DNA of 64,000 bases. Origin: Anisus vortex. Its lineage: Eukaryota; Mollusca; Gastropoda; Planorbidae. Positions 1 through 64,000 of this stretch are shown piece by piece. Made by a program: the position numbers and the translations under genes. The notes below the pieces were generated by a model, which was not told the origin of the DNA, did no database searches, and was given only the letters and a program-made list of their open reading frames with translations. The stretch is taken from assembly GCA_949126835.1 (NCBI GenBank), contig OX421494.1:23272196-23336195 (forward strand), read 5' to 3'. How positions within the stretch are numbered: position 1 is the first letter of the stretch; each line of letters begins with the position of its first letter.

Positions 1-110
1 TTAAAACATTAATAAAGATGCAAGACTAGACTCGGACCACGGATGAGCGTAGGACGCAATAATCTTTTTTAAAGAAGGAGTGTCTGTAATATATAAGAAG
101 ATAAAACGGA
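1..110 (+). repeat. LINE 3' tail fragment (dispersed family T)
   Basis: This is the 3' end of a LINE family found again at 8480-8914, 14000-14290, 48541-48720, 54597-54618, 57612-57634 and 60950-60995. The shared landmarks are GTAGGACGCAATAATCTT and GGAGTGTCTGTAA. The copy begins before the window edge, so its full length is unknown. No coding sequence remains here. Confidence 0.6.
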
Positions 111-466
111 TTTTTAAAAATGCAATAAAACAAAATCACGAAACACAAGGAATTCTGTAAGCCTAATGGATACTTCTAAATATTCATGCTCTTCCATTGT
201 AAAGCAACTCTTTAGCAAATATTATTATTATATACATTATATGTTGACATAATGTTTTGGGGCTCAAAGTACATAAGTGGTCAAGAAGTCTCCCCTTACC
301 AAGTTTTGCCCTAATATATTTACTCTAGGCTAAAAGTTATGTGTGTTATTTCTGTAGAAGAAATACACAGTCTCCCTAAAGTATAATTATAATTGTATTT
401 ATTGGACAAGAACAACAGAGGCTTGCCAAGTAAATTAACAAAACAATAATACAAACAAAAAACAAC
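111..466. other. AT-rich stretch, nothing recognised
   Basis: I see no frame, RNA gene or repeat boundary here beyond general AT-richness. Confidence 0.5.
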
Positions 467-600
467 ACACATACAACAATGAAAGCCAAAAAGCAGGAAA
501 AAACAGAAAAACAAAACAGAAGAACAAAACAGAAGAACAAAACAGAAGAACAAAACAGAAAAACAAAACAGAAGAACAAAACAGAAAAACAAAAGAGAAA
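467..600. repeat. 12-bp AC/AG-rich tandem repeat
   Basis: Units close to ACAAAACAGAAG repeat about ten times with single-base changes. The Phe/Cys/Leu-rich minus-strand frames across it are products of the repeat. Confidence 0.8.
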
Positions 601-781
601 TACAAAGGAGAATGCTTTTATCCCAACATTCTGATCTTTACATTATCAGCTGTTACACTCGCCTACATTGTTAATTGAGAATTAAGTTTTTATGTACCGA
701 TATATTCCTTTTTAACTCTTGCTAATTGATAGAAGCTGCCGGCCTGTTGTTAATAGATGTGAGAAGGAGACTTTTAAAGAT

Positions 782-819
<38 letters not shown>
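782..819. repeat. (GA)n microsatellite
   Basis: A nearly pure AG dinucleotide run of about 38 bp. Confidence 0.9.
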
Positions 820-821
<2 letters not shown>

Positions 822-1459
822 TTTCTTGATGTAAAAACAAGAAAGTTTAAGAGATGTAAGACAAAGAAGTTTAACTACGTAAGGCAGTGAAGATATAAGT
901 CAACTTCAGATGTAAGACTAGAGTTTAAAAGATGAAAGTTTAGAGATGAATCAAAAAATTACGGAAGTATATTAAATCTTAGTTCTTTCTTAAGGTCAGT
1001 GCATTTATAGGTATAGTTTTTATTGCTACAGCCACTATAAAATTATATTACTTCAGAAACGTTAATTTAAAATTACTTTCAAACTCATAATTATGTGTTA
1101 ATTAATGTCTTTATAGCTGCCAGTTTTTTAGTTAGTCTAATTATCGCTATATTCGCAAATATTTGTTGCTGTTGTTCTAAAACAAGGATTTCAACGTCAA
1201 GATACTGGCGCAACAGCAAACACAAGTATAAGGCCCAAAATATAATACTGATTTTTTTAAAACATAATTTGGACGGAATATGAAGCTATTAGAGATGGAA
1301 TACCTAAATATTAAAATAAAATTATAGACACAATGTACAGCAAACATAATATACTCATCATAAATATAGCAAGGACACAAAGACAGCATTGGTACAACAC
1401 TAAACTGATTTCAATTATGACTAAATATTGACAGGCTAGGGAAGCAGCGTAGATAACAT
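820..1459. other. AT-rich stretch, nothing recognised
   Basis: Only short frames of about 60-70 codons occur, with no recognisable protein motif or splice context. Confidence 0.5.
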
Positions 1460-1670
1460 AGAGACACAGTATACAGACCACATCATACAGACACAGTATT
1501 ATACATATACATTATAAATACACAGTATTATACAGACACAGTATACCGACACAGTATTATACAGATACAGTATACGGGCACAGTATACAGACACAGTACA
1601 CAGACACAGTACACAGACACAGTACACAGGCACATCATACAGACACAGTATACAGACATAGTTTAAGTGA
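1460..1670. repeat. CAGACACAGTAT-type degenerate minisatellite
   Basis: Variants of ACAGACACAGTAT and ACAGTACACAG recur in tandem with units of 10-13 bp. The Val/Cys/Tyr-rich minus-strand frame over it is a repeat artefact. Confidence 0.8.
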
Positions 1671-3402
1671 TAAAGCGTTGACACGTATATTTCAACACAA
1701 TAAAACTTAGATTGAATACTTTCTTTGACCCCTGACCTCAGAACACATTGATCATCGATAATAATCAGGTCAATGGGGTAAGCTTAACATTTTTGAAATT
1801 CCTCTGGGGGCTAGAGTTATGTTGATGCTTTTTTTTATTTACCTGTAAACCTGTGTATCCCCCCCTCCCCCAACACACACACCTCAAAGAACTCTCGAGG
1901 TTTTGGAATTGAGGGACGGGGGGGGGGGGGGGGGAAATGTAATTATCGTATGACCCCTGGTCTTGACTTGGGGCTAATCGTGGACTACATTAACCAGAGA
2001 GTGTAAGGCTAAGATCGGGAGAAGGAGTGAAGAAGTTAGAGAAAGAGAGAGAGAGAGAGAGCAATTTCTAAGACAAGCACTCACATCTAACCACTAACCA
2101 CTCAGTAGAAAACTCTAACGTAGAGTGTCCTAGAGCAGAGCTTTTTATTGGGGGCAGTATTTTACTTGGGTAAATGAAAACTATTTGAAGAAGTTAACGT
2201 TATAAAGTATGAATAGGGTTGGGCAATGTTTAGCGTATCTATTTATTTTTGTATTATCAATGAATCTATGTAGTCCAATCCATGTATCCATCTAACTATT
2301 CAGTTATTTTCTTTTTATCTATTTTTTCATTCTTTCTCTATTTTTTTGACTTAATTATCTATTTACCTATTTTCTTTTTATATTTATATCTTTATCTATT
2401 ATCTAATCTATATAACCATCGACTCCCATCGATCATATGTATCTATCAACTTCCGAAATACCTACCTACCTTCCTACCTAACTACACATCTACCTCGCTG
2501 TCTATTTATCAACTACTTACCTATGTATCGATAGATCTGTCCACCTTTACTATAGACAAACCCAAAATAAATCCATTCCTAGTTTTTATCAAACTATCTA
2601 CCTAACTAGCCATACGTCTCTCTATCTTCTCATGTTACCATCTCTCTCTGTTTAAGTTTATTCATTTCAATATAAACAGTACATTGCTATCTGCACATAC
2701 AAGAAAAATCAACTTGCTCAAAGAACAAAACACATATTGAGATAAACATTAAAAACAAAACATGTGACATAAAGCTCATAAACATCAAATATAAAGCGCA
2801 TAAGTCTTTCACCAAGAACATGACACGATTTAATTTGTTTAAAAAAACATAAATAACTTTTACTCCTACGCTCGTTAAATAAAATCAACATACAAAAAAC
2901 TCGCTCACTTTCAAGCAACAACACTCCACACACACACATACACGGGCAGATACACTCACGCGTACAAGGGCGGGCGGGCGGGCGAGCTGACAGCCACAAA
3001 GACATCCACATAGAGTGGGAGAGTACTTGTGTGGCTGGAGCTGGACTAATGGAGGCCAACACGACAAGCCAGGAGTAGGCCCAGGGACCCACTGTCAGCT
3101 CACAGCTACTTGTAGAAAGAAAGCAGTCGACACGTCTCCACGTTAGGCAGCGCAAAAATTGTGGACAAAATCAATGAGGTCTCTATGACAACCTCTAGAA
3201 ATGACGACAATTTACTTTTTTTTTCTTTCTTTTTTTTTTTTAAAAGAGAAACTGAGGCAAACAACAACACTATACATAAAATCAGGAAGGCGAGATGGAA
3301 ACAAGAAAATAACGAAATAATATATTCTTGAAAACACAAAAAAAGGAAATGGATTCTGAGAGGCATAGGAATACTTAAGTTAAAAGTATTTTTTTAAAAT
3401 CT
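1671..3402. other. Low-complexity intergenic DNA
   Basis: The stretch holds a poly-G run near 1918-1934, a short GA run near 2040-2061, a degenerate TATC/CTAC-rich tract at about 2230-2640 and a GGGC run near 2971-2985. I found no credible gene; the 145-codon minus-strand frame at 2718-3155 lacks any family motif. Confidence 0.5.
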
Positions 3403-3603
3403 TATGGAAAGAGAGGAAAGGGAAAAGAGAGATAATACTAGCAGAGAGAGAAAGAGCGAGAGAGGGGGGAGAGAGAGAGAAAGAGAGAGGGAGAGAGAGA
3501 GAGAAAGAGATAGAGGGAGAAAGAAAGAGAGAAAGAGAGAAAGAGAGAGAGAGAAAGAGAGAGAGAAAGAGAGAAAGAGAGAAAGAGAGAGAGAAAGAGA
3601 GAA

Positions 3604-3634
<31 letters not shown>

Positions 3635-3793
3635 GAGGGAGAAAGAAAGAGAGAAAGAGAGAGAGAGAGAAAAAGAGAGAGAGAGAGGGAGAGAAAGAGA
3701 GTGAGAGAGAGAAAGAGAGAGAGAAAGAGAGACAGAAAGAGAGATAGAGAAAGAGAGAAAGATAGAAAGAGAGAGAGAGAAAGTGAGAGTGAA

Positions 3794-3824
<31 letters not shown>

Positions 3825-3866
3825 GAGATAGAGAAAGAGAACGAGAGAGGGAGAGAAAGAGAGTGA

Positions 3867-3910
<44 letters not shown>

Positions 3911-3950
3911 TGGAGTGAGGGAGAGAGAGTGAGAGAGATGAATTATATAG
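3403..3950. repeat. Long GA-rich polypurine tract
   Basis: About 550 bp of almost pure purine on the plus strand, built from AGAG and GAAAG units. Both strands stay open as Ser/Leu-rich and Arg/Glu-rich frames purely because of composition. Mirror-symmetric polypurine of this length can adopt triplex (H-DNA) structures. Confidence 0.9.
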
Positions 3951-4060
3951 AAAGACATGTGGACAAACTGGGAGAGTTATATACTGTATAATTAGATAAA
4001 TAAGATACAGACATATAGAGAGGTATGAGAAGAGACAGAAAAAATGAGATGGCGAAATGC

Positions 4061-4110
<50 letters not shown>
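4061..4110. repeat. (GATA)n microsatellite
   Basis: About twelve tandem AGAT units, followed by further GA-rich DNA to about 4390. Confidence 0.95.
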
Positions 4111-4111
<1 letters not shown>

Positions 4112-4620
4112 GAGAGAGGAAGATAGAGAAAGAGGATTAAAATGGAAATGATGTTGACAGACTGTAAGAGAGAGGGAGAAACAGAGAGTCCGAGGCGGAC
4201 ACATAAGCAGACATATACCGACAGAGAAAGATAGATGCCAGAGAATAGAGAGTTCAAACAATAGAGAGAGATAGGGAGAAACATACAGATAGCAGAAGCA
4301 TGAAACTTACCAAGAGATAGAGAGAGAGAAAGATAGATAGAGGGGAGGGGAGAGAGACAGCTGGGGAGATGGGGGAGGGGGGAGGATGAAATGTCAGCAG
4401 ATGAAGAAATTAAAACGTTTTAAATTTCTCTGAGTAATAAAGATAAAAAAAATATATTTTAAATACTGGCATCTGAAATGACTGTATGCTTACATACAAA
4501 ACAAAATGGCTGCTGAATATTGCCAATACATTAGATGAAGTCTTTCATGAGTAATTCTAAAGTAAACAAACAACAACTACGCTGAATGGGCAATTTATTT
4601 CTTATACATATTATATTTAA

Positions 4621-5235
4621 ATACAAGCTAAATTGCCCGGCGTTGCCCAGGGTAAACAAAAATACATTCGCCTATGGCCTATAGCTTCAGATAAAAAAAA
4701 ATGTTTTTAATGAAAAAGCTATAATAATTTCTAAAATATAATTATTCATTATTTACTGAAAACATCTAGGAAAGTAATTGAAAATAAATATTGTAATCTG
4801 GTTAAAAAAAAACACTTGTCTTTTTATTTAAAAAAAAGTTAGGAATCGGCCTATACCTGGCTGGGAATCGAACACCTGTCTCCCGGATGTCTAAAATATA
4901 ATTATTAGATTTTACTTACTGAAAAAATTGTAGGAAAGGTTTAAGTCTTGACATTTGTTACAATGTTTTAAAAAAGGTAACATTAATGGACATTCAAAAA
5001 TGTGGCCTGCCAATTGCTATCCCACACAAAAAAAAAAAACAACAACAAGAAAGGAAAAATAATTATGGGGAAAAGAAATCAGGTTAACCGCATGGTAGTC
5101 CAGGACGCTAACCACTGAGCTAGGGAGGACACATGCAAAAATCGAGCTCGTAAAAGTAAAATATAAGACAATAAGGTCACGTGTCTTTATATTAACCAAT
5201 GGAAGTCGGTTTTGACACAAACATCGTACTTTATA
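4621..5235 (-). repeat. tRNA-derived SINE-like element, family B
   Basis: On the minus strand a tRNA-like head lies near 5085-5130 with an A-box-like CTAGCTCAGTGGTTAGCG. The low-coordinate end reads CCTGGGCAACGCCGGGCAAT on the minus strand. The same two landmarks in the same spacing order return at 19255-19670, so this is a dispersed family. A second tRNA-like B-box segment near 4860-4880 suggests a partial duplication or a composite copy. The RTE-like look of the tail is inference. Confidence 0.5.
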
Positions 5236-5437
5236 TACATATATACAGGGTTACCTTTGTGGCAAATGTTGACAGGGGAAAAAAAATTCAATCGTCGTTA
5301 CAAACTGTAGGTTTTTTTTTCTAAGACAGTGTAGTGCAAAGACAAAGGTGAACCATTTTGGACGTTCCATGTTCCGTCTTGGGGTATTCAGTGAAGTCGA
5401 TGGTAAATAAATCATGTCAAATATTATTATTATTGTG

Positions 5438-6178
5438 CCACTAACAATAACTGCAAAACTAGAGAAAACATCAGAGGCGTATGGTATGGAAATCAATGCA
5501 GAAAAGACCAAGGTCATGGCAAATAGAACATTCACAAGTGAAATTCGGGTAAACGGGCAAAAATTCGAAGAGGTCTCCACCTTCAAATATCTAGGGGCCA
5601 TAATATCCGACGAAGGTTCAAAGCCAGAAATTCTTGCCAGAATGGCCCAGACCACCGCAGCGCTGAGCAAACTTAAACACATCTGGCAAAGCAAGAAATT
5701 ATCTCTCAGATCAAAGATTCGACTAATGCGCTCTCTGGCGACGTCGGTCTTCTTGTATGGATGCGAGGCTTGAACACTTACTGCAGACCTACAAAGAAGA
5801 ATCAGTACGCTAGAGATGAGATGTTACCGCAAGATATTGAACATCTCCTATACAGAGCATATCACAAACGAAGTGGTCCGCAATGAAATAGCTGCTGTCA
5901 TCGGCCCATACGAGGACCTTCTCACCTCAATTAAGAAGAAAAAACTGAAATGGAATGGACACGTGGCAAGATCTGGAGGTCTTTCAAAGACTATAATGCA
6001 GGGCACAGTCCAGGGAGGAAGAAAAAGCGGCAGGCAAAAGAAGAGATGGGAAGACAACATCAAGGAGTGGACCGGCCTGTCATTCATCGTCTTCCAAAGG
6101 GCATCACAGGACCGGAACAAATGGCAAGAGATTGTGAACAGTCAACGATGGCGCCCCAACGACCCACCCACGGGTTGA
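5438..6178 (+). pseudogene. RTE-like LINE reverse transcriptase C-terminus, one stop
   Basis: This is the C-terminal third of an RTE-clade endonuclease-reverse transcriptase. The frame starting in register with 5414 contains the post-catalytic motifs FKYLGAIIS, a SVFLYGCE segment and RKILNISY, then KLKWNGHVARS and KRWEDNIKEWTGL. An in-frame TGA at 5771-5773 sits where the family usually has Trp after GCE. Endonuclease and the catalytic palm motifs are missing, so the copy is 5'-truncated; the true junction is near 5420-5440, and the upstream Met at 5414 is probably not LINE sequence. It ends in a TGA at 6176-6178 followed by a short AT-rich tail. It is dead and unrelated to its neighbours. 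Confidence 0.85.
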
Positions 6179-6189
6179 GGGATAGGTGA

Positions 6190-6850
6190 AGTTAAAGAAC
6201 AATAACTAAGCGACATCCTTATTAAAGAACGGGGGTACGAAACCCCACAAACAAAACAATTAAACTAGACACAGGAAAATAAAATAAATCAAACATTCCA
6301 AAATGTTCCAGGACCATATCAAAGCCGGACTTTGGCATTTTTCTTTTATACGCGGGTGTGGAAAGTGAAAGTTCATTGTACTTAAAAAAATGTAATACTA
6401 AAGCCCTGTGAGACAGTGGTCAATTGTAGTAGTTGTTTTTTTTAATACTCATTTTCATGGTATTATCATTTATTTTCTTTGCGTGATAATCGATTTCTGT
6501 AGACCGGATTGTGAATCATTTTTTTAGACAAATCTACAAGGTCAGGTGAAGCAGCAATGTAGCCATTTTGAAATAGAAGAAAATTAAATGTGGGTGAATG
6601 AATTCAATTGTTTTGAATCGTGAAACGAGAAGTTGTCATGTGTCAGACGTCATTCATGGAAAGTTACCAACATTTTAAGAACGTTTTTACTTTCAATTCC
6701 ATGTCCAGAAATGAAAAAAATAACAAAAACAAAAAAAAACAAAGCCCGACGTATTTCTAATGCTTATTGACAAATGAACATAATACTCACATTTCATGAC
6801 GTCCATTTCTTGTGAAGGCTGTAGATCTATCTATATATACCACAAAGGAT
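6190..6850. other. Stretch with nothing recognised
   Basis: AT-rich flank of the RTE remnant without frames, RNA genes or clear repeats. Confidence 0.5.
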
Positions 6851-6888
6851 GATAATAAGTGTGTCAACACTACAGAGGCTATCCAACA

Positions 6889-6975
6889 AGCCACCATTAC
6901 ACGGGCTGATATCCAACAAGCAACCATTACAAGGGCTGATATCCAATAAGCCACCATTACACGGGCAGATATCCA
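6889..6975. repeat. 30-bp tandem repeat, about three copies
   Basis: Units starting TATCCAACAAGCCACCATTA repeat every 30 bp with a few substitutions. Because 30 is a multiple of three it gives repeat-like peptides in the minus-strand frames, which are artefacts. Confidence 0.85.
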
Positions 6976-7196
6976 TAAACTTCTGTCTGCAAAAGAAAAA
7001 AATCCATGGATACATTTAATAACGCAAAATGTTATCTTTAAAAATGATTCTTTTCTATTGTCCACTGACTGTTGACAAGTAAATCTACCCTGATATGTTA
7101 GTTTAAAATTACATAAAATTTGTTAATGAATGATAAATTCGATACAGCGATCCTTAAAATTATTTTGTACACACAATTATGAGCTGACCTAAATTT

Positions 7197-7425
7197 AAGT
7201 AGAGTACCCTGTCGGACAGATTTGAAGCCGGAGAAGCAGCGTTTACCATTTACTGTGGCCACATCGTACTAGGAGAGTGCGTTGCCAGCACAATGCCCAG
7301 CCGCCTTTACTTTACCCCAAATAAAGTCAGGACAACTTCTAGCCTTCACCGGGATTCGAACCCAGGACACATTCGGTACGACAGCCGGACGCGTTGCCGC
7401 CCGGTCACCGTGCTGCCGACCTATA
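7197..7425 (-). repeat. tRNA-derived SINE, family A
   Basis: Read on the minus strand the element has a tRNA-like head (A-box region near 7395-7415, B box GGTTCGAATCC at 7352-7362), then a body with ACTTTATTTGGGGTAAAGTA, then a tail with ACAGGGTACTCTA. Related copies lie at 15237-15835, 20655-20770 and 60185-60390. Internal Pol III promoter boxes are the evidence for tRNA ancestry. Confidence 0.75.
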
Positions 7426-7654
7426 TTTAGTTTACTTTAAATTTTTTTTTTTTTAAATTTGCTAAAAGGCAAATTCTAAATATTTAGGTGACACACTGAC
7501 CAGCCACTCATGATCATCAAATATTAATTGTGCAATGAATTAATTATAAATCGTTATTTTATTAATATTGTAGGCCCTATATTTTTTTTTAAAAGGAACT
7601 TACAAAGAACATATCGAAAAGGTATACAAATAATTTGAAAATAACATACGAACA

Positions 7655-7745
7655 ATAATAATAATAATTATTATAATATTTGTTTAGCGCTGCCAACGAC
7701 CACAATGTAAGCTCAGAGCGCGTTTAACATACAACTAAGAACACG
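7655..7745 (-). repeat. L2-like LINE 3' tail
   Basis: On the minus strand this ends GCGCTAAACAAATATT followed by an ATT-rich microsatellite. The same terminal arrangement (GCGCTATATAAAT plus microsatellite) closes the large LINE at 28331 and the fragment at 63132. Confidence 0.6.
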
Positions 7746-8479
7746 GATATTACTCTAGGCTAGGAGACAGAGCTAATTGACTTCACTAAGAAAGAACTCA
7801 CAATGAATTTACTTAGAAGTTCCTCAGAACTTGAAGATATAAAAAAAAAACGTGCGGAGAGCAAATATAGTATATAAACATACCGTACACAGAACGATGC
7901 GTGTCTCGCTCCTAATTCCAGCATTAAGATCTATGCAAATAACACGATCTATAATTATTCATGAGTTATCAACTCAGCCCGTTATTTACATATGCACAAA
8001 CTCAAAAGATAACCATGAATAAACTGTATGATGTATTGAAACAAAGTCTATAATAAGATGGACAGCTTGCTTTAATATTTCTGCTATTTGATGACTCGAA
8101 TGACTTCTTTTCGGAATTCCCGATTCCGGTTTGCACTTTGCACTTCCGTGTTATTCAATCGCTATGATTTTCTCAATGAAAAATTAAAATCGAAAGTTGT
8201 ATACAGCGGAAACCTTTAATGCAATCGTAGGAGCGTCATTTAAGTCAGCCTTATTGGTTACGCGAGGAATAAAAAAGAACATATAATCTCTAAAAATAGA
8301 GCAAGCCGTCCATCTTTTTATAGTATTTGATTGAAGTAACAGGTAACGAGCTTGTAAATTTTATACGTGGATACGAATATTCAGAATCTCAATATTGTAA
8401 AAATATAACTTTATATTATAGTTCATAACATTATCTAATAGTAAGTTCTATAGAATAATTATCTTTATTCTATATCTAT
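7746..8479. other. Stretch with nothing recognised
   Basis: No frame above 60 codons and no repeat boundary detected. Confidence 0.5.
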
Positions 8480-8914
8480 GTATGACCAAGACATAGAAAC
8501 GTTTTATCTTCTTTTATATGTTACAGACACTCCTTCTATACAGAAGATTATTGCGTCCTACGTTTATCCGTGTTATTGAATCCAGTCTTGCGTTTTGATT
8601 AGTGTTACTAATGATGTTAAGTTTTTCGTATGCCTGGATTGTTCAGGTAACCCATTCCATTCCCGGATGCCGCTCGAGAAGAAAGAGAAGCTATATACAT
8701 GAACGTATATCGATATTTCACAAAGACTTCCTTGTGTACAATGCAATAAGGTGGTCTCAAGGCTTAACATCTGCCTAATGTCGAAGTAATTATTCTTGAA
8801 GAAGTCAACCTTCAATCTAAGGAAAATATTCAGAAACACCGCTAGGAGAAGAAGAAGAAAATCAGTAATGGTCTGTTGTTTGGTTAATATAATCGATATT
8901 GATGACTGTAGCAC
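8480..8914 (-). pseudogene. LINE reverse transcriptase C-terminal tail (family T)
   Basis: The minus-strand frame 8573-8914 contains FSFFSSGIREWNGLPEQSRH, the conserved SFF-x-x-x-I-R-x-W-N-x-L-P motif at the extreme C-terminus of many LINE reverse transcriptases. It is followed by the family T 3' UTR down to about 8480 (GCGTCCTACG, ACTCCTTCTATA on the plus strand). The rest of the LINE is absent. A homologous plus-strand copy at 13990-14290 encodes nearly the same motif. Confidence 0.75.
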
Positions 8915-9373
8915 AACAGTCTGTCACGAATACGTCTAGAGTCTAGACACGACAAGCAGCTTCGTATCGATACTCTTACTGAATGGAAGCTAAGGCCGAT
9001 CAAAAGGATAATACCTTCTCAGCGATACCACGCCATTAGTTACGCAATCTAGAGGATTGGGGGGGGGGGGGGGCTGGGGCGGCAATCACAGGGCGTTATT
9101 TCAAATTCTAGTACTCCCCGCCTCCTTCCTTAAATCTGTTGATCTCTCCCGCCCCTCTACTCCATTATCTCCACTCCTCCCCCTCCTCCCCCCCCCCCCC
9201 CCCCCCACCACCTCCTTCAAACTTCTCATCATGAAATTCTTTTGTGTTTTGTGAAGAGCGGCCATGAGAAGCTAAAAAATTCTTTGATTTATCTAATCTT
9301 GTACAGCTCTCGCTCCAACAACAACCAACTACACTATCTACAGCACCAAATACACCAGCACAATCAACTATAC
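8915..9373. other. Poly-G/poly-C rich stretch
   Basis: It contains a G run at about 9059-9073 and a C run at about 9190-9206, which underlie the Gly- and Pro-rich frames. No gene is supported. Confidence 0.5.
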
Positions 9374-11333
9374 CAGGGATCGGCAACCTAAGGCACTCGT
9401 GGCAAACTTGGCACGAAGAGCGATTTACAATGGCACGCGAAAGACCACCATACTCCACGAGGTGTTTTTTTTATTGATGATAAAAAAACAAACATTTTCC
9501 GGTTCACAATGAGGAAAACTGATTGTTGAAGCCGATGTTTCTGAATGACGGAGCGACACATTTCATTAAGTTGTGCTTGCATTTACAAGGACGAGGTCAA
9601 ACAGCACTTGAACTGTTAGACCACAGGAATGGATTTGCACATATCTTGAGTGAAATACATTTCAAAACATTTTAACTAAATGTAAGATAAGAAAATATTT
9701 CTTTATTGATAAAAAAAAAAGAAATTTGTCTTGATTAGAGATGGTTTGGCTTTCAGCATATTTTAAACAGTATAAAGGCATATATTAAGATAGTTTGATG
9801 GGCTTTTTCAGAAGTAGGCTATATTGAAGCACTCAAAGTGGCGTTTTCTAAACAAAGACAGCACTTTCAAATTCATGGGCTCAAATTCATGGCCTAACTG
9901 GCTTGATCTTGCTACAACTTTCTTAGATATAGATATTCTTTTAAGTGGAGGAATATTGACGATTGTAAATTACAGCCATTTGAATTTAAAATATATTTGT
10001 TTAAAATGGGCATAGAAAAGTGCCAATTTGCAGGAAAACATGGATAGAAGTTGCTCTAATTTCAGCTTTTAGTTCAACTTACACATTTGAACAGAATGTA
10101 TTCCACATGACAGCTGTGTTAAGCATTCACTTACACTTCCCTACTCAGAGATGACTAAATATGTATCTTCCATTATAAATTAGCGAACATCATTCAAGAC
10201 AAGGCGCTCATTAATTCATACAGACTAATTACATTGAAAAGAGTTTTTATGCGCATCTTCTATAATTAAACATAAATATAAGTAATTCAAAAACAACTTG
10301 TTGTTTTTTTATGTAATAATTATAAGAGACTTTTAATAGCATTATATTGTGAAATTGTTGTAATTATTGATGTTTAAAAGATAAACTCCTTACGGATTAA
10401 ATAGACAAACAAATAATGCAGGAAATGTTTTTTTACACATGTTTAAAAAAAAAGTAAAGTCAGACTAAATAACGTAAATTAATTATATACCTCTAATAAT
10501 TAAATATTGTAATGAATACCGAAATGTTGGATTTATATAAATAAATATTAATTAGTCAGTAATATTTGTTAAATTGTAAAACATAACTTGTTTGGGATCA
10601 CTGTTGAATCAAATTTAGAAAGTAAATTATAATTAAAGGGAGGTAGTTAGCCCATTTTATTTGCGCTAATATTTCTAATATTATCTTTCATATTTTTCTT
10701 TTATAAAAGTCTAAATGGCCAACAATTTATAACTTTATAGTGACCAAACTGTAAAAGTAGTTTTGAAGTTTAAAAATTATATAAATAGTATATGAATAAA
10801 AAATCATATGTACATATTTTATACATTACATTAACTACCCAATTTGTATAATTACTAAGTATCAATTCCGCTGAAATGAAACGCATCACACATATAAGTG
10901 CTACCTAAAATAAAATTAAGGTAAATATCATGACTGAGAACAATTACAATCAAATATAGCAGTTGCTAGATCCTTATCTTGACAACCAAATGATAATGTT
11001 TACAAAATAGTTACCTTAATTGTTAAAGTTTGGTAATTAAATATTGTATTTGGTATAAATGTAATTAAAAAGGATGATAATCAAAAATATTCACAAACAC
11101 GTAATTTTTTTATATTAAATATATTATAGGTCTACGCATTAACGATTTTCTCTATAGATTTCCTTTGCTTTTGGACTTGGTCGAGCTACGGAGTTAAATT
11201 AATTGTCTTATAAAAAATAATAAAACTTGTATAATAGTGCAGGTTGACTTTTATGCTGTTGGCCCGCTGAATGATTTAGAAATCCTAGTTAGGCACACTA
11301 CAAGCAAAAGGGTGCCGACCCCTAAAATGCCTA
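9374..11333 (+). mobile_element. Degenerate hAT-like element, no transposase
   Basis: The left end reads CAGGGATCGGCAACCTAAGG and the right end near 11310-11324 reads GGGTGCCGACCCCT, matching the two ends of the compact MITE at 27543-27747. An 8-mer AACTATAC precedes the left end (9366-9373) and recurs at 11334-11341, about ten bases beyond the expected right tip. Its centre is TA, fitting the nnnTAnnn duplication of Buster-type hATs. The interior is AT-rich with no transposase frame. Confidence 0.55.
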
Positions 11334-11954
11334 AACTATACAACACATGTTACGTTCGAATATAGACTATAGATCATAAGACGTTGAAAATAAAAGAATG
11401 ATCTAGTTTTAAAGGACGAAATCAAAATGTTACTTAGGTGATCAGACATACCTTCCTGTACTTTACTTCTCTTGTGCATTTAAGACTAGGACTCACTCTA
11501 TATTAGACTGTCCTATGGTCGTGTATGCTAAGATTTTTTTAGAAAGTAATAGGCCAAGCAATGGCTTTGCCTGATGCTCATTGAAACTGGAGCGAAAAGG
11601 AGCTTACTATAAAAATATAACATTCTCTATAACATACAAAACATCGAACTCAGCTTCAGAATCTCACATTCGAACACATACTGATATGGATATGTCACGT
11701 TTTTGTAAAACATGAATCTGTCATATAGTTTTGAATATCATTATCACAGATCTATCACCCAGGCTGTTGATGACTGACGCATATCTGTAACACAAATACG
11801 GACTCACATGACACAACTAGATCGTCCACGTTATTTTGACATATTATGCAGATTTCTCATACACTGATAAATACATAGACATTTGATCTTCTGTATTGTA
11901 TCGATTTATTGTGTATTGTATCTATTTATTGTGTATAGTCTCTATAATGTTTAT

Positions 11955-12714
11955 TCAAATATAGACTCCTAAAATAGACAAACAATGAATGCAGGGAATG
12001 TTTATTTACAATGTTTAACGTAATTTTTTTAAAATCCTCGAATAATTAAATATTGAAATGATTACCTTAATGTTAGATTTATATAAAGAAATAAAAATTA
12101 GACAATAATATTTGTTATACTGTATTACAAAACATAACTTGTTTGGCATCAGAATTGAATCAAACGTGGAAACGTTTTTTAATTAAAGGGAGATAATCAA
12201 CCCGTTTTTTTTTAAAGCTAGAATTATAATATTTTTTTTTCTTTTATAAAAGAATAAATGCTTACAGTTTATAACTTTAAAATGATCAAACTGTAAAAAA
12301 AAAATTGATAATTATATAAATAGTAAATTATTCAAAAAGTTATATGTATATTTTCAAACATTACATTAGCTACCCAGTTTGTATGATTACTACGTATCTT
12401 CAATGACTTTACTATAATTGTCACGTTAAACCAACAAGATTTAAAGTCTAAATCCCCACCTCTTCTCCGCCTCGTGTGATTAGATTTTTCAAACAGGTGT
12501 GGGAAGTCTTAGTCACCCCCGAGCTACGGCTCTCACCTAAACATACCCAAAGGAGGGGCAAGGATGTAAGAATCCGACGCGCCTCCTAATGGAATAAAAA
12601 AGACTAAATCACTATAATGGACTTCTCAGTTAAAAATGAGATATAAAATAACATTTGCCATTAAAAATCGCTCTGTGTACTAAATTTGGCACTCGTACTT
12701 TAGGTTGCCGACCC
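11955..12714 (-). mobile_element. Second hAT end plus internal duplicated segment
   Basis: Positions 12660-12714 are an inverted copy of the left end at 9374 (minus strand GGGGTCGGCAACCTAAAGTA). Segment 11955-12405 is a diverged direct repeat of 10380-10870. The region is therefore a mosaic of two related non-autonomous elements, and the partner end of this second copy was not found. Confidence 0.5.
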
Positions 12715-12852
12715 CGGGTTAACAGTGAAATAAAATCATCGAAAGTGAAAAATTGCGAGGGTGAAAAAAAAATAAGCCGACCGAGGAAGGGATGACATAA
12801 GTTGCATCAAGACAAAAATGTCAGAGAAAAACATCTTGAGGTGGAATGTAAG

Positions 12853-13275
12853 AATACAGCGACAGAAAATACTTCATGATTGATTGAAAGACTACAGAAG
12901 CAGAAAATACGCCATGATTGAATAAAAGACTACAGAAGCAGAAAATACGCCATGATTGAATAAAAGTCTACAGAAGCAGAAAATACACCATGATTGAATA
13001 AAAGACTACTGAAGCAGAAAATACGCCATGATTGAATAAAAGTCTACAGAAGCAGAAAATACGCCATGATTGAATAAAAGTCTACTGAAGCAGAAAATAC
13101 TTCATGATTGATTGAAAGACTACAGAAGCAGAAAATACGCCATGATTGAATAAAAGTCTACAGAAGCAGAAAATACACCATGATTGAATAAAAGACTACT
13201 GAAGCAGAAAACACCTCATTATTGAATGAAAGACTACAGAAGCAGAAGACACACAATGATTGAATGAAATAATAC
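12853..13275. repeat. 38-bp minisatellite, about 11 copies
   Basis: Units begin near TACAGAAGCAGAAAATACGC and repeat every 38 bp. Variants alternate (GCCATG, ACCATG, TTCATG), and the last copies are most diverged. Confidence 0.9.
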
Positions 13276-13581
13276 AGAGGCAGAAGACAGCCAAGTAACA
13301 GAGAGGAAGACAGCCAACAGAATGTTAGAAAAAAAACACTAAAATGATTCCGTCGTCTGCTCTATTAAGTTACTACCAATTTCCAGTAGCTGGTAACCCA
13401 GGGAATTTTGACACAACAGTCTAGAATACTCTAGAAGGTCTGATACCAGCTTTCCCTGGGGCCGACTTCTGCCCGAGAAAATTGGCTAAGAGCGAAAACT
13501 GGGGCGGGGACTAGAGACACAAAAAGAAAAAAAAGAGAAATCTTATTCTGTATACTCAAGGGAGAAATGAAGGAGACACAC

Positions 13582-13623
<42 letters not shown>

Positions 13624-13989
13624 AGGAATCGATGTTAAGCCATCGAGAGTGACCTCAACGTTGATTTAGAGAGAAAGCCATTAAAGAACTGTGCATTAAG
13701 CAATAAACAGTTCATTAAAGAAAACAGATGGACTTTCTGTAAGAATTCAATGACAATGTGTGTCAGATGAAAGAGAAGTTGTGACAAATAAAATAGATGT
13801 TGTGTATTGCTAACGTGACACAGTTATTTATATACTTCTGCTTCTTGACCCAGTTACATTTTTACCAATTACATTTGCCTACAACAATAGTAACACCAAG
13901 AGTTAAATCACCAAGACTAGAAACACCAGAGGACAGGAGGGCAAAGCGTAAGTAGTAATAATCCATAAAACATTGAATTCTAGCTTAGA
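13276..13989. other. Stretch with a GA microsatellite only
   Basis: A GA run at 13582-13619 is the only structured element seen. Confidence 0.5.
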
Positions 13990-14290
13990 AAGACAACACA
14001 ATAATAATCAGTTAAAATGCTCTGATAAACATAAGGGCAAAAAAAGTTTTCTTATTCCTTATGCGAGAACTAATGCATATAAGTACTCTTTCTTCCCGAG
14101 TGGCATCCGGGCATGGAATGGGTTGCCTGAACAAACCAGGAAAACCAGTAATTTAACATAATTTAAAATACAAATCAAAAAGCAGGACGAGGCTCAGATC
14201 ACTGATGAGCCTCAGCGTAGGATACAATCGTCGTCTTTAGAGAAGGAGCGTCTACATTAGTCCAAATTATATACGATAAAATAAGACAAG
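13990..14290 (+). pseudogene. LINE reverse transcriptase C-terminal tail (family T)
   Basis: The frame to 14161 carries YKYSFFPSGIRAWNGLPEQ, the C-terminal LINE reverse transcriptase motif, and is followed by the family T 3' UTR (CAGCGTAGGATACAATCGTC, GAAGGAGCGTCTACA) to about 14260. Upstream catalytic domains are missing. It is the best preserved family T coding remnant in the window. Confidence 0.75.
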
Positions 14291-15236
14291 TAATATGTAA
14301 CAGATCTAGATTTTCCACAGAATGTATCATAATGTTTTATAATCACGCTGCGTTTAAATTCTAGTGTATATAGTCTTAATTCGGATTGAAACATCACAAA
14401 ATCACAATTTGCTTTCATGACCCAGTATCGGATTACGTCCCTTGTAATTCTAAAACTCTGATCTTCTTATAATATATTCACAACAGTTTCATTTGTCTAA
14501 CAGATTTGGACAAGTAAGTGCGTAGCGTGGGTCAAGACTCTTCTAAAATTCCTTACATGTGTGTGGAAGGTCATTTAAAGTACACATATGTGTGTATGGG
14601 TTCGTGGTTCAAAATATTTGTCTGTATTATTATTAGGTTCGCCCCTGACCTCATGACATTGAGATGGAGTGATGGAGGGGAATAAGTGGGTGGGGGAAGA
14701 GTAAGGTAAGATTTGTCCATGGCTGTCGTTTATAATCAGATACAGTAAGAGGCTTACTCCCAGAGTGCTGGAGTGTGAGATGGCTGGTAGAGAGGCAAGG
14801 CATTCCCACTCCCACCCTCCAGTCCACAAGACAATAAATAAAGTTGTGACCTTATGCTGAACTTAATGATTCATTTATTTATGTTCAAATTCTTTTTCCT
14901 GGTGAAAACAAGGGGGAATTGGATTAAAATCATATAGAAACAGCAAGATCACATAAGAGGAGTCAATGATTTTGTTATCTAAACGAATGGAGCAGTGCTG
15001 CTTCTTTAGTTTCTAAACCCAAATACTTGTTATTGATGCTTGAAATCAACAAGAAATCATTTTTAAAAAGTTTTAATTAGAAATCCCGCTGTGTTGTTTT
15101 TAAAAACAACGGGTTCTGGGTTTAATTTTGCAGTCACGAACAGGATATAATTACAAGTTTTGATAAACAAAGTCAATGTTAAATAAGAAAATTATTAAAC
15201 CGAAAATCAGAGAAACGCGCACAATAACAACAACAT
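14291..15236. other. Stretch with nothing recognised
   Basis: Short frames only, without motif or splice support. Confidence 0.5.
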
Positions 15237-15835
15237 TTGACGTGGCAGAGCGTTCGGCTAGCGTACCTCTCTAAGGCAGGGGTCGGGAACCTTTTTGTCT
15301 TAGAAAGCCATGGATACCACATGTTTTGAAAAGTAATTCTGTGAGAGCCATACATTATGTTTAAAACTAAAAATTCAAGACAATGTGTGCATTTTTTTGT
15401 AATTTCAACACTAAAAGTACAATAATTACGTCTCTGAATTCTTCTGATGCTGAGCTGCAATAGACTTAAGCTCATTTGTAGAATGAAAGATTGATATGCA
15501 ATTAATATTTAGATCAAAAAGTCTTCAAAAATTATTTTTTTAATAATGGAACATTTGTCTGCGAGCCAGACGCAGCAATCATAAGCGCCACATCTGGCTA
15601 GCGAGCCATGGGTTCCCAACCCCTGCTCTAAGGTGAAGGCTAGGATTTCTTCTGGGACTGGAGGGTGTTCCTGAGTCTACTCAGCCTTGATGACTTTAGC
15701 TGGGGTAAAGTAAAAGCGGCTTAGCATTGTGCTGGCCACACAATTCCCTAGGGGCCACAGAAAGTGGTAAACGCTGATTCACTAGCCCTAAAGGTCAATT
15801 TGGCCTGACGGGATACTTTAATTAAAAAAAAAATT
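15237..15835 (+). repeat. SINE family A copy split by a hAT MITE
   Basis: The head (GTGGCAGAGCGTTCGGCTAG from about 15242) and the body (from 15626, GGTGAAGGCTAGGATTT through GGGGTAAAGTAAAAGCGGC to the tail GACGGGATACTTTAATT) belong to one SINE, interrupted at 15277-15625 by a MITE. The B box lies at or near the break and is not intact. Confidence 0.75.
15277..15625. mobile_element. Buster-type hAT MITE, 349 bp
   Basis: Terminal inverted repeats CAGGGGTCGGGAACC and GGTTCCCAACCCCTG bound the element. It is flanked by exact 8-bp duplications CTCTAAGG at 15269-15276 and 15626-15633, with TA at the centre as known for Buster-type hAT elements. A relative in opposite orientation lies at 58486-58830. 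There is no transposase; the 98-codon minus-strand frame across it is incidental. Confidence 0.9.
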
Positions 15836-16370
15836 AAAGCACAATGTAGTATGTTTTATAAACGTATATAGTGGCATTGCTCTACTGCATTGAACAGGTT
15901 ATAATTCTATTTGTCTGTGTGTTCATTGTAAATGTGTTGTAGGTCACACAGGCGGACTATTCTTTCTTATTTAGTTTCAAAGTTTATTTAATAACACAGC
16001 CATAAATAAGCAATGTAAAAACAAAACAAACAAAACAAACAAAACAAACATGAGGCGTTGGATTGAAAACAATAGAAGAAACACTTCACCGTGTTGCATG
16101 TTGGGAGTTTGGCCAGGGGCTAATCGCGCGCTATGTTGCCAGGTCATGGTGACCTTAGATAAATCCCAGATAGTGTTATTGTTTTTTTCCTATTGGATTG
16201 AATCAAATTACTTGTAAAACAAACAAAAAAGATAAATGAACAAACGTGTGTACACGGACAAAAAGGTTAATTGGTCCAAGCTATGAGCGGATTGTGTTGG
16301 CAGGACACGCGTCGTTGTAAATCAGAGCTCTGATAGATGGCAAAAAGATTAAAGCTCCTTCTTTACCATT
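15836..16370. other. Stretch with a short AAAC repeat
   Basis: An (AAACAAAC)n run near 16015-16050 is the only structure seen. Confidence 0.5.
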
Positions 16371-16374
16371 TTAA

Positions 16375-16447
16375 CACTTACAGTCCCGGGCGCGTATATA
16401 GCGGAACTGAAGGCAGCATAGATAGAAGTAGGTCGGTACGGGAAGGG
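16375..16447 (+). mobile_element. 73-bp piggyBac-like micro-MITE, copy 1
   Basis: The segment is bounded by TTAA on both sides (16371-16374, 16448-16451), with ends CACTTACAGTCCC and GGTACGGGAAGGG. A second copy of identical length lies inverted at 54060-54132. The TTAA duplication and CCCTT termini are hallmarks of piggyBac elements. Confidence 0.7.
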
Positions 16448-16874
16448 TTAACTTTTCCTATACAACATACATTTAAACTCCTGCATTTACAACCAATCAT
16501 TTTGCTCCTGCTTTACACTTGAAACTCGTGCTGCGCAGTTTAAACAATTACTCTACAATATAGTCTAGATTTAAACTCCTGCTTTACAATTCAACTCCTG
16601 AATTTCAATTAAGACTTATAATTCATAATGACTTATAATTCATGTTTTGCTAGCTTAGATTTAAACGTGTTCTGTAGACCGAAAGAAAGTCCCAAACTAG
16701 GCCGTTACTTCGGCAAATTAGCGTTTCAGTCGTACGGAACTCAGAAGTGCAAACATCCTGCAGGCAGATAGAGTTAGCTCTCCCTTAGAGTATTTATAGC
16801 TTATGACCAAATTACACAAGAGCAGTAAATTAATAAGAGTACACACATATGTAGTTACATCAAAGCGCTTAGTG

Positions 16875-17122
16875 CAGTGGTTCTTAACCTTTTGAAGTCG
16901 GGGAGCACTTTTGATCATGACAAAAATTTGGGGAGCACCGAAATCAAGGAGTAAAATAAACAAAAATACACATACGTACGACTTTTATTGAAAATAAAAG
17001 ATTATAACATAAGAGTCTATCTGATAGAGTAGGTGAAAGAACATTAAATTTTGAATTTCATAATTTCGCGGAGCACTTGCAACTACCTCTTGCTCCGCGG
17101 AGCACCGGTTAAGAACCACTGG
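16875..17122. mobile_element. Buster-type hAT MITE, about 248 bp
   Basis: Ends CAGTGGTTCTTAACC and GGTTAAGAACCACTG are perfect inverted repeats of 15 bp. GCTTAGTG flanks both sides (16867-16874, 17123-17130), one extra G lying inside the right copy. The duplication has a central TA. An internal GGGGAGCAC motif repeats near both ends in inverted orientation. Confidence 0.85.
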
Positions 17123-17130
17123 GCTTAGTG

Positions 17131-17740
17131 AAACAAAACACATAAAAACGGTAGGCTCGAAACAGCTGATACTTATAGCAAAGTTATTTAATCAGCATCG
17201 TACAGTAAGCATATGTGCATTAGTACTATATGAATTACTTGACTAGTTTACGGAAGTATGTGAGAATATTATTTACTACACGAAATATTATATTTAGTAT
17301 TACAGTAGGTTTCCACAATGTGTAGGCCTAAAGTGAAGTAATTACCAGTACCTTATAGTAATATGATGGACTCTTATACTTAATTAAATTTTATAGTATT
17401 CCTTTATTAGCCTATTATTAGGCACTAGACAAAGATGTACCAAAGCAAATGTTGACTTGCCCTATTCAAGTCCAGGGCGTGAGAAACTTCAGGGTATTGG
17501 TTTTGCTTTATGTACTGGTCAAGTTGTACCTAAGTACAGTAGACTGCACTTTAAGATATGTGCGCCGTAACACATGCATGTACAGTACGCTACATTACAG
17601 GAGGGGTGGGTGGGTTGTACAATTTAGATGCATTACAGGGCCGCCCTGATGAAGTTCGTCGTGGTTCGCATGCGTTCTGTTTGTCGGATCGTTGTCTCAA
17701 TGCCAGACCTACCATAACGCTTCATAAAAAATAAACACAA
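17131..17740. other. Stretch with nothing recognised
   Basis: No gene or repeat boundary supported. Confidence 0.5.
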
Positions 17741-17750
17741 TACTTCACTT

Positions 17751-18725
17751 TAAAGATGGGTCGCTCACTAAAGAACTGATCAACTGATCCGGGTCTTTTA
17801 AAGGAACGGATCCGAAAGCCGATCACTGTCAAAAGACTCGGATCAGTACTGATCCGTTCCCGTTCTGCATTTCGATATGTTGGTTTCCATAGTTCACTTA
17901 GAATCCGGATCTGACCCGGATCAGATCGATTCAGACCCGCTCAGTACTGATCGGATCAGACCCGATCAGTACTGATCGGATCAGACCCGCTCAGTACTGA
18001 TATGGGTCTGTACTGATCGGATCAGACCCGCTCAGTACTGATATGGGTCTGTACTGATCGGATCAGACCCGCTCAGTATTGATCGGCTCAGACCCGCTCA
18101 GTACTGATCGGCTCAGACCCGCTCAGTACTGATATGGGTCTGTACTGATCGGATCAGACCCGCTCAGTACTCATCGGCTCAGACCCTCTCAGTACTGATC
18201 GGCTCAGGTCTTGCTCAGACCCGCTCAGTACTGAATGGGTCTGTACTGATCGGTTCCCGTTCTGCATTTCGATATGCTGGTTTCGAATGTGAGTGATCGT
18301 ACAATTGCTGTCAATTGTAAATAATGTTGATGATACCATTTTTGCATTATAATTAGCCAATATGATTACAGTATTTTACATTTACCCTTTTAATTTTACT
18401 TATTAGGTGAAAAAAAAGGAATTATAGCTTAAAAACAAAAGTTTAATTATAATTAGTTTAGTAGCCTACAACTAGACAATTGAGAACAATTATTTCTTAT
18501 TTATATTTTTTTATGTTTTAAGTAAAAAAAAAAACGGCGTTTCAACAAGGGATCCAAGTTGTTTTTCTCTCCCCTTGACATCCAACATATAAAATTATGG
18601 AGGGAGGCGGGGGGGGGGGAAGGGTAAATTACTAAGTGATCCGTGGAACCGTTCAACGGATCCGTATCTTTTTAGTGAGCGCTAATTGAGCGGCGATCAG
18701 CATGGTGAACGGTTTTGCCCATCTC
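17751..18725. mobile_element. hAT-like non-autonomous element with internal array
   Basis: The ends are inverted: GATGGGTCGCTCACTAAAGA on the left and TTTTTAGTGAGCGC plus TTTTGCCCATCTC on the right. TACTTCACTT occurs on both flanks (17741-17750 and 18726-18735), covering an 8-bp hAT-type duplication. Both subterminal regions are rich in GGATCCG words. The interior includes a palindrome-rich tandem array. No transposase frame is seen. Confidence 0.7.
17930..18245. repeat. Palindromic 25-bp array inside the hAT-like element
   Basis: Units of about 25 bp (ACTGATCGGATCAGACCCGC plus five bases) alternate with longer units carrying ATATGGGTCTGT. The core CAGTACTG is self-complementary. Both borders carry the word CGTTCTGCATTTCGATATG (from about 17867 and 18249), so the array looks like an internal amplification. 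Confidence 0.85.
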
Positions 18726-18735
18726 TACTTCACTT

Positions 18736-19254
18736 GTCTTCGAGAAGAGCGTGTCGGAAAACGCCCGCGCTGAATTCTCTCCCCTCCCCTACCGCACATC
18801 TCTCCGCCACAGTGTCGTACTGGCGTGTCTGTCAAAACATCAGAGCCACAACTTCATACCTTCACCAGAAAAATGAGGGGGAGGAGGGGGAGGAAAGTTT
18901 CTCCAAGAGTTCATGCCCTCTAGAGGTCGTAATGCTCACGTTGGACTATTTGCCCCCAGAAGGGAATGGTCATGAAGAGAGGCAGCTTTCGGTAGAGAAC
19001 AAGAGGATGTGGTGAAGTAAAGAGATGTAGTTTTCATGTAAGCTGACTGGTGAGATGGTCAATGCTATTAGAAGTACCATATTGGATGAGTAGGGTGGGG
19101 CGGTTAGACACATTATCGGATACAGACTAGCGTTGTTGTTGAGTGGGCGGGTGGGGCGGATGGGGGCACTTATTATTGCGAAAGAGGAATGTAGGCCTAA
19201 AGTGAAGTAATTACCACTTAGGTAAGTAGGTAGGTAAGTATATAGATAGGTTAG
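18736..19254. other. Stretch with an unassigned short frame
   Basis: A 109-codon plus-strand frame (18686-19015) starts inside the hAT-like element and has no recognisable motif; I do not call it a gene. Confidence 0.4.
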
Positions 19255-19670
19255 TATCTAAATTTCCTGGTGTTGCCCGGGGGTGGGGGGGGGGGAGGTA
19301 ATAAAACAGGCTTGTATAAGCTACAGATAAAAAATTTCATCAACAATAATGAACAGAAAGCTATAGACTCTAGATCTAATTTATATATTGTAATCGGGTA
19401 AAAATTTGGCAAGTCTTTTTATTTAACAAAAATCTAAATTGCCCAGTGTTGCTCGTAGATTTACATTTTTAAAAAAAGTATTAATTGAAATTTTAAAAAA
19501 ATGTAGAAAAAAATGTATAGACTAACTGAAGAATCGAAGCCGGGTCGCTTGCATGGCAGTCCGATATGTTATCCACTCAGCTAGCGAGTACACATGTCCG
19601 ATTTGAAATCGCGAAAGTGTCATTAAATTAAGTAACATGACTGGTTGAACACACACACAGAGCTTTGTAT
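19255..19670 (-). repeat. tRNA-derived SINE-like element, family B
   Basis: On the minus strand the head near 19525-19600 has an A-box-like TAGCTGAGTGGATAAC and a B-box-like GGCTTCGATTC. The far end carries CCGGGCAACACCAGGAAAT. The layout matches 4621-5235. Confidence 0.6.
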
Positions 19671-20654
19671 ATATGGATATACATATTCAGGTAGCCTACT
19701 TACAGACACATTGGACATTAGTACAAATATAATGGAAAGCTATATAAGCAACCACAGTTCTATACATATATACCTACGAACATACATGTGCAAGTATACG
19801 TAGGCCTACACATATATACGCACACATTGTAGAAACATATACAAACAATCAAATACCGACATATAGTAATACTTTTATATTTATACACATACTTACATGT
19901 ATGAAAAATACATACTTATATATACATGCATCTATACATACATACACACATACCCACATACATGCATTGCATTTACACATCTAAACGCATACACACACTT
20001 ATATTTTCTCCATTTTCTAAACACAGACCACATTTGCTTTAACCATCCAGAACAGCCGTATTTTAAATTTTATACCCAAATAAAACATGGCTCTGTTGTT
20101 TTTTTTTAAAGTCTGGGAGAAGAGAAGTAGGAGAGCCACATCGAATCTGCGCTTGCATGGAGATGAGCACTGCGGGGATGGCTCTGTTTGAGACATTCCA
20201 GTGAAGATTTTTTTTTCTTTTCTTAAAAACACATTGCTCCTTGCACCTGGCTGGAAGCAAGGCGTCAGGTCGGTTTGCTAGAACGTTGATCCACGACCAC
20301 GCGTCTGCAGTTTGGTTTGTATAACCGACAATTCATTTTATTCTTTATTACCCAGGTTGATATCTTCTCATCTGAGCAAAAGTCGGCTTTAACTAAATCT
20401 ATTTTTTTTTACCAAATAGCTGAGTTAATTTTTTTAACTCTGACTTGATCTAATGTCTTCCAGATTGGCTTTTTAAAAAACATCTTTCAAGACATCGATA
20501 TGTTTGTGTGAGAAAATATCAGCCAGTATCTAAGGCATTAATGTACATAATAAAAAAGTACCTCAATTATATAGACCATGCTGATCTATGAGATTAGTGA
20601 TGCAGTTGTCTCAACAGCTTGTACTTTTCATAAGCTTATGTCACGTTAAAAAAA
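19671..20654. other. Low-complexity ATAC-rich stretch
   Basis: Degenerate ACATATATAC words dominate 19680-20010; the rest shows nothing recognisable. Confidence 0.5.
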
Positions 20655-20770
20655 GTCGGCTGGGCATTGTGCTGGCCACACATCCCCTAGTATGCCGTGG
20701 CCATAGAAACTGGTGAACGCTGCTTCAACAGCCCTATGATCAGTTTAACCCGAAGGGTACTTTACTATAT
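20655..20770 (+). repeat. SINE family A body fragment
   Basis: GCATTGTGCTGGCCACACAT, CTGGTGAACGCTGCTTC and CCGAAGGGTACTTTA match the body and tail of the copy at 15237-15835. The tRNA-like head is missing. Confidence 0.7.
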
Positions 20771-20789
20771 CACGTATCCTACCATCAGA

Positions 20790-21105
20790 AATGGGTAGAC
20801 ATCTAGGCACCGGGCTCGGCGAGACGGATTGTTGCTCACATTTCTTCTTCCCCACCGATTCTCGGTGGCTGCAATGAAATCTCTGACGCATACCAGGGGA
20901 ATTACCCGTGTGTTAGCCCATCAGTGTACTCTTAATGAGAGCGTATTGGTGGTTTACACACGTCGCCAGCTTCGAGGTCCATAGGTTCAGTACTACAGAA
21001 GTGGGGGACACTCACCAGTCCCTTAGACAATAAACTGGATTCGATTCCGGGACCTTCGAAACGGCAATCCAAGCCCGCTGTCAAATCACCGCGTCCCGTA
21101 CATCA
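20790..21105 (-). repeat. Possible further tRNA-like SINE
   Basis: A B-box-like word GGAATCGAATCC occurs on the minus strand near 21031-21042, preceded by GGGACGCGGTGATTTGACAG. No second copy was found in the window, so the call rests on the box alone. Confidence 0.3.
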
Positions 21106-22611
21106 ATATATGGATGGTCATTAGACTATTATCTGTAAAGTATTTCAATATTTTTAACATTTGAAATACACTTTTGAGAGATTAAATTTTGGCCGTAAAA
21201 ATTGACAACTTTTTGAAAAACAGTCCGATTTGTGAACTAGAAAGAAAAAAGAAAGAAACTCTATTTATTCAAATATGTGCTTGATGTTAGCTCAACGGCA
21301 TGTGTTATTGAAGAGTATAGAGACAACCCTGCCTTATGTTGGAAACATCGTTGCTTTATTTTCTTTATTACATTTTTAATAAAGTCGGAGCGATAACAGA
21401 AGAAAGCAGTGCGCAGGCTCTTACGGGCACTGGAACTAAAAAGTGAACATCGGTATAGCATGTCTGACGCTTTCTTGTGTGTTTATATGTTTTCATAGCA
21501 ACCTGTTTACTTGGTCAACAATCAGCGGCACTGTCTGCCGTGGCGTCGTGTGATATATATTTGTATACGTTAGCACTGATGCATTATTTATAAAATAACA
21601 TGATCTAGTTATATTGCTCTTGATTCTATATACCGGTACGTCTGGGCTATTAGTGCGATGCACTCTACAATCTAAATATTCTTGGAAGGATTATACTGTT
21701 ATCATTTCGTTTTGTTGGCGAAACAGAGGAAGCGATTCAATGATCCTCAGTTAGGATATTTTATCCTAATGTTCGTTAACTCTATTTGTAATTAAACTTG
21801 GCATTTAATTTTACCATTTTTGTCAATAAAATGTTCTAATTTTAATTCTTAATTGCTTTCTGGTTAATTGTACAAAATAAAAAGACAAACTCTTACTATT
21901 TTGATCTAAGCTGATAAATGAAGCCTTATGGAAATGTACATGAACTTACTAAGGTATGCAGAATTGACTTAAACAGATATGGAAGGCTTTTGGTAAATCG
22001 AATTAAACGTAGGCCTTAGAAGCTTAAGTAAATTTACCTACTCCGACGAGGGCTTCCGTAAATTTGCCCAAACCGATGAAGACGAGCATATTGATTAAAA
22101 CTTATGAAGGCGTCAATATAGACCCGACTGACCCATACGGATATAATAAAGCTTCAGTAAATGTGCATACACTAGTACAATAAGGGCATCTCGTTATAAC
22201 ACAAATGTATTTTGGAAAAAAGGTGTAAGCAATGGGGCCTACTGCTGCCCCACTACTGGCCTACTATAAGCGTTCTATTTGCCCTCAATTGGCCTACTAT
22301 TGGCTTACAATTATTCTACTAGAGATAGAATTATGTTCCTACGCCCTCGAAATAAAAGAAAAAGCTACATTAATAATACATTCTGACAGAACAAAAAAGA
22401 AACAAAAATATATAATCCAGCAAAAAGAACAACAACATTTAATTGTAAATACATTCGCTACATTGATCCATGTTTGCAACAAGGGGGCAAAGAAAAACAT
22501 ATATTATTCCTTGCAAGAAAATCAACTTGTCAAAATGTTCTCCCAATTTCAAGTTTCTGGAAGTACATGTATAGCCTACCAATTTTTTTTTTCAAAAATA
22601 TCTTTTTATTT
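21106..22611. other. Stretch with nothing recognised
   Basis: AT-rich with only short frames; the 155-codon plus-strand frame ending at 22699 has no motif. Confidence 0.45.
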
Positions 22612-22736
22612 TCATTTTACGTCCGCGCCCCCACGTCGCGGTGTAATTCCTCGTGTCGGAAGTCTAGAACTGAAACGCGTCAACTTAAAGTCAGTTTGAG
22701 TTCCCATCTTTCTGCTCTGCTGAGTAGCCCCGGTGC
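22612..22736 (-). CDS. Weak candidate terminal exon (CpG-rich)
   Basis: The minus strand has an acceptor-like TAATCATTCCACAG just before 22736, then an open frame to a TGA at 22612-22614 containing KMGTQTDFKLTRFSSRLP. An AATAAA lies directly beyond the stop (22610-22605). The segment is richer in CpG than its surroundings. No protein family is recognised, and the signal closely following the stop would be unusual, so this may be chance or part of a transposon. Confidence 0.2.
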
Positions 22737-22739
22737 CTG

Positions 22740-23490
22740 TGGAATGATTAGAACAGAGTAGACACCAGAGAGAAAAAAAAAGAGAGAATTTTAGGAAATG
22801 TGAGCTGAGCAAAGAGTTTTTTTTTTATTATAAGTATAAGTGTGCACACTCGGTAGTGGACGGAACACTCGCTCATTGCCTCAATTAGTGAATTGTGGAA
22901 ACTTACAATGTACCAGACACACAAAAAATTGAACGGTAGACAGGAATTCCATCCTTTTGATTCGTTTCTGATTTCCTTAAACGTCAGCAATTTATCTATG
23001 TAGAAGTAAATATCTTTGAAGATCAGTTTGGAACAAAAATAATTTTCCTTTTAGAAATTGTTTATTTGTTTTTTAGTTGTGTTCTAAACGAAATTTCACT
23101 TTTCCAAAAAATATTTTAAAACAGTACACATACATAATTATTATGATATAAATATAATTTATGTTTAAAGTGGTAGCTTCTGAAGTATGACCTCTGGTGT
23201 ATGGTAAAACAGACGGCATCATTCACGTTTCAGTGCAAATTATATTCGAGGCTGTGAGTATATCCCTCATATCATGTAACTATAAAAATATTTCTCAGTA
23301 ATAATAACTTTAAAGATGAGCCTAACGTTTACTAGTCTAGATCTTTCCGTTGATTTGTGGTTTTGTAGCTTAGGGTTTTTATGGGGTGATGTCTCTAGCC
23401 ATACGTCCGACCCTTCTCCTTTCTCATCCGGGCTTGGGACCGGCCATGACGGATTCGGTGGAAAGAAAAGGTCGACAACGACTAGTGGTG
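22740..23490. other. Stretch with nothing recognised
   Basis: AT-rich with no supported feature. Confidence 0.5.
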
Positions 23491-23494
23491 ACAA

Positions 23495-23780
23495 ATAAAG
23501 ACCTGGACCCCCTTGAACAGCAGATCGCTAGGCAAAAACGACGGTGGATATGACACAACATAAGAAAACCACATAGGACAAAACCCGACAGGATTTGGGA
23601 TGGAACTCCCAAGGAAAGAGACGGGTTAGTCGCCCTAAAACCAACAGGAGACGATCCTGCGAGGACGAAATGAAAAGCTGCAACCTTTCATGGGATGAAC
23701 TGAAAAAGGCTGCCCAGAATCGAGTGCGCTGGAGAACCCTTGTGGAGGTTTTCTGTTCTACAATGAACCAAATGAATTAA
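23495..23780 (+). pseudogene. RTE-like LINE C-terminal fragment
   Basis: The frame 23595-23780 contains RRSCEDEMK and WDELKKAAQNRVRWRTLVE, the C-terminal signature of an RTE-clade LINE protein distinct from the 5438-6178 copy. Upstream to about 23495 the same family continues in another frame (LEQQIARQKRRWI), so at least one frameshift or stop separates the parts. Confidence 0.75.
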
Positions 23781-24879
23781 GCAAGATAAGTCTGTGAGTA
23801 CAGAAGTCAAAATTTGAGCATCAACACCTTAACAATAACATAGTTGGAGAGTAAATCCCTTTGTACTTAGTGATAACCGTCGCACAGACAACCGTACAGA
23901 CATCCGACTTACATCAGACACACTGACACAAATCCTACAGCAGAGACGCATTTGTTGTTGTTATTATCAACGCATTCCAGACATCCATCAGCCAGACGTT
24001 ACACGGGACAGACATGCATCAGACAGATATTAGGCTGGGAGGAGGGGGAGGGGCGTCTCAGATGTACGCCAGACAAATAGCAGGCAGACATAAGACAAGA
24101 CATGGGACATCCATCAATGCAAAGCAGGAAGTTAAGACGCGAACATCTCAGATCGGGCTATGGGGGATTGTAAGTTTTTTTTTTTAGTGGGAGACCATTC
24201 AGCTCACCATCTGTTTCACGCCGGATGTTTTACTCGCCCCACCAGGTCAATGCTGCGGTTATTTACATTGGCGGAGACACGCTTTTCAAACACCCCACCC
24301 CTACACATCCAAATTTCATAAACATTGATGGCCACACACACATAACACACACAGATAACACACACACACACACATAGACAAACAATACCAATAAAAGAAG
24401 TTCTCGGGATGACACATCGGCGCGGGAAATTGTCTGAGAGACACCCATTCCCCCATCCCATGACACCCTCTCCCCACACCATGTCACCCTCTCCCCATCC
24501 CATGTCATAATTGGGCCGGATCACACCAATGACACGTCAGATATTGTGAATAAAAGAAAGAAAAAGGAAATAAAAGAAAATCAGAGAAAGAAAGAAGATC
24601 AATACATCATCGGGAAGAATCCAGAAAGAGACAGAGCGAGAGAGAGAGAGAGAGAGAGAGTGTGAGAGAGAGAGAGAGAGAGAGATTGGTGTAGCCTGTT
24701 GGCTTGGAGAGGCATTGATTCTCAGGGGGAGCGGTCAGACAAGTGTGTATATGTGTCTGAGCGGAGAGAGAGAGGAAGATGGCGGGGGAGGGGGGGAAGG
24801 GAGAGATTGGGGGAGGGAGGAAAGATAAAACGAAAAGTGTAAGAGAATCCCTTTTTAAATAACGCAATTAATGAACTTA

Positions 24880-24919
<40 letters not shown>

Positions 24920-25378
24920 AGAGTGAGAGAGAGAGAGTGTGTTATATATGAACTATATAAAGTAAAATCTAGATTTAAAAATAGCAAGCATTAACTTATA
25001 TCTCGTATGTTGCATGTGGTCTTAAAATAGAGCCTTCACTTGACATTCCCTAGGTACATGGTGGAAAATAGTTGAAATCTCGGTTAAACCCAGTATTCAG
25101 TTCTTGGTCCTCCTATGATGGACTTGTCAAAACGCGCATCCATGTTTAACAACTTCGCAGACAAAAACAACGACTTAAAAATGTCTTTTTTTTCGATCGG
25201 GTCTAAACAAACTATCCAGAGCATTTAGCCAGTGTTCTACTTTTTTTATCAGTCTTTGGTTGCCACCTGCTTTCATCAACAATATATGACTAAACGGTCA
25301 ATTTATACTGACTTGTTAAAATCAGATTTAAGAAAAGCAACCCACTATTCACCAAAATATGGTATATTAGTTACTGTT
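23781..25378. other. Microsatellite-rich intergenic DNA
   Basis: It contains degenerate CAGACAT words (about 23885-24110), a CA run near 24339-24376, and GA runs near 24637-24685 and 24885-24937. Frames over them are compositional. Confidence 0.6.
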
Positions 25379-25560
25379 CCAACATATATACATAGTTTTT
25401 AACTCTTTGAACTAATCATGTTTTAACCTATATACATAGTTTTTGACTTTTTCAACTAATCATGTTTTAACCTATATACATAGTTTTTGACTTTTTCAAC
25501 TAATCATGTTTTAACCTATATACATAGTTTTTAACTTTTCGCATTGTTCCTGTTCCAACC
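25379..25560. repeat. 44-bp tandem repeat, about four copies
   Basis: Units starting TAACCTATATACATAGTTTT recur every 44 bp; the two central copies are identical and the outer ones diverge. Confidence 0.9.
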
Positions 25561-25849
25561 TACGCATAACTACTAAACTTATAATCTCCAGAAAAGTAGG
25601 TCACCCAGATCACAGCCACATAAAACAGAGACAAAAAAAACAAACACCAATTACATGGCATTAATTATTGACTACATTGCCGATTGATTCAAACACTGGA
25701 TGTAATGAACCAGAAGTCTGAGACTTGAGGAGGTGAGGAAACGATGAGGTCATCAGGTCGTTTTGAAAAGAAAATAACCGAAAAGGGGCAGCATAGTCTA
25801 ATTTAACAGTATTGATATGATTACAACTGATTACCTTTTTTATACTCAG

Positions 25850-26223
25850 CAGTTCTCAAACGTTTCTCTTTCTGCAGTACCCATTGAATACCCTTTGAAT
25901 ATCCTTTGAATACCCTTTTCATGTATGAAATACCCCATTACGTTCCCAACCACTAGCACTAATCCCTCGAATCTATTGTGAAATATATGAACAAACCAAT
26001 TGTAAATTAATGTAATAGAAGTTTTACATTAATGTGCTTTTATTTTAGGTCTCACTTTTCACAAATAACATGTAATAGAACTAGAACTATTACCTCTTTA
26101 GCTTTTAGAAAACAAAAGTTATTCAATGTAGACGGTAATCTTTTTGCTTTCTGCTATAACCCATGATTTTAGTTTTGTGTTCCCTCCACTGGCCATCCGC
26201 GCACTACAGTTTGGGAACCCCTG
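25850..26223. mobile_element. hAT-like MITE, diverged
   Basis: The left end CAGTTCTCAAACGTTTC and right end CAGTTTGGGAACCCCTG are imperfect inverted repeats typical of hAT elements. No matching 8-bp flank was found, so boundaries are approximate. Confidence 0.55.
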
Positions 26224-26404
26224 ATTTAGATGATAACTGTGTAAATTATGATTCGTTTCATATCATTCAAGACAAGTTCGACATTACTTATATTATGGTT
26301 ACAGTGCAGTTAAATCTTTATTTACCCTTACATGGTATATCTTATCTTATACGTTTACAGTTTCCTTCTAGATTCTAGATGGAAGATCATTACGTCCACT
26401 AGGC

Positions 26405-26512
26405 CCAAAACTCCTGCAGGGCGGCAGAGGTCGGTCGGCGGCAGAGATAGAACCCGCGACGTGTTGGTTGACACTGACAGTCAGGTGAATTAACCGCAGG
26501 ACCAGCCGGCCT
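26405..26512 (-). repeat. tRNA-like SINE fragment, family C
   Basis: The minus strand reads AGGCCGGCTGGTCCTGCGGT, a spacer, then a B-box-like GCGGGTTCTATCTC. This is a different head from families A and B. Only one copy was seen. Confidence 0.45.
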
Positions 26513-27056
26513 CTTATAAATCAATATTAAATTATGACCTTCTAATTTGTTGCATAACTAGTTGTTGTTTTTTTGTTGTTTATTTTGGACTGCAGGTTGG
26601 TTTATTATTTATAAGATTATAATTGATTGTCTTTCCCTTCTAAATTATCATGGAACAATTTCCAATGGATCGTTACATTAGCATTGTCATAACGTTAAAC
26701 CTTAATTTAGAATTGAATTACAAGATGTAATCGTTCGCCACATGATGTTTTACGCTATCTGACGTTTTCTGTCTTATTTATAAACTGCGCTTTTCACTTG
26801 CACAATCACCATGGCAACGGGTAAATTGTGTTTAATTGGATGTTACTTGAACAAGAGAAACGAATTTGAAATTTGAAGAAAAAAAAGGAACGAGTCCGGT
26901 TGGATGCTATTTATAGATGCCACGTGATCATCACCAAAGCGAGAGAATGACAAACATAACAGCCAGACAAATATCCCATGACGAGGCTAATTTCCGGCTT
27001 TCGCTCTCCTCCCTTGTAAACAATGAAGGAAGTTGCAGGGCAATGTGTTGATCAAC
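26513..27056. other. Stretch upstream of a possible first exon
   Basis: AT-rich to about 26900, then a less AT-rich segment with CACGTG near 26921. A promoter here is possible but no core element stands out. Confidence 0.4.
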
Positions 27057-27107
27057 ATGGCTGACTCAATGCTGCGGATGCTGTTGAGACTGGCGCGCGC
27101 ATCCGAG
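27057..27107 (+). CDS. Candidate first coding exon, unidentified gene
   Basis: ATG in the context CAACATGG opens 17 codons (MADSMLRMLLRLARASE), ending exactly at GAG followed by GTAAGG, a near-consensus splice donor, in phase 0. Local GC and CpG content rise here compared with the AT-rich surroundings. The hydrophobic, Arg-containing start could be a mitochondrial-type leader or simply part of a longer N-terminus. I could not find the next exon and do not recognise the peptide. Without transcript evidence the exon could be chance. Confidence 0.35.
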
Positions 27108-27542
27108 GTAAGGTAGGCCCCCACGATGACAGCTAGAGGGGGGACGGTCGGTCACGTGAGAGACAGGTAGTAAACCCTGACCCCACACGATGTTATAACG
27201 TTAAAACGGACTCAATCAGGTTGTATAATTAGGGCATCTTTCACGTGACTTGAATCCTGAAGTAAGCGGCTTAGCTACCAGGTCAGGTTGATACAGAATT
27301 TCGAACAGTAGACAATAGATTTATGAGTAACATTGAGACATTGAATTGAAGCAAAGGATCTTAAAGACACATGAAATTTTATATAAAGTCACAGCGTTTC
27401 TGTAGACCCAGCATACAAGCGGATTGAGTAGCTATCACAATATCCAGACATCGAACGGAGAAATATAAAAAAACAAAAAACAAACACAGAAAGATCTAAA
27501 ATACCTCCCCAAGCCGTTTCTAATAGGTATTGGACTCTAAAC

Positions 27543-27747
27543 CAAATGTCGGCAAACTACGGAACGCGTGGCAGACTTGGCACGCATAGCGGATTTCATT
27601 GGTCCGAGGAAAGCCCTCAAAAAGGCAATACAGTATCTTCTACAAGAAAATGAGTGCTAAAGCAGGATAATTTTTAGGTTGTTGGCACGCTGAATGAATT
27701 TGAAATCCTGCTTTGTCACACTATTATCAAAAGGTTGCAGACCTCCC
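27543..27747. mobile_element. Compact hAT MITE, 205 bp
   Basis: CTCTAAAC (27535-27542) and CTCTAGAC (27748-27755) flank it, a 7/8 match with central TA. The left end ATGTCGGCAAACTACGGAAC and the right end AAAGGTTGCAGACC match the two ends of the larger degenerate element at 9374-11333. Confidence 0.75.
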
Positions 27748-28134
27748 CTCTAGACAATTAGACTTCCCGCAGACCTTTAAACTAAACTGTTCAATTTGTA
27801 ATGGCTATACTAAAATGAATTAGACCCTCACACAAAATAAGGCATGTAGTGTGTGGTCGCACATTAGGTCACTCTACTAATAGCCCCTAACATCCCACTA
27901 TACAACAATATAAGCATTCCTCAGCACCCCATTCGCAACATAAAACTCTCATACACCATGTCTTATACCACCCAGTTCAAGTAATCAGACTATAGTTTCG
28001 ACCGTAATGCTTACCTTATTTCGTAGTCCTGTATCCATTAACCTTGTGACTGCCTTGTTAATGGGGGAAATGGTAGGGTATTTGGTCATCGGCCCACGAA
28101 AGTCTGAAACCAAAAGAAAAACCAATTTATATCT

Positions 28135-28232
28135 ATTTTGTTTTAGAAGGACTAGTTGGTTTATACAACAATATAATGGGAAGACTAGTTGGTTTATACA
28201 ACAATATAATAAAAGGACTAATTGATTTATAC
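28135..28232. repeat. 37-bp tandem repeat, about 2.7 copies
   Basis: Units starting GACTAGTTGGTTTATACAAC recur every 37 bp, the last copy diverged and partial. Confidence 0.8.
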
Positions 28233-28295
28233 AACATAATTATAATGTCAAACACAAGAGAGCACATATGGCTCAGTGGTAGGTTCAACAGATTT

Positions 28296-28330
28296 CTTTA
28301 AAAAAAATACAGGACACCTTTAGAAAATAT
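28296..28330. repeat. Left half of the split 20-bp array
   Basis: Positions 28309-28328 read close to one unit of the array that resumes at 39730, differing at two or three bases. It directly abuts the LINE tail at 28331. This marks the left edge of the LINE insertion. Confidence 0.7.
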
Positions 28331-28758
28331 GATGATGATGATGATGATGATTTATATAGCGCGCCTATCCATGGTATGTTAGCATGCTCAGTGCGCTCTG
28401 GTTCCACGTTTCGGCTGTGAATGTGCTATAAAAACAAAACAAAAAACTATAAGCTTAGTTGAAGAGGAAGGTCTTTAAACTTCTCTTGAATGATTCTTTT
28501 TTTTTCAGAATCCATCAATGTCTGAGGCAATTTATTCCATAAATAAGCCGCTGCTGACTCGAAAGAGCGTACACCAAATTATTTCTTTTTATGACCATCC
28601 ACACTGGGAACTTTGAGTAGTGACTGTGATGAAGAGCGCAGCCCCTTAGTGGACACATGCTTGGGAACAAGTTCTTGAAGATATTGAGGGGCCTTCCATA
28701 CAGCTATAGGCAAGTGACAGAATTTTATGGTCAATGCACTTGGTCACAGGGAGCCAGT
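28331..28758 (-). pseudogene. L2-like LINE, C-terminus and 3' tail
   Basis: Reading on the minus strand from 28758, the frame begins in the conserved HWLPV region, passes an early frame break, and then shows RSFESAAAYLWNKLPQTL, the usual C-terminal LINE motif, with one in-frame stop before it. The 3' UTR ends GCGCTATATAAAT followed by (CAT)n at 28331-28352. It is the distal part of the LINE whose body lies at 37435-39732; the LTR element separates them. Confidence 0.85.
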
Positions 28759-30087
28759 TGTTATGAAACGGAGATTCATAATAATTACCTCTTTAAAATT
28801 CTAGTATTAATAATTGCGAATCGCGAATCTAACGTTGGGAGAATAAATATTACTAAACATTTACACCGGAAGAGACGCTATTTTAAGAATCTTCTAGAAG
28901 CATTTTAATTCGATTTGTAAAGTCTCGTTAATAATCGATAAGAACGATACAACGTCATTTACCTTAAGTAATCGTGTTGTTTACAAAATATGCTTAAAAC
29001 AATTACGATACGCCCAAACTGTTAAACTATAAAAGGAACAACCGCGTTCAATCTATCCCTTTTTCGGCCTATCGCCTTTTCCAATACAGTTAGGCGTATG
29101 ACGCTGTCTGTTAATAAATCACTTCGTGCATGTGCTCTGAATTTGCCTTGTTTGCTCAACAACCTCAACCTCAGTATATTAATTCTAAATATCAGGTTTG
29201 GAATGTGTTTCTTATATATTTCAATTTATTATTTGGACAAGGATTCCATACATACACCTATTGAAATGCATGTTAAATGGATCTAAGCCATACTCTTGTT
29301 TTATATCAATTATGGAACTGTAGCCTATTGTACAAATATGTAAATATCAAGAATGGAAAAACAATCCAGTACGTTCAGTATTAAAGTTTAAAAGTATTTA
29401 CAACTGAACTCTTATCTCAGTCATTTCTTTGTGAACTATTTTACATGTGTGGTCTTAGGAACTATAATTACTGATAGTAATCCTATTATATACAAGACAA
29501 GTAAAATATACAACCAACTTGAGCTGATATAAATATTTACCAGGAAACAAGATGAATTACACTTATACACTATTGTTGCATAACAGATGTCAAAAGGATA
29601 TACAACTTTGGGCATACTCATACTCTAGACTATAACAACCATAATAACCACAACAACAGTAATTCAACTCATACTAAGTTCATGAGATAAACATCAACTA
29701 CTTACTAATTCTGTCAGAAGATGAACTGTTAATAAATATTTGAACATTGAAACAACAGCACAATTGAGCTGGAATTCATATTTATTAAGGGGGGCTCGGA
29801 GTCAAAATACAAGGATAACATTCTTAATACAGATTAGTATGTCATCTAAAATAAATATAATGGACAATATAATGAACTGACTTGATCAGGTATAATAAAT
29901 AAATTATAACTCGGCGGACATGAAAGTGTTGGATGACCACTAGTGTTTGCTGAAACAACATCTCATAGCTGATTAGGTAAGCCCATTACTTACATCGTTG
30001 ATGGTCAGTGGTGTTGAATACACGGACAGTAATTACGAGAACGAAATAACTGTTGGTTTCTGTTCGAAGGAATTGTGTCACGTAATA
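28759..30087 (+). repeat. 5' LTR, 1,329 bp
   Basis: It starts TGTTATGAAACGG and ends CGTCACGTAATA-like (GTGTCACGTAATA), i.e. TG...TA rather than the canonical TG...CA. Differences from the 3' LTR were seen at about 29482, 29944 and 29994. A TATA box lies at 29028-29035 and an AATAAA at 29113-29118. A purine run AAGGGGGG occurs near 29787. A 62-codon frame (29098-29286) is present in both LTRs but has no motif. Confidence 0.95.
29028..29035 (+). promoter_or_regulatory. TATA box of the 5' LTR promoter
   Basis: TATAAAAG stands about 270 bp into the LTR. Pyrimidine-rich initiator-like sequence (TCAATCTATCCC) follows 20-30 bp downstream, so transcription probably starts near 29050-29058. The same box is at 36375-36382 in the 3' LTR. 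Confidence 0.65.
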
Positions 30088-30090
30088 AAA

Positions 30091-30108
30091 TGGTTAGCTC
30101 GTTCGTGA
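30091..30108 (+). promoter_or_regulatory. Possible primer binding site
   Basis: TGGTTAGCTCGTTCGTGA begins three bases after the LTR, the normal place for a tRNA-complementary site starting TGG. I could not match its complement to the 3' end of a standard tRNA, so the primer is undetermined. Confidence 0.4.
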
Positions 30109-30392
30109 TCTGTATGATGTATCTGATGTAAGAACTTTTTACAACCGTGTTATACATCTTGATTATACAAGTTAAATTTATCAGAATTTTGCTTGAAGGT
30201 TATGAACAGTATTCAATCTGCATTCAATCTGTATTGATTCATATCTCACAGATTCATAAATTATTTTTGATGTTAAATTGACTGTGATTAATTCACCATT
30301 ATAGTAATTTCAAGGACAATAACTAGTGAAATTTTATGGACTAAGTAAGTGGTAATCTTATCATCATTATTATATTAAATAATATTTTTAAT

Positions 30393-33300
30393 ATGGATAC
30401 AGAAGGTGCCAGTAATCTTACATTGGATCCAACAATTTTTACACTGACTGTTGATCAACTTAGCAGAATGTCTATGTCACAACTAAAAGACATTGCTAAA
30501 TCCTTGAGTATTAATATCACAGAATTAAGACCATCAAAAACTAAAATGATTAAAGAGATAACAGAAGGTTTAAAACAACAAGGTTCAACAATAGAGGAAG
30601 TAACTGCTAATAGTGGAAATGACTCGGAAGATGACTTGAATTTCTCAGATACCCAGAGAATAATGGGATATGCCAACCATGAATTTAATTCAGGTACATT
30701 AAGTGAAGAACTGAGGTTCAAACTTGAACTGAAGAAAATGGAAATAGAAATGGAAAGAGAAGATAGAAGATTGAAAATGGAAATGGAAGAGAAACGAATA
30801 GAATTGGAAAGAGAAAAGATAGCAAGTCTAGAAAGGATTGAAATAGCTAAGTCTCGCACCTCAAATAATTCAACTTCAAGCTCCATAATAGATCCTGAGT
30901 TGTATAAATTTAAAAAGCATATACCAACTCTAGATGACAACTTTGTGGAAGACTTCTTTATGATGTTTGAGCAAAATGCTATTGATTATCAATTCCCGGA
31001 AGGAAAGAAGGCTATTCTTTTACGCTCTGCGTTAAACAAGGGGAAAGCATTAGATGTAGTACTGAGTTTGACACAAGAGGAACTGTACGACTATGAGTTG
31101 ATTAAGAACAGGGTCTTGTTAAGTTTTGCTTTAACTCCGGAAAGGTACAGGAAAGTGTTTAGAGAATCGAAGAAGGAACATGAACAATCGCATGTAGATT
31201 TCTTGAGGCAAAAGAAGAAACATTTCGAAAGATGGGTCAGGTCTAAGAATGTAGACAAGGACTATGAGAAATTGGCAAATCTAATATTAATGGAGGAATT
31301 TAACAACCATGTTAGATCAGATGTCAGGATACACCTAGCAGACCGTAATATTGAACAAGTTGAAGAAGCCGCTGTGAAGGCAGACGAATATTTAGTAATT
31401 CATACCAGCAGTAGATTTTCTACCTTTGATAAAAATAAACAGAAAGATCAGGAATCAAAAATAGATAGGAAACAATCAAATCCAGTTGAGTATAATAAAA
31501 ACAGGCACAAAGATCAGAGCAAAGAAAGTTTAATGAATTCCAAACCCGTTTGTAACCACTGTAAGAAAGTTGGTCATACAAGGGAAAAGTGTTTTCTATT
31601 GAACAAAAATATAGATAAGAAAAACAGTAAGGTTATTCTATCTTATGCAGCAGTGACTGAAAGGAAAAGTGGCAAGAATGTGAGTAAAGAGGTTAAATCA
31701 CAAACAAAGGAACTAGGTAATAGTACAAATGAACTGTCTAGAAACCAGTATCCAAATAAATTGAAGCCAGGAAAAGTTTCCACAGTGACAACCATGGTAT
31801 TCAATAATTCAAATCTGAGTTGTGATAAGAACACTACAGATGAAATATTAGTGAGTGAAAAACCTACCTCTCACAAAGAAAACTTGGACAAAAGTCAAGA
31901 AGCTACTATGAAGCCAAGTAATTGTTTACCTTTCATTAATGAGGGTATAGTGTCATCAAATATAAACGGTGTCACTAAAGAAAAGAGAATAAAGATACTT
32001 CGCGACACAGGAGCTGAGGTCTCTCTCTTATTAAATAACACTGTACCAACGTCACAATTGACTTATACTGGGCAAGATGTTATTATACAAGGTGTGGTCA
32101 GGAAAGATGTAAAATGTCCTCTACATCAAGTTCAATTGAAGAGTGACTACTTCAATGGGACCATTGTTGTGGCTATTTGTAAAACTCTCCCACATGAAAA
32201 TATATCACTCATTTTGGGAAATGATATCGCTGGAAATGTTGTACATTCCATAACCAGTAATCAACAAAACCTTAAGAAAAGTGGATGCATAACTAAGCCA
32301 ATATGTATTGTCACTCGAGGTTCAGCCCAACAACAAACTAAGCCTGATAAAACCGAATTAAAACCAAAATCAGAACCAGAAGTTGACTTGAAGGCTACTT
32401 TTATGGCTGAAATATTGAATGGTTTTTCAGATAAGACTTCAGAAAATGAAATGTCACCAAGACAATTATTGATACAGGAACAGGATAGAGATCAGGGGAT
32501 TGCTAACTTGAAAAGAAAAGCAATATCTGAAGAAGAAGCGGAAAAGAAAGGAGGTGGATACTTCATGAAAGAAGGTATACTAATGCAGAGGTGGAAAAGT
32601 AATCATGACGATTACAAAGACAGTAATCAAATAGTAGTGCCTGAGGTATATCGAAATGATATTCTACGTTTGGCTCATGATACGCCATACGCAGGTCATT
32701 TGGGAGTAAAGAAGACTTCTCAAAGGATTCTCCCATATTTCAATTGGCCTGGAATTCATCGCAATGTTACCCGCTACTGCAAGTCATGTAAAACATGCCA
32801 AATGGTAGGAAAGCCTAACCAGACCATTCCGGCAGCGCCACTGAAACCAATACCAGCCTTTTATGAACCGTTTAGCCATATAATGATAGATTGTGTGGGA
32901 CCCCTACCAAAAACCAAGGCGGGTCACCAATACTTGTTTACTATCATGTGCTCTTTAACCAGATATCCCGAAGCTATACCGTTACGATCAATCAATGCAG
33001 ATAAGATATCTGATTCGTTAATCGAATTTTTCTCCAGGTATGGTCTACCTAAGTCAATACAATCTGACCAAGGTACCAACTTTACCTCCAAGCTATTCAA
33101 CCAAGTTTTGAAGAAATTGAACATTAAGCACGTAACATCGACGGCTTATCACCCGCAAAGTCAAGGTGCCCTAGAGCGTTACCACCAGACTCTAAAGACT
33201 ATGCTCCGTGCATACTGCTTTGAAAACGAAAAAGACTGGGATCGTGGCATACCCTTTGCTCTTTTCGCTACAAGAGAAGCGGTGCAGGAATCACTTGGAT

Positions 33301-34712
33301 ATAGTCCTTTTGAGCTCGTGTTCGGACATTCGGTTCGGGGACCCTTAAGACTATTGCAGGAGACATTCTTAAGTTCTGATGAACCAGTTGGACTAGTGGC
33401 TTATGTGGAAAAATTCACTGATAGAATGTACAATGCTTTTAATCATGTAAAAGTTAATCTTTCACAGGCTCAACAGAAAATGAAGAGTTACTACGATGTC
33501 AAGGCCAAGACCAGATGCTTCCAACCAGGTGACCAAGTTCTCATGCTGACACAATTGGCAGGACAACCCATGAGTGCTAAGTACACAGGACCTTATGAGA
33601 TTTTAGAGAAAATAAGTAATTTAACTTATCTTGTAAAAACTCATGATAGAAGGAAGACACAAAGGTTGTGCCACATCAATATGCTAAAACCATATATTGT
33701 TAGAGATAAACAAACTGATATTAGGCCTATAACTATTGTTAAAACAGTAGAAAAAGAAATGCCAAAATTCAAAAAGCCTATTATAACTAGCAAACTTCAA
33801 AATACTGAAGCTATTAAGAACCTAAATGATAAGTTAGCACACCTAAACCAATGTGAGCGAACTTCTATCAAGGGCTTAGTTGATAACAATATGCAGTTAT
33901 TCAGTGATGTTCCTAACAAAACTAATTTAGTTGCTCATGATATCATTTTGAAGGATAATGCAAAACCTATAAAACAGCATCCTTATAGAGTTAATCCGAT
34001 ACAACTAGAACACATTAGGAAAGAAGTAGATTACATGCTTGAAAATGACCTAATTATTCCTAGTACAAGTGAATGGTCATCACCATGTGTATTGGTTCCA
34101 AAGTCTGATGGTTCCATACGTTTTTGTATAGATTACAGAAAAGTTAATCAGGTCACAAAACAAGATACATATCCTATCCCTAGGATTGATGACCTTATTG
34201 ACAGAGTAAGCAATGCTAAGTATGTAACTAAAATAGATTTGCTCACTGCTTATTTTCAAATACCTATGACTGATAAAGCACAGGAAATATCCACTTTCAT
34301 TACTCCTGATGGGACATATAAATTTAAAGTAATGCCATTCGGGTTATCCAATGCTCCATCAAGTTTTCAAAGGTTGATAAATAGTGTCATATCTGATGTT
34401 CCTCAATGTCATGCTTATCTAGATGATATAGTTGTATATAGTGATAGCTTTAATGAACATCTAAACCAACTAACATTACTATTTCAGAAACTTACCGAAG
34501 CTAAACTCACCATTAACTTGAACAAGTGTACCTTTTGTCGTGCAACCATTGAGTATTTAGGACATATCGTAGGTAGTGGTGCAGTAAAACCAGTAAATGC
34601 AAAGGTAAAGGCTATACAAGATTTTCCTACTCCTAAAACGCGTAAACAGCACGTAGTTATATTGGAATGGCAGGGTATTATAGAAGGTTCTGTAGGGATT
34701 TTTCAATTATAG
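30393..34712 (+). CDS. gag-pol: Gag-Pol polyprotein (Gag, protease, integrase, RT) of the LTR element
   Basis: A 1,439-residue frame from the first ATG after the leader. Residues 26-60 resemble a SAP motif (MSQLKDIAKSLSI, RPSKTKMIKEI). About 103-153 is a charged coiled coil. About 255-335 resembles a SCAN domain / capsid C-terminus (FERWV from 278, LILMEEFNNHV). C387, C390, H395 and C400 form a CX2CX4HX4C zinc knuckle. The protease has DTGAEVSLL from D538 and LILGND near 606. The integrase has H762, H769, C799, C802, then D833, D892 and E928 (35 residues between the last two) and a GPY module at 1066-1068. The reverse transcriptase has D1282 and YLDD at 1342-1345. The last residues (after about 1424) are off-frame: a one-base loss near 34664 shifts the remainder into the frame of 34667-35227. 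Gag and Pol share one frame with no stop between them. Confidence 0.95.
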   Translation: MDTEGASNLTLDPTIFTLTVDQLSRMSMSQLKDIAKSLSINITELRPSKTKMIKEITEGLKQQGSTIEEVTANSGNDSEDDLNFSDTQRIMGYANHEFNSGTLSEELRFKLELKKMEIEMEREDRRLKMEMEEKRIELEREKIASLERIEIAKSRTSNNSTSSSIIDPELYKFKKHIPTLDDNFVEDFFMMFEQNAIDYQFPEGKKAILLRSALNKGKALDVVLSLTQEELYDYELIKNRVLLSFALTPERYRKVFRESKKEHEQSHVDFLRQKKKHFERWVRSKNVDKDYEKLANLILMEEFNNHVRSDVRIHLADRNIEQVEEAAVKADEYLVIHTSSRFSTFDKNKQKDQESKIDRKQSNPVEYNKNRHKDQSKESLMNSKPVCNHCKKVGHTREKCFLLNKNIDKKNSKVILSYAAVTERKSGKNVSKEVKSQTKELGNSTNELSRNQYPNKLKPGKVSTVTTMVFNNSNLSCDKNTTDEILVSEKPTSHKENLDKSQEATMKPSNCLPFINEGIVSSNINGVTKEKRIKILRDTGAEVSLLLNNTVPTSQLTYTGQDVIIQGVVRKDVKCPLHQVQLKSDYFNGTIVVAICKTLPHENISLILGNDIAGNVVHSITSNQQNLKKSGCITKPICIVTRGSAQQQTKPDKTELKPKSEPEVDLKATFMAEILNGFSDKTSENEMSPRQLLIQEQDRDQGIANLKRKAISEEEAEKKGGGYFMKEGILMQRWKSNHDDYKDSNQIVVPEVYRNDILRLAHDTPYAGHLGVKKTSQRILPYFNWPGIHRNVTRYCKSCKTCQMVGKPNQTIPAAPLKPIPAFYEPFSHIMIDCVGPLPKTKAGHQYLFTIMCSLTRYPEAIPLRSINADKISDSLIEFFSRYGLPKSIQSDQGTNFTSKLFNQVLKKLNIKHVTSTAYHPQSQGALERYHQTLKTMLRAYCFENEKDWDRGIPFALFATREAVQESLGYSPFELVFGHSVRGPLRLLQETFLSSDEPVGLVAYVEKFTDRMYNAFNHVKVNLSQAQQKMKSYYDVKAKTRCFQPGDQVLMLTQLAGQPMSAKYTGPYEILEKISNLTYLVKTHDRRKTQRLCHINMLKPYIVRDKQTDIRPITIVKTVEKEMPKFKKPIITSKLQNTEAIKNLNDKLAHLNQCERTSIKGLVDNNMQLFSDVPNKTNLVAHDIILKDNAKPIKQHPYRVNPIQLEHIRKEVDYMLENDLIIPSTSEWSSPCVLVPKSDGSIRFCIDYRKVNQVTKQDTYPIPRIDDLIDRVSNAKYVTKIDLLTAYFQIPMTDKAQEISTFITPDGTYKFKVMPFGLSNAPSSFQRLINSVISDVPQCHAYLDDIVVYSDSFNEHLNQLTLLFQKLTEAKLTINLNKCTFCRATIEYLGHIVGSGAVKPVNAKVKAIQDFPTPKTRKQHVVILEWQGIIEGSVGIFQL

Positions 34713-35227
34713 CTTGTCCATTGACAGATCTTCTAAAAAATCAAACTAAGTTTGTTTGGTCTCAGGAATGTGAACATGCTTTTATGGAAATAAAAGATCT
34801 TTTGACTAAGGCACCAGTATTAGTTTCACCCAACTATACTAAACCTTTTAAAATAATGGTAGATGCATGTAAACAGGGAATGTGGGCAGTAATTTCACAA
34901 GTAGGAGATGATTTATTGGAACACCCAATTAGCTTTTGTTCTAAGAAGTTCCTTCCATATCAGGTTAACTACAGTTGTATAGAACAGGAATTGCTAGGCC
35001 TTATCTTATCTCTGAAACATTTTGACTATTACATCCATGGTTCACAATTTCCAATTGACATTTATACAGACCATAATCCATTAGTGTTTCTCTCAAAGAT
35101 TAACCAAAATCAGAGATTATTGAGATGGAGTTTGTTTTTACAGTCCTATAACCTAAACATAGTACATGTTAAAGGGAAAAATAACATTGTTGCTGACACT
35201 TTGTCACGTGTTATGCCAGAAGACTAG
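34667..35227 (+). CDS. pol: RT thumb and RNase H, end of the LTR element Pol
   Basis: This 186-residue frame continues the preceding polyprotein in the -1 register. It starts in the AGYYRRF motif at the RT thumb/connection and carries an RNase H domain with candidate catalytic residues in MVDACKQG, IEQELLGL, YTDHNPL and VADTLSR. It stops directly after RNase H; no integrase follows, confirming the unusual gene order. The Met at 34667 is unlikely to be a real start. The break could be a mutation, an assembly error in a G run or, less likely, a programmed shift; no canonical slippery heptamer was seen. Confidence 0.9.
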   Translation: MAGYYRRFCRDFSIIACPLTDLLKNQTKFVWSQECEHAFMEIKDLLTKAPVLVSPNYTKPFKIMVDACKQGMWAVISQVGDDLLEHPISFCSKKFLPYQVNYSCIEQELLGLILSLKHFDYYIHGSQFPIDIYTDHNPLVFLSKINQNQRLLRWSLFLQSYNLNIVHVKGKNNIVADTLSRVMPED

Positions 35228-36105
35228 AATAAATACTAACCTATAGTATTTTAACCTATTGTTATATTACATAACTGATGTAACTTTATCCTATGCTGTA
35301 CTAATAGCTAAATAGATTATAGAAAACTATTATGTAATACAATACTTGCTTTATTTCATAAGAATAACTATGAATCTTGAATACTTAGTTATATTACAAT
35401 GTACATTAAAATATTGTATTGATAATAAGATACTTCTTCTTGAGTAAGAATCAGAAAACTTTAGTTTATTGTTATTGAAGAGATTTAAAATTGATGATTT
35501 GAAATATTAATTTCAATCACATTATAAATTGTATGCCATAGATATACATTGTATGTTATAATTAATTATGCTATGCTATATTACTCATTTGTACCATGCA
35601 TATTTCTTTATTGATTAAGTAATGATAATCATACTAACTTTAAAGATATAGTGAAATAATTTTTTTTTGTGTTATTAATATTATACTATTATTCAACAGA
35701 TAATGACATTTGCAGTACCTAGAGTTACAGGAAATGTACATTATATTCTGAACAGACAACCATAGTGCTAATGTAAAGGTTTGAATTGAAAGTGCAGACA
35801 TTCCACATGCACACACACAAACTTAAATTCACACTATTAGTTGCTTGATTGATTTATATTATTAATTCTTAATTGAGTTAAATTGATTTTTAAATTTTTG
35901 CCTATTGAATTATTTTGACTATTGAATCAATTTTGTTTATGTAAAGATTGTAAAAGGATGATTCAGAGTACAAGAGCAAAACAAATTTTTCTTATTAAAT
36001 TTTAACTTAAATAGTTAAAATAGATTTTTCTTGGATGTTTAAAAGAAATTCCACACATAACTATTATCTAGTGAGGAATTGTCTTTTCTTATTGGTTCGG
36101 GCGAC
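35228..36105 (+). other. Non-coding 3' region of the LTR element
   Basis: 878 bp of very AT-rich DNA without a frame, so no envelope or accessory gene. The bases just before the 3' LTR (TTGGTTCGGGCGAC) do not form a polypurine tract, which is unusual for this class. Confidence 0.7.
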
Positions 36106-37434
36106 TGTTATGAAACGGAGATTCATAATAATTACCTCTTTAAAATTCTAGTATTAATAATTGCGAATCGCGAATCTAACGTTGGGAGAATAAATATTAC
36201 TAAACATTTACACCGGAAGAGACGCTATTTTAAGAATCTTCTAGAAGCATTTTAATTCGATTTGTAAAGTCTCGTTAATAATCGATAAGAACGATACAAC
36301 GTCATTTACCTTAAGTAATCGTGTTGTTTACAAAATATGCTTAAAACAATTACGATACGCCCAAACTGTTAAACTATAAAAGGAACAACCGCGTTCAATC
36401 TATCCCTTTTTCGGCCTATCGCCTTTTCCAATACAGTTAGGCGTATGACGCTGTCTGTTAATAAATCACTTCGTGCATGTGCTCTGAATTTGCCTTGTTT
36501 GCTCAACAACCTCAACCTCAGTATATTAATTCTAAATATCAGGTTTGGAATGTGTTTCTTATATATTTCAATTTATTATTTGGACAAGGATTCCATACAT
36601 ACACCTATTGAAATGCATGTTAAATGGATCTAAGCCATACTCTTGTTTTATATCAATTATGGAACTGTAGCCTATTGTACAAATATGTAAATATCAAGAA
36701 TGGAAAAACAATCCAGTACGTTCAGTATTAAAGTTTAAAAGTATTTACAACTGAACTCTTATCTCAGTCATTTCTTTGTGAACTATTTTACATGTGTGGT
36801 CTTAGGAACTATAATTACTGATAGTAATCATATTATATACAAGACAAGTAAAATATACAACCAACTTGAGCTGATATAAATATTTACCAGGAAACAAGAT
36901 GAATTACACTTATACACTATTGTTGCATAACAGATGTCAAAAGGATATACAACTTTGGGCATACTCATACTCTAGACTATAACAACCATAATAACCACAA
37001 CAACAGTAATTCAACTCATACTAAGTTCATGAGATAAACATCAACTACTTACTAATTCTGTCAGAAGATGAACTGTTAATAAATATTTGAACATTGAAAC
37101 AACAGCACAATTGAGCTGGAATTCATATTTATTAAGGGGGGCTCGGAGTCAAAATACAAGGATAACATTCTTAATACAGATTAGTATGTCATCTAAAATA
37201 AATATAATGGACAATATAATGAACTGACTTGATCAGGTATAATAAATAAATTATAACTCGGCGGACATGAAAGTGTTGGATGACCACTAGTGCTTGCTGA
37301 AACAACATCTCATAGCTGATTAGGTAAGCCCATTACTTACTTCGTTGATGGTCAGTGGTGTTGAATACACGGACAGTAATTACGAGAACGAAATAACTGT
37401 TGGTTTCTGTTCGAAGGAATTGTGTCACGTAATA
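36106..37434 (+). repeat. 3' LTR, 1,329 bp
   Basis: Near-identical to 28759-30087 at a constant offset of 7,347 bp. It is followed directly by the target duplication CAGT at 37435-37438. Confidence 0.95.
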
Positions 37435-39732
37435 CAGTGGAGATCTTTAAGAACTGGGGTTATGTAATCCGACTTCTTAATCCTTGATACAATGCGTGCC
37501 GCAGTGTTTTGTATTTCTGGAGTCTCTGAAGTTGGTTCTGGGGCAGACTTCACAGACAGCTATTACAATAATCCAGCTTTGATTGAATTAGAGAGACTGC
37601 TACGGCATTAGCTGTTCTCTTATTAAGTTGAGGACGCAGCTGACCCAGGGCGCGTAGATGAAAGAAACAAGCCCTTACCACAGTACCAATGTGCGGAACC
37701 ATTGTAAGCTTATTGTCAATAAAAAAAAACAAGGTCTCTAACAGTGTTGGACAAGGGGATATCCGAGACACCAACTTTGATTGATTCAATATCGACCTTT
37801 CTAAGACTGGTGTCAGAACCACACAGAATTGCCTCTGTCTTTTCATCATTTAATTTGAGTCTGTTTGCTGCCATCCATGATTTTACTGTAAGACAGCAGT
37901 CTTCCAAAGCCCGAATAGCATCGCCGCAAGCAGAAGGAACAGGCTTGAAGCTCTTGTAGAGTTCTGTGTCGTCAGCAAATGTTTTCCGGGAAATTCCATG
38001 ATTTTCAACAATTCTGCCAAGCTGACTAGTGTACAAAGAGAACAGGATAGGCCCTAAAACTGAGCCCCGCGGTACTCCACAGGTAAGAGGCGTGTCCCGT
38101 GAAGAGGCCTGATTAACAACAACACGCTGAGTTCTGTCCTCCAGATAGGAATTAAACCAATGAGGTGCAGTTCCAGAGATGCCCGCTTCATTTTGAAGCC
38201 TCGACAGAAGAAGCTCATGGTCAATTACATCAAAGGCAGCACTGAGATCCAGCAGGACTAAGAGTGTCAGATCACCTCGGTCAGCACTACAAAGAACATC
38301 ACTCAGGACATGGAGTAAGGCTGTCTCACAGCTGTGCCCAGGTCGATAGGCTGATTGAAACTTATCAAGCAGGTAATGACTGTTAAGATGCTGTACAAGC
38401 TGCTGAGACACAACTCTCTCCAGAAGTTTAGATACATAGGAGAGGTTAGAGACAGGGCGAAAACTCTTGCAATCATTTGGGTCCAAGCCATTTTTCTTAA
38501 GCAGGGGCTTTATGACCGCATCCTTAAAGAGGTGTGGGGCTGTTGCAGATTGAAGGCTACTATTTACAATGCGTACCAATACAGGAAGCAGAACACTCAG
38601 ACAATCCAACACAATCTTGGTTGGAATGGGATCAACAATGGAATAGGTAGGTTTGGATGACAGCTGCTCATGGGAAACTGGAAATAGTTCTTCTAGAGGG
38701 GTGCCTACAAAGACATTTTCCACTGCAGGCAAATCACAACGTTCTCCAAAGATTTGTCTGATTGTTTCAACTTTGTCATTGAATTAGTTGCACAGTGTTG
38801 CTGCAGCTAGCTCGCTGCTCAGGTCAGGCAAAACAAGGGGTGCTGATTTCTTCCCGAGAAGGTCATTCACCACGGAAAACATCTTGCGAGAGTCGGTGCC
38901 AGCAGCCTTTAGAACAGCCTGAACATGCTCAGACTTCGCATGCATGATTTCTTGTGCAAACTTGTTTCTTGCCTTCCGAAACATTTGTTTGTCCACCTCG
39001 CTGCCACTTCTTCTCCAGCGCTTCTCAGCTATACGCCGGGCCAACTTAGCTTTCCGAACTGAGGGGGTAAACCAAAAGGAATCAGGCCTGTCTCTAACAA
39101 ACTTTTCTGTCACTGGGGCGTATGTATCCAACAGAGATGAGAGAGTATGATTGTACAAGAGGACTAGCTGTTCCACATCATCTGGTGGTGACATACTAAC
39201 TTAGACTCAGACAGGTCCTTACGGAAAGAATTAAATCCATCCTCTTTAAATTCCTCGCCTGAATTTTTATCTTTTGAGCAACAGGCTTAATCATATTTAT
39301 AGTTAGCGATACTAGGAAGTGATCTGACAAGAGTAGGTCATCAACAGTCACTGACTGAACAAATATCGCGTTGTCCGATCTTGATATAGCCCAGTCCAAG
39401 ATATGACCATCTCTGTGAGTTGGTTCGACAACATGCTGAACTAAGTCAGCAGAGTCAAACAGCCGTGCAAGCAGACACGTTTGCCTATTGTCTTGAATAT
39501 CCCAGTGAAAATTAAAATCCCCGATGATGAGAAGATTTTTGTTGCTGATGGAGGACACAAGCTTTCCAAAGTCTTCATGAAACATGCTATCCTTCAGTTT
39601 ATTTGTGGCAGAAGGCGGTGGTGAGTAGAGAGCAACAGTTCGCACCGTGAGTTTGCCGTGGGAAATTAGCCTTACTATAATAGAGGATCGGTGTATCACA
39701 GCCAACCCCCCACCACTCTGACCAGACGACCG
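37435..39732 (-). pseudogene. L2-like LINE ORF2 remnant (endonuclease and RT)
   Basis: Minus-strand LINE, 5'-truncated at about 39732. The endonuclease C-terminal part (39196-39732) has GDFN at 39511-39522 and a SDH motif near 39320. A linker follows (38784-39194). The RT (down to 37716) shows SNLSYVSKLLERVV, FQSAYRPGHSCETALL, LLDLSAAFDVIDH, GVPRGSVLGPILFSLY and FADD at 37968-37979. Downstream comes SKLDYCNSCL, then a stop. Breaks: a frameshift near 39200, an in-frame TAA near 38784, a frameshift in an A run near 37725 and a stop near 37550. The motif set resembles L2/CR1-group LINEs. The C-terminus continues at 28331-28758 beyond the LTR element. Confidence 0.9.
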
Positions 39733-40020
39733 GACACATTTAGAAAATACCGGACACATTTAGAAAATACCGGACAACTTTAGAAAATACCGGACATCTT
39801 TAGAAAATACCGGACATCTTTAGAAAATACCGGACATCTTTAGAAAATACCAGACAACTTTAGAAAATACCGGACAACTTTAGAAAATACCAGACAACTT
39901 TAGAAAATACCAGACATCTTTAGAAAATACCGGACACATTTAGAAAATACCGGACACATTTAGAAAATACCGGACACATTTAGAAAATACCGGACACATT
40001 TAGAAAATACCGGACAACTA
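39730..40020. repeat. 20-bp minisatellite, about 14 copies
   Basis: Units like CGGACACATTTAGAAAATAC repeat every 20 bp with variants CAACTT, CATCTT and CACATT at one position. A partial unit survives at 28309-28328 beyond the LINE, so the LINE inserted into this array. Confidence 0.95.
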
Positions 40021-40200
40021 TATAAAAAAAACCTGACACCTTCTCTTCCTTCCCCTCCCGGATGTCATGCCCATGGAAAAATGGTGTACTGCAGATTGTT
40101 ATAAATGTCCGGTATTTCTTTTAATTGTGTAATGGACAGTCTGCTTAAATACCGGACTGGTCCGTGCGGTTCAAAACCGCACACCTGGCAACCCGATTCA
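40021..40200. mobile_element. Probable end of the DNA element carrying the 20-bp array
   Basis: The words TCCGGTATTT and AATACCGGAC echo the array unit, and the outer edge holds a short hairpin (GTGCGGTTC/AACCGCAC) followed by TGGCAACCCG near 40187-40196. Ends of the type GGGTTGCCA occur in hAT-like elements. The opposite end was not found near 28.26 kb. Confidence 0.4.
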
Positions 40201-41225
40201 GTGGTAGTTTAGTACAATGTTTACAAATTGAATTCTTTGGTTCTGGTTTGATACAATATTGGAATATTTTAATGGGTGAATAAACAAAGACTCGAGTTTT
40301 CGATAAAGTGCTCAGTGCGAAAAGTAGGAACAATATAAGCACAACAAAAATAGATTTAAAAAAAAAAAAATAAACAAAAAAGGAAGTGTTGTTTATTGAT
40401 TGGAATGGATGAAGATGACTACAGTTGTATGAACTTATGACCTTAATCTTCACTCTACGGCAAAATAAAGGTTTAAATAAAACACGATAAAATAACTAGA
40501 TTCAAGAAACAATTTGATTGACTTTTTTTCTAAACATAGACTTCTATCCCTGGTTTTTGGGGTTTTTTTTTACAGCGGAAAAGTTTAAAATAAAAAAAAA
40601 ATCATTAAAAGTACATGTAGGAAACTAAAAATGGAAATGGTGACAGATAATGTTTACTTTTGTAACCAGTGCTTGAAATAGTTGTAAATATGATAACTTG
40701 TATTGAAGGATATATAAACGTATGTGTTTTAAAATTAAAAAAACACAAATAACACCACATAAACATCTGTGACTGTTTATTTACATCCTAAACTCAGGGG
40801 GGGGGGGGGGGACGTGATCCTAATATCTCAGACTCTAATCTGAGCTAAGTTTCCAATTTCTCAGGAAAAATAAAATTTCGCTTTGGCAAGAACAGCAGCC
40901 AGATCAAAATCTAACGAGAGAGGGAGAAGAGAAAGAGTGAGAGAGAGAGAGAGAGTCAGAGGGAGAGAGAGTCAGAGGGAGAAAGTAAGTGTTGGTTGAT
41001 TCAGGAGCACTATCTCCCAGATGAGAATACAAATAGTGATTAGAACAGAATACAATAGCTACACTAACGGAAAGAAATAGTGATTGGTTTAAGTGTGGGG
41101 CACCATCTAGTTATATATCCATCTGTATAGAAACTATATGCACTTGTAAATAATCAGTGCGCAATTTCCATGAAAATGTGTGTTCATATTAAGCAAAACG
41201 AATGGATCGAGGCAGCGACGACAAT
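40201..41225. other. Stretch with poly-G and GA runs only
   Basis: A G run lies near 40797-40812 and GA-rich DNA near 40915-40985. No gene supported. Confidence 0.5.
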
Positions 41226-41247
41226 AATGGACCAGTCTAATGATAAA

Positions 41248-42358
41248 AAACAACGGGCCGACATAATGACAAAAATAATGGACAGACCTTATGACTAAAA
41301 ATAATGGACAGACCTTATGACTAAAAATAATGGACAGACCTTATGACTAAAAATAATGGACAGACCTTATGACTAAAAATAATGGACAGACCTTATGACT
41401 AAAAATAATAGACAGACCTTATGACTAAAAATAATGGACAGACCTTATGACTAAAAATAATGGACAGACCTTATGACTAAAAATAATGGACAGACCTTAT
41501 GACTAAAAATAATGGACAGACCTTATGACTAAAAATAATGGACAGACCTTATGACTAAAAATAATGGACAGACCTTATGACTAAAAATAATGGACAGACC
41601 TTATGACTAAAAATAATGGACAGACCTTATGACTAAAAATAATGGACAGACCTTATGACTAAAAATAATGGACAGACCTTATGACTAAAAATAATGGACA
41701 GACCTTATGACTAAAAATAATGGACAGACCTTATGACTAAAAATAATGGACAGACCTTATGACTAAAAATAATGGACAGACCTTTTGACAAAAATAATGG
41801 TCAGACCTTATGACTAAAAATAATGGACAGACCTTATGACTCAAAATAATGGACAGACCTTATGACTCAAAATAATGGACAGACCTTATGACTCAAAATA
41901 ATAGACAGACCTTATGACTAAAAATAATGGACAGACCTTATGACTAAAATTAATGGACAGACCTTATGACTAAAAATAATGGACAGACCTTATGACAAAA
42001 ATAATGGACAGACCTTATGATTAAAAATAATGGACATACCTTATGATTAAAAATAATGGACAGACCTTATGACTAAAAATAATGGACAGACCTTATGACT
42101 AAAAATAATGGACAGACCTTATGACTAAAAATAATAGACAGACCTTATGACTAAAAATAATGGACAGACCTTATGACTAAAAATAATGGACATACCTTAT
42201 GACTAAAAATAATGTACAGACCTTATGACTAAAATAACGGACAGACCTAATGACAAAAATAATGGACCGACATTATGACAAAACTAAAAGACCGACCTTG
42301 TGACTAAAAATAATGGACAGACCTTATGACAAAAATAACGGACAGACCACAAATAATG
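41248..42358. repeat. 26-bp minisatellite, about 42 copies
   Basis: Units such as AATGGACAGACCTTATGACT plus TAAAAA repeat every 26 bp. The first half is nearly identical, while copies from about 41780 on carry substitutions and 1-bp deletions; the last few are the most diverged. Confidence 0.95.
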
Positions 42359-42900
42359 GTCCTATAGAATGACCAGAAAAACACCAATTTAATGACATAA
42401 TTACAATTAGGAACAATTGATGGTACGCTTACGTTTTCTTGTATAATCTTTTACTGTGCCCATGCAGTGTTAGGAAACAAACTTATATTATAATGCAATG
42501 TATCCATCCATTTTCAAGGTGATATATATATTATATATTTATTTATACACACACATGACATATATATTCGTATTACACTTGAAATGTCAGCCAAACCGTT
42601 CGGAAACAGAGAAATCGATTTTCTCCGCGTATACAAAAATGCCAAAATGAAACAATGTTTGTTTTAAATAGAACTGTACATTTCATAGAAAGAGATTGTG
42701 TTGTGAAATAACTTAGATCTTGTTTTTTTTTTCTTCTTACATTTCAAACTTTATATTTCAACGTAATGTTTATCATTAAGAATTCTGGAAACATCTAAAA
42801 TCTAAACAATAACAATAATGAAGAAAAAATAAAGAAAAAATAATGGCTTTATAATATAATATTATAACAAAAGGTTACTTCGAATAAACTACATGCAAGT
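42359..42900. other. Stretch with nothing recognised
   Basis: AT-rich flank of the 26-bp array. Confidence 0.5.
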
Positions 42901-43500
42901 CTTTTAAACAGAAAAGGGCATACGAAGAAGAGATGAAGTAGTGAGGCAATTACATGAGTGAGAGCTAAAGAGGTCCACCTTAAATCGAGTGAATTGAAGA
43001 CATGAAGCCAGCAGTAAAATAAATAACTGGAAACACGGATGCGACAGACTCATCTGACTCATCATCTGTCCTTTGGGTTCCTTGTGGACCATCGGGCCTC
43101 TGTCAAAGCACGCCACTCTCTACGGTCAATTGACAGTCTCTTTAGTTCTTCTCAGATCTTTCCAGTTCGTCCAGCCTCATCCAACATGCTTCGTACGTTT
43201 GGGTTTTCCTCTATGTCGTTTGCTCTGGGGAGTTCCACTCTAAGACCTGTCTAGCTCTGCTGTTACCGTCTTTCCTGGGGTGTGTCAAATCCATCTTCAC
43301 TTTCTTGCCATGATTTTTTGTTCTACTGTTCTCTGTTCACACCTCCCACTAAGCTTGAAGTTTTCTCTCCCTATCACTAAGCTTGAAATTTTCTCTCTTG
43401 TACTACCACACTTCATTTTCAGCTTGTCCGTCCATGACATTCGTCGAAGATCAAAGAATCTCTGAAAGCCTTTAATTTGTTCTCGTTATCTTTTCCTTTC
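42901..43500. other. Less AT-rich block, possibly old repeat-derived
   Basis: Base composition is more balanced here, and minus-strand reading gives LINE-like fragments (SIDREWRALTEARW) broken by stops. A near-duplicate CACTAAGCTTGAA occurs at about 43350 and 43377. The identity is not established. Confidence 0.3.
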
Positions 43501-44219
43501 CTTTCGTGGTAAACCTGCTGGTGCACTCATTATGATGTCAGTGAATGCAGCCCCTAATGCTATCTATCTGTGCTGCCAGTATAATGTTAGTGTCAATGAT
43601 GTCAGCTTGCAACTAACGTCAGTCTATGTTCATTTGTTGATAATAATATTTTTTTATTCCTCCTCCCCTCACCCTTGTTCAATCCCTTTTTTTAAAAAAC
43701 AAATCTCTATTTTTCTATATTACATTTTTTTTTAGACATTATATTGACTTAATCAATTTTTTTACGATTGAAGTGTTGATAATAGGATATCATTTATTTG
43801 AACAGTTCTGGAGGAAATAGTGCTAGTTCAGAATTTTTAGCCAACTATTGCTCACCCCTTAGACAGTGAACCATTTCACCTTTGCATTCCCCACACACAC
43901 ATTTTGTAAGCTTTTACCTCCCCTCCCTCCCTGAACTTTGCACTATTTGCTTCTCTCCCCATTTCAATCTTGCAATCCTGGCTACGACACTAAGAGGTAT
44001 TTTACACAAGTCTGAATAAACTGTCCATTTCGATCGCTACGATTTTCATAATCTAAAAAAAAACAACACACAGCGCCAAACAGATTACGGGTTTTATAAT
44101 GGTCATGGAAGTTTTTACTGATTAAACGAAAAAGCTTCGTTTGCAAAAAACAACATCAAAGACAGTAAGGAAAATACTTTTATAAAAAACACTATGCATA
44201 TGTATATGAATCAGGTATA
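43501..44219. other. Stretch with nothing recognised
   Basis: No supported feature. Confidence 0.5.
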
Positions 44220-44935
44220 TATCTCAGGTACATAACACATGTATTTTCACTGGCATATATCACTGGTACAGGAGACAGATAAAAAAAAAAAACTTATCAC
44301 AAGTACCAGATCAAAGGTGCATAACATATAACATAACATACTTGTACATATATAGAAAGGTTACTTAACATCGGTACCAAACACAGGTACATAACACAGG
44401 TACATAACACAGGTACATAACTAAGGCTATATAACATAGGCTTTAAGATTGCATGTACATATCACTGAAATACGAGTTGATAACATAACTATACAATTAT
44501 ATAACACAGGTACACAAGTACAAAACACAAGTACACAGCTTAAAGTACAAAACATAGTTGCATAAGTAAATAAAACAAGTACATAAGTACATAACACAGG
44601 TACACAAGTACGTAACACAGGTACACAAGTACATATCACAGGTTCACAAGTACGTAACACATGTACACAGTACAAAACGTAGCTACAGACGTTTATAATA
44701 CACGAACACAATTAATACATAACACAGGTACATCACTAGGCCCTTCATAACACAGCTACACATGCACAGAACACAGCTAAACAAGTAAATACACAGGTAC
44801 ACACGTACACAACACAGGCATACAAGTACATAACACAAGTACACAAGTACATAACACAAGTACACAAGTACATAACACAAGTACATAAGTACATAACACA
44901 GAAACATATCACAGGTAACGGATCTCAGGCGTCAT
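44220..44935. repeat. Degenerate ACATAACACAGGTAC minisatellite
   Basis: Variants of GTACATAACACAGGTACACA recur through the segment with unit lengths of about 10-21 bp. Cys/Val/Leu-rich minus-strand frames (44427-44907) are repeat artefacts. Confidence 0.85.
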
Positions 44936-46224
44936 ATCACAGCCCCAGACAACACAGGTAAGCCGGACTTGTACTAATGGAATAACATCATCAACAGTAC
45001 ACCCAACCCTCCAGAGTCAAATGTTCTTCCCACACTCCCACGCAGCAAAAGTACAAAGGTAGAAGTCATCCTCCCACCCCCTTCCTCCCTCAATTCCCAC
45101 TCTCACCCGCACGCACTCATAGAGTATCATTTTATTAGGTAGGGCTCAGGTATAGATCCATGCAGTACAATCTGGAAGCAGATAGAGGAATAGTTCACCT
45201 AGTCTATAGTCTTAACTGACACGGCTCAAAACTATATCCGTCCCCTGAGTGATTTCCTATGATGAATTGAACAAAAGTCTTAATTTCCTCACTGGTCCAC
45301 AGTGACATTCAAAGTATCTAATAAGGAGTTAGATAGATAGAGACGTTGAAGTTACTGTTAGAGAGTGAGAGAGACAATGAGCAATACTTACTGGCCACAC
45401 AGTTCGTTAGTATTAGATATAGTACAATAAAGGCATAGTCAAAATAATATAAAACTCGTATATAAGTCGTAATTTGAAGAAAAACAATAAGAGAATTGAC
45501 AGAAGATACGTTTACTGGGTTATATGCTTAGCAGTGACCGATACTGCCATCTGGCAGAGAGAGAGAGAGAGAGAGGGGGAGAGAGGGAGAGAGAGAGAGG
45601 GAATCAGAGGGAGAGGGAGAGAGGGAGAGAGAGAGAAAGAGAGAGAGGGAATCAGAGAGAGAGAGGGAGAGAGGGTTGCAGAAAGAAAGAAAGCCATTTT
45701 AATATTTATAGATAGTGAAAGAGAGAGAAAGAGAGAGCCATCAAAAGTGAGAAATAAAGTGAAACCCCGATACAATAAATCTACGATTGGGTGGATAGGG
45801 CCTTTATACAGAGATTGGCAAATATTTAAACAGACATACTTAATGCAGATAGATAATTACTTTGACAGATAAAGTACTGAGCATCTTATTATAAAAACAA
45901 ATGTTTCAACGTAACATTAAAAGTGAACAATCTTTTTGACTACCCATGCTCTCTATTCCGCTAATTGGTTTACTCCTACAGGCTAGTGAATTACTACTAC
46001 GAGCCTTGAGTTGAATCAAAGAGGCACGTGTAAACCCTCATGGATGAACCAAGTGGGGTCTAAGTGAGTACAGGTACATTTACATTGACCTAGAAACTGG
46101 AAAGATGATCCACTATTTTTATTTATTTATCTATACACATATACTCATAGCCCATCCCTGAACTCTTTATCATCCAACACACGGACGTGGTCTCGAGTAC
46201 TGATGCATGCGAACAAATTCAAAA
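44936..46224. other. Stretch with a GA tract
   Basis: GA-rich DNA at 45560-45740 accounts for the Arg/Glu-rich plus-strand frame and its Ser/Leu-rich mirror. Nothing else is recognised. Confidence 0.6.
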
Positions 46225-46380
46225 CAAACCTATTTTTTCTATTTGTTTATCTATCTATCTATTTATCTATAACTATCTGTCTTTCTATCTATTTATCTTT
46301 CTATCCATCTGTCTTTCTATCCATCTATCCAACTATCCATCTATTCATTTATCCATATATACAATTATCCTTTCATACAT

Positions 46381-46473
<93 letters not shown>

Positions 46474-46575
46474 ATATCCACCAATCTACTCATTCATCTA
46501 TCCATCCATCTTTCCATCTACCAATCTATCCATTTATACATCTATCCATCTATCCATTCTAACTACTCATCTATT
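46225..46575. repeat. Degenerate (ATCT)n/(ATCC)n tract with a (TA)n core
   Basis: TATC and ATCC tetranucleotides flank an alternating TA run at about 46384-46478. The Ile/Tyr/Ser-rich frame across it is an artefact. Confidence 0.9.
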
Positions 46576-48044
46576 CCCCTATCCAGTTTGTCGGCTAATT
46601 TATGTCCTTAAAGACCAAGTGAAGAGCTTTTTATCAAAATTGAGTTAACATTTGATTTTGATAGTAAATAGTGTATTCAGTATCTGAATGTTAAAAAAAA
46701 ACATGTATACAAAATATCAAAGATACATTTTAAGTAATTAGTTCAATATTTGCACTTAAATGTGTGTGTTTTTCGGATGATTACTCCAAATCTCGTAGCC
46801 ATTTGAGATGTTTTTATTTCCGGCAATATAGGAAAGTGACGTAACATAAAGGATTCCGACTAGGAAAAATGAATATTGTCACGTGTTTTGAATCTATTGC
46901 CACATGTTTTGAATCTTTTCCCGGTTCTTATTTTTAACAAAATGGTTAAATATAGATTTATAGCGTCTATTTTTATTTATTTATTTCCCTTGTGATATGT
47001 CACTGCCGTATGAGGCTATTCCAAATCTCGTTCCTTTGAGAAAAACCTCTTCACTTGGTCTTTAAATAGAAACTAACTCCGAAAATTTTTTGCGAAATTT
47101 CTATTAAAGAAAAATTTAAAAATACACTAATGCACCAATTTAAATGAACAGATTTTTTTTCTCGTTCACCCCCTCCCCCCCCTCAACCAAATCAGCTTCT
47201 CCCCGCCATCCCCATCACATACAAGAAAATGTCCAGCTCAATCCTAAAAAACAAAAAAAAAAAAAATTCAACTTGTTGAGTCTAACGCACAAAACATAAT
47301 TGAACAGGTTCGACCAGGTGAGCACAACGTGGGGATCTCGTACGCCTCACAAAGAAAGAAAAGGGGGAGGGGTCACTGTTGGAGATGTAGCGAATTCCTT
47401 GATTCTTTGTGAAACACTGATTGATTTAAACAAAAAATTACAGTATAAATCAAATTTTTTTTAAAATATCAAACTGCTCATTGTAAATCATCTCCTTGAC
47501 TTGTGATTAAAGGGGACAGCACCCTCAACAATTCATTACAACCATAAAACGTGTGAAAACCACTTCAGTCAACTTACTCTCTATCGAGGCTTTGTACTAA
47601 AACATAAAAAAAAAATTCCCACTCATAAATCAATAAATTATAAACAATCCAATACAATAAATCATAAAAACAAGTAAGCTGTTAGTGTATTGTTGTATCA
47701 CTTGTTTGTTTACAATTATTCATCTTCAGGCTAGTGAGTAAAAAACTGAATGAATGGAGTCGGCGATAGGTAACAATCAGGTGAGTTAGAAAGAAAGTTT
47801 TGGCATTTTCCCCAATCCTATACAGCTCCAGTTACCTAGGTAACATTTTCTGATCAACATTTGCCAAGTCTCTGACACTTGAACCGGAAGTTATTTAGTC
47901 GGTGATCAGACGCGGAGCATTTCCCGCCGTAACAATAGTCTAAGAGGAGCCCCCCGGGGTGGGGGGGGGGATGCTAATAATGTTTCTTAACATTTATATT
48001 TCGATAGTGTTCTGCGTTTGTAACAACATGTTCTGAAATAAACT
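46576..48044. other. Stretch with nothing recognised
   Basis: Only poly-A and poly-G/C runs (for example near 47948) stand out. Confidence 0.5.
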
Positions 48045-48535
48045 TCTTGGGTGTTTACTTATGGTAAAACATGTTGATAAGTAAACTTTTTGGGTGTTTA
48101 CTTATGGAAAACATGTTGATAAGTAAACTTTTTGGGTGTTTACTTGTGGTATAACATGTTGATAAGTTAACTTTTTGGTTGTTTACTTATGGAAAACATG
48201 TTGATAAGTAAACTTTTTGGGTGTTTACTTATGGTAAAACATGTTGATAAGTAAACTTTTTGGGTGTTTACTTATGGTAAAACATGTTGATAAGTAAACT
48301 ATTTGGGTGTTTACTTATGGTAAAACATGTTGATAAGTAAACTTTTTGGGTGTTTACTTATGGTAAAACATGTTGATAAGTAAACTTTTTGGGTGTTTAC
48401 TTATGGTAAAACATGTTGATAAGTTAACTTTTTGGGTGTTTACTTATGGAAAACATGTTGATAAGTAAACTTTTTGGGTGTTTACTTATGGTAAAAAATG
48501 GTGAAAAGTAAAGTGTTGGGTGTTTACTTATGTTG
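48045..48535. repeat. 43-bp hairpin-forming minisatellite, about 11 copies
   Basis: Each unit contains TAAGTAAAC, a nine-base T/G spacer, then GTTTACTTA, a perfect 9-bp inverted repeat. Copies vary between 41 and 43 bp, with changes mainly between the hairpins. Confidence 0.95.
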
Positions 48536-48540
48536 AAAAA

Positions 48541-48720
48541 TCTTTTCTTTATCTTATACATTACAAACGCTCCTTCTATTAAGAAGATTATTGCGTTCTA
48601 CGCACATTCGTGGTTCGATTCTAGTACTGCATTTCTATTAGTGTTTTGAATGATGTTAAGTTACTGGTTTTCCTGGTTTGTTCAGGCAACCCATGCCAGG
48701 ATGACAACCCAACATGTTGA
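48541..48720 (-). repeat. LINE 3' tail fragment (family T)
   Basis: It carries AAACGCTCCTTCTAT, GAAGATTATTGCGTTCTACG and CCTGGTTTGTTCAGGCAACC, collinear with the tail at 8480-8680. The coding part is almost absent. Confidence 0.75.
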
Positions 48721-50019
48721 TATGTCATAGTTTATCTTATGCTAGGGCGGTTTAAATCAAGAATTATTTTCTCTTTAGGATTTACAAATTACTGGATGTT
48801 GTAAAGAAAATGGAGTAGTTTTTTTTCTGATTTGCTTCAAGGCGCAAAAGAACAACAATACTAATACAATACGGAATTTGCGTAATTTTTAGAAGAATCA
48901 TTTTTTTTTCTCTAGTGTATTTTATTTATAACCCAATAGTCTATAAATAGGTTTGATAAATAAACAGATGACTTCTCTGGCCAGTTTACAAGTGTTTGTG
49001 TCAGGTCTGCTTGTGTGTGTGTGTGTGTTTATATCGCCTTTTATCGCCTGACTTCGATTATATATTATTATTAATATATATATCCTCTTATAACAGTGTT
49101 ATGAAACATTTATTACTTCCTATTCAAGAGGCGGATGTAATTTATGGGAAAGGAAACAATAACACAACATTGCCACTGTAGAAGCATTCAGCGGTTAACG
49201 TTTTGTTTATTTTTGAACAGATTTGATCAGAAGTCCAACTTCTGAAGAACGGTCAAGCCGAAATGACCAATTATTCCTTAACAACATGAAAACCTTATAG
49301 CTTTTAAACTGAAAGATTGCGCAATGAAGTTTGATACTCGAGAAAAGAAACTAGACCAGTAAATGCAATAACAAACAGAAGCAAATAAATTCATAGTAAG
49401 AAGAAAATAAAAAAGGGATGTAATGTTCCTATTGATCAGGAAACAGAACCAATATAACCGGCCACTGTTGCATTTTCTCTTGATTGGCTCAGCAAATAAT
49501 GAAATGCATTGTGGGGAATGGGCGGGGGGCGGGGGGACCAGCGGCAGATAACTCTATTTGATCAATGCAGCAGTCGTATCAAATCAAAATCGTAAATCAA
49601 ATACAAATATTTCCCAATCGTGGCCCACTGTTCCCTTGAACTGGACATTTACCGTTTTAAGTCCCCAACCCTCCCGCCCCTCCCCCCGTTGTTTATTTTT
49701 ACTGCAAACCTCTTTACAAAATAAATATAAAAAAACTTTATTGTGCAGCAAACAAAGGTCTAAACGTATTTTTTATGCAATAACACTTGATTGGTGAGTT
49801 CGTGTGGAAACAGGGTGAACATAACAAGTTGTAAAAGTCTTTCAAATCCTACAGCGGATTAATAGACTGTATATTTAGTTTAAACATACCTACTGTTTGT
49901 TAATGTCGCAATGCAAGTTTATTAATATGTGTTGATGCTTTTGTTGAAAACTTTTCTAATTCAATCATATTGATTTTACAAAATACAACAAAAATAAAAG
50001 TGAAAAACAACAACAGAGA
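48721..50019. other. Stretch with nothing recognised
   Basis: Short GT and poly-G runs only. Confidence 0.5.
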
Positions 50020-50275
50020 CATACAGCAACAAAAGATCAGCACCAACTGTAATTTGAATATAACGTAACAAATAAACCTGCAACATACAGCAACAAAACA
50101 TCAGCACCAACTGTAGTTTGAATATAACGTAACAAATAAACCGGCGACATACAGCAACAAAACATCAGCACCAACTGTACTTTGAATATAACGTAACAAA
50201 TAAACCTGCAACATACAGCAACAAAACATCAGCACCAACTGTAGTTTGAATATAACGTAACAAATAAACCGGCGA
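50020..50275. repeat. 64-bp tandem repeat, four copies
   Basis: Units begin CATACAGCAACAAAA and repeat every 64 bp. The 3' ends alternate between CCTGCAA and CCGGCGA, so copies 1 and 3 resemble each other, as do 2 and 4. Confidence 0.95.
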
Positions 50276-51257
50276 ATTAATTATAACTTTTTATTAGTTC
50301 TTCACGTATCACTAATTTCAGCACGACGTTTAGTATACGATTTGACAAATCTAAATGTTTGCACGTTATATGAGAAGTAGGCCTATGTTGACAATTTTAA
50401 TTGATAGGATGTATTAACTAAGTTAATGATCAACAGAAACTTAAAGATAATTGCGTAGGATAGACTGAATAATGCAACAAGTAACAAAATAAAAAGTTAA
50501 CAAACAGGACGACAGTAGATGAAGTGGATTTTAAATAAACTATTAGCGATTGTGACACAATTAATTGATTGATGGTGTGTGTCCGTGTCTCTACTGTCTA
50601 TGCGTGTACGTGTCTGTGTCTATTTGCGTCTGTGTCTAAATGTGTCTGATTGTGTAGTGAAACTGTAGATTGTGCAATACTTGTTTAGTTATTTGATATA
50701 TAGTCTTGAATAATTAATTAAAGGACGTTTGGATTTATTTATTCGTTGTGAAGGAGGAGGCCTGGGGCAGGAGCACAAAGCGACAACCAATCATATTGAC
50801 CCACGCATTGAAATCCTGAAAGAACGCAATTTAATCATTTTGTATCATGTTTGTGTTTCTATGAACAAATCGAGGCCTCCACGAAAATTGTTTACAACAT
50901 TATATCTACCAATTCACTGCCCAATATAACGTCACCATTAGAGGATATTAACTTTAAATCAGTATGGATTGACTTAATTATATTCATTTATGTGACTTAT
51001 TGTCCCAAACATTGATTTTTCACATTTTTTTTACCAGGAGGCTAGTCTCGGACAGGATCTTGATGTGCACTCCTCTTGATTCTCCCTTTTATATTCGTCC
51101 GTTTTTTCTAAATATTACATTCAAAATCGGTGTAGAAATCTAAAGCGCTAAAACAAAACGGCTACAAATCTACAAGTCTATTGATTATTACTGTTTATAA
51201 TAAACTCTAAAAAATGGAAGCTTATGGAGTTAACATATTATATATATGGTTGTCTTG
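50276..51257. other. Stretch with nothing recognised
   Basis: AT-rich with short frames only. Confidence 0.5.
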
Positions 51258-51265
51258 CTCTAGAG

Positions 51266-51461
51266 CTGGAATGTGCAACAGGTGGTCCGCGGGCAACTAT
51301 ACGGCCCGCCAAACACTTTACTGTGGTCAGCGCAGAGCTTCTAGCGGCAGAGTTATTAATTTATTGTACTAAAAAGTTTAAAAGTTTTCAGAATGTTTGG
51401 CCCATCTAATGGTATCATATTCCTTACACGGCCCAGTGACAATAGATGTTGCACAGCCGTG
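51266..51461. mobile_element. hAT MITE, 196 bp
   Basis: Flanked by exact 8-bp duplications CTCTAGAG at 51258-51265 and 51462-51469, with TA at the centre. The ends CTGGAATGTGCAACA and TGTTGCACAGCCGTG are imperfect inverted repeats. Internal CGGCCCGCC and CGGCCCAG words resemble the element at 62659-62851, so both belong to one subfamily. Confidence 0.85.
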
Positions 51462-51469
51462 CTCTAGAG

Positions 51470-52188
51470 CGTTACATCGTTATTCCAGATGTCTAACAAT
51501 CAAATCTTAATCAACGAAGTAGTTTTTAATTATTTTATTTCTTCAATAATGACTGAAGACTGTCTATGAATCCCACCCCTGCTCTAATTGGGGGGACCTA
51601 GCATCTCTTGGGGTGAAACATCTGGCCACACAATCCTCTTGCGTGAAGGCCTCAGACCCCTCAACATGAAACAAATTGTTGTAGATGAGGAGTTGTATGT
51701 GTTACTATATTTCGTACTGTACTTAGTCAATACAAATAAATATTGTACTGACCAGACGCTAGAGAGAAACGTTTCATCTCTGTTACCTTGAATGTCAGAA
51801 ACTACAGGCCTACAATATGAAGACAACATCTTCCCATAAACATGGCACATCAAACCTATCTTTTCTTTTAAAAAAAACTTCATTAACATGTAAAATCTAA
51901 AAAAGAGGAAAAAGAAAAACAAACCCCGAAAAATTTCATACAACAACAAAAAACAAAACCTGGCCCCCCCCGCAAAGATGCGCTTTAAAAGACGCCCGCC
52001 CCTCCAACCTTTTCCCCTCACCACCGCCGCATTTCCATTCTCTCGTGCCAATCTGGTCATCATCTAAGGATAAAGCTGAGTGTGTGCGTGTGTGAGTGTG
52101 TGTGGTGTAGGTGGAATGGGGGGGGGGTTGGTGGAAGGAGGGGGAGTTTGAATTTCCGGTGGATGCCATGAGCGTAAGTTCAAAACAA
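51470..52188. other. Stretch with nothing recognised
   Basis: A C run near 51965 and G run near 52117 occur; frames on both strands lack motifs. Confidence 0.45.
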
Positions 52189-52221
52189 ATGGCAGCCATA
52201 AAAAGGCCACGTGTTCTTCAG
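52189..52221 (+). CDS. Candidate first coding exon, unidentified gene
   Basis: ATG in the context ACAAATGG opens 11 codons (MAAIKRPRVLQ), ending at CAG followed by GTAAGG, a strong splice donor, in phase 0. The basic start KRPR resembles a nuclear protein N-terminus, but this is only suggestive. A second donor-like GTAAGT lies upstream at 52174. No downstream exon was identified. Chance is a real alternative at this length. Confidence 0.3.
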
Positions 52222-52974
52222 GTAAGGGAGTGAACTCAGATTTACTAAATCTCCAACTTTACAAAATGAAGGTGTGTGTATGTGTGTGTGTGTGTTTTCT
52301 TCTTGCTTTAAACTTTTAAATTGAGATCAGGTTTATATGTACCTCGTTTCAATTTGTCTTTCTTTTTTCTTCGTATAGAACTTACTAAATGTAAGGGTTA
52401 ATTTGACTTCACTAAGGGGGCGATAGAAAACTGTGCTATAAGAATGAAAGGGGTGTTTAAACACACATCCAGCCACCCATCCAAATATCCATGTATTTTA
52501 TTCATCTACCTATCCATCCATATATTCTTCTATTCATCCATCGCTCCCTACATTTATCCATCCATCCGTCAATGAATATATGTATCCATTTACCTACCTA
52601 CCTATATACATACCTAGCTACCAACCTAGCTACCTACATATATATATATATATCTGTATATAAAATATATCAACCCATCTCTCAAACCTATAAATCTATC
52701 TTATCGATCTAAAACCAAAAAATATCATGCTACACAGTAAATAGAAAATTAATCCACGTCACAATCCACAGCTACATTTAGTAAAACAAATACATGTTAC
52801 ACTCTGTCATTGTCACTGGGATAAACTCAAATGACTTACTAAACAATGAAGAGACATAACGTCGGCAAGAAAGTCAAAATATTTTTCCAGAATCTAAGTC
52901 CAGTGCATATATTTACATCCCGCCCCCCCCCCAATTCCCTATTTTATATTGGTCAAACACACGTATATACACAA
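52222..52974. other. Stretch with a degenerate ATCC/CTAC tract
   Basis: Tetranucleotide-like ATCCATCC and CTACCTAC words fill about 52470-52700. If the preceding exon is real this would be intronic. Confidence 0.5.
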
Positions 52975-53145
52975 ACACACACACAACCATAAATACAAAC
53001 ATACACACGGTTACACACGTACACAAAACACACACACAACCATAAATACAAACATACACACGGTTACACACGTACACAAAACACACACACAACCATAAAT
53101 ACAAACATACACACGGTTACACACGTACACAAAACACACACAAAG
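52975..53145. repeat. 53-bp CA-rich tandem repeat, three copies
   Basis: The word CATAAATACAAACATACACA starts at 52988, 53041 and 53094, giving an exact 53-bp period. Confidence 0.95.
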
Positions 53146-54055
53146 ATTGATTTATTGCTGTTCGGAAACGTACAACCATTTTCTCTACCTCCAAATGTTG
53201 TTTTAAATCTGCGAATAAGTTAATAAAACATAGGCCATTATTATATGTTCGTCTTAAGTATACAGAAATAAACACAGACATTATAAAAAGCATGAACAAA
53301 AAGTAAAAAAAAAAAATAACAACCATCGAAGCGGTGAATTTATGAATATGTCATTCTGGCGATAAAAGAAATGATTAACCTTGTGATTTTATTAGGTAAT
53401 AAACAGCCTGTTTATTGAATGTAATTATGTAATTCTCCATCCTCCGCTAGCAGTAGCTTTAGCATTTCTTACAACATTACGGGAGTTCTTGTTTTTTTTC
53501 TTTTTTATTTAAAGTATTTTTCCATCTTCCAATATTTTTTTTAAACGAATGCTTTCCTGGCAAGTTAAAATAGTGTCAGGACTGATATTTTTGGCATAAA
53601 TCTCGGGAGAAAACCTGGACAATTCATCACGCCTTTCTTCCCGCTCTACAAAATACTTCATCCGTAAATTCGTTAAACAAAAAAAAAAGAAAAAAAAAGA
53701 ACGAAGTAAAAAAGAGGGATCGGAATAAAGTATGTAATGTATTAAAATGTCATCTGATGCGCGGGAGCTGACATTGTTTGAATAGATGCAGAGTGCAGAC
53801 GACGCTTGGGTTACTAGAGTGTTCGAAGACGGCAGGTACGGGTTGTTTAAGGTGTGGGGGAGGGGGATGCTGGAATGGATGGTTTAAGGATGTTCTTAAC
53901 TTCCCTTATGTCACGTATATCAGTACCTTGCCGCAGCTAACGAAATACAATTTACTCATACAATTGTTAATTCTGTTTTCTCCACTTAGATTTGGTACAT
54001 TAAAATACTTATAAAAACACCAGAGATAGTAAAAAAAACACGTTTTAAACGAATA
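53146..54055. other. Stretch with nothing recognised
   Basis: AT-rich with poly-A/T runs. Confidence 0.5.
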
Positions 54056-54059
54056 TTAA

Positions 54060-54132
54060 CCCTTCCCGTACCGACCTACTTCTATCTTTGCCGCCTTCAG
54101 TTCCGCTATATACGCGCATGGGACTGTAAGGG
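54060..54132 (-). mobile_element. 73-bp piggyBac-like micro-MITE, copy 2
   Basis: Bounded by TTAA at 54056-54059 and 54133-54136. On the minus strand it matches the copy at 16375-16447 over its full length with few differences, including the shared core GCGTATATAGCGGAACTGAA. Confidence 0.75.
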
Positions 54133-54136
54133 TTAA

Positions 54137-54664
54137 ATAGATTTTCTTATTCAAAACCAATCCCCCCCCAAAAAAAAAAATCTGATCTATATTCAGTGCT
54201 AGATTTATCATTAGGCAGAATAAACTAAAGACATCATGGGTAGATGGCAACACAGGAACTTACTATTGTCCTTGGCTCATATTGGCTCATATTGTGCAAT
54301 ACTGCTAAAGCTTTGGGAATGATATTGTCTGTAAGGTTCTGACTTTGATATAAATCTTCAAAGAAAATATTTCTTTATTTTTATTCTCGTAATTTACAGA
54401 AAAGGAAAAAATATATTTAATGGTAATGGGTCACCATAATCTTTTTAAAGTTTTTTAAGGCCATTATTGCTGTTAATTTTACTGTGTATATTTTGAAATA
54501 TTCCTTCGTATTAACGCTTTTGGAGAACAAAGAATCTTAATTATGTCCCCATAATAGATTTATGGTAATTATAACATGGTTGTGTTTAACATTTTATTGC
54601 GTCCTACGCTTATCCGTACAATTATAAAACATAAATGGCAAAGGATATGTAATTTAAAATAAAA
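54137..54664. other. Stretch with a family T tail scrap
   Basis: TTGCGTCCTACGCTTATCCG at about 54598-54617 is a minus-strand scrap of the family T LINE tail. The rest is unremarkable. Confidence 0.55.
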
Positions 54665-55445
54665 CTACCCAGCCATACATGTAGCTAGTTATGAAAAGAG
54701 ATTATCCAGCCATACATGTAGCTAGTTATGAAAAGAGATTATCCAGCCATACATGTAGCTAGTTATGAAAAGAGATTATCCAGCCATACATGTAGCTAGT
54801 TATGAAAAGAGATTATCCAGCCATACATGTAGCTAGTTATGAAAAGAGATTATCCAGCCATACATGTAGCTAGTTATGAAAAGAGATTATCCAGCCATAC
54901 ATGTAGCTAGTTATGAAAAGAGATTATCCAGCCATACATGTAGCTAGTTATGAAAAGAGATTATCCAGCCATACATGTAGCTAGTTATGAAAAGAGATTA
55001 TCCAGCCATACATGTAGCTAGTTATGAAAAGAGATTATCCAGCCATACATGTAGCTAGTTATGAAAAGAGATTATCCAGCCATACATGTAGCTAGTTATG
55101 AAAAGAGATTACACAGCCATACATGTAGCTAGTTATGAAAAGAGATTACCCAGCCATACATGTAGCTAGTTATGAAAAGAGATTATCCAGCCATACATGT
55201 AGCTAGTTATGAAAAGAGATTATCCAGCCATACATGTAGCTAGTTATGAAAAGAGATTATCCAGCCATACATGTAGCTAGTTATGAAAAGAGATTATCCA
55301 GCCATACATGTAGCTAGTTATGAAAAGAGATTATCCAGCCATACATGTAGCTAGTTATGAAAAGAGATTATCCAGCCATACATGTAGCTAGTTATGAAAA
55401 GAAATTATCCAGCCATACATGTAACTAGTTATGAAAGAGACTACC
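54665..55445. repeat. 37-bp minisatellite, about 21 copies
   Basis: Units beginning TATCCAGCCATACATGTAGC recur every 37 bp and are almost identical, except two adjacent copies near 55111-55150 (ACACAG, ACCCAG) and the final copies. Confidence 0.97.
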
Positions 55446-56672
55446 TAGCCATAAGTCTTTCAGAAACGTCACCACGCCCGTCTTCTTAATGAGACCATCA
55501 CTGATTCAACATGAGAGTATCCTTAATGTGTCCATCATTGGCCCAATAATCTCAGACCTGATTCCACCAGCAGCCGTGGTGCCAGACAGGACTGACCACA
55601 AGTAAGCCAAGTTCGCGTGGAACTGGTCTTGTTATAGGTCACGGCCATGTCAACAAGGGGCTAGCACACTTGGGGAGGGGGGGGAAGCTTTCCAATGCAG
55701 CCATAGCTACATCGAAGCTAGTCTTCGCCAGACTTGTAAGTTGAGACAAACGTAGCCAAATGTAACGGTAGCTTGAACCAGACAATTACTTGGATACAGA
55801 CACAAACGTCTTAATATAATACCAGCAGGGCAATTTTACTTCGAAACAATAGTTCTCGGTATTAGTTTTAGTACAACATTTTATTAAAATACATTATTTC
55901 ATAGGCAGACAGAAGGAGGGACAAGGGTTAGACAATCGAATTATTTATTTTATTGCAATACTATGACAGCTTTTATTTGAACATAATATAAATAGACCAG
56001 CGGGACAAATCGTAAAACTAGGTCTGTACATGCTAGTTATGTATGTGCTTTCAGTTGACTTAATACACAATACAAGTTCCTAGTATAATGTAGCATACGT
56101 TTATATACATTAGATGATTGCATTTGTAAGTATATAAGATGTGTATAGTGTGTGAAATAATCATTTGACAATAGTCTAAAGTATTTCTAATGTCAAAATG
56201 AAACCGGAAATACCAGTGATTTTATAATTTAAAATGTCTGATAATATATTTATAGCTAAGATCTATCATAATTCCATTTATTGTATTGCATTATATAGAA
56301 TTAATTTTGTAATCATAAAACTCTCAAAGACCAACTGTTAGACTAATATCTTATATAATGCTAGTCTATATATAGATACTTATTTGAAAACATCTGTATT
56401 TTCGGAACAATTTGAAAACAAGGTATCACATTCTGCGCGATATACTTTTCCATGGCTTCCCCGCTATTAATGGAAATTAGGTGAGAATAACAAGCGCACG
56501 ACCTCTGTATCAACTCATTATTCTTGTCACTTCTATTAAACTTTTGTTTAGCATCAACCCCTCTGTTGTATCCCAGCCTGTAACCGTTGAAGTGCTTCCA
56601 GTTCTGCCTTTGATTATTTCACACACACACTATACACAAAAGTAAAGAAAGGTTACAGAATTGCCTCCTTAC
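55446..56672. other. Stretch downstream of the minus-strand exon
   Basis: No further exon with convincing splice sites was found. A G run occurs near 55675. Confidence 0.4.
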
Positions 56673-56749
56673 CTGTGACTTGTTGATCCAATTTAATGCT
56701 TGAGATAATCCCTTGCCCAAATCGTGATCTCCTAAATCAAAGAAAATAC
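56673..56749 (-). CDS. Internal coding exon of an unidentified host gene
   Basis: Read on the minus strand, a strong acceptor (CTCTCTTTTGTTTCCAG) ends just before 56749 and a strong donor (CAG then GTAAGGAGG) begins after 56673. The 77-bp exon is open in only one frame: after two bases completing a split codon it reads IFFDLGDHDLGKGLSQ and ends NWINKSQ, closing in phase 0. The length, both splice sites and mixed acidic/hydrophobic composition look like a real protein exon. I do not recognise the protein. Neighbouring exons could not be located, so the gene probably has long introns filled with the surrounding repeats. Confidence 0.6.
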
Positions 56750-58477
56750 CTGGAAACAAAAGAGAGAATTTGGAGTTCTAAAAATAGTCTTTCCTTTAGT
56801 TAAAATTATTAGCCCTTTCAGAATTATTTAAAACATTATAAAAGTATTCAAAAAGTAATAATTAGAAAGGTTTAAGATGAAAATATTTCAACTCATTCAA
56901 GTGTTCCAACATTTCCTACGGGATTGTGTGATAAAAACATTTTCCGTGAAGAAAATAAAAAGATGTCGACACATCAGGATTTGTAATTTAAGTTTTAAAT
57001 TTCTATTACTTTCAACTTTTATTTTTAGTTCGTCTACACTCTAGACTCAAAATTTTTTATTTGTTGTTTTTTTTCTTTTGTTGGAGTGGGGGGAGGGACT
57101 TTCTGAACAATGTCAGTGTTTCGGCGTTGCTATTTTGGTATTCGTCTAAGATAACAAATACATTCCATTTAATTGGTTTGAAATGAGTTAAGAAGAAAAT
57201 AGATTGTATGTTTTTATTTCCTGGTCCTAGCAGCGGCGCGTTATTTACGTTTCAGACAGACAAACAAGTGATGAACTTGGACTGTTTGTTGTTTAATGTT
57301 CTCTGCGGGAGCGTTTTAACGAGCGAGTGTAAATATTCTTTTTGTTGGATTATGTTTAATGTTCTATATTATGCTGACTACAGTCTACAGTGTGTAACCT
57401 GGACATCCTTGGATGCTAGAGAATATTAACATAACCTTGAAAACGTTTTTAAAAGTTTATCTTTTTTTTCTCGATTGGCATTCAGGCTTGGAATGTGTCG
57501 CACGAACTAGTCAATAAAGAAACAGCATAAAATCATTTTAATTAAACAACTACTATCATTTTAACTTGTAATAATTGTAAAGAGAGAGAGAGAGCGTGCA
57601 ATGATAGTCTATATAGAAGGAGCGTCTGTAATAAGTCAGGATAGGTAGGATTATAACAATAGCAAATTGGACTAGTGCAGTAGTCCAGATGCCAGAATCA
57701 GAATCAACTATCCCCCTTAGATAGTTTGAGTTTTGAAAGGGGGAATTGGTTTGGGGGAGGGGGTTAAAAGGATAGCTCCTAGGTTCGAAATCCCAGTTGG
57801 GAGGTTCAATTTATTTTGCAATCAGCGGAATGGATGCTAAGAAGAACACTAAATAGAACACATTATTGTAAGCTTTAAAACATGCGTAGTTATATATAAT
57901 AGCTCAAACATGAATATACCAAAATATTTTTTTTTTTCCAAGTTCTAATAAAAGAATATTGCGAATCTCCTTTCGAGCCATGTAGAAGTGCATTTCATAT
58001 AGACGAGCAGATATAAATGTATTTTCTTAAGATAAAATATATAACTTAGAAGATCATCGGCCTGTGTTTAACTTCTTACAATGCACAAATTGTTTACAAA
58101 ACTATAACAGTTTAATATAAGTCTGCTCTAATGATAGTCCTTGATAAATGAGATAGCTTCAATTCAGACATTTGGGGTGGTATACGTTATTTCACTGTTG
58201 TCATCAATTAACTTTTCGAGCCTGTTCATGTGTCTAAACACTTTTCTCATCCTTATCGTTGGGCGTTGTCTCTCTTTAAAAAAAAAGCAAACAAACATAC
58301 AATAAAAAAATAGGGGGCCTGCAAATGCTTGATTGTACCTGTTGTTGGACTTTCTGACTTCTTTCGACCTGAACTATGCATTCATATCTTTTTCTAACAT
58401 TCATTCTCCCTCCCTCCCCCACCTTTTCTATGTTGTTTCAAGTGTTTACAAGGTGAGCAGATTTACCTTCTGTATTA
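56750..58477. other. Probable intron or intergenic DNA
   Basis: Only a short family T scrap (GAAGGAGCGTCTGTAATAAG near 57617-57636) and a short GA run near 57581 stand out. Confidence 0.45.
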
Positions 58478-58485
58478 CCTTAGAG

Positions 58486-58830
58486 CAGTGGTCGGCAACC
58501 CATGGCTCGCGAGCCATATGTGGCTCTTTTGATGGCTGCATCTGGCTCGCGGACAAATGTTCGATTATTTAAAAATTATTTTTTTTACTTTTTGATCTAC
58601 ATATTTATTTTTATCAATATTTCATTCTACAAATGAGCTAAAGTCTACTGCAGCTCAGCATCAGAAGAATTCAGAGACATATTTATTGTACTTTTAGTGT
58701 TGAAATTACACAAAATGCTCACATTTACTTGAATTTTTAGTTTTAAACATAATATATGGCTCTCACAGAACTACTTTTCAAAATATGTGGTGTGCATGGC
58801 TCTCTCAGAAAAAAAGGTTCCCGACCCCTA
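58486..58830. mobile_element. Buster-type hAT MITE, 345 bp
   Basis: Exact 8-bp duplications CCTTAGAG at 58478-58485 and 58831-58838 flank it, with central TA. The left end is CAGTGGTCGGCAACCC and the right end GGTTCCCGACCCCTA. It is homologous to 15277-15625 in opposite orientation. Confidence 0.9.
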
Positions 58831-58879
58831 CCTTAGAGTATATACGATAGAGCTAGAAAACGATAGACCATGCACACTC

Positions 58880-59172
58880 ATTCATTCGTTTACTCAACAG
58901 TTTACTCACTCAACGACTAGCTTACTTATGCTCTCACCCATTCGATCATTCAATCATTCGCCCAATAGTTTACTGTTTCATTAACTAAAATACCCACTCT
59001 CTCATTCATTCATTCGTTCAATCATTTACTTACTTGCTCATTCACTCATTCACTCAATCACTTTCTTACTGTCTCATTCACTCACTAGCTTACTTACACA
59101 ATCTCATTCACTCTCTAGCTTACTTAAACAATCTCATTCACTCACTAGCTTACTTACACAATCTCATTCACT
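58880..59172. repeat. Degenerate CATTCACTCA repeat with 30-bp units
   Basis: Words such as CTCATTCACTCACTAGCTTA recur; three units of about 30 bp are clear at 59080-59170. Confidence 0.85.
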
Positions 59173-59184
59173 TATACATATAAA

Positions 59185-59445
59185 CCTAGACCGACATACG
59201 CCAACATATACCAACAAACGCCAGCCTAGACCAACCTAGACCAAAATACGCCAACCTAGACCCAAATACGCCAACCTAGACCAAAATACGCCAACCTAGA
59301 CCAACCTAGACCAAAATACGCCAACCTAGACCAACATAGACCAACCTAGACCAACCTAGACCAAAATACGCCAACCTAGACCAACCTAAACCCAAATACG
59401 CCAACCTGGACCCAAATACGCCAACCTAGATCAACCTAGACCGCC
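59185..59445. repeat. 10-bp minisatellite (CCAACCTAGA)
   Basis: About 25 units of ten bases, mixing CCAACCTAGA, CCAAAATACG and CCCAAATACG in irregular order. Confidence 0.9.
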
Positions 59446-60184
59446 GTGTAAGCATCGAGTACTAAACGCTATTTGCGACCTACGTCGAACATTCTTATGC
59501 TGACGAAAGCGAAGACTGCAAGTAATTGATCTCTAGCTACGACACCGATCAGAGGTATTCCCTCCCCCTAGGCTCTGTGCCAGACCTTTGGCACTCTGAC
59601 ATTTGCAACTGACATACGTCAGAATCATGTCATGATGTACATCAGAGTACTCTCGCTGTGGAACACACTGTCTCCGCATGAAGCTATTGATTGGGTGCGA
59701 CCAAAGCCTCGGCAGTGTTGAGGAGAGTGTGTAGGAGACAGTCTGGTATTTTGCTACATCAAATGGCGAGACTATTGGCTGGATTATATTATGGAATCTA
59801 ATGACATACCTTATTTACACCTGTATACATAAAAATAAAGCATTGATTCCTATGCATGATATGAGCTTATTTTCGGACTTTAAAAATATAAGTTTATTAA
59901 GAGTTTTTTTCGCGGATTTAACAAAAAAAACATTTCAAAAGATTTTGAAGTTTTCCTATTTAGGCTTTTTAGTTTTTAAGCAAATTAAAGTGCACTTTTT
60001 AAAAAAAAAGGCTTTCTATTTGGGATTTAAAGTTCCCTCTCGTAATTACGGCTTATTGTTCCATTTATCAGGAACCGGAGTTGTATCCATTTTAAAAAAA
60101 CAATTTCCCCGTGGTCAGTGACCATAGAACATATCATATGCAATTTTAATAGTAAGTATCCATTCGGACCCAGTGCTCTATAGG
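59446..60184. other. Stretch with nothing recognised
   Basis: The 106-codon plus-strand frame at 59801-60121 is Lys/Phe-rich with no motif, and is probably chance. Confidence 0.4.
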
Positions 60185-60390
60185 GCCGGTATACTAAGGG
60201 ATTATGTGGCCAGCACAATTCCCAGCAGCTTTTACTTTACCCCAACTAAAGTCAGGTATCCGTCAAAGCTGGTTAGACTCAGGGACACCCTCCAGACGCA
60301 AGAACAAATCCTAACCTTCACCAGGATTCGAACCCAGGACCTGTGGTACGCAAGCCGAACGCTCTTCCGATCGGCCACCTTGCCAGATGG
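60185..60390 (-). repeat. tRNA-derived SINE, family A
   Basis: On the minus strand the head reads GGTGGCCGATCGGAAGAGCG (A-box region) with B box GGTTCGAATCC at 60324-60334, then GGGTGTCCCTGAGTCTAACC and GGGGTAAAGTAAAAGCTGC. It is the best preserved head of the family in the window; the tail is cut. Confidence 0.8.
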
Positions 60391-61007
60391 ACAAAATTTA
60401 AAACTTCTTACAAAATTCCTTCAAGAAAGAGTAAATGGAATTTTGTACAAATAAAAAAATAAATTTAATTATCAATACACAATGATTCAATTTAGAATCT
60501 AAGTAGTGTAAACATAACGAATAACGAATACAAATGTTTCCATTTACACTAGTGAGACATTATAATGTACAACACACGTATTTATAATCTATAGAGGATA
60601 ATTTTTTACTCCATGTTGTCTAAAAAATGAAATCTATTCCAATTAGATATCTGTCTGTTGTTCACATGCCAAGAAAATTATTATTTATTTTTTTTGGCAA
60701 TGTGGCAAGTCTATAGCAGTTCCACTTTCTGTGCGGTGGTTTATTGTAAGAGTGGTGAAAATTTAGATGTGAAAATGTCCATCAATAACCCCAAGGACAT
60801 CTTTGCCTTCAATTACCGAACTGTGAAAATGTCCATCAATAACACCAAGGACATTTAAGGCACGTAATCCGGAGCAAATAGTAGAGCGGACAAATGGCAG
60901 AGTAGACAATGGAGCGGATCATACGGCACAAGTGACATACGAGCATTGAATGGGTTGCCTGAAGAAGCCAGGAAAACCAATAACTTGTCATAAGATAAGA
61001 TCAGCTC
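60391..61007. other. Stretch with a 53-bp duplication and a family T scrap
   Basis: TGTGAAAATGTCCATCAATAA recurs at about 60769 and 60822. ATTGAATGGGTTGCCTGAAG near 60944-60963 is a plus-strand scrap of the family T coding tail. Confidence 0.6.
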
Positions 61008-62205
61008 TAGATAGTCTCTTCTAGATAGTCTCTTCTAAATAGTCTCTTCTGGGTAGTCTCTTCTGGGTAGTCTCTTCTGGGTAGTCTCTTCTGGGTAGTC
61101 TCTTCTGGGTAGTCTCTTCTGGGTAGTCTCTTCTGGGTAGTCTCTTCTGGGTAGTCTCTTCTGGGTAGTCTCTTCTGGGTAGTCTCTTCTGGGTAGTCTC
61201 TTCTGGGTAGTCTCTTCTGGGTAGTCTCTTCTGGGTAGTCTCTTCTGGGTAGTCTCTTCTGGGTAGTCTCTTCTGGGTAGTCTCTTCTGGGTAGTCTCTT
61301 CTGGATAGTCTCTTCTGGATAGTCTCTTCTGGATAGTCTCTTCTGGATAGTCTCTTCTGGATAGTCTCTTCTGGATAGTCTCTTCTGGATAGTCTCTTCT
61401 GGATAGTCTCTTCTGGATAGTCTCTTCTGGATAGTCTCTTCTGGATAGTCTCTTCTGGATAGTCTCTTCTGGATAGTCTCTTCTGGATAGTCTCTTCTGG
61501 ATAGTCTCTTCTGGATAGTCTCTTCTGGATAGTCTCTTCTGGATAGTCTCTTCTGGATAGTCTCTTCTGGATAGTCTCTTCTGGATAGTCTCTTCTGGAT
61601 AGTCTCTTCTGGATAGTCTCTTCTGGATAGTCTCTTCTGGATAGTCTCTTCTGGATAGTCTCTTCTGGATAGTCTCTTCTGGATAGTCTCTTCTGGATAG
61701 TCTCTTCTGGATAGTCTCTTCTGGATAGTCTCTTCTGGATAGTCTCTTCTGGATAGTCTCTTCTGGATAGTCTCTTCTGGATAGTCTCTTCTGGATAGTC
61801 TCTTCTGGATAGTCTCTTCTGGATAGTCTCTTCTGGATAGTCTCTTCTGGATAGTCTCTTCTGGATAGTCTCTTCTGGATAGTCTCTTCTAGATAGTCTC
61901 TTCTGGATAGTCTCTTCTGGATAGTCTCTTCTGGATAGTCTCTTCTGGATAGTCTCTTCTGGATAGTCTCTTCTGGATAGTCTCTTCTGGATAGTCTCTT
62001 CTGGATAGTCTCTTCTGGATAGTCTCTTCTGGATAGTCTCTTCTGGATAGTCTCTTCTGGATAGTCTCTTCTGGATAGTCTCTTCTAGATAGTCTCTTCT
62101 GGATAGTCTCTTCTGGATAGCCTCTTCTGGATAGTCTCTTCTGGATAGCCTCTTCTAGATAGTCTCTTCTAGATAGTCTCATCTAGATATTCTCTTCTAG
62201 ATAGG
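61008..62205. repeat. 14-bp minisatellite, about 85 copies
   Basis: Units TAGTCTCTTCTGGA repeat with hardly any error. The first part (about 61047-61300) has GGGTAG units, the rest GGATAG units, with edge copies reading AGATAG. The 97-codon minus-strand frame is a repeat translation (14-residue period). Confidence 0.97.
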
Positions 62206-62658
62206 CTTTCTCTCCCCTTGCGCTTATAGAGATTATTTAGAACTCACTTAGTTCAATATGTTAATAAATATTAAATGGGCCTAAATATATAATTAAAATA
62301 CTTTTTTTAAAAGAAATTAATATAATCGCCATAGAGAGATTGATCTAAATATTTTAAAGGTGCTAAATAATATTCATTTTAAATATTAAATGCTTAGGGA
62401 TCATATATCAATTGAATTTTCTTGTTAAAAAGCTGGAGTTGAGATGGGGGGGGGGGGGGTATTGAATATTGAATGGGTTAAAATGAGCTATAAGGTTTAA
62501 ATTTATTGATTGTATTTCATGGGATCAAGAGGATTGAAATAAATGGATATTTGAAGCTATGAAATTTTTAACTGTTATGTTTAGGATAAAGTTTCAACAA
62601 GATTTGAAAAAAAGAACTGTTTGAAATACTAAACGAAGGACCTCAGTTAGGCTGAAAA
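62206..62658. other. Stretch with a poly-G run
   Basis: G run near 62446-62459; otherwise AT-rich and empty. Confidence 0.5.
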
Positions 62659-62851
62659 CAGGAGTGTGCAACATTTTTCTGCTTTGGGCCACTTATTTTA
62701 TACAACAAGACGGGCCACACAGTCTGAAAATTTATTTGCATCATCAATGTAGCAAATAAAAAAAAGATGCCGTTAGAAGCTCTTCGGGGGCCACACTAAA
62801 ACGCTTGTGGGGCCGTTTTGTGGCCCGCGGGCCGCGTGTTGCACACCCATG
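62659..62851. mobile_element. hAT MITE, about 193 bp
   Basis: Ends CAGGAGTGTGCAACATTTTT and CGTGTTGCACACCCATG are inverted repeats. The flanks GCTGAAAA and CTCTAAAA match at six of eight positions. Subterminal GGGCCAC and GTGGCCCGCGGGCC words relate it to 51266-51461. Confidence 0.75.
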
Positions 62852-63131
62852 CTCTAAAATAACTAAATTCATCATTTAGGGATACTGCATAGTTAATAGT
62901 GGTTTTGCAACTTGATAATATAATAGAATTATTACTTTAATAGTGCCACATTTTTAGAAAAAATACGCAGTAGTCGTTATTATGCAACTGTAAAAATAAT
63001 CAAAATGTAATAATAAAGTTGTATTTATATCTACATGGTCGTTTTATTTATTTTACTATATTTTCAATATATGGTAAATTTGTGTAGATCATGGATCGAG
63101 ATGGCTGTTTTTTTTTGTTTTTTTTTGGCAT

Positions 63132-63200
63132 TATGACGATGGTGATGGTTATTTATATAGCGCATTACATTTAACATGCTCAGTGATAGATGTAGGGCTA
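63132..63200 (-). repeat. L2-like LINE 3' tail
   Basis: The minus strand ends AATGCGCTATATAAATAACC followed by a degenerate CAT microsatellite, as at 28331. Confidence 0.6.
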
Positions 63201-64000
63201 TGTAAGACACATAAACATTAGATAAAGAGAAAGGTCATTAAACTTTATAGAAATAACTCCTTTCTCTTATATAGTGCAAAAAGTTTATTGTAATAAAGTA
63301 AGACTTACCCAGCAACTCACTTTTTTTCCTTACCTTCTTTTATTAATTACTTTTTTCCATTCTTTTTTCATTCTTTTTCCATTCTTTTTCCATTCTTTTT
63401 CCATTATTTTTTCTTTATTTCTTTCTTTCTTACTTTCTTTTCTTTCTTTCGTGCATTAATTACTTTTTTCCATTCTTTTTTTCTTTCTTTCTCCCTTTCT
63501 CCCTCTCTCTTCTTGATTTAACGTCAACTTAAAGTAAGAATGAGCTCAACTACTATTCCAACTCCATAACTTCACAAATAGATGTTTTTAACTGTCTCTC
63601 CTATATTTATCGCCTCGCCAAAGTCGTCACTTGGTGGAGGTGAGGGTGGGGGCACAAAACAAGTAACGCAGCTAAGAAGGACGACATAGCCGGAAGCCAG
63701 GTCGGTCTATGTACAACTACTGCTCGTGACCTTCAACCCCACCCGGTCCTAATTCTCCCACACGACGCCGCCACTTGAACTTCGGCATGACTGAACTATC
63801 AAAACTCAATCTGGCCTGAGATTGTGAGTTCTTGTTTTTTTTCTTTCTGTTTTTTTTTACATTCATCTGTCTTCATCCGGGATCGTTTTTCTCTATATCC
63901 TAAGCATTGTCTGCCATATTTTACTTAATTTTTTACTTCACTGCCCAATAACTTACAGTGTGGAACCATGGTAATAATATGTAAACAAGGACCCATCACT
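63201..64000. other. CT-rich tract and empty flank
   Basis: Pyrimidine-rich (CATTCTTTTT)-like repeats fill about 63330-63510. Nothing is recognised to the window end. Confidence 0.5.

Follow-up and report, generated by a model that had tools for sequence, protein, structure and literature searches.

A recently inserted Ty3/Gypsy LTR retrotransposon of the integrase-first (Gmr1) lineage in the gastropod Anisus vortex

A stretch of 64,000 nucleotides from Anisus vortex, here called the window, carries at positions 28,759–37,434 a structurally complete LTR retrotransposon of 8,676 bp, which is almost certainly a recently inserted element of the integrase-first (Gmr1) lineage of Ty3/Gypsy. It has in common with the Gmr1 clade a reverse transcriptase and an integrase of the Gypsy type, with the integrase located upstream of the reverse transcriptase. 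The Gmr1 group is said to have been first described by Goodwin and Poulter, from deuterostomes. This order makes Gmr1 an unusual clade of Gypsy (PMC6238403), and the clade is also described as part of Ty3/Gypsy in PMC2774666. It has been counted among five clades found in several phyla (PMC8556966). Among protostomes, the first record of Gmr1-like elements is given as four elements from crustaceans (PMC3587641), and an annelid family was assigned to Gmr1 by its reverse transcriptase, RNase H, and integrase (PMC8220671). In the table of a mollusc survey, which comprises 21 Gypsy clades, Gmr1 is absent (PMC6238403), and a literature search for Gmr1 in molluscs yielded no description in the titles and passages by which it was judged. 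The initial annotation of the window had expected the element to extend the range of the group. A modest extension to molluscs stands, which is smaller than had been claimed because Gmr1-like elements of crustaceans and an annelid had been published earlier. The window element is a new member of a known clade and not a new kind of element. Its pol order was once known from deuterostomes only, and the element thus represents this Gypsy lineage in a mollusc by a recently inserted copy of exactly known extent.

Boundaries, Long Terminal Repeats, and Insertion

The boundaries of the element are given by a direct repeat of 1,329 bp with a spacing of 7,347 bases and 3 mismatches, which forms the 5' LTR (28,759–30,087, plus strand) and the 3' LTR (36,106–37,434, plus strand). 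The 5' LTR starts with TGTTATG and ends with CACGTAATA. Both LTRs are abutted on their outer side by the same four bases, CAGT, a target-site duplication with its copies at 28,755–28,758 and 37,435–37,438. The copy which had been annotated as near-complete at 30,393–35,227 is part of this larger, structurally complete element. The presence of only three differences between the LTRs points to a recent insertion. In a check for further copies within the window, comparison of the element with itself returned its two LTRs only.

The 5' LTR contains a TATAAA motif at 29,028 and an AATAAA motif at 29,113; if these have the roles which their sequence suggests, a long U5 would be the consequence. A candidate primer-binding site, starting with TGG, is located just inside the 5' LTR (30,091–30,108, plus strand). 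Directly before the 3' LTR no purine-rich tract was found, purines making up 8 of the last 15 bases. The stretch before it (36,045–36,105 of the window) has GGTTCGGGCGAC as its last bases. The missing tract contrasts with the LTRs and the target-site duplication, which indicate a recent and successful insertion.

Coding Capacity

A plus-strand open reading frame at 30,393–34,712 encodes Gag, protease, integrase, and reverse transcriptase in 1,439 amino acids to the stop, the last codons lying past a frame change. It begins with the capsid, the SCAN-like part of which comprises residues 249–334 (31,137–31,394; PF02023), followed by a CCHC zinc knuckle motif visible in the sequence at residues 387–400 (31,551–31,592) and by the protease motif DTGA at residues 538–541 (32,004–32,015). 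The integrase (residues 749–1100; 32,637–33,692), recognized by Pfam, by a match to Ty3, and by its residues, consists of an H2C2 zinc finger (Integrase_H2C2, 749–805, 7.5e-19), a D-D-E core (rve, 825–921, 3.2e-14), and a C-terminal p58_C domain (Integrase_p58_C, 1066–1100, 3.7e-10). The reverse transcriptase domain (residues 1235–1393; 34,095–34,571), also found by Pfam and by a match to Ty3, comes next (RVT_1, 8.6e-36), with YLDD at residue 1342, and pol ends with the RNase H, located from stop to stop at 34,646–35,227, with its open reading frame given as 34,667–35,227 (PF17919, 1.7e-29; PF17917, 3.4e-28). All these features are encoded on the plus strand, and the catalytic motifs of integrase and reverse transcriptase are intact.

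The residues named in the initial annotation, that is, D538 of the DTGA motif, H762, H769, C799, C802, D833, D892, E928, and the YLDD at 1342, are all exactly placed. The order it had read, from the protease motif over integrase and reverse transcriptase to RNase H, is borne out by Pfam, with the exception of the protease, which comes from the DTGA motif. As the open reading frame has no Pfam protease match, the protease call rests on this motif at 538 and on its place between Gag and integrase; a protease profile was drawn from the relatives of the window element and is thus not an independent proof. The GPY module which had been annotated behind the integrase core has its support in the Integrase_p58_C match only.

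All domains which had been named for 30,393–35,227 are present in this span, but it is not a single open reading frame. The RNase H is in another frame than the reverse transcriptase, and three-frame translation places a single frame change near 34.65 kb (34,640–34,667). A relative, P0001, encoded on a contig of 6,847 bases, is 98% identical to the window element in the part searched and contains capsid, protease region, integrase, reverse transcriptase (1155–1423), and RNase H (1443–1615) in one protein of 1,615 amino acids. It differs from the window copy in its unbroken frame from reverse transcriptase to RNase H, and the frame break is therefore a property of this copy or of this assembly. 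Unless the frame change is an assembly error, the window copy is probably no longer autonomous.

From this layout a life cycle may be proposed, in which the element would be transcribed from its LTR, a single Gag-Pol would be made and then cut by the protease of the element, copying would take place within capsids formed by the SCAN-type capsid protein, and the D-D-E integrase would insert the product with a 4-bp stagger.

Domain Order among Related Elements

The order of domains was compared by profiles in two protein listings. As each comprises the top-scoring hits of its search, the listings are biased toward the same order: integrase preceded reverse transcriptase in 119 of the best 120 of 3,640 proteins found, and a second search, with P0012, gave this order for 109 of 119 further proteins listed among 4,123 found. 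P0012 itself is the one remaining protein of the first listing, a tandem gene model with integrase and reverse transcriptase occurring twice. In the second listing the other order was seen in eight arrays of reverse transcriptase, RNase H, and integrase, all from Cordylochernes, while one protein (P0241) had integrase, reverse transcriptase, RNase H, and again integrase, and another showed no reverse transcriptase. A fairer control on the order is a scan of genome_contigs with an alignment of reverse transcriptases, which yielded 16 loci. Here the integrase was last in 11 (including L015, counted so by a short integrase piece only), first in two, and not present on the contig in three. The 16 loci are probably eukaryotic contaminants of prokaryote assemblies.

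L001 and L002 occur on contigs filed as a Heimdallarchaeota MAG and are Gypsy elements with the integrase first, which belong to one subgroup with the window element; they probably represent animal DNA inside a sediment metagenome bin. No LTRs were found on these two contigs, that of L002 showing one 82-bp repeat only. Two scans of viral_contigs for relatives gave 7 and 3 candidate stretches, none of which was confirmed, and among plasmid records reverse transcriptase matches were seen in three.

Trees of Reverse Transcriptase and Integrase

Separate trees were calculated for the two domains. In first quick trees (54 reverse transcriptase and 51 integrase rows) a single branch set the integrase-first elements apart in the case of integrase (support 88) but not in that of reverse transcriptase, where two order changes were needed. 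This split was traced to P0012 and the integrase-last L003, which stood unresolved beside integrase-first rows, and P0012 was then omitted. The final trees contain 59 rows each, labelled by domain order beforehand: 38 of 239 distinct proteins, the window element, L001, L002, 10 Cordylochernes units, 7 integrase-last loci, and Ty3. Besides P0012, the loci L005, L008, L010, L011, L014, L015, and L016 were left out. A single branch now separates 41 integrase-first from 18 integrase-last rows in both trees, with support values of 99/96 for reverse transcriptase and 100/98 for integrase. A constraint which puts the window lineage, consisting of nine rows, among the integrase-last elements is rejected in both trees, with a loss of 64 log-likelihood units for reverse transcriptase (AU p 1.9e-6) and of 90 for integrase (AU p 4.4e-10). 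The nearest integrase-last rows, L003 and in the integrase tree also L004, are on long branches. The agreement of the two trees shows that a changed domain order in a polyprotein can stay stable over long times.

In both trees P0001, P0002, and P0003 are the nearest rows to the window element, and it falls inside a subgroup of 24 rows with support of 100/100. This subgroup also contains rows from Lytechinus, Diadema antillarum, Apostichopus, Amphiura, Glandiceps, Ptychodera, and Pinctada. Newts, frogs, a turtle, an alligator, a fish, and amphioxus are found outside of it, as are some echinoderm rows (Holothuria, Diadema setosum) and P0333, which by the prefix of its name (Em0001g1970a) is presumably from the sponge Ephydatia muelleri. 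Within the Gmr1 clade the window element is distinguished by its mollusc host and by its place in a subgroup of invertebrate elements from which the vertebrate rows are separate. Proteins with the integrase-first order from another mollusc, Pinctada imbricata (P0079, P0097, P0101, and P0107), were already present in databases; they share the order and the SCAN match with the window element and are about 59% identical to it in integrase and about 54–55% in reverse transcriptase. They branch elsewhere in the 24-row subgroup and are not its nearest relatives.

The Gmr1 assignment made in the initial annotation is supported by these trees, which place reverse transcriptase and integrase separately inside one integrase-first group. 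Judged from its sequence, the window element would belong to Gmr1 by the integrase-first order, by its SCAN-type capsid, and by the deuterostome members of its group, in trees from which the Gmr1 element of Atlantic cod itself is absent.

The SCAN-Type Capsid

The SCAN family of Pfam (PF02023, cut-off 27 bits) matches the whole open reading frame with 33.7 bits and the capsid piece with 38.1 bits, and it matched above the cut-off in all ten capsid pieces compared, which were from mollusc-type, echinoderm, amphioxus, frog, and fish elements. With the single capsid sequence no match to solved structures was obtained. A profile of the ten rows matched the solved SCAN domains of ZNF24 (3lhr, 1.7e-12), ZNF42, ZNF174, PEG3, and ZSCAN10. 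These are five of 25 structure rows, the others being one kinesin and 19 ubiquitin chains, which were set aside as their E-values add up weak repeated matches, of which none would pass by itself. In the precomputed Pfam lists none of the eight Cordylochernes arrays has a SCAN capsid.

A SCAN-type capsid as in the window element has been reported for Gmr1-like elements. One paper states the resemblance of the SCAN domain to the Gmr1-like capsid (PMC4592553), and another passage, on frogs, gives SCAN in over 50% of Gmr elements and only in these (PMC4131045). The shared capsid bears on the origin of the vertebrate SCAN domain. In size, Gmr1–Gmr4 of tetraodontiform fish differ from the window element, with a shorter total length of 6,058–6,465 bp versus 8,676 bp and LTRs of 337–518 bp versus 1,329 bp (PMC11117352).

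Origin of the Integrase-First Order

One rearrangement of pol in the ancestor of the whole group would be the most likely source of the order. That the integrase moved upstream more than once, the invertebrate subgroup of the window element being independent of vertebrate Gmr1, is rather improbable. It would fit the branch of length 0.99 which sets off the 24-row subgroup from the vertebrate rows in both trees, the root of which was not inferred, but all integrase-first rows lie on one side of a well supported branch in each tree, and the capsids of both parts have the SCAN match in common.

It is hardly credible that the window element is a conventional Gypsy element in which a nested or chimeric insertion put the integrase upstream in this copy only. 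Chimeric or tandem gene models of retroelements do exist among the hits, as exemplified by P0012 and the Cordylochernes proteins. The integrase of the window element, however, shares one unbroken open reading frame with everything from capsid to reverse transcriptase, the order is kept in the 98%-identical relative and in more distant ones, and the two trees agree in their nearest neighbours. As each tree unites the integrase-first rows, the integrase is no nested foreigner, and the nested integrase which the initial annotation had considered as a possible objection is refuted, since independent relatives have kept the order and the trees agree.

An identity as a Ty1/Copia element, with the integrase first by ancestry, fits the order alone and can practically be dismissed, as among solved structures Ty3 is the best match of both reverse transcriptase (2e-62) and integrase (1.2e-39, versus 3.4e-5 for 7z0h_W, a chain labelled simply "Integrase", which we take to be Ty1), and as the RNase H and the integrase C-terminal domain are Gypsy-type according to Pfam. 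The grouping with Copia which had been named as a possible refutation was accordingly not seen in this structure search, Copia rows being absent from the trees. Ty3 itself differs from the window element in having the integrase after the reverse transcriptase, the respective positions in 7q5b_A being 1087–1447 and 583–823.

For the preferred reading of a Gypsy element with a single change of order, a wider history can be drawn tentatively, its chances falling a little short of even. The integrase-first pol might have arisen once, with or after the SCAN-type capsid and early in animals, and have been kept across animals, in vertebrates as well as in hemichordates, echinoderms, and molluscs; a sponge would be added if P0333 is from Ephydatia muelleri. 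It would then have at least two old branches, one of vertebrates and amphioxus and one of invertebrates including molluscs, the latter missed or otherwise named in the mollusc survey. If this is true, the capsid ancestral to the vertebrate SCAN domain would have existed long before the vertebrates. Transfer between hosts by a horizontal route is possible. The results also suggest that mollusc Gypsy surveys using reverse transcriptase alone may have overlooked the integrase-first order.

Surroundings of the Element in the Window

No tRNA genes and no Rfam families were found in the window. A plus-strand open reading frame at 5,774–6,178 has no Pfam match; it presumably resembles the end of an RTE-type LINE. 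About 280 bases past the 3' end of the retrotransposon, a broken LINE is located on the minus strand (37,716–39,759), with pieces of reverse transcriptase and endonuclease in several frames. Among the best 120 of 5,596 hits of its fragment at 37,716–38,783 (minus strand), seven have named animal sources, all gastropods (Pomacea canaliculata 4, Patella caerulea 2, Littorina saxatilis 1), with a best named identity of 66% among the matches listed; two further listed matches carry the names of bacterial MAGs. Taken alone, these matches make a gastropod host likely.

Minisatellites are unusually abundant in the window. One with a unit of 14 bp occupies 61,006–62,204 with about 86 copies and 98% matches and is read as a KRLSRRDYPEETIQ repeat in three minus-strand open frames, which are mechanical and not a gene; its Pfam matches, for example, to RecX_HTH1, were judged spurious. 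Other long tandem arrays are located at 41,223–42,348 (26-bp units), 54,669–55,453 (37 bp), 48,020–48,532 (43 bp), and 39,729–40,042 (20 bp).
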